Of a stretch of DNA of 64,000 bases, positions 1-64,000 are shown one piece after another. Position 1 is the stretch's first letter, and the number at the start of each line of letters is the position of its first letter. Origin of the DNA: Pseudarthrobacter sp. BIM B-2242 (lineage in GTDB: Bacteria; Actinomycetota; Actinomycetes; Actinomycetales; Micrococcaceae). The position numbers and the translations under genes are program-made. The notes under the pieces were generated by a model, which was not told where the DNA came from, made no database searches, and saw nothing but the letters and a program-made list of their open reading frames with translations. Location: positions 4,278,001-4,342,000 of the forward strand of contig NZ_CP061721.1 in assembly GCF_014764445.1 (NCBI RefSeq). The letters are read 5' to 3'.

Positions 1-528
1 GGCCACGCCGGCACCAAGTACCAGGACGCGGGCGGGCGGGACGGTGCCTGCCGCCGTCATGTAGAGCGGGAAGAACCGGGGGAACCGGATGGCGGCCTCC
101 AGCACACAGCGGTAGCCGGCCACCAGGGCCTGGGAGCTGAGGGCATCCATGGACTGGGCGCGGGAGATGCGGGGCACCAGCTCCAGGGCGAAGGAGGTGA
201 CGCCGGCCTCGGCGAGCGCCTGTACCGTGGCCAGCTCGGACGACGGCGAGGCCAGGCCCACGGTGACCGCGCCCTTTTTCAGGGCTGCCGCCGTCGCGGG
301 TTCCAGGGGACGGACGTGGACGAGGATGTCCAGGTCAGCGTGCTGGAGCGCCGGGACAATCCGGGCGCCGGCGTGATCATATTCGTGGTCGGAATGGCCG
401 GCGGCGGCCCCCGCGCCCGCCTCGATCAGGACCTCGAGGCCAAGCCCCGCCAGTTGCTTGACGGTTTCCGGTGTGGCGGCAACACGGCGTTCACCCTCAT
501 GCCGTTCCCGCGGTATGCCCAGTTTCAA
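1..528 (-). CDS. pntA: NAD(P) transhydrogenase subunit alpha, partial (N-terminal 176 residues)
   Basis: The gene runs off the left edge, so only the N-terminal 176 codons are present. The protein starts KLGIPRERHEGERRVAATPE, the typical opening of the alanine dehydrogenase/PNT N-terminal domain, and ends here at VLVLGAGVA, the beginning of the NAD-binding Rossmann fold. In the family this soluble subunit binds NAD(H) and works with membrane PntAB/PntB in hydride transfer between NADH and NADP coupled to protons. The start is TTG at 526-528, preceded by AAGGGAG seven bases upstream. A shorter PntAA form, usual in actinobacteria, cannot be told from a full PntA because the C terminus is missing. 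Alanine dehydrogenase is a less likely alternative. Confidence 0.85.
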   Translation of the reverse strand, partial: MKLGIPRERHEGERRVAATPETVKQLAGLGLEVLIEAGAGAAAGHSDHEYDHAGARIVPALQHADLDILVHVRPLEPATAAALKKGAVTVGLASPSSELATVQALAEAGVTSFALELVPRISRAQSMDALSSQALVAGYRCVLEAAIRFPRFFPLYMTAAGTVPPARVLVLGAGVA

Positions 529-724
529 CCGCCAGCTCCCTTACGGACGTAGTTGGCTTGAGTCTAGAGCGCTCACCGCTGCTGCGGGAGTAGGGCGGAG
601 GGCTTGGATGGCAAACAGTTACCTTAGCCGGGTAGTACCCGGCTGCGGAGTGAGGCCCGGGCCCGCCGCGCAGGGGCAGTCCCGGCGCAGTGAACCAGGC
701 TGCCCCAGCGCGGCCCGGGCGGGC
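529..724. other. intergenic region with a perfect hairpin
   Basis: This 196-base gap separates the starting pntA gene from the end of pcaR. It holds a 9-bp perfect inverted repeat, AGCCGGGTA at 626-634 and TACCCGGCT at 636-644 with one central base. There is no T-tract on either strand. It could help terminate the pca transcript or be an operator for pntA; the sequence does not decide. Confidence 0.45.
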
Positions 725-1537
725 CTACCCGCGCGCGGTCAGGTCGGCCGAAATCAGCTTCGCCGTCGCCACAATTTCCCGGGCAACCGCGGCCAGGTAC
801 GCCTGCGGGTCCGCCTGGTCCGCCACAGACTGGGCCTGCAGCGAGACGTTGGCTGCCGCCACCACCTTGGCCAGCCCGTCGTAGACCGGTGCCGCCACGG
901 ACATCAGGCCCGGCTCGAGCTCCTGGTCCAGCAGGCACCAGCCCTGCTCCCGGACCGTTTCCAGCACCGCCAGCAGCTCCGGAACCGATGCCAGGGCACG
1001 CGGCGTCAGCGGCTTGATCTCCGCGGCGGCCAGGTACTCCTTGAGTGCAGCCGGCGGCAGGGCAGCCAACAGCACCCGGCCCATGGACGTGGCGTAGGCG
1101 GGGAACCGGGTGCCCACCGTGATGCCGACGTTCATGATCCGGCGTGTGGTCACCCGGGCGATGTAGGCGATGTCCGTCCCGTCCAGGACCGCCGCGGAGG
1201 TGGATTCGCCCAGTTTGAGGGACAGTTCCTCCAGGTGCGGCTGGGCCAGCTGGGGCAGGGACAGCCCGGAGAGGTAGGCGTAGCCGAGCTGGAGGACCTT
1301 GGCCGTGAGCGCGAACGTCTTGCCGTCCGTCCGGACGTAGTCCAGCTCAACGAGGGTGTGCAGGAACCGGCGCGCCGTGGCCCTGGTGAGGCCCGTCCGG
1401 GCCGCCACCTCTGTGAGGGTCATGACGGGATGGTCGTTGTCGAAGGCACGGATGACAGCGAGCCCCCGCGCCAGCGACTGCACGTACTGATCGCTCGCCT
1501 GGGGAGCGGTGCGTGCAGCTGCTGGCGCGTTGGTCAT
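725..1537 (-). CDS. pcaR: IclR-family regulator of the beta-ketoadipate pathway (PcaR type)
   Basis: A 270-residue protein with an N-terminal winged HTH (about residues 18-80, including LTEVAARTGLTRATARRFLH) and a C-terminal IclR effector domain. It belongs to the PcaR/PcaU/PobR branch, which binds aromatic-pathway intermediates such as beta-ketoadipate or protocatechuate and controls pca transcription. The ATG at 1537 is chosen because the protein then starts MTNAPAA shortly before the HTH; longer in-frame extensions are low-complexity and run into pcaJ. It is the last gene of the pca run, 29 bases after pcaJ, so it is probably co-transcribed. The likely operator is the box near 11.4 kb. Confidence 0.88.
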   Translation of the reverse strand: MTNAPAAARTAPQASDQYVQSLARGLAVIRAFDNDHPVMTLTEVAARTGLTRATARRFLHTLVELDYVRTDGKTFALTAKVLQLGYAYLSGLSLPQLAQPHLEELSLKLGESTSAAVLDGTDIAYIARVTTRRIMNVGITVGTRFPAYATSMGRVLLAALPPAALKEYLAAAEIKPLTPRALASVPELLAVLETVREQGWCLLDQELEPGLMSVAAPVYDGLAKVVAAANVSLQAQSVADQADPQAYLAAVAREIVATAKLISADLTARG

Positions 1538-1566
1538 GGTTATCAATCCTAGGGTGGCGGAGGGGG

Positions 1567-2235
1567 CTAGGCTGCGGTCTTGAGCGGGACGGGCACGAGT
1601 TCCTGGAGTTCCTCCAAGGTGCAGCCGAACGTCTCGCGGACTGTGACGCCGTCGGGTCCGGTCAGGAAGACGGCCTTGTCGGTGTACACACGGGTCACGC
1701 AGCCGACGCCGGTGAGGGGGTAGGTGCACGCTTCCACGATCTTGGACGCCCCTTCCCTGGTCAACAAAGTCATCATCACAAAGACGTCCTTGGCGCCGGT
1801 GGCCAGGTCCATCGCGCCGCCCACGGCGGGGATGGCATCCGGGGCGCCGGTGTGCCAGTTGGCGAGGTCACCGGTGGCCGAGACCTGGAACGCGCCGAGC
1901 ACGCAGATGTCCAGGTGCCCGCCGCGCATGATCGCGAACGAGTCGGCGTGGTGGAAGTAGGACGCACCCGGCAGTTCGGTGACGGGGATCTTGCCGGCGT
2001 TGATGAGGTCGCCGTCGATCTGGTCACCCTCGGCTACCGGACCCATGCCCAGCATGCCGTTCTCGGTATGGAGCGTGATGTTCTGCTCCGGCTTGAGGTA
2101 GTTGGACACCAGGGTGGGCTGGCCGATGCCGAGGTTCACGAAGGAGCCGGGCTTGATGTCGCGGGCCACGAGTTCGGCGAGGGCGTCGCGGCCCAGGGGC
2201 TTGTCACTGGTCTGGATGGAAGTTGCGGTGCTCAT
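1567..2235 (-). CDS. pcaJ: 3-oxoadipate CoA-transferase subunit B
   Basis: This 222-residue protein is the beta subunit of succinyl-CoA:3-oxoadipate CoA-transferase, which activates 3-oxoadipate for thiolysis. The catalytic glutamate lies in HTENGMLGMG (Glu58), the motif that forms the CoA thioester in class I CoA transferases. The glycine-rich GGAMDLATGAK segment is also typical. Length matches bacterial PcaJ/ScoB. It follows pcaI with only two bases between stop and start, consistent with translational coupling of the two subunits. An acetoacetate CoA-transferase is the alternative for this fold, but the pca neighbours argue for 3-oxoadipate. Confidence 0.93.
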   Translation of the reverse strand: MSTATSIQTSDKPLGRDALAELVARDIKPGSFVNLGIGQPTLVSNYLKPEQNITLHTENGMLGMGPVAEGDQIDGDLINAGKIPVTELPGASYFHHADSFAIMRGGHLDICVLGAFQVSATGDLANWHTGAPDAIPAVGGAMDLATGAKDVFVMMTLLTREGASKIVEACTYPLTGVGCVTRVYTDKAVFLTGPDGVTVRETFGCTLEELQELVPVPLKTAA

Positions 2236-2237
2236 GC

Positions 2238-2897
2238 TCAGGCCACCTTCACGATGCTGTTGACGTAGATTCCGGGGGTGACCACGTTTTCCGGGTCGAG
2301 TCCGCCGGTGGGGACGATCTCGGACACCTGGACCACGGTGTGCTTGGCGGCGGCGGCCATGATGGGGCCGAAGTTCCGGGCGGTTTTGCGGTACACGAGG
2401 TTCCCCACGCCGTCGGCCTTCAATGCCTTGACCAGCGCGACGTCGGCGTGGATCGGGGTCTCGAAAACCTGGCCGCGGCCATCGATGATGCGGGTTTCCT
2501 TGCCCTCGGCCAGCATGGTGCCGTAGCCGGTGGGGGTGAAGAACCCGCCGATGCCGGCCCCGGCGGCACGGATGCGTTCGGCCAGGTTGCCCTGCGGGAC
2601 GAGTTCCAGCTCGATTTCGCCGGCGTGGTACTTGGCGTCAAAGTGCCAGGAGTCGGACTGCCGCGGGAAGGAGCAGATCATCTTCTTCACCCGGCCTTCC
2701 TTGATCAGCAGCGCGAGGCCCTGATCGCCCTGGCCGGCGTTGTTGTTGACCACGGTCAGGTCCTTGGCGCCGCAGTCCATCAGCGCGTCGATCAGTTCGA
2801 ACGGCTGCCCGGCGTTGCCGAACCCGCCGATCATCACGGTGGAGCCGTCCTTGATGCCGGCGACGGCCTCGTTGACGGTGTCTACAAATGTCAGCAT
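2238..2897 (-). CDS. pcaI: 3-oxoadipate CoA-transferase subunit A
   Basis: A 219-residue alpha subunit of the 3-oxoadipate CoA-transferase. It carries the glycine-rich GGFGNAGQPF loop near the N terminus and GGFFTPTGYGT in the middle, both conserved in SCOT-type alpha subunits. It would pair with PcaJ, encoded immediately downstream, to move CoA from succinyl-CoA to 3-oxoadipate. It starts three bases after the stop of pcaF, so pcaF-I-J form a tight unit for the last two steps of the pathway. Confidence 0.93.
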   Translation of the reverse strand: MLTFVDTVNEAVAGIKDGSTVMIGGFGNAGQPFELIDALMDCGAKDLTVVNNNAGQGDQGLALLIKEGRVKKMICSFPRQSDSWHFDAKYHAGEIELELVPQGNLAERIRAAGAGIGGFFTPTGYGTMLAEGKETRIIDGRGQVFETPIHADVALVKALKADGVGNLVYRKTARNFGPIMAAAAKHTVVQVSEIVPTGGLDPENVVTPGIYVNSIVKVA

Positions 2898-2900
2898 TGC

Positions 2901-4097
2901 TCAGCCCTTCACAGAAGTTACATTTTCAAGTACGACGGCGAGGCCCTGACCGACGCCGATGCAGATCGCGGCGACGCCCCAGCGTTCGCCGGAGGCCTGC
3001 AGGGACCGGGCGAGGGTGCCCAGGATCCGGGTCCCGGACGCGCCCAGCGGGTGGCCCATGGCGATCGCCCCGCCGTGCCGGTTCACGATTCCCGGGTCGA
3101 TGCCCCAGGCATTGATGCACGCCAGGGACTGCGCGGCGAACGCTTCGTTAAGTTCGACGGCGCCCACCTGGTCCCAGCTGATGCCCGCCTTCGCGAGGGC
3201 TTTGTTCGCGGCCTCCACCGGGGCGTAACCGAAGAACTGGGGATCGTTGCCGTGCGCGCCGCGGCCGGCGATGCGGCCCAGGGGCTCGAGCCCGAGCAGC
3301 CCGGCGGCATTCTCGGATCCGATCCAGGCTGCGGAGGCGCCGTCGGACAGCGGGGACGCGTTCCCGGCGGTGACAGTACCGTTCTCGGTGCGGAACACGG
3401 TCTTGAGCCCGGCGAGCTTCTCCGCCGAGGAGCCGGCGCGGATGCTTTCATCCCGGACCAGGTCGGTGCCCGGGACCGGGGTCACCAGGTTGTCGTAGAA
3501 GCCTTCGTCCCACGCGGCGGCGGAGAGGTTGTGCGAGTTCGCGGCGAACTCGTCCTGCTGCTCGCGGGTCACGCCGTACTTCTCGCGGAGCCGTTCGGTG
3601 GCCTCGCCCAGGGAGATGGTCCATTCCTTGGGCATGGCCTTGTTCACCAGGCGCCAGCCCAGCGTGGTGGAGGCCAGGGTCATGTCCCCGGCCGGGTAGG
3701 GCTTTTCGGTCTTGGGCAACACCCAGGGGGCCCGGGACATCGACTCGGCCCCGCCCACGAGCATCAGCTCGGCGTCGCCGGCGTTGATCTGGCGCGAGGC
3801 GATGATCGCGGCGTCCAGGGAGGATCCGCAGAGCCGGTTCACGGACGTGCCCGGGATGGATACAGGTAGCCCGGCGAGCAGGGTGCCCATGCGGGCGATG
3901 TTGCGGTTCTCCTCGCCAGCGCCGTTGGCGTTGCCAAATACGACCTCATCGATCCGTTCGGGGTCCAGCCCCGGGGCGCGCTTCACGGATTCCTTGATCA
4001 CGTGCGCGGCAAGGTCATCCGGGCGGACGGCCGCGAGGCCCGAGCCGAACTTCCCGAACGGCGTGCGTACGGCGTCGTAAACAAATGCCTGGTTCAA
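2901..4097 (-). CDS. pcaF: 3-oxoadipyl-CoA thiolase
   Basis: A type II thiolase of 398 residues that cleaves 3-oxoadipyl-CoA to succinyl-CoA and acetyl-CoA. The nucleophile lies in NRLCGSS (about Cys90), the catalytic His in GHPLGASG, and the second Cys in CIGVGQG near the C terminus. The TTG at 4095-4097 is preferred: the product then starts LNQAFVYDAVRTPFGKF as in the family, and AGAGGAG lies just upstream. The more distal GTG at 4127 adds ten non-conserved residues that fall inside a palindromic repeat. A general acetyl-CoA acetyltransferase cannot be excluded from sequence alone, but the context is decisive. Confidence 0.92.
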   Translation of the reverse strand: MNQAFVYDAVRTPFGKFGSGLAAVRPDDLAAHVIKESVKRAPGLDPERIDEVVFGNANGAGEENRNIARMGTLLAGLPVSIPGTSVNRLCGSSLDAAIIASRQINAGDAELMLVGGAESMSRAPWVLPKTEKPYPAGDMTLASTTLGWRLVNKAMPKEWTISLGEATERLREKYGVTREQQDEFAANSHNLSAAAWDEGFYDNLVTPVPGTDLVRDESIRAGSSAEKLAGLKTVFRTENGTVTAGNASPLSDGASAAWIGSENAAGLLGLEPLGRIAGRGAHGNDPQFFGYAPVEAANKALAKAGISWDQVGAVELNEAFAAQSLACINAWGIDPGIVNRHGGAIAMGHPLGASGTRILGTLARSLQASGERWGVAAICIGVGQGLAVVLENVTSVKG

Positions 4098-4121
4098 AAC
4101 TTCTCCTCTTGATTCTGTGGG

Positions 4122-4189
4122 TCCCAACTAGGTAGCAGTAACTGTCGTTATGGGGCTCCAAAACGACAGTTAGCGCTACTTAGTTGGGA
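4122..4189. repeat. long imperfect inverted repeat inside the pca operon
   Basis: The left arm begins TCCCAACTAGGTAGC and the right arm ends GCTACTTAGTTGGGA. Each arm is about 29 bases with three or so mismatches, around a ten-base apex TGGGGCTCCA that is itself partly palindromic. It fills the pcaF-pcaC gap and supplies the last codons and TAA stop of pcaC (4180-4182). There is no T-tract, so it is not an ordinary terminator. The long arms suggest either a dispersed palindromic element or an RNA hairpin that tunes pcaF-I-J expression relative to the upstream genes. Confidence 0.75.
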
Positions 4190-4641
4190 GGGGTGGGGGT
4201 GTCTGTGGGGATGTCCGTGGTTGCGTCGTCCATTGCGCGGAAGACCTGCTGGGCGGTCTTGAAGGCTGTGTTGGCGGACGGGACACCGCAGTAGATGGCG
4301 GTCTGGAGCAGGATTTCCTTGATCTCGTCCCGGCTCAGGCCGTTGGTGATGGCCGCGCGGATGTGCATGGCCAGCTCTTCCCAGTGACCGTGCGCCACCA
4401 TGGCCGTGATGGTCACGGCCGAGCGCATCTGCCGGGAAATGCCGGGCCTGGTCCAGATCCCACCCCATGCGATCCGCGTGATCATGTCCTGGAAGTCCTC
4501 GGTGAACCCGTCCTTGGTGGCGTTGGCCCGGTCCACATGCGCGGCGCCGAGCACTTCGCGGCGGACCACCATGCCGCCGTCGTAAATCTCCTGGCTGGTG
4601 GCGTCCGGCTGGACCACACCATGGCGTTCAGTACCGCTCAC
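4180..4641 (-). CDS. pcaC: 4-carboxymuconolactone decarboxylase
   Basis: This protein of about 153 residues belongs to the AhpD-like CMD family. It converts 4-carboxymuconolactone to 3-oxoadipate enol-lactone. The core YDGGMVVRREVLGAAHVDRA and the C-terminal HWEELAMHIRAAITNGLS are characteristic. The GTG at 4641 overlaps the pcaD stop as GTGA, like other junctions in this operon; a GTG at 4665 preceded by GGAG is an alternative. Its last residues PTDTPTPPN are encoded by a C-rich tract and the edge of a palindromic repeat, so the tail may have been altered by that element. pcaC is separate from pcaD here, unlike the PcaL fusion found in some actinobacteria. Confidence 0.9.
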   Translation of the reverse strand: MSGTERHGVVQPDATSQEIYDGGMVVRREVLGAAHVDRANATKDGFTEDFQDMITRIAWGGIWTRPGISRQMRSAVTITAMVAHGHWEELAMHIRAAITNGLSRDEIKEILLQTAIYCGVPSANTAFKTAQQVFRAMDDATTDIPTDTPTPPN

Positions 4642-5456
4642 TTCGCAGACCGCGATTCGCTCCACGTGATGAGGCTCCGCAGCAGTTCTGCAACGTGGGC
4701 GGGTGCCTCGGCGGGGGCAAGGTGCGCCACACCTTCGAGGGTAACGGCATTCGCCGTGCCTCCCCCGGCGGTGATGCCGGCGGCGATTTCTTCCGCGAAC
4801 GACGGCGGCACAACAGCATCCGCCGCGCCTGCCACTGCCTGCGTGGGGACCGTGATGCTGCCGAGTTCCGCGCGGACGTCGTAGCCGGCCAGCGCTTCAC
4901 AGCAGAACGCGTAGCTGAAGCGGTCGGCATCGCGGAGGGAATGGAGGAGCTTGCTGCTCAGGTCGGGCTGGCGGTCCATAAAGCCGGGTGCGAACCAGCG
5001 TTCCGCCGAACCCTGGATGACCGCCGGAGTGCCCTGGCCGCGGACCAGTTCCGCACGGTCCAGCCAGCCTTCAGGGGTGCCGATCTTGGCGCCGGAGCAC
5101 TGGACGGACAGGCTCTTAAGGCGTTCGCCGTGCTTGATGCCGAGCTGCAGGCCGGTGGCTCCGCCGAGGGAGACGCCTGCGTAGTGGAAGGATTCGCCAG
5201 GGGCGATCGAATCCACCAGGTCCACCACGGAGTCAGCTAGGGCGGGGACGTCGAAAGTTTCGGTGGCTTTGGGTGAGACGCCGTGGCCGGGCAGGTCCCA
5301 GGCCACCACGTCGTAGTCGTTGGCCAGCAGCGCAGCCGTCCCGCCCCACAGAACGGCGGAGGACGTGCCCAGCGAGGGGCCCACCACCAGCAGCGGGCGT
5401 TCGCCCAGGGCTCGTTCGGGCGAAAGCAGCACTGCCTTCAGGGTCGGTTTAGCCAC
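4638..5456 (-). CDS. pcaD: 3-oxoadipate enol-lactonase
   Basis: An alpha/beta hydrolase of 272 residues that opens 3-oxoadipate enol-lactone. The nucleophile elbow is GVSLGG, the catalytic acid is probably the Asp in GAADAVVP, and the histidine lies in EGVAHLAPAEAP near the C terminus. The GTG at 5456 is chosen: it overlaps the end of pcaB by eight bases, has GGAG upstream, and gives the N terminus VAKPTLKAVLLSPE. Longer in-frame versions only read pcaB in another frame. It overlaps pcaC by four bases, so B, D and C are translationally chained. Confidence 0.9.
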   Translation of the reverse strand: MAKPTLKAVLLSPERALGERPLLVVGPSLGTSSAVLWGGTAALLANDYDVVAWDLPGHGVSPKATETFDVPALADSVVDLVDSIAPGESFHYAGVSLGGATGLQLGIKHGERLKSLSVQCSGAKIGTPEGWLDRAELVRGQGTPAVIQGSAERWFAPGFMDRQPDLSSKLLHSLRDADRFSYAFCCEALAGYDVRAELGSITVPTQAVAGAADAVVPPSFAEEIAAGITAGGGTANAVTLEGVAHLAPAEAPAHVAELLRSLITWSESRSAK

Positions 5457-6957
5457 GGTTGGCTCCGTTCTGGTCGGGGTCTGTTGCGGACGCAATGTCT
5501 GTTGAGGATGCGGGGCGGGCACGGGAATAGTCGGGGTACTCGGCCAAAATGCGGCGGGAAATTTCGGCGGCCTGGCCCAGGTAGCTGGCGGGATCCAGGA
5601 GTTCGTCCAGCCGCAGGTCCGTGAGCGCACCCACGGGGACCGCTTCCCGGACCAGCCGCCGGTAGGTGGCACCCTGCTCGGCAGCGGGCGCGGCAAGGGT
5701 CCGGTCCACCACGTCCTGCAGCTGCTCCTTGCCGGTGCGCCCGTCCTTCTCTGCCAAAAGCGGGGCGACGGCGGCGCCCACCCCTTCCGCCAGGAGCAGC
5801 GGGCCGGCGAGGTCCAGGTTGCGGCGCATGGCGTCCGGGTAAACCTGGAGTCCTGCGGCGAGCTCACGGAGGTGCCCGGCAGCGCCCAACGCCAGCCGCA
5901 GGAGTTCACGCAGGGCCGGCCATTCGGTGTGCCAGGCGGCATCGGGGCGTTCGTCGTTGAAGTTGGCAGTGGCCAGGTGCAGCTGCGCCACCAATTGCGG
6001 GGCCTGGAGGGCGGCGCTGCGGATCAGGACCGACAGCACCGGGTTCTGCTTCTGCGGCATGGCCGAGGACACGCCGCGGCCCGCGGCGCGGGGTTCCGCG
6101 AGTTCGGCCACTTCGGGCCGGCTCAGGAACAGGACGTCCGCGGCGATCTTGCCCGCGGCGCCCAGCACGGCCGCCAGGGCGTTGCCGAGGGACGTGATGA
6201 CAAGCCGGTTGGTGTGCCAGGGAGCGGGGGCGGGAGCCAGACCCAGCTGCTTGGCCAGGGAATCGGCAAGCGTGAAGGGAGTGGCGCGGCTCCCGGCGGC
6301 CAGCACGGTGCCGGCGGCGAGGGTTCCCGCAGCCCCGCCGAACTGCACCGGGAACGTGACGCTCTCCAGCTGCCGACCGGCCGCGGCCACACCGTGGAAC
6401 CACTGCGCTGCCCGCAGCCCGAACGTAAACGGGAGGGAGTGCTGGGTCAGGCTCCTTCCCACCCCCAGCGTGTCCGCATGCTTTTCCGCCAAGGCTGCGA
6501 GCGCCGCCGTCGTGGTTTTCAGGTCGGCAAGCAGCGCTTCCACGGTGTTGCGCGCGAGCAGCATCAGGGCCGTGTCGAGGACGTCCTGGCTGGTCAGAGA
6601 GGTGTGCACCGCACGCAATGCACCGACGCCGGCGGTGTCCAGCGCCGAAACCTGCTTCCGCAGGTCCGCCAACAAAGGGATGACGGGGTTGCCGCCGCCT
6701 TGGGCGCGGGCCGCGATGGCCGCCGCGTCGTAGCGGCCCGGCTGCGCGGCGGAAGCCACGACGGCGGCGGAACCGGCGGGCGCCAGGCCCGCCTTCTCCA
6801 GCACCGCGGCCCAGCCGGACTCGACGGCGAGGATCGCCGCCAGCACCGCACGGTCGCCGGTCACCGCCGCCACCAATGGCGACGCCGAGACGGGACTGAG
6901 CAGGCCGACGTCACCGTCCTCCGCGCTACCGAAATTACCCAAGGCGGCGTCCGTCAC
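5449..6957 (-). CDS. pcaB: 3-carboxy-cis,cis-muconate cycloisomerase
   Basis: A 502-residue member of the fumarase/aspartase superfamily that lactonises 3-carboxy-cis,cis-muconate, the product of protocatechuate 3,4-dioxygenase. The superfamily signature is present as SSAMPQKQNPV, and SLTSQDVLDTALML and GRSLTQHSLPFTFG are the other conserved blocks. The protein is longer than the roughly 450 residues usual for the family; the extra length is at the C terminus, ending in a Ser/Asp/Asn-rich tail. Its GTG start overlaps the pcaG stop as GTGA. Confidence 0.92.
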   Translation of the reverse strand: MTDAALGNFGSAEDGDVGLLSPVSASPLVAAVTGDRAVLAAILAVESGWAAVLEKAGLAPAGSAAVVASAAQPGRYDAAAIAARAQGGGNPVIPLLADLRKQVSALDTAGVGALRAVHTSLTSQDVLDTALMLLARNTVEALLADLKTTTAALAALAEKHADTLGVGRSLTQHSLPFTFGLRAAQWFHGVAAAGRQLESVTFPVQFGGAAGTLAAGTVLAAGSRATPFTLADSLAKQLGLAPAPAPWHTNRLVITSLGNALAAVLGAAGKIAADVLFLSRPEVAELAEPRAAGRGVSSAMPQKQNPVLSVLIRSAALQAPQLVAQLHLATANFNDERPDAAWHTEWPALRELLRLALGAAGHLRELAAGLQVYPDAMRRNLDLAGPLLLAEGVGAAVAPLLAEKDGRTGKEQLQDVVDRTLAAPAAEQGATYRRLVREAVPVGALTDLRLDELLDPASYLGQAAEISRRILAEYPDYSRARPASSTDIASATDPDQNGANRG

Positions 6958-7514
6958 TGGAAGTCCAGGAAGACCGTCTCGCCCTCACCCTGCAGGCGGA
7001 CGTCCCAGCTGAGTCCGCCGTCGGGATCACGGCGCGCGATCAGGGTCTTCCGGCTTTCCGGGTCCAGGGAGCTCAGGAGCGGGTCCTTGGCCAGGGCTTC
7101 CTCGTTTTCGGGCAGGTAGATCCGGGTGAAGAGCCGGTTCATCAGGCCGCGGGCAAACACGGCCACGGAGATGAAGGGGGCTGCACCGGGCTCGGTGGGG
7201 CCGGGGTTCACGGTGGTGAAGGTGAACACGCCGGAGTTGCCCACGGCGCCGCGGCCCCAGCCGGTGAAGGTGTAGCCGTCGCGGACCAGGGAGCCGGTGC
7301 GCTGCACGATCTTGCCGTCGGCGTCAGGCTGCCAGATCTCCAGGATGGCGTCCGGAATCGCTGCGCCGGAGCCGTCGTACACGGTGCCCTGAAGGCGGAT
7401 GGAACCGGCCGAGCCGGGTGCCAACAGTTCGTTGTCCTTCTCGTACGGCAGGGCGTAGCCGTAGAAGGGGCCTACTGTCTGGCCGGGGGTGGCAACAAGT
7501 TTGGTGGCAGTCAC
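6954..7514 (-). CDS. pcaG: protocatechuate 3,4-dioxygenase alpha subunit
   Basis: A 186-residue intradiol dioxygenase alpha chain, recognised by TPGQTVGPFYGYALPYE at the start and AILEIWQPDADG in the core. In this enzyme the alpha chain lacks the full iron-ligand set and builds the active site together with the beta chain, which holds the Fe(III). The ring-cleavage product is 3-carboxy-cis,cis-muconate. The start lies two bases from the pcaH stop and its own stop overlaps pcaB, so H, G and B are expressed as one block. Confidence 0.94.
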   Translation of the reverse strand: MTATKLVATPGQTVGPFYGYALPYEKDNELLAPGSAGSIRLQGTVYDGSGAAIPDAILEIWQPDADGKIVQRTGSLVRDGYTFTGWGRGAVGNSGVFTFTTVNPGPTEPGAAPFISVAVFARGLMNRLFTRIYLPENEEALAKDPLLSSLDPESRKTLIARRDPDGGLSWDVRLQGEGETVFLDFQ

Positions 7515-7515
7515 G

Positions 7516-8391
7516 TTATTCCTGGTCTCCTTCTGCGCCCAGCGCTTCGTTTTCGGTCCAGGTCCGCTTGGAACCGGTCAGGATGATGTCCCAGTTGTAG
7601 CCCAGGGCCCACTCGGGCTCGGTGAGGCTGTGGTCGTAGGTGGCCACGAGGCGGTCGCGGGCGTCCTGGTCCACGATGGACTGGTAGATGGGGTCCAGCG
7701 GGAAGAGCTGGTCGCCGGGGAAGTACATCTGGGTGACAATGCGCTGGGTGAACTCCTGGCCGAAGAGCGAGAAGTGGATGTGCGCCGGGCGCCAGGCGTT
7801 GAGGTGGTTTTTCCACGGGTAGGCGCCGGGCTTGATGGTGGTGAACCGGTAGGAGCCGTCCGGGCCCGTGATGCAGCGGCCCACGCCGGTGAAGTTGGGG
7901 TCCAGCGGTGCCGGGTGCTGGTCGCGCTTGTGGATGTAGCGGCCGGACGAGTTGGCCTGCCAAATTTCCACGAGCTGGCCGGCCACGGGGCGGCCGTCGC
8001 CGTCCAGGACCTTGCCGGCCACGATGATCCGCTCACCCTGGGGTTCGCCGTTGTGCTGGATGGTCAGGTCCGCTTCGAGCGCGTGCACGTCCTGGTGCCC
8101 GAAGGCGGGCGAGTACAGTTCGATGGTTTCCGGGTCTGCGTGGTGCAGGCTCTTGGTGGGGTGCCGGAGGATGCTGCTGCGGTAGGGGGCGTAGTCCAGC
8201 CGGGGCTGGGTTTCGGCGGCGACGCCGCCCTTGAGCGCCCGCGTATAGGCCTCGCCCAGGGCGTTGATCTCAGCACTGAGAGCGGCCTGGGTTTCGACGG
8301 CACTGTCCAGGGGGAGGTGCGCGGCGCGGGGTTCTGCGGCCGGTACGAACTCGTCAGTCTCAAGCTGGTGGGCTTTGATGTCCTGCGGCAC
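7516..8391 (-). CDS. pcaH: protocatechuate 3,4-dioxygenase beta subunit
   Basis: A 291-residue catalytic beta chain that holds the non-haem Fe(III). The expected two Tyr and two His ligands are visible: a Tyr in SSGRYIHKRD, a Tyr in GAYPWKN, and the His pair in RPAHIHFS. It is longer than the roughly 240 residues of the Pseudomonas protein because of an N-terminal region (first 60 or so residues) of the kind seen in actinobacterial PcaH. The GTG at 8391 follows AAAGGAG with a good spacing. It heads the pca enzyme block, 80 bases downstream of the quiC-type gene. Confidence 0.94.
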   Translation of the reverse strand: MPQDIKAHQLETDEFVPAAEPRAAHLPLDSAVETQAALSAEINALGEAYTRALKGGVAAETQPRLDYAPYRSSILRHPTKSLHHADPETIELYSPAFGHQDVHALEADLTIQHNGEPQGERIIVAGKVLDGDGRPVAGQLVEIWQANSSGRYIHKRDQHPAPLDPNFTGVGRCITGPDGSYRFTTIKPGAYPWKNHLNAWRPAHIHFSLFGQEFTQRIVTQMYFPGDQLFPLDPIYQSIVDQDARDRLVATYDHSLTEPEWALGYNWDIILTGSKRTWTENEALGAEGDQE

Positions 8392-8471
8392 GGTTGGCTC
8401 CTTTCGTTAGTGCTTTGCTGGTTTGGTAAGGCTTGTTCGGGTTGGTTGCTGTGCTGGTTCCGGAGCGGGTC

Positions 8472-10418
8472 TTAGGGGCGGTGCAGGAGGTCGTACTGGA
8501 CTGCGTGCCGGACGGGCGCGTTGGGTGCCCCGTAGCCGTCATAGGCTCCGCGGCGTTCCACCATTTCGAAGAACACGCTGCCCACGGTGGCGGTGTAGAA
8601 GTGCAGGAACTCGCCGTCGGCGTCCCGGTCGTACAGGAGGTTCAGTTCCTGCAGTGTCGCCAGGAAATCCGGGGCCAGGCCGAACCGGGCGTCCAGGTCC
8701 TCGTAGTAGTTCGCCGGGATCTCCAGGAACTCCAGTCCGCGGGCCTTGCAGTCCCGGGCGGTGGCCACCAGGTCATCCACGGCGAACGCGATGTGCTCCT
8801 GGTAGGTTTTCCGATGGCCTTCGCCTGCACCGTCCTGCTGGATAAGCGGCGCCAGGTTCAGCACCAGCCGCACCGAACGGTCGTCCGTGGCCATGACCTG
8901 CGAGCGGACCAGGCCGGTGGGGCTCGGCACCTCCGCAAACGGCTGGGGCGTCAGGGCGAGGGCGCTGGTGTAGAAGAGAACGGCCTCGTCAAAGTGCTGC
9001 CACGGCTGGGCCAGGTTGACGTGATCAATCACCGCAGTGACTCCGGCCGCGGGCGCTACCGGCCCCTCGCGGGGCTCCGCCGTCTCGCCGAATTCGCTTG
9101 TCCAGGCGGCGGTGCCGTCCGGGCTGCCCTGGCACAGGAAAACCTCCGTGGAGTCCGGCGCCGCGAAGCCCTGGAACACCTCCTCGTTGGCCTGGCTCGT
9201 GCGCGGGACCGCGGGGGCCTTGAGCTGCCGGGCCCGGGCGGAGGCAATCACGGGTGAGGCGACGTCAAATCCCAAAGCCGCGATGGCGGGTGACGCATCC
9301 GCGGCGCTCTCCCCCGACCCGGGGGCCGCCTCGTTGACGATCACCCGGGCGTGGCCCATGGTCCACAGCTGCACGGCCTTGGTGCGGTGCCGGCCGTTGA
9401 ATTCAAAGCCGAGCTGGCCGAGGACAGTTTCGAGGCCCTTGGTGTCGGCGGCCCTGACCTCGGCAAAGTTGTAGCCTGCCGGTTCGGCCACCTGCGGGAG
9501 GGTGGCCAGTTCCATGGGATAACGACGGCGGAACGGGGCCGCGGCACCACCAGCACCGGTGGGTCCGGCGCCCGCAGCGGACAGAGCGGGTGCGTTGGCG
9601 TCGAGCCACTTGGCGCTCTGTTCCTCCAGCCAGATGAGCGAACGCATGCCGTCCACGGCGGTACGCTCCACGTCCGACTGGCGGAAGACGTCGTTGAAGA
9701 TTTCCAGCGACACCGGTCCGCTGTAGCCGGCCCTGACAACGTGGCCCATGAACTTGGCGAGCTCGAACTGCCCCTCGCCCGGGAACACCCGGTAGTGCCG
9801 GCTCCAGGACAGGACGTCCATGGAGAGCTTCGGGGCGTCCGCAACCTGCACGAAGAAGATCTTCTCCGGGTTGAAGGCCTCGATGGGCGCAGTGTCCCAG
9901 TTGCGGGAAAGGATGTGGAAGGAGTCCAGGCAGGTGCCCAGGTTGGGGTGGTCCACGGCTTCCACCAGCCGGTGGGCGTGCTCGTAGTCGCTGACGTACT
10001 TGCCCCAGGCCAGGGCCTCGTAGGCGACCTTGATGCCGTGGTCCCCTGCCAGTGCTGCCAGCCGGCCAAGCTGCTCAGCCCGGAGGTCGTCGCTGTCGAT
10101 GCTGGCCGTGGCCACGTTGGAGCAGACCAGGATGGTGTCCATGCCCAGGCGGGCCATCAGCTTGAATTTGGCTTCGGCACGGCGGAGGTTGGCCGTGAGG
10201 AGGTCCTCGGACACGCTGTCGAAGTCACGGAACGGCTGGTAGAGGTCCAGGGTGAGGCCAAGGTCTGCCGCCATCTTGCGGACGTCCTCGGGCGTAACGG
10301 GTGAGGTGACCAGGTCCTGCTCAAAGATTTCAATGCCGTCGAAGCCTGCGATGGCGCAGGCCTGCATCTTTTCCTTCAGGGTGCCGGAGAGGCAGACTGT
10401 GGCGATTCCGGTGCGCAT
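8472..10418 (-). CDS. quiC: 3-dehydroshikimate dehydratase with fused HPPD-like domain (QuiC1/QsuB type)
   Basis: A 648-residue two-domain protein. Residues 1 to about 280 form an AP-endonuclease-2-like TIM barrel with likely metal ligands in YEALAWG, CLDSFHI, VQVAD and SLEIF; this half converts 3-dehydroshikimate to protocatechuate. Residues from about 310 form a vicinal-oxygen-chelate domain like 4-hydroxyphenylpyruvate dioxygenase, with a potential His-His-Glu triad in IDHVNLAQ, EHIAFAVDD and FFEMVERRG. The same fusion occurs in Pseudomonas QuiC1 and Corynebacterium QsuB. The role of the second domain is not settled, although its metal triad looks intact here. The start codon overlaps the preceding stop as TGATG. 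It links the quinate/shikimate branch to the pca enzymes encoded next. Confidence 0.9.
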   Translation of the reverse strand: MRTGIATVCLSGTLKEKMQACAIAGFDGIEIFEQDLVTSPVTPEDVRKMAADLGLTLDLYQPFRDFDSVSEDLLTANLRRAEAKFKLMARLGMDTILVCSNVATASIDSDDLRAEQLGRLAALAGDHGIKVAYEALAWGKYVSDYEHAHRLVEAVDHPNLGTCLDSFHILSRNWDTAPIEAFNPEKIFFVQVADAPKLSMDVLSWSRHYRVFPGEGQFELAKFMGHVVRAGYSGPVSLEIFNDVFRQSDVERTAVDGMRSLIWLEEQSAKWLDANAPALSAAGAGPTGAGGAAAPFRRRYPMELATLPQVAEPAGYNFAEVRAADTKGLETVLGQLGFEFNGRHRTKAVQLWTMGHARVIVNEAAPGSGESAADASPAIAALGFDVASPVIASARARQLKAPAVPRTSQANEEVFQGFAAPDSTEVFLCQGSPDGTAAWTSEFGETAEPREGPVAPAAGVTAVIDHVNLAQPWQHFDEAVLFYTSALALTPQPFAEVPSPTGLVRSQVMATDDRSVRLVLNLAPLIQQDGAGEGHRKTYQEHIAFAVDDLVATARDCKARGLEFLEIPANYYEDLDARFGLAPDFLATLQELNLLYDRDADGEFLHFYTATVGSVFFEMVERRGAYDGYGAPNAPVRHAVQYDLLHRP

Positions 10419-11299
10419 CAGGCGGCCACTTCTTCCTGGGCCACGAGCTCCAGGAAGTGTCCGCGCATGCGGTCAGCATCGGCTTCCAGCCCGGTGAAGA
10501 TCCGGAAGGAGTCAGCCGCCTGCCCCACGGCCATGCGGCCGCCATCCAGGACCGCGCAGCCCTTGGCACGGGCACCCAGGACAAGCTCGGTCTCGATGGG
10601 GCGGTAGACAATGTCCGCCACCCAGTGCCGGGATTCGAGGAGGTCAAGGTCCAGCGGGACGCCCGGGTGGGCGGCCATGCCTACCGGCGTGCAGTGCACC
10701 AGGCCGTCGGCCAGCGGCATCAGCTGCGTTAGCTCCGTCGTCGTACGCGGTGTGATGGTGCGGTCCGGGAAGAAGCCGGCCAGTTCGGCGGCGCGCGCCG
10801 CGCAGCGGGCGGCGTCCGTGTCCACCAGGTCCAGAGTCTTCACGCCGGCGGTGAGCAGGGCGTAGGCGACGGCGGACCCGGCACCTCCTGCGCCGAGCTG
10901 GACCACGCGGTCCAGCCGGGCGCCCGGAAGGCCGGAGGCCAGGGCGGCGGCAAAACCGGAGAAGTCGGTGTTGTGTCCGATGAAGCGGCCGCCCTCGATC
11001 ACCACGGTGTTGACGGCGCCAAGCCGGAGGGCGTCCGGCGAGACCTCGTCCAAGTACTGGAGGACCAGCTGCTTGCACGGATGGGTGATGTTCAGGCCGT
11101 TGAAGCCGAGGCTGCGGGCGCTTTTGAGCAGCTCCCCCACGGCGTCGCCAGTCAGTCCGAGCTCCAGCAGGTCGATGGGGCGGTAGAGGTAGCGCAGGCC
11201 TTGGACATCGCCTTCGCGTTCGTGCATGGGAGGAGTGAGTGACGGCATCACGCCATCGCCGACCAGTCCCACAAGGTAGGACTCAGTTCGATTGCTCAT
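10418..11299 (-). CDS. shikimate/quinate dehydrogenase (AroE family, catabolic)
   Basis: A 293-residue AroE-family protein. The substrate-binding segment PSLTPPMHE, catalytic lysine in NITHPCK (Lys76) and Asp in NTDFSGF (Asp112) are present, followed by a nucleotide-binding loop GAGGAGSAVAYAL. The SLTPPMHE form (rather than SxSP.H) is that of the quinate/shikimate dehydrogenases used in catabolism, such as QsuD of Corynebacterium. It would oxidise quinate or shikimate to the 3-dehydro compound used by the next gene. It leads the long pca transcript. No dehydroquinate dehydratase is in the cluster, so quinate use would need one encoded elsewhere. Confidence 0.86.
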   Translation of the reverse strand: MSNRTESYLVGLVGDGVMPSLTPPMHEREGDVQGLRYLYRPIDLLELGLTGDAVGELLKSARSLGFNGLNITHPCKQLVLQYLDEVSPDALRLGAVNTVVIEGGRFIGHNTDFSGFAAALASGLPGARLDRVVQLGAGGAGSAVAYALLTAGVKTLDLVDTDAARCAARAAELAGFFPDRTITPRTTTELTQLMPLADGLVHCTPVGMAAHPGVPLDLDLLESRHWVADIVYRPIETELVLGARAKGCAVLDGGRMAVGQAADSFRIFTGLEADADRMRGHFLELVAQEEVAA

Positions 11300-11388
11300 C
11301 CGGGCAGCTCCTTTGATACGGCACGTGGCGGGCGGCGGCGCTCAAGGAGGACGCGGCGGGCCAGGTGATAGGGATTACAGTACAACAC

Positions 11389-11425
11389 TTGTTCACTTAT
11401 CGCACGCTTGTTCTACATGCGAACA
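11389..11425 (-). promoter_or_regulatory. candidate PcaR/IclR operator upstream of the aroE-quiC-pca operon
   Basis: The 15-mer GTTCACTTATCGCAC at 11391-11405 matches 12 of 15 positions of the Pseudomonas putida PcaR box as I recall it (GTTCGATAATCGCAC). TTGTTC occurs twice, at 11389 and 11408, nineteen bases apart, and TGTTC-N7-GAACA at 11409-11425 makes a dyad. The site lies between the end of the upstream IclR gene and the start of the aroE-like gene, where the operon promoter must be. Which of the two IclR proteins binds here is inferred, not shown. Confidence 0.65.
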
Positions 11426-11432
11426 TTTGCGG

Positions 11433-12293
11433 CTAGCGCTGGGGTAGGCGCGCAGCCAGCTCGGCAGCGGCCTCCTGCAGCAGGGGCACGTGGGCCAAAA
11501 GGCCTTCCATACTGAGGCGGAAAACAGGGACCGCCGTGGCCAGCGACGCGAAGGCGTGGCCCTGGGAGTTGAGCAGCGGAACAGCCACCGCGCGCATCCC
11601 GTTCTCGTTTTCCTCATCCATCACGGCGTATCCCTGGCGGCGGACCCGGTCCATTTCGGCCCGGAAGGCGGCACGGTCGGTGATGGTGCGCTCCGTGAGC
11701 GGCTCGAGTTCAAGCTCCTCGATGAGGGCCTCCCGCTCCGCATCGTCCGCAAACGCCACGAGGGCCTTCCCGACGGCGGTCGCATGCAGGGCGCCCAGGT
11801 GGCCAGGGTCGCTGGTCACCCGGAACATCTGCGGGCCGTCCACCTTGTTGACGGTGAGGTGGTGATGGCCGTCCCGGACGCTTAGGATGGTGGCCTCCCC
11901 CGTCTGCTCGGTCACTCGGCGAAGCACCGGCATGGCCGCGCCGGCGAAGCCGTGATGCTGGGACACCCGCTGCCCCAACTGGAAGATGCGCAGGCCCAGG
12001 TGGTAACGGCGGCCGTCCGGCTCATAGTCCACAAAGCCGTCCCGGGTCAGGGAACCCAGCAGGCGGTACGTGGTACTGAAGGGAAGGTCGGCGCGGCGCG
12101 AGATCTCCGCGGCACTGGCACCGCGGGGCTCGTCACCCAATAGGACAAGCAGGCCCAGGGCCTTGCCCACCATGTCGGTACGGTCGCCCTTGGGCGCCTT
12201 TGGCCCGGCAGCAACGGTGTCACCGCCAATACCGCTGGAGGCAACATCGCCGGGAACAACGCCGTCGGGGGCTGTGGTTTGATTCACACTCAT
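11433..12293 (-). CDS. IclR-family transcriptional regulator, divergent to transporter
   Basis: A 286-residue IclR protein with an N-terminal winged HTH (GASAAEISRRADLPFSTTYR region) and an effector domain ending in RLSMEGLLAHVPLLQEAAAE. The first 45 residues are a flexible Gly/Ala/Pro-rich lead. The ATG at 12293 is preferred over upstream in-frame codons because those lie within the shared intergenic operator region. It is transcribed away from the MHS transporter, and paired inverted operators sit between them, the usual layout of an autoregulated IclR switch. Its ligand is probably an aromatic or hydroaromatic acid carried by the transporter. Confidence 0.85.
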   Translation of the reverse strand: MSVNQTTAPDGVVPGDVASSGIGGDTVAAGPKAPKGDRTDMVGKALGLLVLLGDEPRGASAAEISRRADLPFSTTYRLLGSLTRDGFVDYEPDGRRYHLGLRIFQLGQRVSQHHGFAGAAMPVLRRVTEQTGEATILSVRDGHHHLTVNKVDGPQMFRVTSDPGHLGALHATAVGKALVAFADDAEREALIEELELEPLTERTITDRAAFRAEMDRVRRQGYAVMDEENENGMRAVAVPLLNSQGHAFASLATAVPVFRLSMEGLLAHVPLLQEAAAELAARLPQR

Positions 12294-12305
12294 AGCTCGA
12301 TGTTG

Positions 12306-12407
12306 CCACATCGTGGGAGCTATTTCTAGATGGTGATTATTTTCTTGACAAGTGACTGCGCTCACAGCCATCATTGTCGTATCGCACAAGTAGCTCCCAC
12401 CATGTGG
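12306..12407. promoter_or_regulatory. paired inverted operators with promoter between IclR gene and transporter
   Basis: CCACATCGTGGGAGCTA (12306-12322) reappears inverted as TAGCTCCCACCATGTGG (12391-12407), matching at 16 of 17 positions. Each copy holds its own dyad CCAC-N3-GTGG. The copies start 85 bases apart, close to eight helical turns. Between them TTGACA (12345-12350) and CATCAT (12369-12374), 18 bases apart, make a plausible promoter toward the transporter. This fits cooperative binding or looping by the IclR protein. Confidence 0.75.
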
Positions 12408-12524
12408 CTACTGGTCCGGGTCTTTCCACGGACACCAGCCGCACCGCCCTCTGCCACCACAGGCAGGTGCGGCTGCGCTTCCCCAGATCCATCCGCGACA
12501 ATGTCGTCACACCAAAGGAACTCC

Positions 12525-13844
12525 ATGAGCCAGACACTTCCGTCCGCCGGGCAGGGCACTGTTGCCCCGGCCGGGACGCCCAAGAAAGCAGCCCTCGCCA
12601 GCTTCCTGGGCAGCGCCGTCGAATACTACGACTTCTTCATCTTCGGTTCGGCGGCGGCACTGATCTTCCCCACGGTGTTCTTCCCGGACGCCGGCGCCAA
12701 CGCCGCCGTCATGTCCTTCGCCACCTTCGGCTTTGCCTACGTGGCACGTCCGGTGGGCGCTGTGATCCTGGGCCACTTCGGTGACCGCGTGGGCCGGCAG
12801 AAGGTGCTGATGTTCACGCTGCTGCTGATGGGCGCCTCGACTTTCCTCATCGGCTGCCTGCCCGACTTCAACACCGTGGGCTGGTGGGCGCCGGCGCTGT
12901 TGGTGCTGGCACGCCTTTGCCAGGGCCTCTCCGCCGCCGGCGAGCAGGCCGGCGCTTCCTCCATGACGCTGGAGCACGCCCCTGACAACCGCCGCTCCTT
13001 CTTCACCTCCTGGACCCTCACCGGGACCCAGGGCGGCCAGATCCTGGCGGCCCTCGTCTTCATCCCCGTCCTGGCCCTCCCGGACGAGATCAAGTACGGC
13101 GTCGGCTGGCGCATCCCGTTCTGGCTCAGTGCCGCCGTTGTTGTTGTTGCGTTCTTCATCCGCCGCACGCTGCACGAACCCCCCGCATTCGCAGAAGCAC
13201 AGAAGACGGCCCAGATCTCCAAGCTCCCCGTTGCCGACCTCCTCAAGGGACACTGGCGCGACGTCCTGCGCGTTATTGCCTGCGCGTTCATCGCGGCCGT
13301 CTCCACCGTGTTCGGCACCTTGGCCATCAGCTACGCCAAGACCGTCGCCGGCGTTGACGGCACCACCACCCTGTGGCTGGTGGTCGGCGCCAACCTGGTA
13401 GCACTCGGCACCCAGCCCCTGTTCGGCATGCTCGCCGACAAGATCGGCCGCAAGCCCGTGTTCATCTACGGCGCCGTGGCCAGCGCGATCCTCACCCCTG
13501 TGTTCCTGCTCAGCCTGGAGTCCGGCAGCACCCCGCTGATGTTCCTCGCCGCCATCGGGTTCTTCTCCTTCGGCTACGCAGCCTCCAACGCCGTCTGGCC
13601 GTCCTTCTACGCCGAGATGTTCAGTACCAAGGTCCGCTTCTCCGGCCTGGCCATCGGCACCCAGCTCGGCTTCCTGATGGCAGGCTTCGCCCCCGCCATC
13701 GTGGCAGCGATGGGCGGCATCAAGCCCGGCGGCTGGGTCCAGATCAGCATCTTCACCGCCATCATCTGTGGTATTGCGGCGATCTCTGCCCTGACGGCCA
13801 AGGAAACCTTCAAGGTCCCCACCAAGCAGCTCGGCCTGAAGTAA
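12525..13844 (+). CDS. MHS-family MFS transporter, probably shikimate/aromatic acid uptake
   Basis: A 439-residue, 12-segment major facilitator of the metabolite:H+ symporter family. The opening ASFLGSAVEYYDFFIFG and the loop GHFGDRVGRQKVL are the family signatures seen in ShiA, KgtP and PcaT-like carriers. The ATG at 12525 follows AAAGGAACTCC, a fair ribosome binding site; upstream in-frame codons fall in the operator region. Its position beside an IclR regulator and the shikimate/protocatechuate operon suggests import of shikimate, quinate or a related acid. The exact substrate cannot be read from sequence. Confidence 0.85.
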   Translation: MSQTLPSAGQGTVAPAGTPKKAALASFLGSAVEYYDFFIFGSAAALIFPTVFFPDAGANAAVMSFATFGFAYVARPVGAVILGHFGDRVGRQKVLMFTLLLMGASTFLIGCLPDFNTVGWWAPALLVLARLCQGLSAAGEQAGASSMTLEHAPDNRRSFFTSWTLTGTQGGQILAALVFIPVLALPDEIKYGVGWRIPFWLSAAVVVVAFFIRRTLHEPPAFAEAQKTAQISKLPVADLLKGHWRDVLRVIACAFIAAVSTVFGTLAISYAKTVAGVDGTTTLWLVVGANLVALGTQPLFGMLADKIGRKPVFIYGAVASAILTPVFLLSLESGSTPLMFLAAIGFFSFGYAASNAVWPSFYAEMFSTKVRFSGLAIGTQLGFLMAGFAPAIVAAMGGIKPGGWVQISIFTAIICGIAAISALTAKETFKVPTKQLGLK

Positions 13845-13867
13845 CGCACTGGCCCGGTTCTGAAACC

Positions 13868-13903
13868 GGAAAGCCCGCCGCTCCCTTGAGTGGCGGGCTT
13901 TCC
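13868..13903 (+). terminator. hairpin terminator after the MHS transporter
   Basis: GGAAAGCCCGCC (13868-13879) pairs perfectly with GGCGGGCTTTCC (13892-13903) around a 12-base loop, 24 bases after the stop codon. A short TT run follows the stem. It lies between convergent genes and may also stop the ligase transcript coming from the right. Confidence 0.8.
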
Positions 13904-13944
13904 TTGCTTAAAAGGGCCCGCAACAAAAGTACGGTAGCGGGGTG

Positions 13945-15042
13945 CTACGGCCGGCCCGTCTCCAGCACCGACGCCAGGTCGAAGTTAACGGGTTCTTCCA
14001 GCTGCGCGTAAGTGCAGGACTCCGGGTCCCGGTCCGGCCGCCAGCGTGAGAACTGAGCTGTGTGACGGAACCGCTCGCCTTCCATGTGGTCGTACCGGAC
14101 TTCCACCACGAGTTCCGGCCGCAGCGGCACAAAGGACAGGTCCTTGCCGGCGCTCCACCGGCTTCCCTCGGCGTTGCGCGGCGTCCGTTCGCCTTCCGCC
14201 TGTTTGGCCCAGGCCCACGGATGGTCGTCGAAATCCGTGACGAGCGGTTGCAGCTCCCGGAACAGTTCCTGCCGCCGCTTCATCGGGAAGGCGCCGATCA
14301 CGCCCACACTGGCCAGGCCGCCGTCGTCCTTGTATAAACCGAGCAGCAGCGAGCCGATGGCATCCGGGCCGCTCTTGTGGACGCGGTAGCCGGCAACCAC
14401 ACAGTCGGCGGTGCGTTCGTGCTTGATCTTGAACATCACGCGTTTGTCCGGCTGGTAGCTGCCGGCGAGCGGCTTGGCCACGATCCCGTCCAGGCCTGCG
14501 CCCTCGAACTGCCGGAACCACGTCCCGGCGGTGGATTTGTCCAGGGTGGCGGCCGTGAGGTGGACGGGCGCCTTGCTGCCGGCGAGTGCCTTTTCCAGCG
14601 CAACCCGCCGTTCGGAGAAGGGCCGGCCGGTGTAGTCCTCATCATCCAAAGCCAGCAGGTCGAAGGCGACGAACTTGGCCGGGGTCTGTTCTGCGAGCAT
14701 CTTCACGCGGCTGGCGGCGGGGTGGATCCGCTGCTGCAGGGCGTCGAAGTCCAGCCTGTCCCCGGACTGGCCCACCAGGACGATCTCCCCGTCCAGGACG
14801 CACCGCGGGGGGAGGTTCTCCTTCAGGGCCACCACAAGCTCAGGAAAATACCGGGTCATGGGTTTCCCGTTCCGGCTGCCGATCTCCAGCTCATCGCCGT
14901 CCCGGAAGATGATGGACCGAAAACCGTCCCATTTCGGTTCGAAGCTGAAGTCACCCGCTCCGGGAATACCGTCTATGCCGCTGACGGCTTTGGCGAGCAT
15001 AGGCAGGACGGGGGGCATCACGGGAAGTCGCATACTGCCCAT
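13945..15042 (-). CDS. ATP-dependent DNA ligase (LigC type)
   Basis: A 365-residue nucleotidyltransferase-superfamily ligase. Motif I is KWDGFR with the adenylated lysine at residue 37; VLDGEIV and GLDGIVAKP are motifs further along, and HERTADCVVAGYR begins the OB-fold domain. The length fits the compact actinobacterial LigC class, which in mycobacteria acts as an accessory repair ligase. There is no Ku gene, polymerase or nuclease domain beside it, so it is not an obvious NHEJ operon. The start may be ATG 15042 or the ATG three codons later (15033); the second agrees better with relatives that begin shortly before PVMPPVLPMLAK. Confidence 0.9.
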   Translation of the reverse strand: MGSMRLPVMPPVLPMLAKAVSGIDGIPGAGDFSFEPKWDGFRSIIFRDGDELEIGSRNGKPMTRYFPELVVALKENLPPRCVLDGEIVLVGQSGDRLDFDALQQRIHPAASRVKMLAEQTPAKFVAFDLLALDDEDYTGRPFSERRVALEKALAGSKAPVHLTAATLDKSTAGTWFRQFEGAGLDGIVAKPLAGSYQPDKRVMFKIKHERTADCVVAGYRVHKSGPDAIGSLLLGLYKDDGGLASVGVIGAFPMKRRQELFRELQPLVTDFDDHPWAWAKQAEGERTPRNAEGSRWSAGKDLSFVPLRPELVVEVRYDHMEGERFRHTAQFSRWRPDRDPESCTYAQLEEPVNFDLASVLETGRP

Positions 15043-15139
15043 TCTTGCCCGCGCAAGGCAGCGGGCGAAAGGCCCGGCCCGGCAAAAGCCCAGCTGAAAG
15101 CCTCGACACGGAACGCCGGGGGACTGTAGACCTTAACGG

Positions 15140-16168
15140 ATGGTCACCCTCGGCTTCCATGCCTCCCATGAACAGATCAGCCCCCGACAACTGCTCAAGG
15201 ACGTCCAGCACGCGGAGCAGGCAGGCTTTGATGCCGCCATGTGCTCCGACCATATCGAGCCGTGGTCGGCCCGGCAGGGTCATTCCGGCTTTGCCTGGTC
15301 CTGGCTGGGAGCCGCGCTGGCAACAACAGGCCTTCGCTTCGGGGTGGTGACGGCGCCGGGCCAGCGCTACCATCCGGCCATCATCGCCCACGCTTCGGCA
15401 ACCCTGGCAGCCATGTTTCCTGGGCGGTTCTGGATGGCGCCGGGCAGCGGTGAAAACATGAACGAGCACGTTACCGGGGATGCCTGGCCGCCCAAGGAGA
15501 CCCGGCAGCAGCGGCTTGAGGAGTGCGTGGACATCATTCGCCGCCTGCATCGCGGTGAGGACGTCACCCACCACGGGTTGGTGACCGTGGAACAGGCCCG
15601 GATCTGGGATGTTCCGGAGCCTCCCCCGCCACTGATCGGCCCGGCCATCAGTGTGGAGACGGCCCGCCGGGCCGCAGACTGGGCTGACGGCCTGGTCACC
15701 GTGAACCAGCCGCCGGAAAAGCTGAAGCACATGCTCGCCGCTTACCGGGACAACGGCGGACAGGGAAAGGCGGTCCTGCAGGTTCATCTCTCATGGGCGC
15801 CGCGCGAAGCAGATGCCCTGGCCGTTGCGCTGGACCAGTGGCGGACCAACACGTTCGCCCCTCCCGTCCCGTGGGATCTGCCCACAGCCGCGCATTTCGA
15901 CGGCGTCAGCAACCATATCGGCGAGGAGCAGGTCCGGAAGTCGGTGAACATCTCCGCCAGCCTGGACCGGCACGCCGAGTGGCTGGCCGGCTACGCCGCG
16001 CTGGGGTTCGACGAGCTGTACCTGCACTTTGTGGGGCAGCACCAGACCCCGTTCATCGATGCGTTCGCAGCTGAGGTGCTGCCGCAGCTGCGCCCGGATC
16101 CCGTCCCGGTGCCAGCGGCCCTGCCGCGGGCGTCTGCGGCCCCGTCACCCGCGGAGGCCAGGCCGTGA
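15140..16168 (+). CDS. LLM-class flavin-dependent oxidoreductase
   Basis: A 342-residue luciferase-like TIM-barrel protein (TLGFHASHEQISP..., then CSDHIEPW and GSGENMNEHV). It resembles the LLM subgroup annotated as TIGR03885 (non-F420), which is often found beside a trehalose-synthase-like GH13 gene. That is exactly the case here: the next gene starts within this stop codon (GTGA). The reaction is unknown. No clear ribosome binding site precedes ATG 15140. The C terminus is a Pro/Ala-rich tail. Confidence 0.8.
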   Translation: MVTLGFHASHEQISPRQLLKDVQHAEQAGFDAAMCSDHIEPWSARQGHSGFAWSWLGAALATTGLRFGVVTAPGQRYHPAIIAHASATLAAMFPGRFWMAPGSGENMNEHVTGDAWPPKETRQQRLEECVDIIRRLHRGEDVTHHGLVTVEQARIWDVPEPPPPLIGPAISVETARRAADWADGLVTVNQPPEKLKHMLAAYRDNGGQGKAVLQVHLSWAPREADALAVALDQWRTNTFAPPVPWDLPTAAHFDGVSNHIGEEQVRKSVNISASLDRHAEWLAGYAALGFDELYLHFVGQHQTPFIDAFAAEVLPQLRPDPVPVPAALPRASAAPSPAEARP

Positions 16169-17859
16169 GAATTGCCGAGACCTCTGACCTCTGGTGGAAG
16201 AATGCGGTCATCTACTGCCTGGACGTGGAGACTTTCTTCGACGACGACGGCGACGGCACCGGTGATTTCGCCGGCCTGACCCAGCGTGTGGACTACCTCG
16301 CGGCACTGGGCGTGACGTGCATCTGGCTGATGCCGTTCTACCCGTCACCGGACCGCGACGACGGCTATGACGTGACGGATTTCTTCACCGTGGATCCCCG
16401 GCTGGGCACTATGGGGGACCTGGTGGAATTCATCCGCAGCGCGAAAGACCGGGGCATGCGGGTGATCGCCGATTTCGTGGTCAACCACACGTCAAACCAG
16501 CATCCGTGGTTCGTGGAAGCAACGAAGTCCAAGGACAATCCCTACCGGGACTACTACGTCTGGCGCGCGGACACTCCCCCGGACACGTCCTCGGAAGTGG
16601 TGTTCCCGGGCGAACAGACCTCCCTGTGGACCAAAGACAAAGCCACGGGCGAGTGGTATCTGCACATGTTCGCCGAGCACCAGCCGGACCTGAACGTGAC
16701 CAATCCCAAAGTCCGCAACGAAATCGCCAAAGCCATGGGACTCTGGCTGGAGCTGGGCCTGGACGGCTTCCGGCTGGACGCTGTGCCGTTCTTCCTCGAA
16801 ACCCGGGGCCAGCCGAAGGACGACGCCGCGAACCGCGACCCGCATGAGTACCTCAGTGCGCTCCGCAGCTTCCTGAACCGGCGCAACGGCAGCGCAGTGA
16901 TGCTTGGTGAAGTGAACCTCCCATACAAGGAGCAGCTGGAGTACTTCGGCGGCACCGAAGGCAACGAGCTGAACATGCAGTTCGACTTCATGACCATGCA
17001 ACACCTCTACCTTGCCCTTGCCCGGAAGGATGCACGTCCTCTGGCGGAAAACCTGAAGAGCCGCCCGCCGCTGCATCCCGACAACCAGTGGGCCATGTTT
17101 GTCCGCAACCATGACGAACTCACCCTGGACAAGCTCAGTGACGCCGAACGGGAAGAGGTTTTCGCCGCCTTCGGTCCCGAGAAGAACATGCAGGTCTACG
17201 GCCGCGGCCTCCGCCGCCGGATCCCGCCGATGCTCGGCGGTGACGCCGAAAGAATCCGGATGGTGTACTCGCTGCTGTTCTCGCTCCCGGGGACCCCGGT
17301 CCTCTTCTACGGCGAGGAAATCGGCATGGGCGAGGACCTGCGGCAGAAGAGCAGGTCAGCCGTGCGCACCCCCATGCAATGGAACAACACCAAAAATGGC
17401 GGCTTCTCCGACGCCAAGGTTGCCGAACTGGTGGCCCCGCTGGTCCGGGGAGAATTTGGTCCGGACCACGTGAACGCTGCTGCCGCCAAACGGGACCCGG
17501 AGTCCCTGTGGAATTTCATGGCCACGCTGATCCAGCGCTACCGGGAGTCGCCGGAGCTGGGCTGGGGCGAATTCGCGTTGATCGACCAGCCCGAGCCCGC
17601 GGTGTTTGCCCACAGCTGTACCTCGGACGGGGGCACGATGGTCCTGCTCCATAACTTCGGCACCGCAAAGGTGAAGGTCACCGGGACGGTGGCACCCGAG
17701 GACGGCCCAAAGCGCACCTACAGGGGCACCATGCTCCTGGATGTCCTCGACGGCGGCAACGTGCCGATGGAGCCCGACGGCGGCTTCACGGTTGAGTTGG
17801 GCCGTTACGGCTACCGGTGGTTCCGGGTGCAGCAGCCGGGCGACCGGCTGGCGCCGTGA
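16165..17859 (+). CDS. GH13 alpha-amylase/trehalose synthase-like protein
   Basis: A 564-residue GH13 enzyme with the full catalytic set: nucleophile Asp205 in DGFRLDAV, acid/base Glu249 in LGEVNLPY, and Asp317 in VRNHDELTLD. The opening WWKNAVIYCLDVETFFDDDGDG and FPGEQTSLWT resemble trehalose synthase, but the C-terminal part is short and there is no maltokinase fusion. It probably acts on a small alpha-glucoside such as trehalose, maltose or sucrose. No signal peptide is present, so it is cytosolic. It is translationally coupled to the LLM oxidoreductase by a four-base overlap. Confidence 0.85.
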   Translation: MRIAETSDLWWKNAVIYCLDVETFFDDDGDGTGDFAGLTQRVDYLAALGVTCIWLMPFYPSPDRDDGYDVTDFFTVDPRLGTMGDLVEFIRSAKDRGMRVIADFVVNHTSNQHPWFVEATKSKDNPYRDYYVWRADTPPDTSSEVVFPGEQTSLWTKDKATGEWYLHMFAEHQPDLNVTNPKVRNEIAKAMGLWLELGLDGFRLDAVPFFLETRGQPKDDAANRDPHEYLSALRSFLNRRNGSAVMLGEVNLPYKEQLEYFGGTEGNELNMQFDFMTMQHLYLALARKDARPLAENLKSRPPLHPDNQWAMFVRNHDELTLDKLSDAEREEVFAAFGPEKNMQVYGRGLRRRIPPMLGGDAERIRMVYSLLFSLPGTPVLFYGEEIGMGEDLRQKSRSAVRTPMQWNNTKNGGFSDAKVAELVAPLVRGEFGPDHVNAAAAKRDPESLWNFMATLIQRYRESPELGWGEFALIDQPEPAVFAHSCTSDGGTMVLLHNFGTAKVKVTGTVAPEDGPKRTYRGTMLLDVLDGGNVPMEPDGGFTVELGRYGYRWFRVQQPGDRLAP

Positions 17860-17880
17860 GGGGCTGCCACACGGAACCGG

Positions 17881-18360
17881 TCAGGCCCGTGGCCGGGCGG
17901 CTGCGATGAGTTCCTCGGCCTCCCGGAGAATGCGGGCCCCCGCCGCGGACTCCACCACCACTGTCTGGTCCCGCGAGTCCAGCCGCACTTCGTGACGGGT
18001 TTCGGCAGGCCCGCCGGCACGCACACCCGCCGACGCGGACGCACGCGGCGGCCGGTGGAGCTCCTGGTCCTGGATTCCCACGGCAAGTGCGCTCATCAGG
18101 TCAGCGTCCTCCGGCGTGGCGAGGTCGCTGCCGATCAGCTGCACCAGGACTTTCATCCCGGCCAGCCGGCGCTGCGGATCGGCGTCGTTCAGGGCGGAGT
18201 CGATGCCCCACTGGGCGCGTTTCCACCATTGGTCCCGCCTGTCCGCGTGGGCCTTCTGCCGGTAGGTCAGGTAGGCCACGAGGACCACCCCGAATGTTGC
18301 CAGCGGTGCCACTGCCGCCGCAGCCAGCACCCCGGTCCAGATCCCCTCTGCGAACTCCAT
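17881..18360 (-). CDS. hypothetical membrane-anchored protein
   Basis: A 159-residue protein with one N-terminal membrane segment (about residues 8-33, VLAAAAVAPLATFGVVLVAYLT), then a basic cytosolic stretch YRQKAHADRRDQWWKR and a soluble domain with RLAGMKVLVQLIGSD. I do not recognise the family. Start ATG 18360 has no ribosome binding site but TAAGGT lies six bases upstream, a -10 element placed for leaderless transcription. Confidence 0.65.
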   Translation of the reverse strand: MEFAEGIWTGVLAAAAVAPLATFGVVLVAYLTYRQKAHADRRDQWWKRAQWGIDSALNDADPQRRLAGMKVLVQLIGSDLATPEDADLMSALAVGIQDQELHRPPRASASAGVRAGGPAETRHEVRLDSRDQTVVVESAAGARILREAEELIAAARPRA

Positions 18361-18549
18361 GCCACCACCTTAGGCTCGAAGCATGACAACGGGGCTGAGG
18401 CAGCCCAACGAATTAGCGGCGGCCGAAACCAGCCCGGCGCGGAGAACTAACCGCGCCCTAACAGCGCGGAAACCAAGCCGCAACAATGCGCAGCCACACT
18501 GGAATAGCCGGCAAGTGCAGGCACCAGCTCCAGCCAGGAGGCCCCCGCC

Positions 18550-18786
18550 ATGTTGAAGGAAGCCAAAGCCCATGTGACCCGAGTCCGCGCCCTGGATCAG
18601 CTCCACCGCGGCGATGAAATCGAAGCCCGCCTCTCGGTAGGCCCGAACTACGACGACGTGGTGATCCGCCGCGGCAGCGTCCAGGAAACCGCACCGGGAA
18701 TCGGCGTTGTGTGGATCATGGACCACCACAGCGGTTCCCGGAAGGCCATCAATACGGACGAGTGCAGCGTATGGCGCGTTGCCTGA
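18550..18786 (+). CDS. hypothetical small protein
   Basis: A 78-residue soluble protein containing LHRGDEIEARLSVGPNYDDVVIRRG and GVVWIMDHHSGSRKAI. It has the look of a compact beta-barrel protein but matches no family I know. AGGAGG eight bases before the ATG is a strong ribosome binding site and supports expression. It ends two bases before the convergent MoaD-like gene. Confidence 0.7.
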   Translation: MLKEAKAHVTRVRALDQLHRGDEIEARLSVGPNYDDVVIRRGSVQETAPGIGVVWIMDHHSGSRKAINTDECSVWRVA

Positions 18787-18788
18787 TG

Positions 18789-19076
18789 CTAGCCGCCGGC
18801 CACTGACTGGATGACAAGCACCTCCTGGCCGGCAGCCACCTCGGTCTCCATGCCTTGGAGCCGCCGCACTTCGTCGCCGTTCACGTAAATATTCACGTAG
18901 CGTCGGAGTGCCCCGGTTTCATCCCGCAGGCGCCGAGCGAGCACCGGGTAGTCCCCGGTTACCATCTCGAGCAACTTCCCCACCGTCAGAGGCCCTTCGG
19001 CGGGCGCAGTCAGGATGGACTGCCCGCCGGCAAGTGGCTGCAGGACACCGGGGAGCACCACACTGATCTCAGGCAC
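18789..19076 (-). CDS. MoaD/ThiS-family ubiquitin-like protein
   Basis: A 95-residue beta-grasp protein ending in VAGG, the diglycine tail that in MoaD and ThiS is adenylated and thiocarboxylated. The conserved GALRRYVNIYVNGDEVRRLQG and AAGQEVLVIQSVAGG blocks are present. The GTG at 19076 overlaps the end of the BNR-propeller gene by eight bases, so the two are co-expressed. No molybdopterin or thiamine gene and no MoeB/ThiF-type activating enzyme lies in the window. It may be a sulfur carrier or a protein tag for an unknown pathway. Confidence 0.82.
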   Translation of the reverse strand: MPEISVVLPGVLQPLAGGQSILTAPAEGPLTVGKLLEMVTGDYPVLARRLRDETGALRRYVNIYVNGDEVRRLQGMETEVAAGQEVLVIQSVAGG

Positions 19077-20214
19077 CGTGGGCCGTTGCCGTTTCCGGAA
19101 CCGGCAGCACCGCACCGGAGATCACGGTAGCCCTGACACACAGGACGTCCGGAAGGTGTGAAGCCACTTCCGCGAACGTTTCGCCTTCGTCGGCACTGGC
19201 GTAGACAGCGCCGCCGCGTGTCCCGAAGTACACCCCTGCCGGTTCGGCGGAATCCACGGACGCGGCGTCGCGCAGCACGCTGTTGTATTCGCTGGCAGGC
19301 AACCCGGAATCCAGCCGCTTCCAGGTGGCTCCGGCGTCGTCAGTGCGGTGCACTGCCAGCTTGCCGTCCGGCGGGATCCGTTCGCCGTCGGCCTTCAGCG
19401 GCACAACCCAGGCGGTCCCCTCCCGCCGGGGATGGGTCAGCATCACAAAACCGAAGTCTGCGGGAAGGCCTTCGGCGATGGAATTCCAGTTCTCGCCGTT
19501 ATCGTCCGTGCGGTAGACGCCGTGGTGGTTCTGGGCGTAGAGGCGGCCTTCGACGGCGGCATCCGCCGCGATCTTGTGGACACACTGGCCAAACTCTGGG
19601 TTGGGATCCGGCATGAAGTAGGCCGAAATCCCTTTGTTTCGAGGCTCCCAGGAGGTTCCGCCGTCGAGCGAGCGATACACACCTCCGGTGCTCATGGCGA
19701 TATGGACGTTGTCCCCCGCAGGATTGACCACGATGGAGTGGGCGGCCGCTCCGCCGTAACCCGCGCCCCATTCACTCCGGTGGGGATGGTCCCAGAGCCC
19801 GCGGTTGAGCTCGAAGTGCTCGCCGCCGTCGGTGGATTTCCAGACTGAAATCGGCTCGGCGCCCGCCCAGACCACGCCTGGCCGCGCCGCTGAATCCGGG
19901 TAGATCTGCCAGATCCTTTCCACCGCCGCACCGGTGTCTTCGGGGAAGGTGATGGCGCCTTTTTCGGGCTCGGACCAGGTGGCGCCAAGATCGTCCGAGT
20001 GCGCAACGGTGGGGCCCCAATGCTCGGATCTTACCCCCACCATGATCCTTGTCCGGCCGTCCCGGGTGTCGATGCCGATGCTGGGGATTTCGCTCATGAG
20101 AAAGTGCGGGCCCGAGAACGACCACTGCTGCCGGTCTTGGCTCGTTGCCAGCCAAAGGCCTTTTTTGGTTCCGATCGCCAGGACAAAGTTCTCTGCGGTA
20201 GCCATGCACCCCAT
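19069..20214 (-). CDS. BNR/sialidase-like beta-propeller protein
   Basis: A protein of about 381 residues built of repeated Asp-box-like blades: SDDLGATW, STDGGEHF, SLDGGTSW, TDDNGENW, TDDAGATW and SADEGETF. Such propellers resemble exo-sialidases and YCF48-type proteins. There is no signal peptide, and no clear sialidase catalytic set is visible, so enzymatic activity is doubtful. Two in-frame ATGs at 20214 and 20205 are possible starts; the first is preceded by GGGGTGG. It is translationally coupled to the MoaD-like gene. Confidence 0.78.
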   Translation of the reverse strand: MGCMATAENFVLAIGTKKGLWLATSQDRQQWSFSGPHFLMSEIPSIGIDTRDGRTRIMVGVRSEHWGPTVAHSDDLGATWSEPEKGAITFPEDTGAAVERIWQIYPDSAARPGVVWAGAEPISVWKSTDGGEHFELNRGLWDHPHRSEWGAGYGGAAAHSIVVNPAGDNVHIAMSTGGVYRSLDGGTSWEPRNKGISAYFMPDPNPEFGQCVHKIAADAAVEGRLYAQNHHGVYRTDDNGENWNSIAEGLPADFGFVMLTHPRREGTAWVVPLKADGERIPPDGKLAVHRTDDAGATWKRLDSGLPASEYNSVLRDAASVDSAEPAGVYFGTRGGAVYASADEGETFAEVASHLPDVLCVRATVISGAVLPVPETATAHGA

Positions 20215-20287
20215 GCAACCACCCCGCCCGGGAGGCCGCAACGGTTTTTTCGGCTATGTGGGGCCAGGCCCGCCAGGCGGGGACGGC

Positions 20288-20488
20288 TCAGTCAACGAAT
20301 TCGGACTGGGTCTCGATGAAGTCCCAGTCTGCCTCGGTGAGGACGGCGACGGGAGTATCGGGGTGCGGCCCCCCTGCCTCGGCAATGCCCTGCAGCACGT
20401 TCAGCGGAAGTTCCGTCGCGCGGAGGTTCTCCCGCAGCCATTCCTTACTGTCCAGGTCCAGGTCCAGCCACCACATGTAGATTTCCAT
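20288..20488 (-). CDS. hypothetical acidic small protein
   Basis: A 66-residue acidic protein starting MEIYMWWLDLDLDSKEWLRE and ending in DWDFIETQSEFVD. It has no membrane segment or known motif. GAAAGGTG lies about ten bases before ATG 20488. A longer in-frame version from 20545 adds residues without conservation signals. Function unknown. Confidence 0.55.
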   Translation of the reverse strand: MEIYMWWLDLDLDSKEWLRENLRATELPLNVLQGIAEAGGPHPDTPVAVLTEADWDFIETQSEFVD

Positions 20489-20835
20489 GCCCGTCACGCA
20501 CCTTTCGTATGATTCAACGTTAGGCGCGGGCAGGGTGGCATTCAAGGGCGCCGGCTGTCACTTCGCCCTCGGCCGCTGTGAGGTCCGGGGTACACTGCCA
20601 TGCCCCCTGCATGTCTTTCCGGTCCGCGTACCCTTCCGGGAGTTGAGTTCCACATTTGCGTAGGAACAAGTATCGTCGCAGGTCAAACGCAGCGAAAGAC
20701 GAGTACCTGCTACTCGCGACCCCTACCGGCCACGCCCCTAGCCTGAAATAGCAAGCAAGCTGACCGTGCTGGGGCGTGAGCAAACTGCCGCTCCCCCTCG
20801 CCATGGTCCGTTTCAAACAGACTGGGGAGAACACC
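20489..20835 (+). promoter_or_regulatory. intergenic region with candidate promoter for the surface-protein/sortase genes
   Basis: No convincing gene lies in this 347-base gap. A -10-like TAGCCT is at 20739-20744, which would give a 5' leader of roughly 85 bases before the surface-protein gene. The stretch before it (20701-20738) is pyrimidine-rich with TACTCGCGACCCC. A ribosome binding site GGGGAG lies just before ATG 20836. Confidence 0.4.
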
Positions 20836-21534
20836 ATGAAACGAGCCATACCAATCTTGGGGGTCGCGGGGCTGGCATTGCTCTGCGTCTCCGCACCGGC
20901 CTACGCAGGGGATGACAAGCACGGGGATACAGACGGGAACCTGGGGAAGGTCATCGTCTGCCACATGACCGGCAGTGCGGGCAACCCGTATGTTGCCACC
21001 CCCGTTAGCCTTAATGCTTTGGGCAACCACAGGCTGGAGACCGGGGACATTGTTCCCCCCAATCCGGTCCTGAAGGGCGGGCACAACTGGGCTGCCGGAA
21101 TGGCCGATTACTACAAATACTGTGTGACGCCGCCACCGCCCGTCGATGAGGAACCCGGTGAAGAAGAACCCCCGGGCGAAGAAGAACCCCCGGGTGAGGA
21201 GCAGCCGCCGGTGGAGGAACCTCCCGGTGAGGAACAGCCCCCGCCGGTTGAGGAGGAACAGCCACCAGTGGAAGAGGAGCAGCCGCCAGCGGTCGTTGAA
21301 ACTCCGGCGGTCCAGGCCCCCGCGGGCCAGGTAGCTGCCCCTCAGAGTGCAGTTGTCCAGGCGCCGGCCGCAGCCGTCAGCCGTGGCACCAACCAGGGCT
21401 ACAACGCACAAACGGCGGTAGGCGGAGCCGGGGACAGCACCACCTGGCTGGCTGGCTTGGGCCTCCTGCTGGGTGCAGGCGGCGTTGTTGCGGTCCGGCG
21501 CAGGTCACGTTCGGAATCGCCGACGGCGGGCTGA
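20836..21534 (+). CDS. secreted cell-surface protein with Pro/Glu repeats, likely sortase substrate
   Basis: A 232-residue exported protein. It has a Sec signal peptide (residues 1-24, cleavage near AYA-G), a small domain with KVIVCHMTGSAGNPYV and GDIVPP, and a Pro/Glu-rich spacer (about 98-155) of EEPPGEEQPP-type repeats. An Ala/Val/Gln linker, a hydrophobic segment (203-220) and an RRRSRSE tail follow. That tail is a cell-wall sorting architecture, but no LPXTG is present; NAQTA at 190-194 occupies the expected place. The next gene encodes a sortase. ATG 20836 follows GGGGAG. It probably projects from the peptidoglycan; binding partner unknown. Confidence 0.8.
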   Translation: MKRAIPILGVAGLALLCVSAPAYAGDDKHGDTDGNLGKVIVCHMTGSAGNPYVATPVSLNALGNHRLETGDIVPPNPVLKGGHNWAAGMADYYKYCVTPPPPVDEEPGEEEPPGEEEPPGEEQPPVEEPPGEEQPPPVEEEQPPVEEEQPPAVVETPAVQAPAGQVAAPQSAVVQAPAAAVSRGTNQGYNAQTAVGGAGDSTTWLAGLGLLLGAGGVVAVRRRSRSESPTAG

Positions 21535-21560
21535 CGCCCCCGGAGTACCGCCGACACCAC

Positions 21561-21597
21561 TGAGGGCGTCCCGCCGAACCTGGGCGGGACGCCCTCA
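21561..21597 (+). terminator. strong hairpin between surface protein and sortase genes
   Basis: TGAGGGCGTCCCGCC (21561-21575) pairs perfectly over 15 bases with GGCGGGACGCCCTCA (21583-21597) around a seven-base loop. There is no T-tract. It may terminate most surface-protein transcripts or protect the mRNA 3' end, leaving lower sortase expression. Confidence 0.65.
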
Positions 21598-21657
21598 GCA
21601 CACGGCCGCTTTCCACCACCGGCCATCCCACCAACCACCGCATACCAAGGGGGTATC

Positions 21658-22464
21658 GTGGCAAAGCCGTCCGGCAGGCATGTCCCCCGCAGGCGCCCCG
21701 TCGCCACCTCCGACGCCAGTCCCGCCCGGGGTTGGAGCCGCCTCCGGCTGAGGGGGACGCGCAGGGCCCGGGGATGGAACCGGGGAGACATCGCCATCCT
21801 CATCTGCGGGGTCCTCGGGTTCTTCTCGCTCACCTTTGGCGGCCCGCTGCTCCACGATATGAACACCGGCAACCACGGGACTGCCAGCGTCGCGGCGGCC
21901 GAAAGGCCGGCACTCCCCCTTGGCCCGCCGTCGTCCCTTCCCCTGCCGCCGGCCGTAACGGATCCGGAGGCGACGGCTGCCGCCACAGCGACGTCACCCG
22001 CAGCCGGACCCCCACTGCCCGACGCGTCCGCGCCGCTGCGCATCCTCTACCCCGGAGCGGCCATCGACACAGCGGTCCACCCGCTGGAACCCGACGGCGC
22101 CGCGGCGGCCAGCCGCACCGTGGTGCCGCCGTCCACCATGGACGGCTACTGGCTGACCCCGTTCGGAGTCCCTGGCAACGGCTCGGGCAACACCACGTAC
22201 GTCATTGGACACAGCTGGGAAGACCGGGACGCGCCGTTCAACCACCTCAGTTCAAGCGCGGCCGCAGGCGACGAGTTCAACGTCATCACCGCTGCTGGAA
22301 CCATCCGCTACCGCGTGGATACTGTCACCACGTACCTCAAGGACAGCCTCAAGGACAGCCCCATCTGGGAGATGGTGCCCAACCGCGTTGTGCTCATCAG
22401 CTGTTACACCGAAGATCCCTGGGGGAAAAACGTGGTGGTTTCGGCGTCCCCCGCCGGCCCGTAG
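21658..22464 (+). CDS. sortase (class F-like), lacking the usual catalytic Arg
   Basis: A 268-residue sortase with a basic cytosolic N terminus, one membrane segment (about 44-62), a Pro/Ala-rich linker and a C-terminal sortase barrel. The catalytic His is His185 in YVIGHSWED and the nucleophile Cys249 in LISCYTED. The arginine normally found a few residues after the Cys is not there; the segment reads PWGKNVVV, with Lys257 the nearest basic residue. GTG 21658 follows AAGGGGG. Its partner is presumably the upstream surface protein with the NAQTA motif. A tandem LKDSLKDS duplication lies at about residues 227-234. Confidence 0.85.
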   Translation: MAKPSGRHVPRRRPVATSDASPARGWSRLRLRGTRRARGWNRGDIAILICGVLGFFSLTFGGPLLHDMNTGNHGTASVAAAERPALPLGPPSSLPLPPAVTDPEATAAATATSPAAGPPLPDASAPLRILYPGAAIDTAVHPLEPDGAAAASRTVVPPSTMDGYWLTPFGVPGNGSGNTTYVIGHSWEDRDAPFNHLSSSAAAGDEFNVITAAGTIRYRVDTVTTYLKDSLKDSPIWEMVPNRVVLISCYTEDPWGKNVVVSASPAGP

Positions 22465-22529
22465 CTCGCTGGCCCATAGCTGCCCGGCCGGCACTGTTCA
22501 AGGGCTTCGGACGGGCACAAAATGGGGTT

Positions 22530-23048
22530 ATGACTCCAGAACGGTTCAGCGGCCCTGCCCCTCTCCTGGTGGGCGTGCTGCCCAATCAGCATCCCGAAGT
22601 GCTGACCACGGCAGCAAACCTGGCGGCCCGGCTGTCGGCGCCCCTGCTGTGCGCCTACGTTGACGAGGCCAGCTACCTGGTCGAATGGGATCCGGGCAAA
22701 TCGGCGCACCGGCTGTCGCTCCACCCGGGCCAGGATGACGACGACGTCCGCGCGGTAACCAGCGGGCTTAGGGCAACCATCGAACAGGCTGTGGCCAACG
22801 CGGGGACGGGGAGCGCGCACGTGGAGTGGACCCTGCGCACTCTTGCTGGAGACCCGGCCCGCGCCCTCGCCCGGCTCGCTGCGGAAAGCAACGTCCCCAT
22901 GATCATCGTGGGGACGTCGGAGCGGGGTTTGTCGCACCGGCTCTCGGAGATGCTCAATGGTTCGGTGGGGCTATGGCTGACCCATCATCAAAGCAGGCCG
23001 GTACTGGTTGTCCCTTACCGGAGGCCGGCCCACGAGGACCGGGAATAG
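22530..23048 (+). CDS. universal stress protein (UspA family)
   Basis: A 172-residue single-domain Usp. The nucleotide-binding pattern is present as VGTSERGLSHRLSEMLNGSVG, corresponding to G-2X-G-9X-G-S in ATP-binding members. The N-terminal strand PLLVGVLPNQHPEV is also typical. Start ATG 22530 gives MTPERFSGPAPLLVG. A small hairpin CATCAGCC/GGCTGATG lies a few bases after the stop (about 23053-23076) and may act in termination. Confidence 0.85.
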   Translation: MTPERFSGPAPLLVGVLPNQHPEVLTTAANLAARLSAPLLCAYVDEASYLVEWDPGKSAHRLSLHPGQDDDDVRAVTSGLRATIEQAVANAGTGSAHVEWTLRTLAGDPARALARLAAESNVPMIIVGTSERGLSHRLSEMLNGSVGLWLTHHQSRPVLVVPYRRPAHEDRE

Positions 23049-23155
23049 GCTCCATCAGCCCTGCCGAAGGCTGATGAGCGGCCCCGGGATAATAAAGCGA
23101 AAGTAGTTATTCGAGGTGGTGGCGGACGGCCATACCGGCAAGTAAGCTAATTCAA

Positions 23156-23246
23156 GCAGAGAGATCCGGCTGTTAGCCGGTGACGAATCTGCCCAAAGAC
23201 TGCTCCGGAGTGCGTATCCCCCAATAACGCACTCCGGAGCTTTTTT
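23156..23246 (+). ncRNA. candidate ~91-nt small RNA with intrinsic terminator
   Basis: A -10-like TAAGCT at 23143-23148 predicts a start near 23156, which is exactly where a stem begins. GCAGA (23156-23160) pairs with TCTGC (23188-23192), enclosing CCGGCT-GTT-AGCCGG (23166-23180). After a short linker comes a perfect 14-bp stem, 23202-23215 with 23227-23240, then six Ts. The terminator loop carries five Cs. No open reading frame or known riboswitch motif was recognised. The -35 region is weak. The size resembles actinobacterial sRNAs, but I cannot assign an Rfam family. Confidence 0.6.
23202..23246 (+). terminator. intrinsic terminator (GC stem plus T6)
   Basis: GCTCCGGAGTGCGT pairs with ACGCACTCCGGAGC around an 11-base loop, followed by TTTTTT at 23241-23246. 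It is the most canonical Rho-independent terminator in the window. It insulates csoR from upstream transcription. Confidence 0.92.
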
Positions 23247-23271
23247 GTACCCGGAAAACGGCTCTCCATAA

Positions 23272-23317
23272 TACCCCTAGGGGGTACTTGCCATGATACC
23301 CCATAGGGGTATAGGTT
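23272..23317 (+). promoter_or_regulatory. two CsoR operators and the csoR promoter
   Basis: Two GC-rich palindromes of CsoR type are present: TACCCCTAGGGGGTA (23272-23286) and ATACCCCATAGGGGTAT (23296-23312). Promoter elements TTGCCA (23288-23293) and TAGGTT (23312-23317) flank the second palindrome, so CsoR bound there would occlude the promoter. The -10 ends six bases before the csoR ATG, so the transcript is probably leaderless. Copper binding by CsoR would release repression of csoR-copZ-copA. Confidence 0.85.
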
Positions 23318-23323
23318 GGGTCT

Positions 23324-23671
23324 ATGGAATCTCCCCCAGCAACCGTGGCCGGGCTCGAAGGCGCCGTCCCGGCCCCGTCGCCCGGCTACACAGCCAACAA
23401 AGATGCCTATCTTCGCAGGCTTAAGCGCATCGAGGGCCAGGTCCGCGGCATCGCCCGGATGGTTGACGAGGACAAGTACTGCATCGATATCCTGACCCAG
23501 GTCTCAGCGGTCACCAAGGCCCTTCACGCCGTCAGCCTCGGCCTTGTGGAAGAACATATAGGACACTGCGTGGTGGGCGCGGCCGCAGAACCCGATCCTG
23601 ACCTCCGGGCGGAAGCCATTGACGTCAAGGTCAAGGAGGCAGCGGAGGCCATCGGCCGCCTCCTTCGCTGA
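23324..23671 (+). CDS. csoR: copper-sensing repressor CsoR
   Basis: A 115-residue all-helical DUF156-family repressor. The Cu(I) ligands are Cys53 (KYCIDIL), His78 and Cys82 (EEHIGHC), matching the C-H-C set of M. tuberculosis CsoR. The DNA-binding and tetramer region YLRRLKRIEGQVRGIARMV is intact. The first 22 residues form a non-conserved extension. It heads a csoR-copZ-copA unit and lies directly behind two CsoR palindromes, so it should autoregulate. No ribosome binding site precedes the ATG. Confidence 0.95.
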   Translation: MESPPATVAGLEGAVPAPSPGYTANKDAYLRRLKRIEGQVRGIARMVDEDKYCIDILTQVSAVTKALHAVSLGLVEEHIGHCVVGAAAEPDPDLRAEAIDVKVKEAAEAIGRLLR

Positions 23672-23745
23672 CGCGTCCGGCCTGCAGGCCCCCAAGACCC
23701 ATTTCCCCAGCCGGCAACACGCCGGCGCATCCCCAAGGAGCCATC

Positions 23746-23976
23746 ATGAGCACCATCACCACCACAGTCAGCGTGTCCGGCATGACCTGCGGCCACTGCG
23801 TTTCCTCGGTCACCGAGGAAATTGAGTCACTGGCAGGGGTTGAAGAGGTGGACATCGACCTCAACGCCGGCGGTATTTCCACCGTCACCATCACGTCCAG
23901 CCAGGAACTGTCCCCGGCGGAGATCGGCGAAGCCGTGGCCGAGGCCGGCTACCTGGTCGTAGCCAACAACGCCTAA
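23746..23976 (+). CDS. copZ: copper chaperone (HMA domain)
   Basis: A 76-residue heavy-metal-associated domain with the Cu(I) site SGMTCGHCVSSV (Cys15, Cys18). It has the ferredoxin-like beta-alpha-beta length of CopZ. It probably delivers Cu(I) to the CopA pump encoded 27 bases downstream and may also load CsoR. AAGGAGCCATC before the ATG is a good ribosome binding site. Confidence 0.93.
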   Translation: MSTITTTVSVSGMTCGHCVSSVTEEIESLAGVEEVDIDLNAGGISTVTITSSQELSPAEIGEAVAEAGYLVVANNA

Positions 23977-24003
23977 CCACATTCAAAAATCGAGGATCAC
24001 AGC

Positions 24004-26322
24004 GTGAGCACCGAACACCTCCTGAACCCGGCTGCCAGCCGGGTGGTTGAGCTGGACATCGAGGGCATGACCTGCGCGTCCTGCGTCAACCGCGTGGAGC
24101 GCAAACTCGGCAAGCTCGACGGCGTGGAAGCCTCGGTGAATCTTCCCCTTGAGTCCGCCCACGTCACGGTTCCGGCCGGCATCACCGACCAGCAGATCGT
24201 GGACACGGTCAACGCCACGGGCTATAAGGCCACACTCCGCCAGTCCCACGCCGCCAGTCCCAGCACCCGCGAACACCCGGCCCGAGAACACCCGGCCCGC
24301 GAGGACCACGAAGATCACCTGCAGCACGGCGGCACGGCAGCCGAACTGAGGCCGCGGCTGATCGTGGCCGCAATCCTGACTGTGCCGGTGTTCCTGATTT
24401 CGATGGTCCCGGCACTGCAGTTCCCGAACTGGGGCTGGGTTGCGGGCCTACTAGCCCTTCCCGTGGTCAGCTGGGCCGCCTGGCCCTTCCACCACGCTGC
24501 GGCCGTCAACGCTCGCCATCTGGCGTCCACCATGGACACACTTGTCTCCATCGGTGTCGCGGCCGCCTACATTTTCAGCGTCTGGCAGCTGGCACTTGAT
24601 CCGCGGATGACCGAGCACCCGGGCATGGAGGGAATGGAGACCGGCGGCCTGTATTTCGAAGTTGCCGCCGTGGTCACCACCTTCCTGCTGCTGGGCCGGT
24701 TCCTGGAGGCGAACGCCAAGCAGAAGGCAGGCGACGCACTCAAGGCCCTGCTGAATCTGGGTGCCAAGGACGCCACCGTCCTGCACAACGGATCCGAGCA
24801 TAAGATCCCGGCCGATCAGCTCCGGGTAGGAGATGTTGTGGTGGTCCGCCCGGGCGAGAAGATCGCCACGGACGGCGTGGTGATCGACGGCACCTCCGCC
24901 GTCGATGCTTCCTTGCTGACGGGCGAATCCGTCCCGGTGGAAGTCGGACCCGAAAGCAAAGTCACCGGCGCCACGATCAACACCTCCGGCCGCCTGCTGG
25001 TCCGGGCCACAAGGGTGGGTTCCGAGACCACCCTTTCACAGATGGCCCGGCTGGTATCGCAGGCCCAAACCGGCAAGGCACCGATTGCGCGGCTCGCCGA
25101 CCGGATCAGCGCCGTTTTTGTCCCGATCGTCCTCGCCATCGCGGTGCTGACCTTTGGGCTCTGGCTCGCCTTCAGCGGCCCGGTGATCACTCCGGCGGAG
25201 CTTCGCGCCGCGTTCACTGCCGCCGTTACGGTCCTGGTCATTGCCTGCCCCTGCGCACTGGGGCTTGCCACGCCGGTGGGCCTGCTCACCGGCACCGGCC
25301 GCGGAGCCCAGCTGGGCATCCTGATCAAAGGCCCGCAGGTCCTCGAAGACACCCGCACTGTGGACACCATCCTGCTCGACAAAACCGGCACCATCACCAG
25401 CGGAAAACTCGCGGTGGACCACACGCTGGCGTTTGACGGTTACCAGGGCGGGCATGTGTTGCGGCTGGCCGGCGCGGTGGAGGCCGCATCGGAGCATCCC
25501 ATCGCGCACGCCATCGCGGCTGCCGCACAGACGGCAGAAACCGCGCACGACGACGGCGGCCGGCTTCCCGCCGTCGAACGCTTCCGGTCAGCACCGGGCG
25601 GCGGCGTCGCCGGAACCGTGGAAGGACGCGTCATCCTCGCGGGCCGGACCGGCTGGCTCAACGAAAACGGCATCAGCATTTCCCCGGCGCAGCAGGAGGC
25701 GCTGGCCAGGGCGGAGGCGACCGGGGCCACCGCCATCTGGGTGGCAGTGGACGGGACCCCCGCCGGGATCATCAGCCTGCGGGACACCGTTAAACCCGGA
25801 TCGGCAGCCGCCATCGAACGGTTGAAGAAGCTGGGACTGCGGCCCATTCTGCTGACCGGGGACAACGCCGCAGTGGCCACCCAGGTGGCGGCCGCCGTCG
25901 GAATCGCCCCGGCCGACGTTTACGCCGGTGTGCTGCCCGCCGGAAAAGTCGAGGCCGTCCGGAAACTCCAGGCCGGCGGTGCCACCGTAGCCATGGCGGG
26001 GGACGGCGTAAACGACGCCGCGGCGCTGGCTAAGGCCGACCTTGGCATCGCCATGGGCTCAGGCACGGACGTGGCCATTGAGGCGGCGGACCTCACGGTA
26101 ATGGGCGACGACCTTGGCCAGGTGGCCCAGGCCATCGAGCTGTCACGCCGGACGCTGGCCACCATCAAAACCAACCTGTTCTGGGCGTTCTTCTATAACG
26201 CCATCGGCATTCCGGTGGCAGCCCTGGGCCTCCTGAATCCCATGCTTGCCGGTGCTGCGATGGCCGCGAGTTCGGTCCTGGTGGTGGCCAACTCGCTGCG
26301 GCTGCGAAGCTTCGGTAAATAG
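24004..26322 (+). CDS. copA: copper-exporting P1B-type ATPase
   Basis: A 772-residue P1B-1 ATPase. It has one N-terminal HMA domain (MTCASC, Cys24/Cys27), a His/Glu/Arg-rich linker with repeats of EHPARE before the first membrane helix, and the actuator motif LLTGESVP. The membrane CPC site is in IACPCALGLATP (Cys415-Pro-Cys417), the phosphorylation motif is DKTGT (Asp459), and SEHPIA, GDGVND and the last two helices follow. CPC plus the HMA motif indicate Cu(I) efflux. GTG 24004 has only a weak upstream GAGGATCAC ribosome binding site. It is the last gene of the csoR unit. Confidence 0.95.
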   Translation: MSTEHLLNPAASRVVELDIEGMTCASCVNRVERKLGKLDGVEASVNLPLESAHVTVPAGITDQQIVDTVNATGYKATLRQSHAASPSTREHPAREHPAREDHEDHLQHGGTAAELRPRLIVAAILTVPVFLISMVPALQFPNWGWVAGLLALPVVSWAAWPFHHAAAVNARHLASTMDTLVSIGVAAAYIFSVWQLALDPRMTEHPGMEGMETGGLYFEVAAVVTTFLLLGRFLEANAKQKAGDALKALLNLGAKDATVLHNGSEHKIPADQLRVGDVVVVRPGEKIATDGVVIDGTSAVDASLLTGESVPVEVGPESKVTGATINTSGRLLVRATRVGSETTLSQMARLVSQAQTGKAPIARLADRISAVFVPIVLAIAVLTFGLWLAFSGPVITPAELRAAFTAAVTVLVIACPCALGLATPVGLLTGTGRGAQLGILIKGPQVLEDTRTVDTILLDKTGTITSGKLAVDHTLAFDGYQGGHVLRLAGAVEAASEHPIAHAIAAAAQTAETAHDDGGRLPAVERFRSAPGGGVAGTVEGRVILAGRTGWLNENGISISPAQQEALARAEATGATAIWVAVDGTPAGIISLRDTVKPGSAAAIERLKKLGLRPILLTGDNAAVATQVAAAVGIAPADVYAGVLPAGKVEAVRKLQAGGATVAMAGDGVNDAAALAKADLGIAMGSGTDVAIEAADLTVMGDDLGQVAQAIELSRRTLATIKTNLFWAFFYNAIGIPVAALGLLNPMLAGAAMAASSVLVVANSLRLRSFGK

Positions 26323-26348
26323 GCGCGACCGGCCCAACCAGGGATTGC

Positions 26349-26621
26349 TCAGGCGGTGCCGAAACGGACTGCGGCCCGGGCCTTCGCCTTGGCCGCCTCT
26401 TCGTCCCGGTCCTTGGCGGGCGCGTGAGCCACCAGCGAGTCAAGCAGGTGCTGGGTGATGTGGGCGATCTCGTGCACGGCCTCTTCGAAGGCGTCCTCGT
26501 TCGCCTTGGACGGCTTGGTGCTGCCACTGATCTTGCGGACGTACTGCAGGGCGGCGGCATGCACCTCCTCGGAGGTGGCGTGCGGTTCGTAGTTGTGGAG
26601 GGTTCGAATATTCCGGCACAT
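26349..26621 (-). CDS. DUF2277 family protein
   Basis: A 90-residue protein starting MCRNIRTLHNYEPHATSEEVHAAALQYVRKISG, the hallmark of DUF2277. It has a charged helical C-terminal half. Function is unknown for the family. TAGCAT lies six bases before the ATG, suggesting a leaderless transcript. It converges on copA, 26 bases away. Confidence 0.88.
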   Translation of the reverse strand: MCRNIRTLHNYEPHATSEEVHAAALQYVRKISGSTKPSKANEDAFEEAVHEIAHITQHLLDSLVAHAPAKDRDEEAAKAKARAAVRFGTA

Positions 26622-26834
26622 ACCGCCATGCTAGGCTCTGGAACGCCTGGAATCGACCCTTGCCTTACGCTTTTTGGGGGTGCCCGCTTATGGGGAGTGG
26701 TGCATGGGCAGCGGTGCCCATCGACAGTGTTTTGGGGCCGGGATAGGTTCTAGGTAATGGATCTTCCGGATGAGCCGGGGGCCGCTGGGGATGCCGATCT
26801 GGATCGGATCCAACGAACACATGAGGAGAAACTG

Positions 26835-27098
26835 ATGGCTATTTGGGGCGCAGATGTAGAGCAGCTCAGGACTCTTGGCACGAAGCTGCAGGCCGGTGCT
26901 TCGGAGATCGAGCAGCAGCGGACCAACCTGTCCCGCCTGCTGGACAGCACCACCTGGGAAGGCCCGGACGCGAAGCACTTCCGCAGCGAATGGTCCGGCA
27001 CGCACACCAGTGCACTGAACCAGGTCATCCAGGCGCTGAAGGATGCCGGCACCAAGGCAACCAAGAACGCCAACGAGCAGGACCAGGCTTCACGCTAA
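26835..27098 (+). CDS. WXG100-family (ESAT-6-like) protein
   Basis: An 87-residue helical hairpin protein with the turn motif Trp41-Glu-Gly43 in TTWEGPDAKHFRSEW. Length and heptad-like flanks fit WXG100 proteins secreted by type VII systems. ATG 26835 follows GAGGAGAAACTG, a good ribosome binding site. There is no EccC, EccD or toxin gene nearby, so it is an orphan in this window. A perfect hairpin terminator follows. Confidence 0.88.
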   Translation: MAIWGADVEQLRTLGTKLQAGASEIEQQRTNLSRLLDSTTWEGPDAKHFRSEWSGTHTSALNQVIQALKDAGTKATKNANEQDQASR

Positions 27099-27110
27099 CC
27101 ACCGCATGAA

Positions 27111-27148
27111 CCGAGGGCCCGGACACAGCAAAGTGTCCGGGCCCTCGG
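27111..27148 (+). terminator. hairpin terminator after the WXG100 gene
   Basis: CCGAGGGCCCGGACAC (27111-27126) pairs perfectly with GTGTCCGGGCCCTCGG (27133-27148) around a six-base loop. The 16-bp stem lies 13 bases after the stop. It sits between convergent genes and can serve both strands; there is no long T-tract. Confidence 0.8.
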
Positions 27149-27169
27149 CCATTTAAGGCGCGTCGGCAC

Positions 27170-28183
27170 TCAGGGGACGGGTTCGACGTCGTTCGAGTGA
27201 TCCAGTTGCTCCACCGTCCCGGCGGGTACGGCCTCGGGGGCAGCGGCAGCGGTGCGCAGTTCGTCCAGGCGCACGAGGACCACGCCGCCAACGATCAGCA
27301 ACCCGCCGATCAGCTGGATGGCGCCGGGCAGCTCACCCAGCAGCAGCCAGGCCCAAATGACGGCGAACAGCACCTCGGTCAGTGACACGAAGGACGCCAC
27401 CTTGGAGCCGAGTGCGCGCGCGGCCATGACCCCGGAAACGTAGGCAAGGACTGTCGCCAGGATGACCAGTCCGGCCAGGGCAACCCACCATGGCGCGATC
27501 CAGGCACCGAGCCGGGTGTCCGCTGTAGTAAATGCCATGGGAAGCAGGCCTGTCGCTGCCGAGAGCCACATAACAGCGGCCCCCACCATGAGCCCGGCTG
27601 ACGCAAGGACGATGGGCGGCAGGGAATCGTTCTTCTTTGCGGTGATGAAGAAATAGATGGCCAGGCAAACCGCGGCAGCCAATCCCCACAGGACCCCGAC
27701 GACGTCGATTTTGACGGCGCCGGTGAGGTCCAGCACCAGGACCAGGCCGGCCAGGGACAGCAGGGTTCCCGCAATGGTCGGAACGCGGGGCCGTTTGCGG
27801 CTGGCAGCCCACAGCCACAGCACAATCAGTACGGGGGCCAGATACTCCAGCAACAGCGCCACGCCCACCGAGAGCCGCTCCACAGCGTTGAAGTAGAAGA
27901 GCTGGCACGCGGCCACGCCGATCAGTCCGAAAAGGCCGATGGTGACCCAGTTGTCCCGCAGCTGATGCCACCGCCCCCGCAGTGCCAGGATGGCCGGGAT
28001 GGCAAGGATCAGCGCAGCGCCGCTCAGCCGGGCCGTGACGGCCGCGCCCGGCGACCAGCCACTCTCCAGGAGTGCTTTGGCAAATGAGCCGGACAGGCCG
28101 AAGACGGCCGAAGAAAACAACGCGACACCCAGGCCGGAACCAAGGATTCCCCGCGCTGTTGCGGGATTGAGGGCGGCTGACAC
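27170..28183 (-). CDS. EamA/DMT-family transporter
   Basis: A 337-residue ten-segment membrane protein made of two EamA repeats. The repeat ends LSVGVALLLEYLAPVLIVLWLW and SKVASFVSLTEVLFAVIWAWLLLGE are diagnostic. The family exports amino acids or other small metabolites; substrate not predictable. GTG 28183 follows AGGAGG. It is divergent from a CGNR zinc-finger protein that probably regulates it. Confidence 0.86.
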   Translation of the reverse strand: MSAALNPATARGILGSGLGVALFSSAVFGLSGSFAKALLESGWSPGAAVTARLSGAALILAIPAILALRGRWHQLRDNWVTIGLFGLIGVAACQLFYFNAVERLSVGVALLLEYLAPVLIVLWLWAASRKRPRVPTIAGTLLSLAGLVLVLDLTGAVKIDVVGVLWGLAAAVCLAIYFFITAKKNDSLPPIVLASAGLMVGAAVMWLSAATGLLPMAFTTADTRLGAWIAPWWVALAGLVILATVLAYVSGVMAARALGSKVASFVSLTEVLFAVIWAWLLLGELPGAIQLIGGLLIVGGVVLVRLDELRTAAAAPEAVPAGTVEQLDHSNDVEPVP

Positions 28184-28254
28184 CGTCGCCTCCTGTCAGG
28201 AGTAAAGTGGGGTATTGGTCCTGACACTACGCTTGGACTAAGTAAGGAGTCAAG

Positions 28255-28800
28255 ATGGTCTTTGCCCCTGACACTGAGGTTGCCCTGCGCACGGTGGTCA
28301 ATCTGATCAACACGGCCGCGAACGGGCGGGAAGCGCTGGCCACCGTGGCTGACCTGGACCACTTCACCGAAGCGGAACGGTTCAGCGGGTCCCGGACGCG
28401 CGACGCGGCGGAACTGGACGGCGTCCACGCGCTACGGAGCAGATTGGCAGCGCTGTGGACCGCTGACGAGGACACCGCGGTGGCCACGGTCAACCAGTTG
28501 CTGCGGGACGCCAACGCCCTCCCACAGCTCATAAAGCACGACGGGTGGGACTGGCATCTGCACGCCACCACGATGGAAGCGCCCCTGGCAGACCGGATGA
28601 GCACCGAAGCAGCCATGGCACTCGTGGATGTCATCCGTAGCAAGGAAATGGACCGGCTGCTGGTGTGTGAGGCGAGTGACTGCGACGCGGTGCTGCTGGA
28701 CCTCAGCCGCAACCGGTCGAAACGGTACTGCGATACGGGGAACTGCGCCAACCGCGCACACGTGGCGGCCTATCGTGCGAGGCAGGCTGCCGTGCGATAG
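28255..28800 (+). CDS. CGNR zinc-finger / ABATE-domain regulator
   Basis: A 181-residue protein with an N-terminal ABATE-like domain and a C-terminal zinc-binding CGNR motif. The zinc residues are in CEASDCDAVLLD and RYCDTGNCANRAHVAAYR; the motif reads GNCANR here, a slight variant of CGNR. Such proteins are probable stress-linked transcription factors. TAAGGAGTCAAG precedes the ATG. The 71-base gap to the divergent EamA gene suggests a shared control region. Confidence 0.86.
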   Translation: MVFAPDTEVALRTVVNLINTAANGREALATVADLDHFTEAERFSGSRTRDAAELDGVHALRSRLAALWTADEDTAVATVNQLLRDANALPQLIKHDGWDWHLHATTMEAPLADRMSTEAAMALVDVIRSKEMDRLLVCEASDCDAVLLDLSRNRSKRYCDTGNCANRAHVAAYRARQAAVR

Positions 28801-28863
28801 GAGTTTGCTAGCAGGCGCTGGTTCGCTAAGGGCGGGACCCTAGGGGCGACGGGCGGCCCGGAC

Positions 28864-28911
28864 CGGGTTGCCCGGACCGTCAGCGGCTACGGGTTGCCCG
28901 GGCCGTCAGCG
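28864..28911. repeat. short tandem duplication at a gene end
   Basis: CGGGTTGCCCGGACCGTCAG (from 28864) is repeated as CGGGTTGCCCGGGCCGTCAG (from 28890), period 26 bases. The second copy encodes the last residues of the minus-strand membrane protein (GPGNP); the first lies just past its stop. Confidence 0.7.
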
Positions 28912-29246
28912 TCGGAGGCACCCGAAGTGCTGCCCGGCTGGCCGTGGCCACCGAACCCGTGGGACGGCTTCTTGGCCGAGCTGAGGTTCACTCCGGAGCC
29001 CTTGCCCAGGTACTCGGCGTTTTCCTTGTGGCTCATCGAGAGCATGGCCGCGATCACCAGCGTGACGATAAACGCGATGCCGGCGCCGGTGAAGGCAAGA
29101 TCGAACCGGGGGGCACGGGAACTGCCGCCGGAGGCGAAAATCAGCACTGAACCGAAGGTGAGGACGGCCCAGAACGCGGAGAACATCAGCGGCCCCTTCA
29201 CCGAGGTCCGCAGCTTGCGCGGTTTGCCTGGTTTCTGGTCTGCCAC
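28887..29246 (-). CDS. hypothetical small membrane protein
   Basis: A 119-residue protein with two predicted membrane segments (about 19-40 and 52-71) between a basic N terminus KPGKPRKLRTSVKG and a Gly/Ser-rich tail. I do not recognise a family. GAGAGGAATTATC upstream of ATG 29246 gives a good ribosome binding site. The last codons are part of a tandem duplication that extends past the stop. Confidence 0.65.
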   Translation of the reverse strand: MADQKPGKPRKLRTSVKGPLMFSAFWAVLTFGSVLIFASGGSSRAPRFDLAFTGAGIAFIVTLVIAAMLSMSHKENAEYLGKGSGVNLSSAKKPSHGFGGHGQPGSTSGASDADGPGNP

Positions 29247-29350
29247 GATAATTCCTCTCCTATCAGCCGGGCCGGATGGGCCTGCTGGTTTGAATGTGTG
29301 CGGTTGTCCGCCCGGGTTTTCTACGCAGGGTAGAAACGTTTGCTTCTAGT

Positions 29351-29941
29351 TTACGGCTTCGCGGAGGCAGTCCGGGCATCGTGCCGCAGCGTCAGCCCCG
29401 ACAGGACCCACAGCACACCGGAGATGATGGCCCCGCCGCCGGCGACGCCGAGCAGCGCATGGGCTCCCAGGCTGATGAAAAAGGGGAGAATGGCCGCCGT
29501 GCCGAGGCCAATGGTGCCCGATGCCAGCCAATCGCGGGCCAGCAGGTGCCGGCCCCGGTACCGGATACCGCAGTAAAGCTCCACCGCTCCCAGTAGCGCG
29601 AGGCCCACGGTCGCCACTGTTCCGAAGACCATGTCTCCATGCAGCAGGACCAGCGCAGCGCCCGCACCCGTCAGTCCGGCCCCGGCCGCGGAAAGGATCT
29701 TGCCCGGCATTCCGTCCCGCGGAAAGCCCGCCAAGGGGATACCCCACAGCAAAACAAGCCCGGTGGCCAGCAGGTACAGGCCGCCGGCCCAGCCCATGAC
29801 CTGGATGGACGGCGCGGGCCAGAAAATCGTTACGGCTCCGAAGGCGAGTGCAGCCAGGGCACGGAGCAGTACCGGCTTCCACAGATCAGCCCGCTGGGCG
29901 GTGCCGGCGGCTGTGTTTGCGGGTGTCAGTGGTGGGTTCAC
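29351..29941 (-). CDS. HdeD/DUF308-like membrane protein
   Basis: A 196-residue protein with about six membrane segments in DUF308-like pairs (LRALAALAFGAVTIFWPAPS, then VMGWAGGLYLLATGLVLLWG). Related proteins are linked to acid or general stress in some bacteria. GTG 29941 is preceded by TAAACT at a six-base distance and no ribosome binding site, so leaderless expression is likely. It lies 25 bases from the end of the MATE gene on the same strand. Confidence 0.72.
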   Translation of the reverse strand: MNPPLTPANTAAGTAQRADLWKPVLLRALAALAFGAVTIFWPAPSIQVMGWAGGLYLLATGLVLLWGIPLAGFPRDGMPGKILSAAGAGLTGAGAALVLLHGDMVFGTVATVGLALLGAVELYCGIRYRGRHLLARDWLASGTIGLGTAAILPFFISLGAHALLGVAGGGAIISGVLWVLSGLTLRHDARTASAKP

Positions 29942-29966
29942 CGGTCCAGTTTAGTGGCCGCGGATG

Positions 29967-31316
29967 CTATGGCGAACCCAGCACCATCCAGCGGTCCGTC
30001 CGGGCGCGGAGCCCAAGCGTCACGGCGCGGGCAGCCATGTAGGCCACGGCGAAGGCGGCCCACAGCCACCCAAGCCCTGCGGTTCCGGATACTCCCGAGG
30101 CTGCCACGGCCGCCAGCAGCGGGGCGTACACGGCAAGGTTGGCCACGCCGGCCAGCGCCAGGTACCTGGCGTCGCCGGCTCCGATCAGCACGCCGTCGAG
30201 GACAAAAACGTACCCGGCCAGCGGCTGGCCCGCCGCCAGGATCCACACCGCATACATCAGGGCCGACCGGACACCGGCGTCGGACGTGAACAGCGCCCCC
30301 GCCCACGGCGCAGCAATGGCGAGCAGTGCCCCGGTAACCACCCCGAATCCGAGGCCCCAGCGGATCATCGTCCGGGTCAGGAGCCGCGCCTTGGCGGGGT
30401 GGGATGCCCCCAGTTCCTTGCCGATCAAGGCCTGCGCGGCGATTGCCAGGGCATCGAGGGCAAAGGCAAGAAAGGAGAAAATGGTCATGGCCAGCTGGTG
30501 CGCGGCCAGGTTCACGGCCCCCTGGCCGGTGACAACAAGAACCGTGGCCAGGATCGCGATGCGCAGGCTCAGCGTGCGGAGCATCAGCCATGACCCGACG
30601 CGCGTCATGGTCCGGATTCCCCTCCAGCTTGGCAGCAGGCTCACTCCGTGCCGGACGGCATTCCGCTGAACCATGACCAGATAGACAGCAGCCATGGCCC
30701 ATTGCGCCACGCTGGTGCCGATCGCCGAGCCGGCCACCGACCAGCCCAGGCCGTAGACCAGCCACAGATTGAGCAGAATATTCAGGGTGAAGCCGGCCGT
30801 GGCCACCACCAGCGGCGTCCTGGTGTCCTGCAGGCCGCGAAGGACACCCGTGCCGGCAAAAATCAGCAGCATGGCCACCAGCCCGGGCATTGACCAGCGG
30901 AGATAGTCCACCGCGAAGGCACGCACGTCGCCCTCGGCACCCATCAGGGTCACCAGCGGTTCGGCGGCCCAGAACCCGGCCACCGCAAGGACAAGCCCCA
31001 GCAGCAGCGCCAGCCAGACGCCGTCGCGCCCTGCAGCGAGGGCCTTGCCCAACTGGCCGTGGCCCATGGCGCGGGCCACTGCGGGAGTCGTGGAGTAAGC
31101 CAGGAAGACCATCAGGCCGACGGCGGTGTGCAGCACGGCGGAGGCGAGCCCCACTCCTGCCAGCTGGGCAACGCCCAGGTGCCCCACAATGGCAGAATCC
31201 GCCAGCAGGAAGAGCGGTTCGGCGATCAGCGCGCCGAAAGCCGGCACAGCCAGGCGCAGAATGTCGCGGGTATTGCTGGCGGGACGTTCTACGGCGGGGG
31301 CGGATTGGTGCGGCAC
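29967..31316 (-). CDS. MATE-family efflux transporter (DinF-like)
   Basis: A 449-residue twelve-segment MATE protein. The first repeat begins ILRLAVPAFGALIAEPLFLLADSAIVGHLG, a classic DinF/NorM motif, and the second repeat shows LDALAIAAQALIGKELG. The DinF branch is usual in actinobacteria; substrates are likely cationic drugs or metabolites driven by H+ or Na+. The GTG start has TAGGCT six bases upstream and no ribosome binding site. Confidence 0.88.
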   Translation of the reverse strand: MPHQSAPAVERPASNTRDILRLAVPAFGALIAEPLFLLADSAIVGHLGVAQLAGVGLASAVLHTAVGLMVFLAYSTTPAVARAMGHGQLGKALAAGRDGVWLALLLGLVLAVAGFWAAEPLVTLMGAEGDVRAFAVDYLRWSMPGLVAMLLIFAGTGVLRGLQDTRTPLVVATAGFTLNILLNLWLVYGLGWSVAGSAIGTSVAQWAMAAVYLVMVQRNAVRHGVSLLPSWRGIRTMTRVGSWLMLRTLSLRIAILATVLVVTGQGAVNLAAHQLAMTIFSFLAFALDALAIAAQALIGKELGASHPAKARLLTRTMIRWGLGFGVVTGALLAIAAPWAGALFTSDAGVRSALMYAVWILAAGQPLAGYVFVLDGVLIGAGDARYLALAGVANLAVYAPLLAAVAASGVSGTAGLGWLWAAFAVAYMAARAVTLGLRARTDRWMVLGSP

Positions 31317-31417
31317 AGGGCCAGCCTAACGGGGTCCACCGGCATCCGCGCCCGGCGTTACGCCACAGACTTCATGACTCCCCGCTTCATGACAAAGGAC
31401 ACAAAACATCATAATTA

Positions 31418-31448
31418 GTTGACACTTCAACCAATTCCACGGGACACT
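31418..31448 (+). promoter_or_regulatory. MarR-like palindrome and promoter of the DoxX gene
   Basis: GTTGA-N4-TCAAC (31418-31431) is a perfect dyad of the kind bound by MarR/DUF24 regulators. It overlaps the -35 hexamer TTGACA (31419-31424); a -10-like GACACT (31443-31448) follows at 18 bases and ends six bases before the ATG. Repression by occlusion is the obvious reading. The regulator is not encoded beside it. Confidence 0.65.
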
Positions 31449-31454
31449 TGAAGC

Positions 31455-31889
31455 ATGAACCAGTCACGCCTCACCACCGCCGCCCTGACCATCCTCCGCG
31501 TTGCCCTTGGCTTCCTCTTCGCCGCCCACGGGTTCCAGAAGTTCAACGAATGGACCATCGCCGGCACCCAGGCCGCCTTCACCCAGATGGGCGTGCCCGC
31601 TGCCAACCTGACCGCACCGCTGGTGGCAGGCCTCGAACTCGTCGGCGGCATCGCCCTCATCCTGGGCGTGCTCACCCGCGTTGTCGCCGCCCTGCTGGCC
31701 GTCAACATGATCGGCGCGCTCTTCCTGGTGCACGCCGCAGCCGGCGTCTTTGCCGACAAGGGCGGATACGAGCTTGTCCTGCTCCTCGGCGCAGCCGCCC
31801 TGGCCCTCGCCCTGACCGGCGCCGGACGCGTTTCCGTGGACCGCGCCCTCTTCGGCCGCATGAACAACAACCTGGCAGTACTCGCCTAA
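31455..31889 (+). CDS. DoxX family membrane protein
   Basis: A 144-residue four-helix membrane protein with LRVALGFLFAAHGFQKF and LELVGGIALILGVLTR, the DoxX signature. Relatives are membrane components of redox or quinone-stress responses and are often controlled by MarR/DUF24 regulators, consistent with the palindrome at its promoter. No ribosome binding site is evident; the -10 placement suggests a leaderless mRNA. Confidence 0.86.
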   Translation: MNQSRLTTAALTILRVALGFLFAAHGFQKFNEWTIAGTQAAFTQMGVPAANLTAPLVAGLELVGGIALILGVLTRVVAALLAVNMIGALFLVHAAAGVFADKGGYELVLLLGAAALALALTGAGRVSVDRALFGRMNNNLAVLA

Positions 31890-31903
31890 CCCAATCCCCC
31901 TCA

Positions 31904-32006
31904 GACGCTCTCTCACTTACTGCGGGAAAACCGGCAACGCTCTCTCACTTTCTTGAAGAAAGTGAGAGAGCGTTCCGCGTTTAAGCACATTAAGTGAGAG
32001 AGCGTC
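31904..32006. repeat. nested palindromic intergenic element, copy 1
   Basis: Outer arms GACGCTCTCTCACTTA (31904-31919) and TAAGTGAGAGAGCGTC (31991-32006) are perfect inverted repeats. Inside lies a 39-base palindrome: a 19-base arm starting AACGCTCTCTCACTTT (31936-31954) and its complement (31956-31974) around one base. The same architecture and core recur at 56.5 kb. It sits between two convergent genes. Confidence 0.9.
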
Positions 32007-32024
32007 GATGGGGAGAGGGAACGG

Positions 32025-33335
32025 TCAGCCCGTGACGCCGGTCATTTCGTTCGGCGCGTGCGTCTGCTCAGCGCTTTTGACCACCTTGCCCGTCTTCAGG
32101 TCCACGGCGTGGATGCTGGAGGTAGCCGGTTCGGTGACATAGGCCCGCGAACCCAGGACAAACAGCGTAGGCCGCGGGTCCTGCCAGACCTCAGGCTCCT
32201 CCCAGGCTCCCACTACGGGGATTTTGGCAGTGACTGCGCCCGTGAGCGGGTCAATAACATGCAGGGCGCCGTCCGTTCCCAGCACCAGCGCCTCCCCTGC
32301 CGGACCGCGGCCCAGTGAGCGGAAGGAGTAGCTGACGCCAAGATCCACCAGCTTGAGCTCGCCGGTGTCAGTGTTGACCAATGAAACCCGGGTGGGCCGC
32401 TCGAGCTCGGCATCCCGGTCCACCTTGTAGTCCCCCAGGATCACCGGGGAGGCAGCACTGCCGGCCTGGTTACCCATCCGGCCGTAAGCATCCGGACTTG
32501 CCACCTTGGTAAAGACCCCGGCGCGATAGACCAGCATGCCGTCCTCGCAGCCCACCACCACCGTGTCCGCGCCAGCCACCGCCTCGCCATGGACGCCGGG
32601 GCAGTCCTCGTTCCGCAGGAGCTCGGCGCGGTCCTGTCCGTCGCCGGCCGCCGGGGCACCCAGCAGCGCCATGCCGGAGCGGCCCTCGGCGTTGCCCAGC
32701 GTAACCAGCAACTCGCCGCCCTGCAGCCCGATGGCCACGCCATGGTGGGCTTCCGGTGTGATGTACGTGCTTGTGGAAGGCAGGCCGGCGGCCAGGCCGT
32801 CCGTCAGTGCGGCGGGGTCAAAGATATCGACCCTGCCCGAGCCGTCACTGAACAGGACTGTCTGATCAGCGTGGTTAACCACATGGCCCGCCTTGCTGGC
32901 ATCGAAGGCCCGGTCCCTCATCCGCGGTTCACCGGCATAGGAATGTCCATGGTCTCCGTGGGCTTCCGTCCATACGCCCGCGTCGAGGATCCGGAAGGCA
33001 TCCCCGGTGGCCACCAGGACATGGCGGCCGTCGCCGGCGGGGCTCACCCTGTTGAAGCCGGCCAAGGGCAGCTCCCCCACGGCTTCGAGCGTCTTGGCGT
33101 CCAGGACGGAGATGCCTTCGTCGTGGGTCAGGACAAGGCGCGGCGCGCGGCCGGGCGTCTCCTTGGCCTCGACGGCTTCTTCACTGCCGGTGGCAGAGGC
33201 GGACGCCTGGGCCGCCCCGGATCCGGGGGCACCCGTGCCGCAACCGGCCAGGGCCAAAGCTGTCACGGCGAGCAAGGCCGGCAGGAGGAGTGCCGGGCGG
33301 TGGGCCCGGCTATGGGAAGGAGGAGTTATCAGCAT
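32025..33335 (-). CDS. aztD: zinc metallochaperone AztD-like lipoprotein
   Basis: A 436-residue secreted lipoprotein: signal peptide with lipobox LALAGC, an Ala/Ser/Glu-rich spacer, then a beta-propeller. The His-rich segment TEAHGDHGHSYAG and a histidine in HVVNHADQ resemble AztD, which passes Zn(II) to the AztC binding protein. No aztABC transporter genes are adjacent. A Zur-type palindrome lies directly over its promoter, giving expression under zinc starvation. The -10 TATCAT ends six bases before ATG 33335 and there is no ribosome binding site. Confidence 0.82.
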   Translation of the reverse strand: MLITPPSHSRAHRPALLLPALLAVTALALAGCGTGAPGSGAAQASASATGSEEAVEAKETPGRAPRLVLTHDEGISVLDAKTLEAVGELPLAGFNRVSPAGDGRHVLVATGDAFRILDAGVWTEAHGDHGHSYAGEPRMRDRAFDASKAGHVVNHADQTVLFSDGSGRVDIFDPAALTDGLAAGLPSTSTYITPEAHHGVAIGLQGGELLVTLGNAEGRSGMALLGAPAAGDGQDRAELLRNEDCPGVHGEAVAGADTVVVGCEDGMLVYRAGVFTKVASPDAYGRMGNQAGSAASPVILGDYKVDRDAELERPTRVSLVNTDTGELKLVDLGVSYSFRSLGRGPAGEALVLGTDGALHVIDPLTGAVTAKIPVVGAWEEPEVWQDPRPTLFVLGSRAYVTEPATSSIHAVDLKTGKVVKSAEQTHAPNEMTGVTG

Positions 33336-33339
33336 GGCT

Positions 33340-33369
33340 TAATGATAGTGATTATCATTAGCGTAGCAA
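33340..33369 (-). promoter_or_regulatory. Zur box overlapping the aztD promoter
   Basis: TAATGATA-N5-TATCATTA (33340-33360) is a perfect 8-5-8 palindrome of Zur/Fur type. On the minus strand, TTGCTA (33369-33364) and TATCAT (33347-33342) with a 16-base spacer form the promoter, so the box covers the -10 and spacer. Zur with zinc would block transcription. Confidence 0.85.
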
Positions 33370-33416
33370 ATCGGCGTTACCGCTAAGTAACCCTTTTCCC
33401 TCAGTAAGATCGCAGC

Positions 33417-34385
33417 ATGACTGAGACCGCCGCCAATTCCGTGACCCTCCGATTCCTGGCAGCGCCCATGGATGTGGGCCACAGCGGCTCTGTTGATGCG
33501 GGCACTGTCCTCGAGTGGGTGGACAAGGCTGCGTACGCCGCCGCCGTGGGCTGGGCCAAGTCATATTGCGTGACGGCTTACGTGGGCAACATCCACTTCG
33601 CGGACCCGGTGAACATTGGCGACATGGTGGAGGTGGAAGCCACCATCGTCTACACGGGACGCTCCTCGATGCATATCCGCACCGTTGTGTCATCCGGTGA
33701 TCCGAAAGGCGGCGGGGCCACGATGCGCAGCCAGTGCATGGTGATCTTTGTGGCGGTGGGCGACGACGGCAAACCCGTGCCGGTGAGGCAGTTCGAACCG
33801 GTGACTCCGGCCGAAATTGAAGAGCGCGACCATGCCTTGGCGCGGATCAGGATCCGCGAGCAGATCGTCGAAGCCATGAGCGCCCAGGAATATACCGACG
33901 CCGGGACGGCCGAACGAGTGACGCTGCGGTTTATGGCCGCCCCTACGGACGTGAACTGGGGCGGGAAAGTGCACGGCGGCATCGTGATGAAGTGGATCGA
34001 CGAGGCGGCCTATGTGTGCGCGTCACGTTACTGCGGGAAGGACACCGTCGCGGTATTTTCCGGCGGCGTCCGCTTCTACCGGCCATTGCTGATCGGCCAC
34101 GTGGTGGAAGTCGAAGCCAGGCTGGTCTACACCGGGACCAAAGGCATGCACATTGCCGTACACGTCCGCTCCGGGGACCCCAGGGGCAGGGAACTGAACC
34201 TCACCACGTATTGCCTCACCGTAATGGTGGCACGCGACGCCGACGGCAACTCAGTGCCCGTCCCAACCTGGGTGCCGGTGACGGACGAGGACAAACGCCT
34301 GCACGCCCATGCGCGCGAACTGCTGGAGATCCGCGGGACCGCGCCGGGGAACCGGCTGCCCAACCACCTGCTGCAGCAGGGCTGA
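33417..34385 (+). CDS. acyl-CoA thioesterase with two hotdog domains
   Basis: A 322-residue tandem hotdog protein of the ACOT/YciA type. Both halves carry TLRFxAAPxDV and a VxAGT/VHGG-type helix (VDAGTVLEWVDKAAY and VHGGIVMKWIDEAAY). The second half keeps the more canonical DVNWGGKVHGG active-site loop; the first reads DVGHSGSVDAG and may be structural or differently specific. It should hydrolyse acyl-CoAs. TAAGAT six bases before the ATG implies leaderless expression. It converges on dnaB. Confidence 0.86.
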   Translation: MTETAANSVTLRFLAAPMDVGHSGSVDAGTVLEWVDKAAYAAAVGWAKSYCVTAYVGNIHFADPVNIGDMVEVEATIVYTGRSSMHIRTVVSSGDPKGGGATMRSQCMVIFVAVGDDGKPVPVRQFEPVTPAEIEERDHALARIRIREQIVEAMSAQEYTDAGTAERVTLRFMAAPTDVNWGGKVHGGIVMKWIDEAAYVCASRYCGKDTVAVFSGGVRFYRPLLIGHVVEVEARLVYTGTKGMHIAVHVRSGDPRGRELNLTTYCLTVMVARDADGNSVPVPTWVPVTDEDKRLHAHARELLEIRGTAPGNRLPNHLLQQG

Positions 34386-34402
34386 GCCGGCCGGCTCAGC
34401 CC
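34379..34402. terminator. perfect 24-base palindrome between convergent genes
   Basis: GGGCTGAGCCGG is followed at once by its complement CCGGCTCAGCCC. It overlaps the TGA stop of the thioesterase gene (34383-34385) and ends 12 bases before the dnaB stop codon. It probably acts as a bidirectional stop or mRNA 3' end; there is no T-tract. Confidence 0.6.
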
Positions 34403-34413
34403 CCGAGGGCCGC

Positions 34414-35796
34414 TTAGAAACCTCCGCCGCCGGCGTCGGCCGCCATGTTGGCGAACCGCGAGTAGTGGCCCTGGAATGCGACCACGATGTCCTTCGTGGG
34501 GCCGTTACGGTGCTTGGCGATCAGGATGTCCGCTTCACCGGCTCGCGGCGACTCCTTGTCGTACACATCCTCGCGGTGCAGCAGGATGACCATGTCCGCG
34601 TCCTGCTCGATGGAGCCGGACTCGCGAAGGTCGGAGACCATGGGCCGCTTGTCCTGGCGCTGCTCGGAGCCACGGTTCAGCTGCGACAGGGCAATGACCG
34701 GGACCTGGAGCTCCTTGGCCAGGAGCTTGAGCGCGCGGGAGAACTCGGAAACTTCCTGCTGGCGCGACTCCACTTTCTTGCCGGAGCTCATGAGCTGCAG
34801 GTAGTCCAGGATGACCAGCTTGAGGTCATGCTGCTGTTTGAGGCGCCGGCATTTGGCCCTGATCTCCATGAGCGACATGTTGGGGCTGTCATCGATGAAC
34901 AGCGGGGCATCATTCATCCGGCCCATGGTGGTGGCGATCTTGGACCACTGCTCGTCCTTGATGGTGCCTTTGCGAAGGTCCTGGAGGCCGATGGTCGCCT
35001 CGGCGGACAGGAGGCGCATCGCAATTTCGTTCCGGCCCATTTCGAGCGAGAACATCACAGTGGCCAGGTTGTTCTTGATCGCCGCCGAGCGGGCGAAATC
35101 CAAGGCAAACGTGGACTTGCCAACGGCCGGGCGGGCTGCGATGACAATCATCTGACCCGGGTGGAGCCCGTGGGTGAGCTCATCCAGCTCATAGAATCCC
35201 GTGGGCACCCCGGTCATGCCTTCCTCCCGGTGTCCGGACGCTTCGATCTCGTCCACCGTGGATTCCATGACGTCCTTGAGGAGCACATAATCCTCGGCGG
35301 TGCGCCGCTCAGCCACGGCGTAGACCTCGGCCTGCGCCTGGTTGACCAGGTCCTCCACTTCGCCGTCGGAACCGTAGCCCAGCTGGACGATCTTGGTACC
35401 GGCGTTGACCAGGCGGCGCAGGACGGCACGCTCGGCCACAATCTCGGCGTAGTAGCCGGCGTTGGCGGCCGTCGGAACCGTCTGGATGAGCTCGTGAAGG
35501 TAGGCGGGGCCACCGATCCTGTTGATTTCCGCCCGCTTGGTCAGTTCATCTGAGACGGTCACGGCGTCCGCCGGCTCACCTCGGCCATAGAGATCGAGGA
35601 TGGCTTCATAGATGGTCTCGTGTGCGGGACGGTAGAAATCCTGGCCGCGGAGGATTTCCACAACATCGGCGATGGCGTCCTTTGACAGCATCATGCCGCC
35701 GAGGACGGACTGTTCCGCCGGAATATCCTGCGGAGGTTTTCGGCTGCCTTCCGAACTGCGGGTGCCCTCGAGCGAGTCCAGGTGCGTTACTGACAA
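34414..35796 (-). CDS. dnaB: replicative DNA helicase DnaB
   Basis: A 460-residue hexameric helicase. It has the N-terminal primase-interaction domain (PPQDIPAEQSVLGGMMLSKDAI) and a RecA-like domain with Walker A ARPAVGKSTF, Walker B LKLVILDYLQLM, the DnaB motif ALSQLNRGSEQR and arginine finger region HRNGPT. No intein is present. The TTG start at 35796 is preferred because GGAGG lies nine bases upstream and the protein then has the usual length. The upstream flank is packed with DnaA boxes. The rplI-rpsR-ssb-rpsF block lies 4.3 kb away on the same strand. Confidence 0.94.
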   Translation of the reverse strand: MSVTHLDSLEGTRSSEGSRKPPQDIPAEQSVLGGMMLSKDAIADVVEILRGQDFYRPAHETIYEAILDLYGRGEPADAVTVSDELTKRAEINRIGGPAYLHELIQTVPTAANAGYYAEIVAERAVLRRLVNAGTKIVQLGYGSDGEVEDLVNQAQAEVYAVAERRTAEDYVLLKDVMESTVDEIEASGHREEGMTGVPTGFYELDELTHGLHPGQMIVIAARPAVGKSTFALDFARSAAIKNNLATVMFSLEMGRNEIAMRLLSAEATIGLQDLRKGTIKDEQWSKIATTMGRMNDAPLFIDDSPNMSLMEIRAKCRRLKQQHDLKLVILDYLQLMSSGKKVESRQQEVSEFSRALKLLAKELQVPVIALSQLNRGSEQRQDKRPMVSDLRESGSIEQDADMVILLHREDVYDKESPRAGEADILIAKHRNGPTKDIVVAFQGHYSRFANMAADAGGGGF

Positions 35797-36465
35797 AGCT
35801 GCCGTCCTCCGTTGTGCCGCTGACGCGGCGGGTAAGCCATTTATCCTGCCGGGGACCGTCCTGTGGAGCTTCCACAGAGCGGCGTACATTAAGGTCTACC
35901 AGTGGCCACTGACAACCAGGACCGGCCGGGCTGAACGGGTCAGCGCGGCGCGCGCGGGAGTTATCCCCACTATCCACAAGTTATCCACAGAAGATGCCGG
36001 CAGTGCCAAGAACCAAGGCCTGCGCGGTGGTCCCACCCGTCGGCGGCGGCGTTCCCTCGCTCCCCAAAAACAGGTATTCCGCAACGGTAGCCGTCCCCGC
36101 CCCAGCCTCCAAGCCAGCAGTCACCGCAGCCTGTGGATAACCTGTGCACTACACGGCGTAGCTTGTGCACAGCCTGTGCATGACCCTGTGGATACAAAAA
36201 AACTTTGACGTGAGACAGAGGTCTGACCTGCGCAAACGTCCTTCTGGTATGTGGACGGGATTTTTTTATGTGAAACCTTCATCCACAGCTTGCAGCGGGA
36301 CGCTGTTGATACGGGGGCGTATTGAGAGGCCTTGGAGCGTGGTCCGTGCAGGCCTGATGATGAACCTCACACCAGCTGCTGAGGTTTTGACCGTGCGGCC
36401 AAAGCACTGTATGGAACGCGGGTAAATGTGCTGTGGATAACGCCCATCTGGCATAAGCTCTAAGC
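35797..36465. other. 669-bp gene-free region with a DnaA-box cluster next to dnaB
   Basis: Perfect DnaA boxes (TTATCCACA or complement) are at 35981-35989, 36132-36140 and 36432-36440. One-mismatch boxes are at 35961-35969, 35970-35978, 36187-36195 and 36279-36287. A locally AT-rich stretch lies between about 36190 and 36275 with runs of A7 and T7. No credible ORF was found. It separates divergent dnaB and an L7/L12-like gene. It may be a DnaA-regulated promoter for dnaB, a DnaA titration site, or an origin-related element; dnaA itself is not in the window. Confidence 0.8.
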
Positions 36466-36921
36466 ATGGGCGACATACTGATGGTGCTACTGCCGGCCGG
36501 AATCCTGGTGGCAGTTCTGTGGACGCTCGCAACAGCGCTAAGGCCACGCGATTCCGGGACCTCGGATGCTGAAAAGTACCAGCAGGACCTCGCCAGGCGC
36601 TCCGCTGAACACTACGCCGAGCAGGTGCGGGTGGCTACGGCAGTGCGCGCCCGCCTCGAAGCCAGTACGCGGCCAAGCCAGAACGAGCAACAGCAGTCCC
36701 AGCAGGAAGCCCACGCCCGCGCCGCACAACACGGACAGGCTGGGCCGCACAACGGCATGTACGGATTTTCCGCACTCCCGGGCGGGCAGCTGAATCCGCA
36801 GCTTGCGATGCAGCTGCAGACGATGGCGCGGGACGGGCACAAAATCCAAGCCATAAAACTCCTGCGCCAAGCAACCCACACAGACCTGGCCACCGCCAAG
36901 AAGTACATAGATCGGCTTTAG
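36466..36921 (+). CDS. membrane-anchored protein with L7/L12 C-terminal-like domain
   Basis: A 151-residue protein with an N-terminal membrane helix (about residues 5-25), a Gln/Ala-rich middle and a C-terminal segment DGHKIQAIKLLRQATHTDLATAKKYIDRL. That end resembles the ribosomal protein bL12 C-terminal fold (KI.AIK..R..T.L.L..AK..V). It is probably not ribosomal because of the anchor. TAAGCT six bases upstream of the ATG suggests leaderless transcription, directly beside a DnaA box. A paralogue follows three bases after the stop. Confidence 0.75.
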   Translation: MGDILMVLLPAGILVAVLWTLATALRPRDSGTSDAEKYQQDLARRSAEHYAEQVRVATAVRARLEASTRPSQNEQQQSQQEAHARAAQHGQAGPHNGMYGFSALPGGQLNPQLAMQLQTMARDGHKIQAIKLLRQATHTDLATAKKYIDRL

Positions 36922-36923
36922 AA

Positions 36924-37496
36924 ATGGAATCGCTCGTGATCCCCGTCATCATCCTTGCGGTCGTGGCCGCCGGAGTAGCACTGGCAGCCCGTGCGTTCAG
37001 CAAACGTCAGGCCACGGCGCACCAGGCGGGAGCCGCCCCTGCTCCGGACGCGGCTGAGCTGGCCCGGGTGGCAGCCGGCAAGCTCAGTGAGGACCAGCAC
37101 CGCAGGCTGTACGCCCTGATCGCGCAGGGGCAGGCCATGGCTGCCATCAAGTTCTACTACGAGTCCACAGGGGACGGACTTCGGGCCGCCAGGGACGCCG
37201 TGGGCGCCCTGGCCGCCCACCCGCAGCCTTACCGGAGCCCGGACGCCGCACCCGCAGACGTGGAGCCGGACGACGACGACACGCCCCAGCGGTTCCCGTA
37301 CCGCTACCGTGCCATCGCCAGCAAGGGCGATGTGACGCGTGAGGTCAGCAGCAACATGCTCAACGATGAGATCTACGGACGGATCCGGACGCTGGCGCGC
37401 AGTGGCGACGTCGAGGGTGCGGCGACTGCCCTGACCAAGCACTCAGATATTTCGCTTAAGCAGGCCCGGGAGTTCATCGCCCTCCTGGACGATTAG
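36924..37496 (+). CDS. membrane-anchored L7/L12-like protein, paralogue of the preceding gene
   Basis: A 190-residue protein with an N-terminal membrane helix (about 4-24) and two helical segments of bL12-CTD style: GQAMAAIKFYYESTGDGLRAARDAVGAL in the middle and GDVEGAATALTKHSDISLKQAREFIALLDD at the end. It thus looks like an internal repeat of the fold in the gene before it. It is almost contiguous with that gene, so the two form an operon. Function unknown. Confidence 0.72.
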   Translation: MESLVIPVIILAVVAAGVALAARAFSKRQATAHQAGAAPAPDAAELARVAAGKLSEDQHRRLYALIAQGQAMAAIKFYYESTGDGLRAARDAVGALAAHPQPYRSPDAAPADVEPDDDDTPQRFPYRYRAIASKGDVTREVSSNMLNDEIYGRIRTLARSGDVEGAATALTKHSDISLKQAREFIALLDD

Positions 37497-37509
37497 CAGC
37501 TCCGGGCGG

Positions 37510-37884
37510 TCAGAAGTCGAACAGGTCGCCCAGCCAGCCTTCCTTCTTCTTGGGACGCCGCCGGTCATAATCGCGGTCATAGCCCTGTTTGCCGTATTTC
37601 CGGTCATCATATTTCCGGTCGTCATGGCGGGGCTGGTCGTACCGCGGCTGCTCGCGGCGCGGTTCAAAGTTCGGATACAAGGGCGGCGGAACAGGAGCCG
37701 GGGCCGCGGCCGCAGTGCGGGGTGGGGTTGAAGCGCTGCCGCCCATTGCCTCGTTGGCGCGGTCGATGATCTTGTCCAGCTCACCGCGGTCCAGCCAGAC
37801 GCCGCGGCACTGCGGGCAATAATCGATCTCCACGCCGCTGCGTTCGCTCATGATCAGGTCAATTGAATCCACAGGACATTTCAT
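37510..37884 (-). CDS. TFIIB-type zinc-ribbon protein
   Basis: A 124-residue protein starting MKCPVDSIDLIMSERSGVEIDYCPQCRGVWLDRGELDKI, a zf-TFIIB zinc ribbon with CP-x-CRGVWLDRGEL. After a Pro/Ala linker the C-terminal half is a low-complexity Asp/Arg/Tyr/Lys region (DDRKYDDRKYGKQGYDRDY) ending in GWLGDLFDF. Such proteins are common single-domain zinc ribbons of unknown role. It is convergent with the L12-like pair. Confidence 0.85.
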   Translation of the reverse strand: MKCPVDSIDLIMSERSGVEIDYCPQCRGVWLDRGELDKIIDRANEAMGGSASTPPRTAAAAPAPVPPPLYPNFEPRREQPRYDQPRHDDRKYDDRKYGKQGYDRDYDRRRPKKKEGWLGDLFDF

Positions 37885-37931
37885 GTCCCGGTCAACGACC
37901 GGGAGCCCCGATTAGTTCGGGAAGCGCTATT

Positions 37932-38564
37932 TCAGGACCGTGCGCCCGAGATGCCGGCGAGGAGCTGTTCAAACGGCAGGGACTCCGCCACGGCAGGCTT
38001 CCGGCCGGGCTGCGCACCCTCCAGGAGCGCGGCGAACTCTGCCGCTGCCCGCTGCACCCTTTCCGAAAGGGGCGAGCCGCCGTCGTCCGTGTTTCCCCAA
38101 TCCTGGGGGCCGGCGAAAACGGCGGTCGCGGCGATCCGCGTTCGCAGGTATGTGAACAGCGGACGCATGGCGAAGTCCAGCACCATCTGGTGGCGGTCCG
38201 TGCCGCCGGTGGCGCCCAGCAGGACAGCCTTGCCTTCCAGGGACTTCGGGTCCAGGACGTCGATAAAGGATTTGAAGAGGCCGCTGTAGGACGCACTGAA
38301 CACCGGGGTGACGGCGATGATGCCATCGGATGCCTCCACGCCGGATATGACGTCAGCCAGCCGCGGGCCGGCGTAGCCGGTCACGAAGTTGTTTGCGATG
38401 TCCACGGCGAGGTCCCGGAGTTCGACGACGTCCACGCGCACCTGATAGCCGGCGTCGGCAAGCTGGTGCTCTGCGGCAGCGGCGAGCTGGTCGGCGAGCA
38501 GCCTGCTCGAGGACGGGACGCCCAGGCCGGCGGACAATACGGTGATGCGGCGGGTTTCCACCAT
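37932..38564 (-). CDS. NADPH-dependent FMN reductase (flavodoxin-like)
   Basis: A 210-residue flavodoxin-fold protein beginning RRITVLSAGLGVPSSSRLLADQL, with the FMN phosphate loop SAGLGVPSSSR and the PVFSASYSGLFKSFID segment of NAD(P)H:FMN reductases. It fits the actinobacterial CE1759-type family. ATG 38564 follows GAGGAGTCC. It may supply reduced FMN to monooxygenases or LLM-type enzymes; no partner is adjacent. Confidence 0.85.
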   Translation of the reverse strand: MVETRRITVLSAGLGVPSSSRLLADQLAAAAEHQLADAGYQVRVDVVELRDLAVDIANNFVTGYAGPRLADVISGVEASDGIIAVTPVFSASYSGLFKSFIDVLDPKSLEGKAVLLGATGGTDRHQMVLDFAMRPLFTYLRTRIAATAVFAGPQDWGNTDDGGSPLSERVQRAAAEFAALLEGAQPGRKPAVAESLPFEQLLAGISGARS

Positions 38565-38661
38565 GGACTCCTCAGATCGGTACAGTTTCATACTACATGT
38601 GTTTGCATGTACTGAGGTAACAGGGCTGCTTCCGCATTTATTCCGGGATTCATCCACGGGG

Positions 38662-39522
38662 CTAGAGCAGCACATCTCCGCTGATGCAGGTGGTGGACCT
38701 GCCGCCTACCCAGATGTCGCCGTCCACGGCCTCTACCCGGACGCGTCCCGCCCGGCCCAGCATGGTGCCCTGCGCTGCGGTGTACGACGACGGCGCACGG
38801 CGGCTGCCGATCAGCCACTGCGCTGCGCCGGCGTTGAAGCTGCCCGTGACGGGGTCCTCGGCCGCGGCGTCACCCGGGATGAAGGTCCGCACCTCGAAGT
38901 CAGCCTCAGCGTCAGCATCGTGGGGACCGATCACACCAACCTTTAGGTCCCCCATGGCGGCAAGATCCGGTCTGATGGCTAGCACCTGCGCGGCGGACGC
39001 CAGCAGTACGCCGATCCAGCCGGGCCCGTTGACCAGCCAGGAGGCGTCCAGCAGCGCCTGCCGGGGCACGCGCAGGCCCGCCGCGATGCGTGCCAGGTCC
39101 GCCTCGGCCACGGGCCCGGAGCGCGTCAGGGGCGGCGCTGCGAAAGCCAGCTGCCCGCCGTCGCGCTTCACCCGGACCAGGCCTGCCGCACATTCCTGGA
39201 CCAGGACGCCCTCACGCTTCGGGACACCGCCCCCCTCCAGCCAGACATGCGCCGACCCCAGGGTGGGATGGCCAGCGAACGGGAACTCCTCGTGGGCGGT
39301 GAAGATGCGGACGCGGTAGTCGGCATCGGGGTGGGTGGGCGGCAGGAGGAAGGTGGTCTCCGACAGGTTGGTCCAGTTGGCAAACTGCTGCATCTGTTCC
39401 GTGCTGAGGTCTTCGGCATCGGCAACCACCGCGAGGGGGTTGCCGCGGTACGGCTCGTCCGTGAACACGTCCACCTGGGTGAACGGACGACGGCGGCGGG
39501 CAGGGGCAAGGTTCCGGGTCAC
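38662..39522 (-). CDS. PhzF-family isomerase
   Basis: A 286-residue two-lobed diaminopimelate-epimerase-like protein. The catalytic glutamate lies in LSETTFLLPP and the second lobe carries AAEDPVTGSFNAG, both PhzF hallmarks. Outside phenazine clusters these proteins have unknown isomerase activities. GTG 39522 has TAGCCT six bases upstream and no ribosome binding site. Confidence 0.87.
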   Translation of the reverse strand: MTRNLAPARRRRPFTQVDVFTDEPYRGNPLAVVADAEDLSTEQMQQFANWTNLSETTFLLPPTHPDADYRVRIFTAHEEFPFAGHPTLGSAHVWLEGGGVPKREGVLVQECAAGLVRVKRDGGQLAFAAPPLTRSGPVAEADLARIAAGLRVPRQALLDASWLVNGPGWIGVLLASAAQVLAIRPDLAAMGDLKVGVIGPHDADAEADFEVRTFIPGDAAAEDPVTGSFNAGAAQWLIGSRRAPSSYTAAQGTMLGRAGRVRVEAVDGDIWVGGRSTTCISGDVLL

Positions 39523-39604
39523 CGCCGCAGGCTATCACCTGGGTGGGACGAGCCACCGGGGCGGCGCGACTGACAAGCGGCGTTGGCTCTGCCAGACTTC
39601 CGTC

Positions 39605-40027
39605 ATGGCTGAAAACAAGACCCAGGCAACCGGCGCGTCAGTGGAGGAATTCCTGGCCGCAGTGGAACACCCGGTCAGGCACCGTGACGGGCTGCGGCTG
39701 CTTAAGCTGATGCGGGACATCACCGGCGAAGAGCCCGAGATGTGGGGCCCTACCATCGTGGGCTTCGGGCAGTACCACTACAAGTACGGGAGCGGCAGGG
39801 AAGGGGACGCGGCCGCGGTGGGCTTTTCGCCCCGGAAGGCCAGCCTCTCGCTCTACGGGCTGACCTACGGGCCCGAGGCTGCGGACCTGCTGCCCCGGCT
39901 CGGAAAGCATAAGACCGGCGCAGGATGCCTGTACGTGAACAAGCTGGAGGACGTCGACGAAGCCGTACTGGCCGAGCTGATCAGGGCAGGCTTCCGGCAT
40001 GTGACCACGGTCCTCCAAAGTCCGTGA
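39605..40027 (+). CDS. DUF1801 domain protein
   Basis: A 140-residue protein with SVEEFLAAVEHPVRHRDGLRLLKLMRDITGEEPEMWG and SLYGL, features of DUF1801 (YdhG-like fold). Function unknown. A CAGACT element six bases before the ATG and absence of a ribosome binding site may indicate leaderless expression. A shared terminator separates it from rplI. Confidence 0.82.
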   Translation: MAENKTQATGASVEEFLAAVEHPVRHRDGLRLLKLMRDITGEEPEMWGPTIVGFGQYHYKYGSGREGDAAAVGFSPRKASLSLYGLTYGPEAADLLPRLGKHKTGAGCLYVNKLEDVDEAVLAELIRAGFRHVTTVLQSP

Positions 40028-40060
40028 CATCCCGTCCCAAACACAGCAAAGAAGAAACAG

Positions 40061-40097
40061 AAAACCCCCGCCGCCGGAATCCGGCAACGGGGGTTTT
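40061..40097. terminator. bidirectional intrinsic terminator
   Basis: AAAACCCCCG (40061-40070) pairs with CGGGGGTTTT (40088-40097) around an inner CCGCCGG/CCGGC hairpin. The A4/T4 ends provide a U-tract on both strands. It ends both the DUF1801 transcript and the rpsF-ssb-rpsR-rplI transcript. Confidence 0.88.
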
Positions 40098-40128
40098 CGT
40101 GCAGTTCAGGACTGCGTAGCCGTGAAGA

Positions 40129-40581
40129 CTACTTGCCTGCTACTACGTTGAGTTCGATCACAGCGGCAACGTCAGCGTGGAGGCGGACGTTGGCCTGGTA
40201 GGAACCAACCGACTTGATGTGTGCCGGCAGTTCAACCTTGCGCTTGTCGATCTTGCCAAGGCCAGCGGCCTCAACAGCGTCGGCTACGTCGGCCTGCTTG
40301 ACCGTGCCGAACAGGCGTCCGGTCTCGCCAGCCTTGACGACGAGCTTGACCGGCTTCGCGGAGAGTGCAGCGGCCTGCTTCTGAGCATCTTCCAGGGAAG
40401 CGTGCTCGCGGGCGGCACGGGCAGTCTTGATGGACTCAACCTGCTTCTCGCCACCCTTCGACCAGGTCAGAGCGAAGTTGCGGGGCAGCAGGTAGTTACG
40501 TGCGTAACCGTCCTTGACCTCGACAACGTCGCCAGCAGCACCGAGACCGGTTACTTCGTGGGTCAGAATGAGCTTTGCCAT
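40129..40581 (-). CDS. rplI: 50S ribosomal protein L9
   Basis: A 150-residue L9 with the canonical start [33 protein letters not shown], a long connecting helix and the C-terminal rRNA-binding domain. Length is typical. It is 17 bases downstream of rpsR, and AAGGAAGGGATTAAC precedes the start. It is the last gene of the rpsF-ssb-rpsR-rplI operon. Confidence 0.98.
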
Positions 40582-40598
40582 GTTAGTTAATCCCTTCC

Positions 40599-40838
40599 TT
40601 AGCCGCGGCCAGCGCCGGAGTAAGGCAGCAGAGCAACTTCGCGGGCGTTCTTGATTGCCTGGGCGATCTTGCGCTGTTCCTGCACCGTGACGCCAGTGAC
40701 GCGACGGGCGCGGATCTTTCCGCGGTCGGAGATGAACTTGCGCAGCAATGCTACGTCCTTGTAGTCGATGACAGTGATGTCAGCGGCCTTCAAGGGGTTG
40801 GACTTTGGTTTGGGCTTACGGAGTTCAGCCTTAGCCAT
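40599..40838 (-). CDS. rpsR: 30S ribosomal protein S18
   Basis: A 79-residue S18 with the conserved core [50 protein letters not shown]. In this family some actinobacteria keep a second zinc-binding or zinc-free S18; this copy has no Cys, so it is a zinc-independent form. It lies in the usual ssb-rpsR-rplI order. Confidence 0.97.
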
Positions 40839-40965
40839 CGTGGAGCTCCTATTCTATGGAGCCCGTGGATGTTGATCCACGGGATGGTGGTGGTCCGACG
40901 GCGGCAGTCACCTGGTGCCTTGCGGCATCTTCGGCGGTCCCGGCGTCGGGCCTTAATTTGGTGGT

Positions 40966-41544
40966 TTAGAAGGGAGGTTCGGAATCGGGGCCGTTGCCCC
41001 AGCCGCCTGCGTTGGAGACACCGGGCGTTGCCCAGGGATCCTCCTGTGCAGCCTGCTGGTTGCCGCCACCGAAGCCTCCGCCGGAGTTGCCGCCCTGGTT
41101 TCCACCAGAGTTGCCGCCTCCGAAGCCACCGCCGCTGTTGCCGCCGCCGAAGCCACCCTGACCACCCTGACCGCCGGAGCGCTGGGTGCGGTTGACCTTG
41201 GCATTGGCATAGCGCAGGCTCGGGCCGATTTCATCGACTTCGAGCTCGATAACGGTGCGCTTTTCGCCTTCTTTTGTTTCGTAGGAACGGCTCTTCAAGC
41301 GGCCGGAAACGATAACGCGCATGCCCTTGGTGAGGGATTCGGCGACGTTCTCGGCTGCTTCCCGCCATACCGCTGCGCGGAGGAACAGGGTTTCCCCGTC
41401 CTTCCACTCATTGGACTGGCGGTCAAAGGTGCGTGGGGTGGAAGCGATGGTGAAGTTCGCTACTGCCGAACCTGACGGTGTGAACCGCAATTCCGGGTCA
41501 TTGGTGAGGTTACCGATGACCGTAATGGTGGTCTCGCCTGCCAT
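40966..41544 (-). CDS. ssb: single-stranded DNA-binding protein
   Basis: A 192-residue SSB. Residues 1 to about 115 form the OB fold ([30 protein letters not shown]), followed by a Gly/Asn/Gln-rich linker with [11 protein letters not shown] repeats. The acidic tip is DSEPPF, a slight variant of the usual DDDIPF-type end that recruits partner proteins. It is translated from the rpsF transcript; the 127-base gap before rpsR holds no ORF. Confidence 0.97.
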
Positions 41545-41617
41545 CTACTGCCTCCTTGTTCGATCCTGGGTGAAGAATTCGATCCTGCGGGGTGAAGAAT
41601 GAAAATCGGAGCTGAAA

Positions 41618-41923
41618 TTACTCAGCAACAACCTTCTGCTCTTCGGGGCGGGTGATCTTGGTGCGCATGATGGTCTCGTTAAGAGACAGCTGGCGGTCAA
41701 GTTCCTTGGCGGTTTCCGGCTTGGCGGTGAAGTTCACCACGGCGTAGATACCTTCGGACTTCTTCTTGATTTCGTAAGCCAGTCGACGACGGCCCCAGAT
41801 GTCAACCTTTTCGATGGTTCCACCATCGTTGGTGATGACATTCAGGAACTTCTGAAGCGACGGCTCAACGGTACGCTCTTCGACCTCGGGGTCGATGATT
41901 ACCATCAATTCGTAAGGACGCAT
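41618..41923 (-). CDS. rpsF: 30S ribosomal protein S6
   Basis: A 101-residue S6 starting [27 protein letters not shown], with the typical [19 protein letters not shown] core. ATG 41923 is chosen because AAAGGAGGTG lies upstream at a usual distance; the in-frame GTG four codons earlier would fall in that site. It leads the rpsF-ssb-rpsR-rplI operon. Confidence 0.97.
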
Positions 41924-42459
41924 ATGTGAACCCACCTCCTTTGGGCTAAGCGGTTACGGCATTTCCGTAACAGGAGGTTCATTTGCGATGCCATGCATGC
42001 CCGGCCAACGGAACGAAGGCAGGGCGCAGCACAGACTTCAATATCTTAGTGCATTTGGACCGGATAGGCGATTCGCGCTTGACTCGAGGCTATGCCGCGC
42101 TTATCCGGCCCGGAAGCCGGGGAATCTCCTATGTGGATAACACTGAGTAGTCTCCAGGGACATCACTCAGGCGGTCCCCGGCCATTGTTCCGGGGACCGT
42201 GGGGGCCGGGAACCGCCTCCGTACACCGGCCGCAAGCAAGTGCTGCGGGGGCCGAAAAGTGAGTACCGGAAGGGCTCAATTTCGCTGGTGCAGGGCAGGC
42301 GTGGCGGCTATATTTGCACCCATCGGCTGGGTACCGTACTGAACGCGGTGACGCGTACAGCGTTTGCTCGAACGGTCATTCACGTGGCCGCAGGGGCACG
42401 GTTGTATTTGATCCGCCACGCTAGAAGAACAGGTCTCCTTCATCGATGAACGGGGACCC
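41924..42459. other. 536-bp intergenic region between divergent rpsF and the LuxR regulator
   Basis: No ORF is convincing here. The rpsF side holds its ribosome binding site and a candidate minus-strand -10 TAAGAT near 42045. A perfect DnaA box, TGTGGATAA, is at 42132-42140. The right half is GC-rich and leads to ATG 42460 with only a weak GGGGACCC before it. The promoter of the LuxR-type gene must lie here but I cannot place it. Confidence 0.5.
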
Positions 42460-45150
42460 ATGTACTTGACAGGTCGGACCAGCGAGTTGGACCGGATCCG
42501 GTCAGTGATCGGAGCTTCCAAGGAGTCCGCCCTGTCGATTGTGGCTCGGCGGGGAGCGGGCAAATCAGCGCTGCTGTCCCAGATCCCGCGCCTGTCCGAC
42601 TATCGGACCGTCTTTCTGCAGGCAAACGCGGCTGAGGCCGACTGGCCATTTTCCGGTCTCACAGCGCTTCTCAACGGTATCGATGATCCCATCCTGAGCC
42701 GGTTTACAGACCAACTGTTGCGCACCTCGACGGCGGACATGAATGTTTCCACCGTTTCCACCATGCTGCTCGACGGACTCCACAAGCGCTCATCTGGACG
42801 GACCGTCATTGTGGTTGATGATGCCGACCAGCTGGATGCGAGCACTCAGGCCGTCCTCGGATTCCTCTCGCGCCGCTTGGCCGGAACGGACATTGCCCTG
42901 TTCACCAGTGTGCGAGAGCAAGGGCCGGGCAGCCCGTTCCACAGCATCCCCGCCCTGCACCTCTCGGCCCTGGACTACAAGGACACCGTCCGCATGCTTG
43001 AGTCTTTTCCGGCCAGGCAGACCGCGACAGCGGCGATCCATGCGGTAGCAGCAGCCAGCCAGGGAAACCTGGCCGCCGCCGTCGAGCTCTACACCGGCCT
43101 GCTGGAACGGCAAGCGGAGGGAACGTGGGCCTTCCCTATTCCCCTGGCCTGCAGAAGCAGTTTTGACTCCGAATATGCCACTGCAGTGGGATCGCTTGGT
43201 GCGGCAGCGCGGCAGGTACTGAACCTCCTGTCTCTCTCCCGCCGGAGCGACATCGCCACTTTGGAAAAGGTCTGTGGCGAGCTTTGGCCAGGCCTGGATG
43301 AGCTGCTGGGAAACGGCCTGGCCAGCCAGTCCGGGCCCCACGTGAGGATTCCGGACCAGCTGCTGCGGGGCTACGTTTATTCCGCTATGCCGCCCGCCGC
43401 CCGGACCGCCGGGCACCGCACACTCGCAGAAGCGGCGGGGGCCGACGACCCTTATGCCCAGCGATGGCACCAGAGCTTCAGCGCGCCGGAGCGCGAGACG
43501 CCTTTAGGACTCCTCCGGTTCGCGGTTGACCTGATCCGCACCGGCGAAGTCCCGTTTGCCTTGGAGTACATCGAGCGTGCGCTCACTGTCGGCCCCTGCG
43601 GGGCGGAGTCCGCGGTCCGGCTGGCCACTGCGGCCGAACTCCTGTTCAACAGGGGGGAATTCGTCTTCGCCAGGCGGTACCTGGAATGGGCACAACGGGT
43701 GACATGCAACCCGGCCCTGGTTCTGCGCCTGGCCGGACTCGGCTTTGAGCTCCAGTTCATGCAGGGCACCTCCGTGAGACCCAGCATGGTCCTGCGCCTG
43801 GTGAAAGAGTTCGGGCAGCATGATCCCGCGTATTCGGCCAGACTACTGGCTGTCGGTTCCCTGTATTACGCCGAGCGTTGGGAGCTGGACGATGCCCTCA
43901 CGCTGCTGCAGCACGTGCAGGAATTCCGGGACGCCGCGTCCAGCGACTGCCTTGCCATGGCAGACTGCGCCGCCCGGCTCGTTGACGCGATCCGGGGTAA
44001 ATCCGTACATCTTCCACGCACCAGGGAAGCCGCCGGCACCACGCTGGCCACCGTACTGGTGGAGGGCCGCGCTCTCACCTACGCCGAGCACCATGGCGCG
44101 GCCCATGAGGCGCACGCGATCGTGCGGAGCTCCGGTGAGGCCGTCGACCTCAATTGGCGACAAACCGCCGCGCACTTTGCCGTGGACAACGAAATCAGGG
44201 CGGGAAACGTCCGGCGGGCCATCCTGCTCATCGACCGCCTGGAGCATTCCGACCCCGAAACAAAGTACCACCGGGGGATGCGGCACATCTTCCGGGTGTG
44301 GCGCGCCCATTCACTGGGCGATGAGGCCCTTGCCCAGAGGTTTTTTGCCGAGGCCCAGCATTTCGTGAGCGAGGCCAGCCATCCTGCCGTCACGGCTCAG
44401 TTGGCCGCCTGCCAAGGGCAGTTCGCATTGATGCGCGGCGACCTGGCCGAGGCTTTCGCCCAGTTGTCACGGGCGGCCGAGATCGGCACCGTCTTCGCCA
44501 ACCCCACGCTTCTCCGCAGCGAAGCTGACCTGGTGGAGGTTCTCATCCGGCTCGGGCGGCACAGCGAAGCCATCCGGGTCTTTGGCCGGCTGGAGAGCCG
44601 TTCCATAGGGCGACGATCATCGTGGCTGATGACAGCTACGGCGCGCAGCCGCGCCATGCTGTCCGACGGGGAGGAGTCGCTGCGGCTGTTCAACGCGGCA
44701 CTGGAGAGCAGCGGCTCCCAGGAGTCGCTGCTTGAGCGCGCCAGGACCCTGCTCTGCTACGCGGAACGGCTCAGCGCCTTCGGACGGCTCGGTGAAGGCC
44801 GGGAGGGCCTGTTGCAGGCGAAGGTCCTGTTCGATGAATGCGGGGCTGATGCCTGGACACAGCGCGTCGATTCCCTCCTTCTCGACGAACGGATCAGGCC
44901 TGCCGGTGTGCCTGCGAATCCGGCCATGCTGATGCTCACCGACCACGAACGCTCTCTTGCCCAGATGGTTGCCCGTGGCATGCGAAACAAGGAAATTGCG
45001 GGCACTCTCTTCGTCTCCGTCCGGACTGTGGAAGTTCGCCTCACCAGCATCTACCGCAAGCTCGGCGTGGAGTCCCGCGCACAACTGTCCGCCTTGGCAT
45101 CCGGGAAGATGGCCGCCACCCGGGAACCGTACGTCCTGCCTCTTCTGTGA
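42460..45150 (+). CDS. large LuxR-family ATPase regulator (LAL type)
   Basis: An 896-residue signal-transduction ATPase. The N-terminal AAA/NTPase domain has Walker A RGAGKSALL (Lys35) and Walker B TVIVVDDADQLD (about 116-125). The middle (about 370-800) is an all-helical TPR-like region. The C terminus (about 835-885) is a LuxR HTH: LTDHERSLAQMVARGMRNKEI followed by SVRTVEVRLTSIYRKLGVESR. LAL/MalT-type regulators activate adjacent biosynthetic or uptake genes on ligand binding. It is followed 122 bases later by the DegT-like and NeuD-like genes on the same strand, which are its probable targets. Confidence 0.88.
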   Translation: MYLTGRTSELDRIRSVIGASKESALSIVARRGAGKSALLSQIPRLSDYRTVFLQANAAEADWPFSGLTALLNGIDDPILSRFTDQLLRTSTADMNVSTVSTMLLDGLHKRSSGRTVIVVDDADQLDASTQAVLGFLSRRLAGTDIALFTSVREQGPGSPFHSIPALHLSALDYKDTVRMLESFPARQTATAAIHAVAAASQGNLAAAVELYTGLLERQAEGTWAFPIPLACRSSFDSEYATAVGSLGAAARQVLNLLSLSRRSDIATLEKVCGELWPGLDELLGNGLASQSGPHVRIPDQLLRGYVYSAMPPAARTAGHRTLAEAAGADDPYAQRWHQSFSAPERETPLGLLRFAVDLIRTGEVPFALEYIERALTVGPCGAESAVRLATAAELLFNRGEFVFARRYLEWAQRVTCNPALVLRLAGLGFELQFMQGTSVRPSMVLRLVKEFGQHDPAYSARLLAVGSLYYAERWELDDALTLLQHVQEFRDAASSDCLAMADCAARLVDAIRGKSVHLPRTREAAGTTLATVLVEGRALTYAEHHGAAHEAHAIVRSSGEAVDLNWRQTAAHFAVDNEIRAGNVRRAILLIDRLEHSDPETKYHRGMRHIFRVWRAHSLGDEALAQRFFAEAQHFVSEASHPAVTAQLAACQGQFALMRGDLAEAFAQLSRAAEIGTVFANPTLLRSEADLVEVLIRLGRHSEAIRVFGRLESRSIGRRSSWLMTATARSRAMLSDGEESLRLFNAALESSGSQESLLERARTLLCYAERLSAFGRLGEGREGLLQAKVLFDECGADAWTQRVDSLLLDERIRPAGVPANPAMLMLTDHERSLAQMVARGMRNKEIAGTLFVSVRTVEVRLTSIYRKLGVESRAQLSALASGKMAATREPYVLPLL

Positions 45151-45272
45151 CCGCCAACGAAACTCCCACCATTTTTCCATCCACTCAGCCCAGGACTTTC
45201 CCGTAAGAAGGGCCAATTGAGGACCACCTTTTCAGCACACGAGATGACCGCGACCAAGAAAGTTGGTGCCCC

Positions 45273-46439
45273 ATGACGGCGGAGATCGTCCTTGCCCGGA
45301 TCAGCCTCGTGAAGCCGTGGTTCGGGGATGAGGAAGCCACGGCCCTGGCCGAAGTGGTTGCCTCCGGCCACGTAGGGAAGGGGCCCAAGGTCAAGGAGTT
45401 CGAGGCCGGTTTCAGTGCCGCGCAGGACTTGCGCTATGCCATTGCAACATCCAGTTGCACGGCTGCGCTTCACCTTGCGCTCGTGGCTGCGGGCATAGGT
45501 CCGGGTGACGACGTGGTGGTTCCGTCGCTGTCCTTCATAGCCACCGCCAACGCAGTAACCTACGTAGGCGCGCGGCCGGTGTTCTGCGACGTCGATCCGG
45601 CCACGGGTAACGTCACGGCCGAGACCATTCATGCGGCGCTCACACTGGATACCCGTGCCGTCCTTGTTGTTGACCAGTGCGGCGTGCCGGTGGACCTTGA
45701 TCCCATCCGGGAACTCTGTGACCGCCACGAGATCACCGTGATCGAGGATGCCGCGGCCGCTGTTGGTTCCCTTTACAAGGGCCGGCCTGTCGGCAGCGGC
45801 GCGGACCTGACCGTCTGGTCTTTCCACTCCAACAACGTCATCACCACAGGTGAGGGGGGCATGCTCACCACACACCGGGCGGATTGGGCGGCGCGGGCCC
45901 GTATGCTCCGGGAGCATTCCAAAGGCCCCACCCCGACCGACGGGCACGAGTCGGTCAAGCCCCGCCCGGATGTCTATCTGGAGATCGGATTCAACTATCT
46001 GATGACGGACCTGCAGGCCGCGGTGGGGGTCGTACAGCTGCGCCGGCTTGCGCAGGTGGTGTCCCGGCGACGCGAGATCGCCGCGATGTATGCTGCCGGA
46101 CTGACCGGACTGAAGGGCCTGCGCCTGGTGGCAGACCCGCCCTACGGCACCACCAACTTCCAGTCCTTCTGGGTTGAGGTCCTGCCCGGTTTCGCCACCA
46201 GCCGCGAAGGGCTGCTCTCCCGTCTTTCCGACGCCGGCATCTCGGCCACCCGTGGCATCATGGCGGCCCACCGGCAACCGGCTTACCGTTGGCGTGACAC
46301 CGGCGGCGCGCGGCTGCAGCACACAGAACGGCTGACTGACAGCACAGTCATCCTTCCGATGTTTCACGAGCTGGATACGGTCAGCATCAAGCGCATTATC
46401 AACACTATCCAGACCGCCGGCGACTGGAGTGGCAGGTGA
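45273..46439 (+). CDS. DegT/DnrJ/EryC1/StrS-fold protein lacking the PLP lysine
   Basis: A 388-residue protein with clear fold-type I sugar aminotransferase sequence: GKGPKVKEFEAGFSAA, PSLSFIATANAV and EDAAAAVGSLYKGRPVG. The motif that normally reads SFHxxKxITTGEGG reads SFHSNNVITTGEGG, so the Schiff-base lysine is Asn188 (codon AAC at 45834-45836). The residue stacking on PLP in EDAAxA is Ala rather than His or Gln. It may be a dehydratase-like or non-catalytic member, or carry a sequencing error. It overlaps the NeuD-like gene by four bases. A nucleotide-sugar substrate is likely from the family and partner. Confidence 0.85.
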   Translation: MTAEIVLARISLVKPWFGDEEATALAEVVASGHVGKGPKVKEFEAGFSAAQDLRYAIATSSCTAALHLALVAAGIGPGDDVVVPSLSFIATANAVTYVGARPVFCDVDPATGNVTAETIHAALTLDTRAVLVVDQCGVPVDLDPIRELCDRHEITVIEDAAAAVGSLYKGRPVGSGADLTVWSFHSNNVITTGEGGMLTTHRADWAARARMLREHSKGPTPTDGHESVKPRPDVYLEIGFNYLMTDLQAAVGVVQLRRLAQVVSRRREIAAMYAAGLTGLKGLRLVADPPYGTTNFQSFWVEVLPGFATSREGLLSRLSDAGISATRGIMAAHRQPAYRWRDTGGARLQHTERLTDSTVILPMFHELDTVSIKRIINTIQTAGDWSGR

Positions 46440-47095
46440 GTGAACTTATCCTGATTGCCGCCAGCGGGCTGGCCCGGGAAGTCTTGGCGATGGTGCGGAG
46501 CAGCGGTCAATACGACGTCGTAGGGCTGCTTGATGATGACAAGGAAATGGCAGGACTAACCGTGGACGGTGCGCCGGTCCTCGGAACCATCGACGACGCC
46601 CCCGCCTACTTGCACGCCTTCGTCCTGGTCTGTCTCAACTCCGGCAAATCACGTGAAAAAGTGGTGGAGCGGCTCACGGCCCTGGGACTCCACGAGGCGC
46701 GGTACGCGACTGCGATAGATCCGTCTGTGGAGTGCCCGGAGGGGTGCCGGATTGGCCGGGGCAGCATCCTCATGCGCAATGTGACGCTGACAGCCTCCGT
46801 CACGCTCGGCTCACATGTGGTGGCGATGCCGTCCGTAACGTTCACGCACGACGACGACGTGGCGGACTTCGCGACGTTCGACGCCGGGGTATCGCTGGGC
46901 GGCGGAGTCCGGATTGGCCGGTCAGCCTACCTGGGGATGAATTCCAGTGTCCGCGAAGGGACATCGGTGGGAGCCTACGCGACCGTGGGCATGGGTGCTG
47001 CGGTCCTCAGCAACGTGCCTGACGGCGAAACCTGGGTCGGCGTCCCGGCCCGCGGAATTGACCACGAACCCTCCCGTTACGGGCAGGGTCGCTGA
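46436..47095 (+). CDS. NeuD/PglD-family sugar O/N-acyltransferase
   Basis: A 219-residue protein with an N-terminal Rossmann-like sugar-binding half (LILIAASGLAREVLAMVRSSGQYDVVGLLDDD) and a C-terminal left-handed beta-helix of hexapeptide repeats. The catalytic histidine of PglD-type enzymes is probably the one in TFTHDDDVADF. The end VPDGETWVGVPARG is typical. GTG 46436 overlaps the DegT-like stop as GTGA. The pair resembles PglE-PglD or sialic/legionaminic-type amino-sugar modules, but the aminotransferase half is altered. Confidence 0.87.
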   Translation: MSELILIAASGLAREVLAMVRSSGQYDVVGLLDDDKEMAGLTVDGAPVLGTIDDAPAYLHAFVLVCLNSGKSREKVVERLTALGLHEARYATAIDPSVECPEGCRIGRGSILMRNVTLTASVTLGSHVVAMPSVTFTHDDDVADFATFDAGVSLGGGVRIGRSAYLGMNSSVREGTSVGAYATVGMGAAVLSNVPDGETWVGVPARGIDHEPSRYGQGR

Positions 47096-47140
47096 GGTTG
47101 CCCCGGTCGGGGGCCACGGAGCCGGTAACCCGGCAGGAGC

Positions 47141-48478
47141 CTACGCCGCAGTCCGGAAAAACAGCTCAGTTACCGTGGCAAGCCGGTACGGGTCCTCCAC
47201 ACCGCAGAGTTCGCGCGCGGAGTGCATGGAGAGCAGCGGCACTCCGACGTCGACCGTGCGGATTCCCAGGCGCGTGGCGGTCAGCGGCCCGATGGTGGAG
47301 CCGCAGGGCATCACGTTGTTGGACACAAATTCCTGGTAAGGCACACCGGCCTCACCGCAGAGCCGTGCCCAGAAAGCGGCGCCGGTGGCATCGGTGGCAT
47401 ACCGCTGGTTGGCGTTGATCTTCAGCAGCGGGCCGCCGTTCAGGACGGGGTGGTTGGCCGGATCGTGCCGTTCGGGGTAGTTGGGGTGGACGGCGTGGCC
47501 CGCATCAGCGGAAACGCAGAACGACGCCGCCAGCGCCTGCCGCCGCTGGCTCACCGTGGCGCCGAGGCCGTCGGAGATCCGCACCAGCACGTCTTCGAGG
47601 ATGGGCCCGCAGGCTCCCGATCGGGAGTTGGAGCCGATTTCCTCGTGGTCGAAGGCTGCCAGGACGGCGATCGGCGCACCCGCGCCCGTGACGCCGTCGG
47701 ATCCCCCGCCGTCGGAAGAGGCAGCAGCAGCGTGCGCGATCAGCGCCGCCAGCCCGGCATGCGTCGCGGAAAGGTTATCCAGCCGCCCGGACGCGAAGAA
47801 CTCACTGCCGGCCCCGAAAACCGCCGGCGGCTGCGTGTCCGCAATAACGACGTCGTACCCGCCGATCTCCGCAGCGTGCACCGCAGTTCCGCCCGGCACA
47901 TGGGACGCCAGAACAGCCAGCAGGTCGAAATCGGCCGGGTTGCCCAGGCCCCACACAGGGTTCATGTGCCGCTGCTTGTCCAGCGTGAGGCCGTCGTTCA
48001 CGGCGCGGTCCAGGTGGATGGCCAGCTGCGGAAAGCGGAGCATGGGGCCGGTGGCCGTGAGGTGCTCGGTTCCGTCCAGCATGACAAGCCGGCCGGCCAG
48101 CTGCAGCTCGCGGTCCAGCCAGGAGTTCAGGAGCGGGCCGCCGTAGATTTCGACGCCGGCCTGCAGCCAGCCCAACGCACCCGTGGTGGGCTTGGGCTTG
48201 AGCTTGAAGGACGGCGAATCCGTGTGCGCCCCCAGGATGTTGAACCCGGTGGTGGGCCCCGCGTTCTCCGGTATCACCCAGGCGATCAGCGCACCGTCGC
48301 GGACCAGGTAGAAGGCGCCTGCCCCGCCGGTCCAGGGCTCCCGCTCATCCAGGCCGGTGAACCCCGCTTCGTCGAGCCGGCGTGCCGCTTCGTGGACGGC
48401 GTGGAAGCTCGACGGCGATGCGCTGACGTACGCGCCGAGGTCCTGGATGTGGTCTGCGGCGGCGGAAGGTGAAGGCAT
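47141..48478 (-). CDS. apeB: M18-family aminopeptidase
   Basis: A 445-residue zinc aminopeptidase. Metal-ligand motifs are visible: GAHTDSPSFKLKP, DHEEIGSNSRSGA and the terminal SMHSARELCGVEDPYRL. It should remove acidic N-terminal residues as a dodecamer in the cytosol. ATG 48478 is chosen because the protein then starts MPSPSAAADHI, close to relatives, and TAGACT lies seven bases upstream with no ribosome binding site. Confidence 0.93.
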   Translation of the reverse strand: MPSPSAAADHIQDLGAYVSASPSSFHAVHEAARRLDEAGFTGLDEREPWTGGAGAFYLVRDGALIAWVIPENAGPTTGFNILGAHTDSPSFKLKPKPTTGALGWLQAGVEIYGGPLLNSWLDRELQLAGRLVMLDGTEHLTATGPMLRFPQLAIHLDRAVNDGLTLDKQRHMNPVWGLGNPADFDLLAVLASHVPGGTAVHAAEIGGYDVVIADTQPPAVFGAGSEFFASGRLDNLSATHAGLAALIAHAAAASSDGGGSDGVTGAGAPIAVLAAFDHEEIGSNSRSGACGPILEDVLVRISDGLGATVSQRRQALAASFCVSADAGHAVHPNYPERHDPANHPVLNGGPLLKINANQRYATDATGAAFWARLCGEAGVPYQEFVSNNVMPCGSTIGPLTATRLGIRTVDVGVPLLSMHSARELCGVEDPYRLATVTELFFRTAA

Positions 48479-48541
48479 GGTTCCGAGTCTAACGCCGCGT
48501 CCGCCGGCGAACCCCGCAGCCTGCAACCACAGCGTGCCCGC

Positions 48542-49447
48542 CTACAGCGTGACGTTCAGTCCAGCCGTGTAGCCCGTGGTGGCGGAGCCAGTCATCGTGG
48601 CGAGCTGGTAGATCCCGCCGTCGTCCCGGAAGACGTTGTCATTCTGCAGCGTGGTCCGCTTCATGTTGGCGACGCTGTCCTCGTATCCCGGCGTGGCGTA
48701 GACGTCGTCGCAGGCGGCCTTGGTCAGTGCGATCTGTGACACCGCGAGCACCTGTCCGGCCGCGGTGGCGTTGCTCATGGACTCGAACACTTCGAAGTGG
48801 ATGTGCGGCCAGCGTCCGGAATAGGCGCCCGGGAAGATGGAGATGAAAGTGACCTGGCCGTTGGCGTCGGCTTCCTGCACTCCGCGGAGGTAGTTTTCGT
48901 TGGACAGTCCTGAATCGTAGAGCGAATACCGTCCCTCGCGGTCACAATGCCAGGCGTAGACGGCGGCCCCGGCCAGCGGAACACAGCCGTTGGCGTTGTC
49001 CAGCAGGGTCAGGGTGAAGGTCAGCGGCACGCCCCCGGCTTTGGCGCTGCCGGTGCCGAAACTTGCGGTGATGTCCTGCCGCACCACCCCGGAGGCGGCC
49101 AGGACGTTGGGCCCGTTCGATCCGTCGCCAGGGAACGGACCCGCCGTCTCCTCCGGAATCTCCACGCCGCACTCGGCGATCGCGCGGGTGAGCGTCGGGG
49201 ACGCGGTGGGCGACGCCGTCGTGCTGGCTGCGGCGGATGCGGTAGCACTTCCGGTGACGGTCGACGTCGGTGTGCCGGCTGTGGTGCCCGACCCGCCGCT
49301 TCCCGACCCTCCTGGCGTGCACGCGGCCAGCGCCGCTGCCGCGCCGCCGGCGCCGAAAAACATTCCGAGCGACCGCCGGCTCATGAGGGTGGAGAGGTCA
49401 AACTCGAGGCCGCGGTCATGGTTGGGGTGGGGAACGTGGTTGCTCAT
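48542..49447 (-). CDS. exported intradiol ring-cleavage dioxygenase-like lipoprotein
   Basis: A 301-residue protein with a twin-arginine signal (MSRRSLGMFFGAGGAAAALAAC) that also contains a lipobox-like LAAC, then a Ser/Thr/Ala linker and an intradiol dioxygenase domain. Candidate Fe(III) ligands are Tyr residues in AVYAWHCDREGRYSLY and GAYSGRW and the His pair WPHIHFEVF. Tat export fits folding with iron in the cytoplasm. Substrate unknown; extracellular members act on catechols or plant phenolics. ATG 49447 lies inside a short extension. It is not in the pca cluster. Confidence 0.85.
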   Translation of the reverse strand: MSNHVPHPNHDRGLEFDLSTLMSRRSLGMFFGAGGAAAALAACTPGGSGSGGSGTTAGTPTSTVTGSATASAAASTTASPTASPTLTRAIAECGVEIPEETAGPFPGDGSNGPNVLAASGVVRQDITASFGTGSAKAGGVPLTFTLTLLDNANGCVPLAGAAVYAWHCDREGRYSLYDSGLSNENYLRGVQEADANGQVTFISIFPGAYSGRWPHIHFEVFESMSNATAAGQVLAVSQIALTKAACDDVYATPGYEDSVANMKRTTLQNDNVFRDDGGIYQLATMTGSATTGYTAGLNVTL

Positions 49448-49541
49448 GGTTCTATCCAACCTGCCGCCCCTGTCGATTGCATAGGGCGGGGCTGTGCGGA
49501 CGCTGTGCCTCGGCCGGCCGCGCGCGAGTTAAACAGCCGAG

Positions 49542-50231
49542 TCAGTAGTCAGGGTTGCTCGGGACCACCAGGCCGGTCTCGTAGGCGTAAACCACGGCCT
49601 GCACACGGTCCCGCAGGTGGAGTTTCGTGAGGATCCGGCGGACGTGGGTCTTCACGGTGGCTTCCGACAGGAAATACCGGTGCGCAATCTCAGCGTTGGA
49701 CAGGCCCTCAGCCATTGCTTCGAGCATCTCGGTTTCGCGCGGGGTCAGTTCTTCCAGCAAAGGATCGCGGGGCGTGGAGGCGGCGGGCCTCGCAGCGCCC
49801 CGGACGTATGTCTCGAGCAGCCGCTGGGTCACCCGCGGGGCCACCACGGCATCCCCGCTGGCCACCACCCGGACGGCCTGGATCAGCTCCGCCGGCGCCA
49901 CATCCTTGAGCAGGAACGCGGAGGCCCCCGCCTGGAGCCCGGCGAACGCGTATTCATCCACATCGAAGGTGGTGAGGATGATGACCCGTGCGGACGCCCC
50001 GGCGGCAGTGATGGCACGGGTCGCCTCGATACCGTCCAGCACCGGCATCCGGACGTCCATCAGCACCACGTCAGGCGCGAGGTCCCGCACCTGCCGGACC
50101 GCTTCGGCGCCGTCGGACGCTTCCCCCACAATGCTGAGGTCATCCTCCCCTTCCAGGATGAGGCGGAACCCCATTCGCAGTAACGGCTGGTCATCCACCA
50201 GCAGGACGGTGATCGTTTGGGTCTCAGTCAT
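49542..50231 (-). CDS. NarL/LuxR-type response regulator
   Basis: A 229-residue two-domain regulator. The receiver domain has the phospho-acceptor Asp59 in VVLMDVRMPVLDG, with acidic pair VDD near the start and the Lys in LLKDVAP. The LuxR HTH is LTPRETEMLEAMAEGLSNAEIAHRYFLSEATVKTHVRRILTKL. It overlaps the kinase stop by ATGA and therefore pairs with it. Its likely targets are the ABC exporter genes just upstream. Confidence 0.92.
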   Translation of the reverse strand: MTETQTITVLLVDDQPLLRMGFRLILEGEDDLSIVGEASDGAEAVRQVRDLAPDVVLMDVRMPVLDGIEATRAITAAGASARVIILTTFDVDEYAFAGLQAGASAFLLKDVAPAELIQAVRVVASGDAVVAPRVTQRLLETYVRGAARPAASTPRDPLLEELTPRETEMLEAMAEGLSNAEIAHRYFLSEATVKTHVRRILTKLHLRDRVQAVVYAYETGLVVPSNPDY

Positions 50232-51583
50232 GCTCTGCCTTGCAGTTGGGGAACGTGGCGGGATTCCGGAGTGTCGTCGCCCGGCCAGCTCAGGACGGCC
50301 CGCACGCGCCAGCCGCGGCCGCTCCGCCCGGCCTCCACGGTGCCGGCGTAGATGCGTGCCCGTTCCGCCATGCCCGCCAGGCCCTGGCCCGTCCCGGTTC
50401 CGACCGGACCCTGGTGCCCGGAACCCGGACCGCCTCCGTCGGCGGTGCCCGGCCCCCCAACCCCTGCGCCGTCGTCGAGCACTTCAATGGTCACGGCGGA
50501 ACCGTCGCGGACGATGCTCACATCCACCCGCCCCAGGGACCGGCCGTAGCGGAGCACGTTGGTCAGCGACTCCTGCACAATCCGGTACACGGTCAGCTGG
50601 AACGCTGGGTCGTTGGGCAGCGCGGGCCCTGTGTGGGAATAGTGGAGGGGCAGGCCGGCGGTGCGGAAGCCTTCCAGGAGCTTCGCCAGGCTGTCGCCGG
50701 ATGCGAGGGGCTGCAGCGGCATGGTTCCGGCGTCGTCCCGGAGGACACCCAGGACACGGCGCATGTCCGCCAGTGCGGTCCGGCCGGTCCGCGACAGTTC
50801 GCCGAGCACCTCGCCGGCGCGGTCGGGACTTTTCCGGACCACGACGGCGGCACCGTCGGAGAGGCTGACCATCACCGTCAGGGAGTGGGCCACGACGTCG
50901 TGCATCTCGCGGGCGATCCGGTTCCGTTCGGTGACCGAAGCCAGGCTGGCGGTCCGCGCCGCCCACGCCGCGATTTCCTGCTCATGCTCCCGCCGCTGCC
51001 GCACGGAAATGCCGATCCCGGTGGCGATGACGTTGGAGAGGGCAATGGTGGCGCCCGTGGCGATGCTCGTCAGGAGGTGGAAGTCGCCGGGATTATTGGC
51101 CTCAACGTGGAGGAAGGAATTCTCCATGGGGCCCACGGCGGCCAGGAGGTACAGGAGGGCAAGCGGTGCGGTTGCCGCGGCCATGGCCACCAGGGCGAAC
51201 CGGCGCGTGTGCACCACCGCCACGGCGTACAGCGAGAACCACAGCCCGGCCGAGACGTTGGAGCCCCACGGGTGCAGGAGTGTGACCGCGACCTCCATCA
51301 CCGCTACAAACGCGGCCACTGCCACCGAATGGGTACGCCGGAAAAACAGCGCTCCCGCCACGGCACCCAGGAGGGCAGCCGCCAGCCAGGCGCCCTTCAT
51401 GACGGCGTCCGCCACGGTGGGGGCCACCAGCAGGATGTAGCTTCCGGCGACCACGGCATCCATCACGCGGGGATGCTGGTAGAGATACCGCCGGAACCGG
51501 CCACGGCGCTTGGCCGTGAGCTCGGCAAAGGACGCGTGGGCCAGTCCGGCCGACGCGTCCCTTGCCTGTACCGCTTCAGTCAT
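50228..51583 (-). CDS. sensor histidine kinase (HisKA_3 type)
   Basis: A 451-residue membrane kinase with about six N-terminal membrane segments, then the dimerisation motif NRIAREMHDVVAHSLTVMV (phospho-His in MHDVVAH) and a HATPase_c domain. The ATPase N-box is VQESLTNVLRYG, and a Gly/Pro-rich insertion (GGPGTADGGGPGSG region) interrupts the lid area. This is the DesK/LiaS-like class often linked to ABC exporters and cell-envelope stress in Gram-positives. Confidence 0.9.
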   Translation of the reverse strand: MTEAVQARDASAGLAHASFAELTAKRRGRFRRYLYQHPRVMDAVVAGSYILLVAPTVADAVMKGAWLAAALLGAVAGALFFRRTHSVAVAAFVAVMEVAVTLLHPWGSNVSAGLWFSLYAVAVVHTRRFALVAMAAATAPLALLYLLAAVGPMENSFLHVEANNPGDFHLLTSIATGATIALSNVIATGIGISVRQRREHEQEIAAWAARTASLASVTERNRIAREMHDVVAHSLTVMVSLSDGAAVVVRKSPDRAGEVLGELSRTGRTALADMRRVLGVLRDDAGTMPLQPLASGDSLAKLLEGFRTAGLPLHYSHTGPALPNDPAFQLTVYRIVQESLTNVLRYGRSLGRVDVSIVRDGSAVTIEVLDDGAGVGGPGTADGGGPGSGHQGPVGTGTGQGLAGMAERARIYAGTVEAGRSGRGWRVRAVLSWPGDDTPESRHVPQLQGRA

Positions 51584-51603
51584 GCTTTGAGCCTGATTTC
51601 AGC

Positions 51604-52500
51604 TCACACATCGCGTTTCTTGATCACGATCATGGCCGGCACAAGGAACAGCAGAACGTAGCCCAGGAAGACCAGGCCGCCCTGCCAGGGGTCAATGACG
51701 CCGTCCGTGTGGCCGATGGAGAGGAACCGTCCGCCGGCGTCGCTGGGGATGTACTGGGGGACGTACTTCCAGAAGTCGCCGGGGATGAGCGTCAGGAAGC
51801 TCGCCGCGATGGACAGGACGAAGAACAGGCCCACCAGCACGGTGATGCCGCCGGCGGAGTTGCGCAGCAGCGCCCCCAGGGAGAGGCCGATCAGTGCCAC
51901 ACCGGCAACGTAGAGCCCGCCCGTGAAGACGCTGTACAGCACCCCTTCCGTGGACCAGTCAAGGTCGAATCCAAGCCCCTGGAATACCGGCATGGCGATC
52001 AGGAAGGTGGCCACGGCGGCGATGGTGGTGATGACGTAGGAAATCACCGCGAGGATGATCGCCTTTGCCACGAACGCGGGCGTACGGCGCGGCACGGCGT
52101 TCATGGTGGAGCGGATCATCCCGGTGGCGTATTCCGAGGAAATGAACAGGACAGCCAGCGAACCCAGCACCAGGATGCCGATCTGCAGGCCCGCGTTGGG
52201 TAGGTTGTACAGGTCAAAGCCGGATCCGGGCGGGAAGGACTCCGCCATCATTTCCGGCGTCATGGTCTGGCCGGCTTCCCGCGCCTGCCGGGACATTTCG
52301 TCCAGGAAGGTGAAGCGGATGAGGACGGCAAGGGCACCGACGCCGACAATCGCCAGCAGGGTCAGCAGCAGCAGGATGCGGGTGGACATCAGGGACCACA
52401 GCTTGATCCATTCGGAGCGCAGCACGCCTGTGAAAGTCACGCCTTTGGTACCGGCGGTGGAACGGACCCGGGAAGTCTGGGTATCAGTCATGGTGGTCAT
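51604..52500 (-). CDS. ABC-2 type transporter permease
   Basis: A 298-residue membrane protein with six predicted segments and a long extracytoplasmic loop after the first (RFTFLDEMSRQAREAGQTMTPE...). It matches ABC-2 permeases that pair with DrrA/BcrA-like ATPases. Start 52500 (ATG) follows AAGTAAGGACC; an ATG three codons later is possible. It is six bases downstream of the ATPase gene and 20 bases upstream of the kinase, so all four genes form an exporter plus two-component unit. Confidence 0.88.
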   Translation of the reverse strand: MTTMTDTQTSRVRSTAGTKGVTFTGVLRSEWIKLWSLMSTRILLLLTLLAIVGVGALAVLIRFTFLDEMSRQAREAGQTMTPEMMAESFPPGSGFDLYNLPNAGLQIGILVLGSLAVLFISSEYATGMIRSTMNAVPRRTPAFVAKAIILAVISYVITTIAAVATFLIAMPVFQGLGFDLDWSTEGVLYSVFTGGLYVAGVALIGLSLGALLRNSAGGITVLVGLFFVLSIAASFLTLIPGDFWKYVPQYIPSDAGGRFLSIGHTDGVIDPWQGGLVFLGYVLLFLVPAMIVIKKRDV

Positions 52501-52505
52501 GGTCC

Positions 52506-53492
52506 TTACTTTCCTGCCGTTGCGGGGGCTGTTTCGGGTGCTGAGGCCGGCGATGCAACCGATGCAGGCGCGCCCGCAGGTCCGCCGGTCAGGTGCGAGT
52601 GGTATTCCACTTCGTCCTTGGTGAGGTCGAAGTAGGCGTCTTCCAGGGACGAGTGCTGCGGGGTGAGTTCATAGACCAGAACGCGGTTTTCCAGGGCTAC
52701 CTGGGCGATCTGACGGGAATCCAGGCCAGTCACTTCCAGGGTTTCCTGCTCGTTCTGGTCCACAGTGACGCCGTTGCCGGCCAGCAGCGCGGCGAGGTGG
52801 GTGGCGGCCGATGTCCGCACCAGGGTCCGGACCTGGCGTGTACCGGCGATGATTTCCTGCACGGGAGCGTCGGCAATGATCCTGCCGCGGCCGATCACGA
52901 TCAGGTGGTCCGCTGTCTGCGCCATTTCGCTCATCAGGTGGGAGGACAGGAAGATCGTCTTTCCCTGGTTGGCGAGGTAGCGGACCAGGTTGCGGACCCA
53001 CAGGACGCCTTCGGGATCGAGGCCATTGACAGGCTCATCGAGGATCAGGGTCTGCGGATCCCCCAGGAGCGCGGCCGCAATGCCCAGGCGCTGTCCCATG
53101 CCCAGTGAGAATCCGCCGGCCTTCTTCTTGGCGACGGCTTCCAGCCCGGTCATTTCGATGACTTCATGGACGCGGGCTGTGGGAATGTTGTGGGTGGCTG
53201 CCATGGCGCGCAGGTGGTTGTAGGCGCTGCGGCTGGTGTGGACCGCCTTGGCGTCCAGCAGTGCACCCACCTCATGCAGGGGCGCCCTGTGGTCCGCGTA
53301 CGGCAGCCCGTTCACAGTGACCGAGCCCGACGTCGGCCGGTCCAGTCCCATGATCATGCGCATCGTGGTGGATTTGCCGGCGCCGTTCGGGCCAAGAAAG
53401 CCCGTCACCTGCCCTGCGTTGACGGTGAAGCTGACGCCGTCAACGGCCGTTTTGCTGCCATAGACCTTGCTCAGGCCTGTTGCCTCAATCAT
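52506..53492 (-). CDS. ABC transporter ATP-binding protein
   Basis: A 328-residue ABC ATPase. Walker A is GPNGAGKST, the signature FSLGMGQRLGIAAALL, Walker B LILDEPVNGLD and the H-loop SSHLMSE. The C-terminal extension (about 240-328), with an Ala/Pro-rich tail, fits DrrA/BcrA-type exporters of antibiotics or lipids. It is the first gene of the exporter/two-component group. AAGGAACACTCC precedes ATG 53492. Confidence 0.92.
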   Translation of the reverse strand: MIEATGLSKVYGSKTAVDGVSFTVNAGQVTGFLGPNGAGKSTTMRMIMGLDRPTSGSVTVNGLPYADHRAPLHEVGALLDAKAVHTSRSAYNHLRAMAATHNIPTARVHEVIEMTGLEAVAKKKAGGFSLGMGQRLGIAAALLGDPQTLILDEPVNGLDPEGVLWVRNLVRYLANQGKTIFLSSHLMSEMAQTADHLIVIGRGRIIADAPVQEIIAGTRQVRTLVRTSAATHLAALLAGNGVTVDQNEQETLEVTGLDSRQIAQVALENRVLVYELTPQHSSLEDAYFDLTKDEVEYHSHLTGGPAGAPASVASPASAPETAPATAGK

Positions 53493-53674
53493 GGAGTGTT
53501 CCTTCGAACAGCAGCCAAGGGGCTGCGGGATGCTCGGACATTTGGTGTGTACGCTCCACGCTACCGACGGCCATCGCCGATTTCGCCTGTCTCAGGGATG
53601 ATTCAGGGGCGAATCAGGGTAATCCGGACGGATGATCAGGGATCACTCCGGTGTGCAGGCCTGGTCAGCCGGAT

Positions 53675-55171
53675 TCAGGACATGGGCGAGTAGTAGGCCA
53701 GGGCCCGAGGCTCCACCCGTACCCGGACACTGCGGACTCCTGCCAGCGCTTCCCCGTCCACTGCCAGGGCCATCGGGGGGCCCGCCGAATCGATGCGGAC
53801 GTCCGTGGCTTCCCTCAGGTGCGTGATCCGTGACGTCGCCACGGTTCCGGTCAGGACGGACCACAGGAGCCGCAGCCGGGCAAAGGATTCATCGGCAGTG
53901 ATCATCCGGACGTCCAGGACGCCGTCGTCGAGCACGGGCCGCAGCAGGGGTGCATGGTCCCGGGGGTAATAGCGGCCGCGGCCCACGTACGCGATCCAGA
54001 CCTTGTGCCTCACACCGTCGACGACCAGCGTGGTGGGCGTCCCCACGGCGAAGGTCCGGAACATGGCCACCACTCCGGCCAGGGGTTTGCCGAGCGCCGG
54101 CTGCAGCTGTTCCCTGCGCCGGACCAGGTTGGGGTAGAGGCCCACGCTGGCGGTGTTGACCATGATCAGTTCTGCCGTCTCCGGATTCTCTGCCAGCCCG
54201 CGTTCCACGGTCACTATCCCCACGTCCGTCCACGCGGCCTCGCCGTTAGTGGCAGCGGCAACAGCTTCCTTGAGGCTCCCGATTCCGGTGTCCCGGGCAA
54301 AGTGGTTCAAGGTGCCCCCGGGCAGCACCAGCAAGGGCAGGGAATGCTCGATGGCGGCCGCTGCCGCCGCACTGACGGTACCGTCGCCACCCCACACCCC
54401 GAGGGCCTTGGTGTTGTCGAAGGCAGCGGCAGCCTGGATTGCTTCGGCCAGGCTCTCGCCGGGCTGCACCGACTCTATATGCGCTTCCGGGAATACTTCC
54501 TGGAGCGCTGCAGCAGTCTTCTCGGTAAAGGAACCGCCAAGTGTATTCACCACAATGCTCAGGCCGGCGCCGCCGGGTAACTCAGGGGCGTCAGCCTCGG
54601 TGCGGGCCACCTCAGGAAAGGGTGGCCGGACCGGCCACCATTTCCGGGTGACAAGTGCTGCTCCCGCGCCGATGGCGGAACCGAAAAACACATCCGATGG
54701 CCAGTGCGCACCGGTGTGGACGCGTGAATAAGCAACGCCCAAAGCCGCAGGTGCCAGCGCCGTACCGAGGGCCGGTTTGACCAGTCCCGCGCCCAGCGCA
54801 AAGGCGATGGCGGACGCCGAGTGCCCTGACGGCATGGAGGAACTGGTGGGTTGCGGGTGGACAAACCGGAACACCGGAAGGTGTTCCGGCAGGGGCCGGG
54901 TGCGTGGCAACAGCGTCTTGAATCCTGCGTTGGTGACGGCCGAAGCCACTGCCTGGGCGATCAGACCGTGAAGCGCTGCCCGGCGGGGCCGCCCGGGAAA
55001 CAGTGCCATGACCGCGGCCGCGCCCATCCAGAGTTTGCCGTGGTTGGCGGACGCGGAGAGTCGTCGGAAGAACGTGTCATGGTTCCCGCCGGGGAACGCC
55101 GAGACGCCCCGGACCAGATGCCGGTCGAAACGGCTGATCCATCCCGTTCCCTTGCGCCATTTGGTGTGCAT
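53675..55171 (-). CDS. PAP2 phosphatase / diacylglycerol kinase fusion
   Basis: A 498-residue fusion. Residues 1 to about 200 form a PAP2 domain with KTLLPRTRP, SSMPSGHSASA and SRVHTGAHWPSDV, the three phosphatase motifs. From about 210 a lipid-kinase domain begins: GLSIVVNTLGGSFTEK, then GVWGGDGTVSAAA and LPGGTLNHFARD. It probably cycles phosphatidic acid, diacylglycerol or a prenyl-lipid equivalent at the membrane. GGGGAG precedes the ATG. Such fusions are common in actinobacteria. Confidence 0.9.
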   Translation of the reverse strand: MHTKWRKGTGWISRFDRHLVRGVSAFPGGNHDTFFRRLSASANHGKLWMGAAAVMALFPGRPRRAALHGLIAQAVASAVTNAGFKTLLPRTRPLPEHLPVFRFVHPQPTSSSMPSGHSASAIAFALGAGLVKPALGTALAPAALGVAYSRVHTGAHWPSDVFFGSAIGAGAALVTRKWWPVRPPFPEVARTEADAPELPGGAGLSIVVNTLGGSFTEKTAAALQEVFPEAHIESVQPGESLAEAIQAAAAFDNTKALGVWGGDGTVSAAAAAAIEHSLPLLVLPGGTLNHFARDTGIGSLKEAVAAATNGEAAWTDVGIVTVERGLAENPETAELIMVNTASVGLYPNLVRRREQLQPALGKPLAGVVAMFRTFAVGTPTTLVVDGVRHKVWIAYVGRGRYYPRDHAPLLRPVLDDGVLDVRMITADESFARLRLLWSVLTGTVATSRITHLREATDVRIDSAGPPMALAVDGEALAGVRSVRVRVEPRALAYYSPMS

Positions 55172-55222
55172 CTCCCCACCCTAATGCCGGCGCTTGCGGC
55201 CCGGGAGGAACCCGGCCGTTGC

Positions 55223-56437
55223 TTAGTGTTCCCTGGCTGGGCCGGATGCCAGCGGCTTCGCAGCTCCCGCCAGGACCAGGGCCACCACGATAGGGGCGAG
55301 GATGGCCAGCAGGGCCAGATGGATTCCCGTGAGATCGCCCAGATAGCCCAGCAGCGGCGGGCCGGCAAGGAAGGAAACATACCCCAGGGTGGATACAACC
55401 GAAACTCTCGCCGCTGCATGCTTCGGATCGTCCGCGGCCGCGGACATTCCCATCGGGAACGCGAGGGCCGCGCCGACGCCCCAAAGCGCGGCGCCCAGGC
55501 CCGCCAGCCAGACGTTCCCGGCGAGGACAAAGAGGCCAAGTCCCGCGGCGGCGGCGGCCATGCTGGCCCGGAGTACTGCGACGCGGCCGTATGCGTCGAT
55601 GACCTGTCCGCCGAAGAAGCGCATTGCGGTCATGGCAAGGACGAAGAGGGCGAACATCAGGGCGCCGGTGGATTCGGACGTACCCAGGCCGTCAACGGTG
55701 GCCTTGGCGATCCAGTCGTTTCCGGCGCCCTCGGTGAGGGTCGCGCCGAGGACCACCACACCGATGAGCAGGGTGCGGCTGTCACGCCAGGCGGATGGGC
55801 CCTTAGCGGTCTTGGGCTCGCCGTCGAGGGGAGCCGGCTCTGCCACGTGGGGGAGGAAATAGCGGGGCGTTACCAGCGCCACCGCCACCACAACCACAGC
55901 GATCACCAGCAGGTGCTCCGGCAGCCCGACACCGATGGTCGACAGCCCCGCACCGATCAGCGCACCAACGAAGGCCCCGCCGCTGAAGGCGGCGTGGAAC
56001 TGGGGCATGATGGTCCGCCGCAGCCTGTGCTCCACGTCTGCGCCTTCGATGTTCTGCGAGACGTCCCACAGTCCGATGCCGATGCCGAAGAAGAACAGGG
56101 CAATGGCGGTCCCCACCACCGATTCAGCCGACAGGGAGAGGGCAATCCCGACTCCCGCCAGGGCGGCCAGCACCCCGGCGGCGCGTACGGCGTTGGCCGT
56201 ACCGATCCTGCCCACCACCAGTCCCGCCGTCGGAAGCGCCAGCAGCGAGCCGATGGCTGTGCACAGCAGAAGCGTCCCCATCTGCCCGGACGTGAGGTGC
56301 AGCGTCTCTGTGACCGCCGGAATCCGCGCCGCCCAGCTGGCAAAAACAAATCCGTTGACACCGAAGACCACAAACGTGGCGGCGGCCGCCGCCCGAAGCG
56401 AGGGTCCGGCCGCGGTTCTGGTGATGTCAGTCTTCAT
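55223..56437 (-). CDS. MFS transporter
   Basis: A 404-residue twelve-segment MFS protein of the YbjJ/fucose-permease-like group, opening FVVFGVNGFVFASWAARIPAVTETL. Substrate is unknown. ATG 56437 has TAGTCT six bases upstream and no ribosome binding site, implying its own leaderless promoter. A nested palindromic repeat lies just upstream, between it and the ABC-F gene. Confidence 0.86.
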   Translation of the reverse strand: MKTDITRTAAGPSLRAAAAATFVVFGVNGFVFASWAARIPAVTETLHLTSGQMGTLLLCTAIGSLLALPTAGLVVGRIGTANAVRAAGVLAALAGVGIALSLSAESVVGTAIALFFFGIGIGLWDVSQNIEGADVEHRLRRTIMPQFHAAFSGGAFVGALIGAGLSTIGVGLPEHLLVIAVVVVAVALVTPRYFLPHVAEPAPLDGEPKTAKGPSAWRDSRTLLIGVVVLGATLTEGAGNDWIAKATVDGLGTSESTGALMFALFVLAMTAMRFFGGQVIDAYGRVAVLRASMAAAAAGLGLFVLAGNVWLAGLGAALWGVGAALAFPMGMSAAADDPKHAAARVSVVSTLGYVSFLAGPPLLGYLGDLTGIHLALLAILAPIVVALVLAGAAKPLASGPAREH

Positions 56438-56484
56438 GCTGGAAGACTAGCAACCGGCGGGAGCCCTCACCCACCACCCCCACC

Positions 56485-56589
56485 GGACGCTCTCTCACTT
56501 AATGTGCTTAAATAGCCGACCCTCTCTCACTTTCTTGAGGAGAGTGAGAGAGGGTCAGTGTTAAACCCACATTAAGTGAGAGAGCGTCC
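56485..56589. repeat. nested palindromic intergenic element, copy 2
   Basis: The outer arms are 22 bases each and perfect: 56485-56506, starting GGACGCTCTCTCACTTAA, and 56568-56589. An inner palindrome has arms GACCCTCTCTCACT (56518-56531) and AGTGAGAGAGGGTC (56543-56556) with further weak pairing across the centre. The CTCTCACTT cores and the spacing match the copy near 31.9 kb. It abuts the stop of the ABC-F gene. Confidence 0.9.
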
Positions 56590-56594
56590 GGGGG

Positions 56595-58277
56595 TTAGCG
56601 GGCGCGGACGACGCGCTTTTCGTCCCACACGGGCTCGGCCGACTCGTAGACCTTGCCGTCGGAGCCGAACACCAGGAAGCGGTCGAACGTGCGGGCGAAC
56701 CACCGGTCGTGCGTCACGGCCAGGACGGTTCCTTCGAAGTGGTCGATGGCCTTTTCCAGCGCCTCGGCCGAGTGCAGGTCCAGGTTGTCGGTTGGCTCGT
56801 CCAGCAGCAGCAGCGTCGCACCGGAAAGCTGGAGGAGCAGGATCTGGAACCGGGCCTGCTGGCCACCGGACAGGGACTCGTACTTCTGTTCCGACTGTGA
56901 GGCCAGGCCGTAACCGTCCAGCGCCCCGGCAGCGGCCTCGCGGCCCAGTCCGGAGCGGTGTTCGTCACCGCGGTGCAGGATTTCCAGCAGGGTCTTGCCC
57001 AGGAGGTCCGGCCGGACATGGGTCTGGGCGAAGAAGCCGGGGCGGATACGGGCGCCGAGTTTCACGGTGCCCTCGTGCGGCACTTCGGCGATTTCGACGT
57101 CGGACACGGGCAGGTGCTCCCGTTCCGGATCGGTGCCGCCGGTGGCAAGCAGCCGCAGGAAGTGGCTCTTGCCTGACCCGTTGGAGCCGAGCACACCGAC
57201 GCGGTCGCCGAACCAGACCTCGGTGGAGAACGGCTTCATCAGCCCGGTAAGTTCCAGCTTCTCCGCCACGATGGCGCGTTTGGCGGTCCGGCCGCCCTTG
57301 AGCCGCATCTGCACGTTCTGTTCGATGGGCAGCGCCTCGGGCGGACCCACCTCCAGGAACTTCGCGAGACGGGTCTGGGCAGCGTGGTACCGGTTGGCCA
57401 TGTCCGAGCGGAATGCCGCCTTGTTTTTGTACATGTTGACGAGTTCCTTGAGCTTGACGTGCTCCTCGTCCCAGCGTTTGCGCAGCTCCTCGAACCGGGC
57501 GTTCCGGTCCGCGCGGGCGTCCACGTAGGAGCCGAAGCTGCCGCCATGGACCCAGGCGCCGGCGCCGTTGATGCCCGGTTCGAGTGTGACGATGCGGCCG
57601 GCGGCATTGTTGAGCAGCTCGCGGTCGTGGCTGATGAAGAAAACCGTCTTTTTGGACTCGTTGAGCTTGTCCTCGAGCCAGCGTTTCCCGGGCACATCGA
57701 GGTAGTTGTCCGGTTCGTCCAGAAGCAGGAGTTCGTCGGGCCCGGCAAAGAGCGCCTCAAGCACCAGGCGCTTCTGCTCGCCGCCGGAAAGGCTCGACGC
57801 CGGGCGGTGCTGTGCGCGGTCAAAGGGCAGTCCCAGCGCGGCCATGCAGACCTCGTCCCAGACGGTCTCCACGTCGTAGCCGCCGGCGTCTCCCCAGTCC
57901 ACGATGGACTGGGCGTACCGCATCTGGGAGGGTTCGTCGTCGAGCTCCACCATGGCAAGCTCGGCCTCGTCCACCTCGCGGGCAGCGGCGGCCAGGGCCG
58001 GCGGCGCGGCCGATACCAGCAGGTCGCGGACGGTGGAATCATCCCGGACCTGGCCCACGAACTGGCGCATGATGCCCATGTTCCCGGACCGCCCGATCAC
58101 ACCTTCGTCCGGGACAAGGTCCCCGGAAATGATCCGGAAGAGCGTGGTCTTACCGGTGCCGTTCGGGCCGATCAGGGCGGTTTTGGTGCCGTCCGGGACC
58201 TTGAAAGTCACGCCGTTCAGGAGCTGGGTGCCGTCGGAGAGGAAGTAGTCAATACCGGAAACGTCTATGTGGGCCAC
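56595..58277 (-). CDS. ABC-F family ATPase
   Basis: A 560-residue soluble protein with two ABC domains and no membrane segments. The first has GPNGTGKTT, SSLSGGEQKR and LLLLDEPDNYLD; the second has GSNGSGKSH, ESLSGGQQARFQ and LLLLDEPTDNLD. The linker (about 255-320) is the charged region ELRKRWDEEHVKLKELVNMYKNKAAF. ABC-F proteins act on ribosomes in translation or antibiotic protection; sequence does not decide which. GTG 58277 starts MAHIDVSGIDY. Confidence 0.9.
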   Translation of the reverse strand: MAHIDVSGIDYFLSDGTQLLNGVTFKVPDGTKTALIGPNGTGKTTLFRIISGDLVPDEGVIGRSGNMGIMRQFVGQVRDDSTVRDLLVSAAPPALAAAAREVDEAELAMVELDDEPSQMRYAQSIVDWGDAGGYDVETVWDEVCMAALGLPFDRAQHRPASSLSGGEQKRLVLEALFAGPDELLLLDEPDNYLDVPGKRWLEDKLNESKKTVFFISHDRELLNNAAGRIVTLEPGINGAGAWVHGGSFGSYVDARADRNARFEELRKRWDEEHVKLKELVNMYKNKAAFRSDMANRYHAAQTRLAKFLEVGPPEALPIEQNVQMRLKGGRTAKRAIVAEKLELTGLMKPFSTEVWFGDRVGVLGSNGSGKSHFLRLLATGGTDPEREHLPVSDVEIAEVPHEGTVKLGARIRPGFFAQTHVRPDLLGKTLLEILHRGDEHRSGLGREAAAGALDGYGLASQSEQKYESLSGGQQARFQILLLQLSGATLLLLDEPTDNLDLHSAEALEKAIDHFEGTVLAVTHDRWFARTFDRFLVFGSDGKVYESAEPVWDEKRVVRAR

Positions 58278-58346
58278 GCCAACAATCTTCCCACGCCCGT
58301 GCAGCCGGGCTCATCGGCCGGCTGCACAGGCGGGTCAGCACACGGG

Positions 58347-60332
58347 TCAGCCGGCCGCGGTCAGGAACTGTTTGAGCAGCGGCCCGGATGTGGTGGCGCC
58401 GAGGCCGCCGTCCTCAACGAACACGGCGACAGCCAGGTCGCCATGGACGGCCACAATCCAGGCGTGCGTCTTCGGCGGGGTTTCCTTGCCGTACTCCGCT
58501 GTCCCGGTCTTGGCACCCACGGGTTCTCCCGGCACGGTGGACAGGAAGCCGGCGTGGCCCGAGGTGATGACCGCGCGCATCATTTCGGACAGGGCCGCGG
58601 CTTCCTCAGCCGTGATCGGTTTGTCAGAGGCTGCGGAGGGTGCTTCAGGCGTAACGCCCGACGACGGCGATACAGGCTCCGCGGTCGGCTCGCCCGGTGT
58701 GCCTCCTGCGGCGCCGGCGTTGGGGTTCAGGACCAGCTGCGGTGAGACGGGGGACCCCTTGGCCACGGAACCTGCCATGATTGCGGCAGCCAGCGGGGAC
58801 ATCAGCACCTTGCCCTGGCCGATCATGGACGCCGCGTGTTCGGTGCCGGCAGCCTCGCCGGGCACGGAACCGAGGAAGGCCACGGCACCCAGGGACGGTG
58901 CTTCAACGGCCACGCCCATGGACACCGCGGCGGCCTCGAGCTGGGTCTGGGTGACAGTGTCCCTTGCAGCGATGAACGCCGTGTTGCAGGAATGGGCGAA
59001 GGCATCGCGGAGCGTCACCGATCCCAGGGATCCCTCCGGGTAGCCTTCCGAGTTCTTGAAGGTCCGGCCGTCCACCTCGAGGGTGGGAGTGCACTCCACC
59101 TTCGAATCCGGAGTGAGTCCGTTGCGGAACATCGCGAGTGAATCAACGATCTTGAAGATGGATCCCGGTGCGTACTGGCCCAGCATCGCGGTGTTGTACC
59201 CGTTGCTTCCCGGTCCCGAGGCGGCCGCGAGGACCGCACCTGTGGACGGGCGAAGGGCCACGATGGCAGAGGCGGGTCCCACGCCGGCCAGCGTGCTCTC
59301 CGCGAGGGACTGGAGGGCGGGATCCAGCGTGGTTTTCAGGGGTGTGCCCGGCGTCGGGGCGGTCTCATAGACCACGCGTCGCGGATCCGTTGCCGCGGCG
59401 TTGATCTGCTCGCGGGTGAGGTCCGCACGGTGTGCCCGGATCACTATGGCATCGCTGCCGCGCAGCTGGGCGTCGTACTGCTGCTGCAGCCCGCCGATGC
59501 CCGTCACATCACCGGCGGTCAGGGCGCCGTCCGACGCTTCGATCTGTTCAGCACTGGCCTCGCCGACGGACCCGAGGACAGCGCGGGCGAACGTGCGGCT
59601 CGGCGCCAGGGGCTGGCTTTCCTTGATGGCGCGGCCCCCGGGGATGGCCGTGATCTGCTCGTCCGTAATGGTGCGGCCTTCTTCACGCAGCGTGATGGCA
59701 GCGACAAAGGCCTGGGCACCGGAGGCGGAGACCTGCTGGGCGTAGCCGGCGGGGTCTATGCCTACCAGTTCGGCGAGTTTTGTGGCCGACGCGGCCGGAT
59801 CCGCTGAACCGAGGAGGGGTTTGTCGATACCCACTTTCACCACGGGGCGGTACGTGACCAGCTGCGCGTCGCCCGCACCGAGGATGTCTGCCCGCTGGGG
59901 TGACTGAGTGCCCTTGGTGAGGATTTCGCCTTCCGCCAGGTCCGGGACGAGCGACGACGGGTTCCACACCGTGAGCCACTTATCCCCGGACTTCGTGAAC
60001 TCCGCGTAGGTGGTGTATTTCCACTCACCCGAGCCGATCTTCCAGATGTAGTTCAGGGGGACAGTAGCAGTATTGCCCTCCAGCGACAGGTCACCGGTTT
60101 CCACGGCGGGCCTGTCCGGGTCGAGTGATTTGAAAATGTCCTGGACCTGCTGCCTGGCCACGCCGGCGTCCTTGCCGTCAAAGGCGACAGGGCCGACGTC
60201 GAGCGCGGACACCGCCGCGGCGAACTGTTCAGCCGCGGCTTCGGCACCTCCTCTGCCGTCGTCGCAGGACACCAGAGAGGCGCCGAGAATGAGACCAGCT
60301 ATGGCAAGTGAAAGTTTCTTTGAGTTCCCCAC
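58347..60332 (-). CDS. penicillin-binding protein (class B transpeptidase, MecA-N type)
   Basis: A 661-residue lipoprotein-like PBP. It has a signal with lipobox LVSC (Cys23), an NTF2-like MecA_N domain (about 30-150), a dimerisation region and the transpeptidase. Active-site motifs are Ser391-Ile-Phe-Lys394, Ser448-Cys-Asn450 and Lys608-Thr-Gly-Thr611. A Pro/Ala/Glu-rich insertion lies at about 535-570. The MecA_N domain occurs in low-affinity PBPs, but resistance cannot be inferred. GTG 60332 has GATAAT six bases upstream. Confidence 0.9.
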   Translation of the reverse strand: MGNSKKLSLAIAGLILGASLVSCDDGRGGAEAAAEQFAAAVSALDVGPVAFDGKDAGVARQQVQDIFKSLDPDRPAVETGDLSLEGNTATVPLNYIWKIGSGEWKYTTYAEFTKSGDKWLTVWNPSSLVPDLAEGEILTKGTQSPQRADILGAGDAQLVTYRPVVKVGIDKPLLGSADPAASATKLAELVGIDPAGYAQQVSASGAQAFVAAITLREEGRTITDEQITAIPGGRAIKESQPLAPSRTFARAVLGSVGEASAEQIEASDGALTAGDVTGIGGLQQQYDAQLRGSDAIVIRAHRADLTREQINAAATDPRRVVYETAPTPGTPLKTTLDPALQSLAESTLAGVGPASAIVALRPSTGAVLAAASGPGSNGYNTAMLGQYAPGSIFKIVDSLAMFRNGLTPDSKVECTPTLEVDGRTFKNSEGYPEGSLGSVTLRDAFAHSCNTAFIAARDTVTQTQLEAAAVSMGVAVEAPSLGAVAFLGSVPGEAAGTEHAASMIGQGKVLMSPLAAAIMAGSVAKGSPVSPQLVLNPNAGAAGGTPGEPTAEPVSPSSGVTPEAPSAASDKPITAEEAAALSEMMRAVITSGHAGFLSTVPGEPVGAKTGTAEYGKETPPKTHAWIVAVHGDLAVAVFVEDGGLGATTSGPLLKQFLTAAG

Positions 60333-60383
60333 GGCGTTATTATCCCCCAGCGCGGCAACTGCGCCGTCGAGGCCGCGTAACCC

Positions 60384-61826
60384 TTAAGATTTCCCCAGCG
60401 CCGGGACCTGCAGCCCGAATATGTCCTTCAAGGCATGTTTTGCGGCGAAGAACCCCGGCATCCCCGTTACTCCGGGGCCGGGAGGCGTGGACGATGAACA
60501 CAGGTAGAGGCCGCGAACGGGCGTCCGCCATGGAACGGGCGAGACCACAGGCCGCTGCACGAGGCCCCGCACGTCCATGATCCCCGCGCTGAAGTCACCC
60601 CCGATGTAGTTGCGGTTGTAGCTGGCGAGTTCCGCCGCAGTGGTGACGTGCGTCTGAACCACCAGATCCCGGAACCCTGGCGCAAACCGTTCCAGCTGCG
60701 CGGTGACAGCCTCACTCATATCCTGCGTTGATCCGGCGGGAACATGGCAGTAGGCCCAGAGGATATGCCGCCCGTCCGGAGCCCGTCTGCTGTCGAACCG
60801 GGACGGCTGGGCCACCAGCACGTAGGGACGCTCCGGGTGCCTCCCGGCGATGACCTCATTTTCGGAGCGCGCCAGCTCCTCCCGGGTGCCGCCAACGTGC
60901 ACGGTTCCGGCGTCCGCCAGTTCCGGTGCTGCCCACGGGACGGGCCCGGACAGGATGTAATCCACCTTGCAGGAACCACTTCCGTAGCGGAACGATTCGA
61001 GGGAGCGCCGGTACTTCCCGGGCAGTTGGTCGCCTGCGATGTCCAGCAGCCCCTGTGGCGCAACGTCGAGCAGTGTGGCGCGGGCACGGCCAAGTTGCTG
61101 AAGGCTGTCAATGGGCTCACCGGTCCGGATCACGCCGCCGTGGGCCCTGATGTCGTCGGCTAAGGCGCCGGCGATGGCGGCCGATCCGCCCTGGGGGATG
61201 GGCCACCCTTGGGCGTGGGCCAGGGCAGTCAGCATCAGGCCGGCACCGGCGGCAGCCAGCGAGGGCAGGTGCGACACCGCGTGGGCTGCCACACCGCTGA
61301 GCAGGGCGGGCGCGAGTGGCTCCCGGAACCGCACGTTCCACAGCCGGGACCCCTGTTCGAAGGTCGCCAGCCCGAAGAGTGCTGCCGCTGTTGGATTATG
61401 CGGGATCCGAAGCAGTTGGTGCTGGGTCAGGTCCATGACCCCGTCAATGCGCCTCACGAGGGGCCCGAGCAGCCTGCGGTAAGCCTGACCGTCGCGGCCC
61501 AGTCCCTCGACTGTCCGGTCGAGGGACTGGTAGCCCAGGGCTGCCCGTCCGCCGTCGAGCGGGGATCCGAACCCGAGTTCCGGGACCACCAGGTCGATCC
61601 GGCGCTCGAGCTCGAAGGCACGGAAGAAGGGGGATGCCAAAGCCATGGGGTGCACTGCCGAGCAAATATCGTGGAAGTGCCCCGGCTGCATCAGCTCGAG
61701 CGTGCGTGTGCCGCCGCCTATGGTTCCGGCAGCTTCGTAGACCTCTACGGACAGCCCGGCCCGTGCCATCACAGCGGCGGCGGCCAGTCCGTTAGGCCCG
61801 GACCCTACGACGGCGACATCAGGCAT
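60384..61826 (-). CDS. phytoene desaturase-like FAD oxidoreductase
   Basis: A 480-residue flavoprotein starting MPDVAVVGSGPNGLAAAAVMARAGLSVEVYEAAGTIGGGTRT, a dinucleotide-binding fold with the GxGxxG-(E) pattern. The C-terminal GLYLCSSSTPPGPGVTGMPGFFAAKHAL is the second FAD signature of the CrtI/NAD(P)-dependent oxidoreductase group. No carotenoid genes are adjacent. It overlaps the GT87-like gene by eight bases, so they share a transcript. Confidence 0.88.
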   Translation of the reverse strand: MPDVAVVGSGPNGLAAAAVMARAGLSVEVYEAAGTIGGGTRTLELMQPGHFHDICSAVHPMALASPFFRAFELERRIDLVVPELGFGSPLDGGRAALGYQSLDRTVEGLGRDGQAYRRLLGPLVRRIDGVMDLTQHQLLRIPHNPTAAALFGLATFEQGSRLWNVRFREPLAPALLSGVAAHAVSHLPSLAAAGAGLMLTALAHAQGWPIPQGGSAAIAGALADDIRAHGGVIRTGEPIDSLQQLGRARATLLDVAPQGLLDIAGDQLPGKYRRSLESFRYGSGSCKVDYILSGPVPWAAPELADAGTVHVGGTREELARSENEVIAGRHPERPYVLVAQPSRFDSRRAPDGRHILWAYCHVPAGSTQDMSEAVTAQLERFAPGFRDLVVQTHVTTAAELASYNRNYIGGDFSAGIMDVRGLVQRPVVSPVPWRTPVRGLYLCSSSTPPGPGVTGMPGFFAAKHALKDIFGLQVPALGKS

Positions 61827-63285
61827 GGTGTTTCGCCCGCCAGGGGAGGACGGCCAGCAAGGGCTTCCGCGGACTGAAGCGCAACCAGTCAGGCAACCCG
61901 TTGAACGGGCCGCCGTGAGGATCGTCTACGTGGTGCCGGCGTACGGGGTCGTAGTTGGGGTCGTAGATGTCCCACACCACCCGGATCATCAGATATGCCG
62001 TCACGAGCATGTGTGCTGCCACCGCCAGAACGTAGTAGGGCATGTCAATATTGTGCTGCGTCGGGCCCTGGCTGGTCACTTGGCCCAGATACATCCAGAT
62101 GGCTGCCCAATAGAGCCCCTCAATGCCCTGCCACACCAGGAAGTCCCGCCACCGCGGCCGTGCCAGTGCCAGCAGCGGAATAAGCCACAGCACAACCTGG
62201 GGTGAGTACACCTTATTGGTGAGGATGAAGGCAGCCACCAGCAGGAATGCCAGCTGGGCCAGGCGCGGCCGCCTCGGCGCCGTCAGTGCCACATAGGCCA
62301 CCGCAGCGCAGGCCAGCAGGAAACAGGCCAGGGCAAGCACGTTGATGACCGCAGGATCAAGCGTTTGCCAGCGGAGGCGCCTCGCCACCAGATTGTAGGC
62401 GAACCACACCGAACCGTAGCCGGCTTCCCCGGACTGCGTGGATCCCAGGAAGGACCCCCACCCGGCCGGATTAGCGAGGGCTACGGGGATATTGACGGCC
62501 AGCCAGGCAGCCGCTGAAGCGCCGGCGGCCACAAGGAATACCCTGATCCGCCCTGTGCGGACGGACAGCAGGAAGACGGCGGCAAGAATCAGGGCGGCGT
62601 ACGGCTTGGTGGCAGTGGCAAGGCCAATCAGGATGCCCGCGAGCACCAGCCGGTCCCGCGCGAAACACAACATGCCCACAGCCAGCAGCGCCACTGCCCA
62701 GAGGTCCCAGTTGATGGTGCCGGCCAGAACGATGCCAGGAGCAACCGCCACCATGGCCGCGTCCCACGGGCGCCGCTGGGATATCCGGGCGGTCGCCACG
62801 ACTGCGACGATCCAGACGGCTGCGATCAGTGTCGCGTTGACGTCGAAGTATCCAAGGATCCGGGCGTCGGTAACCCCCTCACCCGGAATAAGCCAGGCTG
62901 CGGCACCGCCAATGAGTCCCACAAGAACCGGATAGTCGAAGACGCTGCCCTGGTTGAGGAACGCGAACGGATCTTCGCCGAGGCCCCGGTTCCGGAAGAA
63001 TTCAGGGAAGTCCGAGTAGCACGTGGAGTAGAACTGGCCGGGCGTCTGCCAGCCGTTGGTCCGGCAGTAGTTCTTGATGGCAAGGCTCACCAACGCCGCC
63101 AGAACTGTAAGGATGATCAGCACGCGTTCCACCGTGAACACACCGGGGGAGACCAGGCCGGGTGCCGACCGGGCGCCCATCGGCCCGCCAATGAGTTCCG
63201 TGAAGTTCTTCAGCAGCAGGTCACTGCGGCTGGGAACAACCAGGCGGGCACGCTGTGGGCGGCCCGGCGGCTTCGTCTCCTGCAT
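61819..63285 (-). CDS. GT87-like multispan membrane glycosyltransferase (Rv0051-like)
   Basis: A 488-residue protein with about ten to twelve membrane helices, beginning RVLIILTVLAALVSLAIKNYC and containing the extracytoplasmic loop CYSDFPEFFRNRGLGEDPFAF. The WYSPQVVL-like segment (VYSPQVVLWLIPLL) is typical of DUF2029/GT87 polyprenyl-sugar mannosyltransferases. In Mycobacterium a related gene (Rv0051) sits by ponA1 and rpsF. Here the rpsF operon is about 20 kb away on the same strand. Confidence 0.82.
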   Translation of the reverse strand: MQETKPPGRPQRARLVVPSRSDLLLKNFTELIGGPMGARSAPGLVSPGVFTVERVLIILTVLAALVSLAIKNYCRTNGWQTPGQFYSTCYSDFPEFFRNRGLGEDPFAFLNQGSVFDYPVLVGLIGGAAAWLIPGEGVTDARILGYFDVNATLIAAVWIVAVVATARISQRRPWDAAMVAVAPGIVLAGTINWDLWAVALLAVGMLCFARDRLVLAGILIGLATATKPYAALILAAVFLLSVRTGRIRVFLVAAGASAAAWLAVNIPVALANPAGWGSFLGSTQSGEAGYGSVWFAYNLVARRLRWQTLDPAVINVLALACFLLACAAVAYVALTAPRRPRLAQLAFLLVAAFILTNKVYSPQVVLWLIPLLALARPRWRDFLVWQGIEGLYWAAIWMYLGQVTSQGPTQHNIDMPYYVLAVAAHMLVTAYLMIRVVWDIYDPNYDPVRRHHVDDPHGGPFNGLPDWLRFSPRKPLLAVLPWRAKHHA

Positions 63286-63347
63286 GTCCCCGAGCTTACC
63301 GGGGTGGTATCCGGACAGGTCGGGGGACAGGGCCTCGGCAGGAAGAT

Positions 63348-63491
63348 TCAGTACATGCCGGCCATGTGCTGATGCATCAGCACGTACACGTCGTCGCGTC
63401 GTTGGTCCAGCAGCTCCCCGTTGAATTCGCGGCGGTCAGCCCGGACAGGCCGGCGCAGCTGAAGCATCGCCTTCTTGATCTTCTTGATCAT
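63348..63491 (-). CDS. 47-residue basic microprotein with strong Shine-Dalgarno
   Basis: The product starts MIKKIKKAMLQLRRPVRADR and ends in VLMHQHMAGMY. AAAGGAGGTGA lies seven bases before ATG 63491, the best ribosome binding site in the window. The N terminus is strongly cationic and the middle acidic. No family recognised. It lies 62 bases upstream of the GT87-like gene and may be co-transcribed with it. Confidence 0.6.
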   Translation of the reverse strand: MIKKIKKAMLQLRRPVRADRREFNGELLDQRRDDVYVLMHQHMAGMY

Positions 63492-63801
63492 GTGGCGGTC
63501 ACCTCCTTTCGAAAAGTAATTGGGCATGGCAAATAGCGCCACATAAAGTCGGGACAATAAAGGCGGTAATTGGACATAGAAATGCCCGGTGCTTATGAAT
63601 GGTTTACAAATGCGAAAGCAGGCCCGGCGAATGCGGTTGCCGGGACCCGACAAAAGCAGGGATCAGAACCAGGGATTTCTGCGATCACGCCCGACCAGCC
63701 GTGATGGTGCGCCTGAAGCGCTACCTGACGGTCAGCCGGATGTGCCTGGAGGTGGGTCCCTGAGCCAGTGATCCAGCCCGGAGGCTGATCAGAGAATGGC
63801 T
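63492..63801. other. 310-bp region between two microprotein genes
   Basis: It is AT-richer than its surroundings between 63500 and 63620. On the minus strand TTGTCC near 63560 and TATTTG near 63538 make a weak promoter for the 47-residue gene. Several short frames exist on both strands, none with a ribosome binding site. Nothing else is recognised. Confidence 0.35.
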
Positions 63802-63897
63802 CTAGGAGGCAAACACTCCGCGAAAATGGCGCGCAGAAGCGTCAGGGGCCGGGGTGGCGGTGATGGTCATCTTCCATCCGCTAGTCAAAGTAATCAT
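63802..63897 (-). CDS. 31-residue microprotein with strong Shine-Dalgarno
   Basis: A short frame MITLTSGWKMTITATPAPD... ending in RGVFAS. AAAAGGAGG lies nine bases before ATG 63897. It has the same minus-strand orientation as the 47-residue gene. Its size allows a leader peptide, a secreted peptide precursor or a fragment. No similarity is known to me. Confidence 0.4.
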   Translation of the reverse strand: MITLTSGWKMTITATPAPDASARHFRGVFAS

Positions 63898-64000
63898 TTT
63901 TCCCAACCTCCTTTTCTGCTCAAGCCGTCGCATCAGCTGATTGGCTGTACAACGTGCGCCGCGACCCCGGCAGAACGCTCTGGGGTCAGGAATAAAAATA

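Follow-up and report, generated by a model that had tools for sequence, protein, structure and literature searches.

The locus described here raises the question of what a protein with the fold of a DegT sugar aminotransferase does in a soil bacterium when asparagine occupies the position of the lysine that should hold its PLP cofactor. The gene lies in a window of 64,000 nucleotides (the whole stretch of DNA that was analysed), where it forms a single, uninterrupted reading frame with the following features.

45273..46439, + strand: DegT/DnrJ/EryC1/StrS-family protein without the lysine, 388 amino acids (PF01041)
45834..45836, + strand: codon 188, AAC, giving Asn at the position of the PLP Schiff-base lysine (sequence and alignment)
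45747..45749, + strand: codon 159, the retained pyridine-N aspartate Asp159 (position map; role assigned by homology from an excerpt of PMC5936713)
45369..45371, + strand: codon 33, His, where 84 of 85 lysine-bearing copies have Trp and one has a gap (comparison of copies)

Membership in the DegT/DnrJ/EryC1/StrS family is evident from a PF01041 profile score of about 336 bits against a cut-off of 19.8, and an AlphaFold2 model with a mean pLDDT of 89.4 predicts the intact DegT fold that had been presumed from the sequence alone. The scores fall below the cut-offs of the NCBIfam equivalogs for both ArnB (271.7 versus 631 bits) and PseC (287.3 versus 423.5 bits). Within the motif SFHSNN(188)VITTGEGG, the Asn encoded by codon 188 aligns to the PLP lysine of the ArnB chain, which the PDB title 'ArnB K188A' gives as K188. 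Thus, the Schiff-base lysine that characterizes PLP-dependent sugar aminotransferases is replaced by Asn188 in the window protein, as first claimed in the sequence-only reading.

Other changes accompany this substitution. The window protein differs at 28 of the 194 positions that are conserved in lysine-bearing copies, whereas the lysine-bearing relative L058 of Arthrobacter sp. B6 differs at one. Among others, the changes affect Trp33, Ala35, Arg187, Lys188 and Arg243, as well as some of the 214-235 loop. Statements on pocket residues of the window protein are made by homology from the literature, and on this basis residue 33 probably lies in the nucleotide-side pocket (PMC5936713, excerpt). 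An Ala in the EDAAxA motif had also been flagged as an active-site departure. The departure at Ala162 is real, although the residue typical of this subfamily is Cys (64 of 64 lysine-bearing copies, 29 + 35), and therefore the change is from Cys to Ala. Given that T63, S183 and D159, which contact the PLP phosphate and pyridine ring, are all three present, and that the PLP-site residues F88 and E194 and, on the donor side, H185 and N241 are also retained, the window protein could still bind the cofactor.

Because a single base separates AAC from AAG or AAA, an error at base 45836 would be sufficient to create the anomaly. We assign this explanation a negligible probability, since non-Lys codons recur in separately sequenced Arthrobacter and Pseudarthrobacter genomes. 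In the genus, at least 36 genomes besides this one carry such a codon (22 by pattern, 14 from loci read), and the window protein departs elsewhere as well, at R187, W33 and other conserved positions. The codon specifies Asn, His or Glu in Arthrobacter sp. S39, Soil762, AQ5-06 and AFG7.2, and in Pseudarthrobacter polychromogenes, oxydans and sp. AL07.

A search for homologues with Asn at this column, as the sequence-only reading had proposed, reveals that the substitution is one of several. Among 121 distinct copies read nearly full length, with identical proteins counted once, 36 have no Lys at the column (Asn 14, Glu 12, His 8, Gln 1, Gly 1) and 85 have Lys. This set was assembled after setting aside tblastn pieces below 45% identity or spanning fewer than about 300 residues, and with them the split copies L178, L179 and L180; some matches from the genus at 60-64% identity lie outside the set read one by one. 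The interpretation had been staked on close homologues not all carrying Lys, and many close ones do lack it, with lysine-bearing orthologs also present at 74-80% identity.

A motif search allowing Asn or His at the codon found matches in 23 of the 206 genus genomes. Of 295 genomes drawn from the family, three matched, all belonging to the genus (24 genomes of the draw), and none of the 271 family genomes from other genera did. DegT proteins without the lysine occur in at least 37 of the 206 genus genomes (23 with the Asn/His pattern, two with Glu, one with Gln, one with Gly and 10 with a Glu paralogue described below), and the label 'DegT aminotransferase' is unsafe there.

The lysine was lost about six separate times in this one genus. 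On a tree of 72 rows from which the motif columns were dropped, the presence or absence of Lys requires six changes (five to seven over bootstrap replicates), of which at least four are forced on well supported branches. The number of lysine-less copies and their clustering on the tree go beyond chance. None of 200 bootstrap replicates gave a single origin. The 49 rows outside the tree are mostly distant lysine-bearing rows and near-copies, including L057 (His). An earlier quick tree of 105 rows, with the motif included and fewer lysine-less loci, required only three changes. A single inherited loss uniting the 25 ingroup lysine-less rows as one clade was rejected by an AU test (p 0.004). The lysine-less copies comprise an N clade (10 copies), an H/Q clade (nine copies, eight of them with His), the single lines L139, L037 and L182, all with Asn, and a group in which the window copy is joined by L184 (Glu), L032 (Glu) and L197 (Gly; on a long branch, so that its placement is unsure).

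These losses can be compared with the fate of the surrounding genes. The window retains the following neighbours.

42460..45150, + strand: LAL-type LuxR regulator (AAA_16 and GerE), 896 amino acids, the first gene of the ancestral cluster (Pfam and synteny)
45151..45272, + strand: gap between LuxR and DegT, without the element GCAGGTACCCGCAGTWTCCRCA (pattern scan)
46436..47095, + strand: NeuD/PglD/VioB-type sugar acyltransferase (TIGR03570, 174 bits against a cut-off of 160.8; VioB alignment)

The start of the NeuD-type gene overlaps the DegT stop, which bears out the acyltransferase coupling noticed earlier, and its active-site His is present in a THDDD motif that aligns to the VioB His. Lysine-bearing loci of the ingroup typically run from LuxR through a polyprenyl sugar transferase (TIGR03025, over cut-off), Gfo/Idh (PF01408), SDR (PF01370, epimerase/dehydratase family) and DegT to NeuD, followed by a second, lysine-bearing DegT and then further genes. 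The latter, which were named by reading their sequences, are presumably a flippase-like protein and glycosyltransferases. In the lineage of the window, the sugar transferase, Gfo/Idh and SDR are gone, as are the genes that follow NeuD, leaving LuxR-DegT-NeuD. This LuxR-DegT arrangement, with or without NeuD, is also what L139, L182 and the N clade retain. In the H/Q clade and in L037, the transferase and Gfo/Idh are still present between LuxR and DegT-NeuD.

In the ingroup, lysine loss goes with SDR loss. Among loci within L031-L150 that have more than 6 kb upstream, an SDR gene lies beside DegT in 69 of 75 lysine-bearing loci versus 0 of 20 lysine-less loci, and the six lysine-bearing exceptions are L112 and L113 of the ingroup and four distant loci. 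At the whole-genome level, a close SDR (E up to 1e-50) is absent from 25 lysine-less genomes and from two of two lysine-bearing genomes with reduced clusters, and was found in two of two with full clusters. An independent-pairs sign test of the link has only three supported pairs, which are too few to reach significance.

The separate DegT paralogue with Glu188 (10 copies in 10 genomes, L198-L206 and L183) breaks this link, given that an SDR lies beside a lysine-bearing copy in 6 of its 10 loci. A lysine-bearing copy is nearby in these six loci and not in the other four. In this paralogue, Asp replaces His185, Phe88 is replaced by Ser, Pro or Ala, and a deletion removes the greater part of the 214-235 loop. 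In L199 and L202, which were read gene by gene, it is located away from sugar genes, between what we take to be ACT-domain-like and mscL-like genes.

Some lysine-bearing loci are already reduced or changed. L112 and L113 have lost the transferase, Gfo/Idh and SDR, L112 and L114 carry Asp at position 241, and L114, despite having its SDR, has a Gfo/Idh motif that reads EQP. Therefore, the pathway can begin to decay while the lysine is still present. In relatives, residue 241 contacts the carboxylate of the amino donor (PMC5936713, excerpt). Asn241 is replaced by Asp in 19 of 19 copies of the N and H/Q clades, and remains Asn in the window.

The neighbouring enzymes have been altered as well. 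Members of the Gfo/Idh family use a K-D-H triad whose lysine lies within an EKP motif (PMC5969746, excerpt). The EKP lysine is present in 84 of 85 lysine-bearing loci and is lost in all nine lysine-less loci that retain the gene (Gln in six, Glu in three), and the active-site His is lost in eight of these nine. The DE motif of the sugar transferase is present in nine of nine lysine-less loci. For NeuD, 23 lysine-less loci have the active-site position aligned, and in 5 of them, each belonging to the H/Q clade, the His has become Tyr. The same change occurs in 5 of the 10 loci with NeuD and no DegT, compared with His in all 83 loci that have both a lysine-bearing DegT and NeuD (a few of which represent one genome twice). 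L192-L196 are LuxR-NeuD pairs of this kind, with Tyr for the active-site His and a dN/dS of about 0.10. The sequence-only reading did not foresee that the lysine was lost recurrently (to Asn, His, Gln, Glu or Gly), that the upstream pathway disappeared along with it or that an enzyme encoded nearby lost catalytic residues.

That reading had named ColD as a known lysine-less relative, and one may ask whether the window DegT is a lysine-free PMP/PLP catalyst acting on a new substrate, with Asn, His, Gln or Glu as the replacement base. The 3-dehydratases ColD, E1 and SpnQ are, like the window protein, DegT-fold proteins that naturally lack the lysine, and the phosphate and pyridine contacts are present in most lysine-less copies. 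However, these dehydratases have a conserved catalytic His and a keto-sugar substrate, and their PMP chemistry needs both a base at the lysine site and a supply of substrate (PMC8987622, excerpt). A His is found here only in eight of nine H/Q-clade copies, the window has Asn, whose side chain is not basic, and the residue otherwise varies. The donor-carboxylate Asn241 is changed throughout the N and H/Q clades, though kept in the window, the surviving Gfo/Idh partner has no EKP lysine and a close ortholog of the cluster SDR is absent. Given that loss of the lysine is recurrent, that the upstream pathway is gone and that the neighbouring enzyme has lost catalytic residues, we judge new chemistry of the ColD kind to be improbable.

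Regardless of their chemistry, the lysine-less proteins of the N and H/Q clades are under purifying selection. Median DegT dN/dS (Nei-Gojobori) is 0.158-0.159 in the N clade and 0.069 in the H/Q clade, compared with 0.085 in lysine-bearing rows; the window group gives 0.162 (four pairs), a value that spans the time before and after lysine loss together. The corresponding values are 0.078 (range 0.054-0.324) for Gfo/Idh of the H/Q clade and 0.101 for NeuD proteins that have Tyr and no DegT. The share of differences that falls on third codon positions is 0.65-0.73 for the N, H/Q and Glu groups (constraint on the Glu paralogue was judged from these codon-position shares) and 0.75 for lysine-bearing rows, versus 0.33 in a neutral simulation. 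In 300 neutral runs, DegT sequences acquired a mean of 5.4 in-frame stops at N-clade divergence and 9.9 at H/Q-clade divergence, with stops in nearly every run, whereas none are present in the N and H/Q clade copies compared, and no internal stop occurs in any tabulated DegT match.

With these results in mind, we consider it probable, though by no means assured, that the window DegT is a recurrently evolved pseudoenzyme that is maintained by selection for a non-transaminating, perhaps regulator-linked role. The ancestor would have been a nucleotide-sugar aminotransferase that depended on PLP and belonged to an exopolysaccharide cluster. Loss of the three enzyme genes upstream of DegT and of those beyond NeuD would have left the LuxR-DegT-NeuD remnant, and without an SDR there would be no dedicated keto-sugar, such that selection for the aminotransferase reaction would end. 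Replacement of the PLP lysine by Asn188 and changes in some of the substrate pocket could then follow, while the folded protein stayed under purifying selection. Without the lysine, no internal aldimine and hence no normal transamination would be expected, and from its sequence we infer that the window protein does not transaminate. The remaining role would be in binding, as a scaffold or in regulation, perhaps together with NeuD, with the neighbouring LuxR or with both.

A broader proposal concerns the whole gene set. In several Arthrobacter lineages, a former sugar-nucleotide operon behind a LAL-type LuxR gene could be called a dead-enzyme operon: its DegT has no PLP lysine, its Gfo/Idh has no EKP lysine and in most cases no His either, and its NeuD sometimes has Tyr in place of His. 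It is conceivable, and in our estimate rather doubtful, that purifying selection maintains this set because the proteins, together with LuxR, now form a complex that binds a ligand or regulates, in which case the window would represent the minimal LuxR-dead DegT-NeuD form.

The original suggestion that the gene does not look like a decaying pseudogene holds for its relatives, which are unlike neutral pseudogenes, and less securely for the window genome, where slow decay is possible. By this account, the window DegT is a relict being lost after the cluster was lost, and has yet to acquire a stop. DegT is dispensable, as indicated by 12 genomes in which the LuxR ortholog has no DegT in the stretch read (10 with LuxR directly followed by NeuD, two with LuxR alone), by the large internal deletion of L179 and by the split Asn copy L178. 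The NeuD gene is also missing, short or partial in several lysine-less loci. L179 (G142) is a lysine-bearing DegT, flanked by undamaged genes for LuxR and NeuD. In L178 a frameshift breaks the gene, and LuxR is likewise split in that assembly. As a matter of judgement, neither the frameshifts of L178 (Asn) and L180 (Lys), whose pieces were read separately, nor the lysine-bearing copy of L183 was taken as a sign of decay, because other genes are broken beside the first two, as in poor assemblies.

Rates of change on single branches also favour decay in most lysine-less lines outside the H/Q clade. For the window group, L139, L037 and L182, terminal-branch DegT pN/pS lies at 0.13-0.20, and L116 of the N clade reaches 0.269 (on 13 changes), compared with 0.006-0.108 in five lysine-bearing rows with full clusters. 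The window branch itself is at 0.132, against 0.091 for the lysine-bearing L058. Reduced lysine-bearing loci give 0.04 (L113), 0.074 (L112) and 0.154 (L114), and H/Q-clade rows give 0.037 (L079) and 0.082 (L131). For LuxR, the branch pN/pS of the window copy is 0.256, above that of all other rows among the 17 compared. Furthermore, the element GCAGGTACCCGCAGTWTCCRCA is located just after LuxR in most relatives viewed (by eye, most of 21 gaps), and a shorter form was found there in 10 of 12 genomes scanned, the exceptions being the window genome (G000) and G017. The window gap has no match to the element at up to three mismatches. Since this element is missing and LuxR evolves faster, slow decay is a serious rival in the window, where the unit may be drifting towards loss. 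Nevertheless, dN/dS is far below 1 in clades that are entirely lysine-less, the H/Q clade is constrained like lysine-bearing copies, and the neutral simulations would predict stops nearly always. We therefore hold decay to be an unlikely explanation that still deserves real weight.

The presence of LuxR upstream in every ingroup lysine-less locus long enough to show it invites the conjecture that the pocket acts as a ligand trap or sensor, holding a PLP-amino-sugar adduct or a nucleotide sugar and signalling to LuxR. Such a role is imaginable because engineered lysine-less mutants have crystallised with cofactor or sugar ligands, as indicated by PDB titles for GDP-perosamine synthase K186A, ArnB K188A with PLP and UDP-Ara4N, PglE K184A, and ColD H188N with GDP-perosamine. 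However, the window protein departs from its relatives at the pocket residues W33 and A35 and within the 214-235 loop, and LuxR persists also where DegT is gone. We regard this conjecture as a long shot.

The window DegT can be placed among known systems as follows. Functional DegT aminotransferases such as ArnB, PseC, GDP-perosamine synthase and TlmJ have the Schiff-base lysine, whereas the window protein has Asn and its partner SDR is gone. The locus shares with NeuD/PglD/VioB-DegT pairs the pairing itself, the overlapping frames and the NeuD His, but intact upstream sugar-nucleotide steps are not found alongside. The LCB1/SPTLC1 subunit of serine palmitoyltransferase is, like the window DegT, a PLP homologue that is retained without the lysine, and it pairs as a heterodimer with a lysine-bearing paralogue (PMC3794620, excerpt). 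A heterodimer of this type is ruled out for the window genome, which has one true DegT gene, scoring 335.9 bits, and no second one (the other 11 matches score at most 35.2 bits).

Lysine-less PLP homologues are therefore already known. This case is unusual in how often the lysine was lost independently within a single genus, in that the sequence of events can be followed, and in that an adjacent enzyme was inactivated in parallel while constraint continued. A PLP-family member that lacks the lysine is, as far as is known, usually an isolated case. We found no paper on lysine-less DegT pseudoenzymes in listings of the open-access literature, a scope that leaves out most subscription journals. 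Given that losses at several stages exist beside lysine-bearing orthologs, the retention of dead enzymes for a structural or regulatory job becomes testable, as does the order in which catalytic residues disappear.

Several minor observations concern the sequences around the genes. A conserved tandem YCCRCA-type element is present in the post-LuxR gaps of L058, L112, L116, L122, L136, L137, L139, L182, L184, L185 and L192. It persists through different deletions and is absent from the window. The possibility that the conserved element GCAGGTACCCGCAGTWTCCRCA defines a LuxR regulon was dropped, because whole-genome matches at up to two mismatches in 12 genomes (79) were about equal in number to those of a reversed control (72). 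Three near-matches to the element cluster at positions 1118975-1119833 of contig C2 in genome G089, which could be a second LuxR target. Finally, positions 48542-49459 (- strand) of the window encode what we take, from the sequence, to be a secreted intradiol-dioxygenase-like protein, beside a putative aminopeptidase-like gene.
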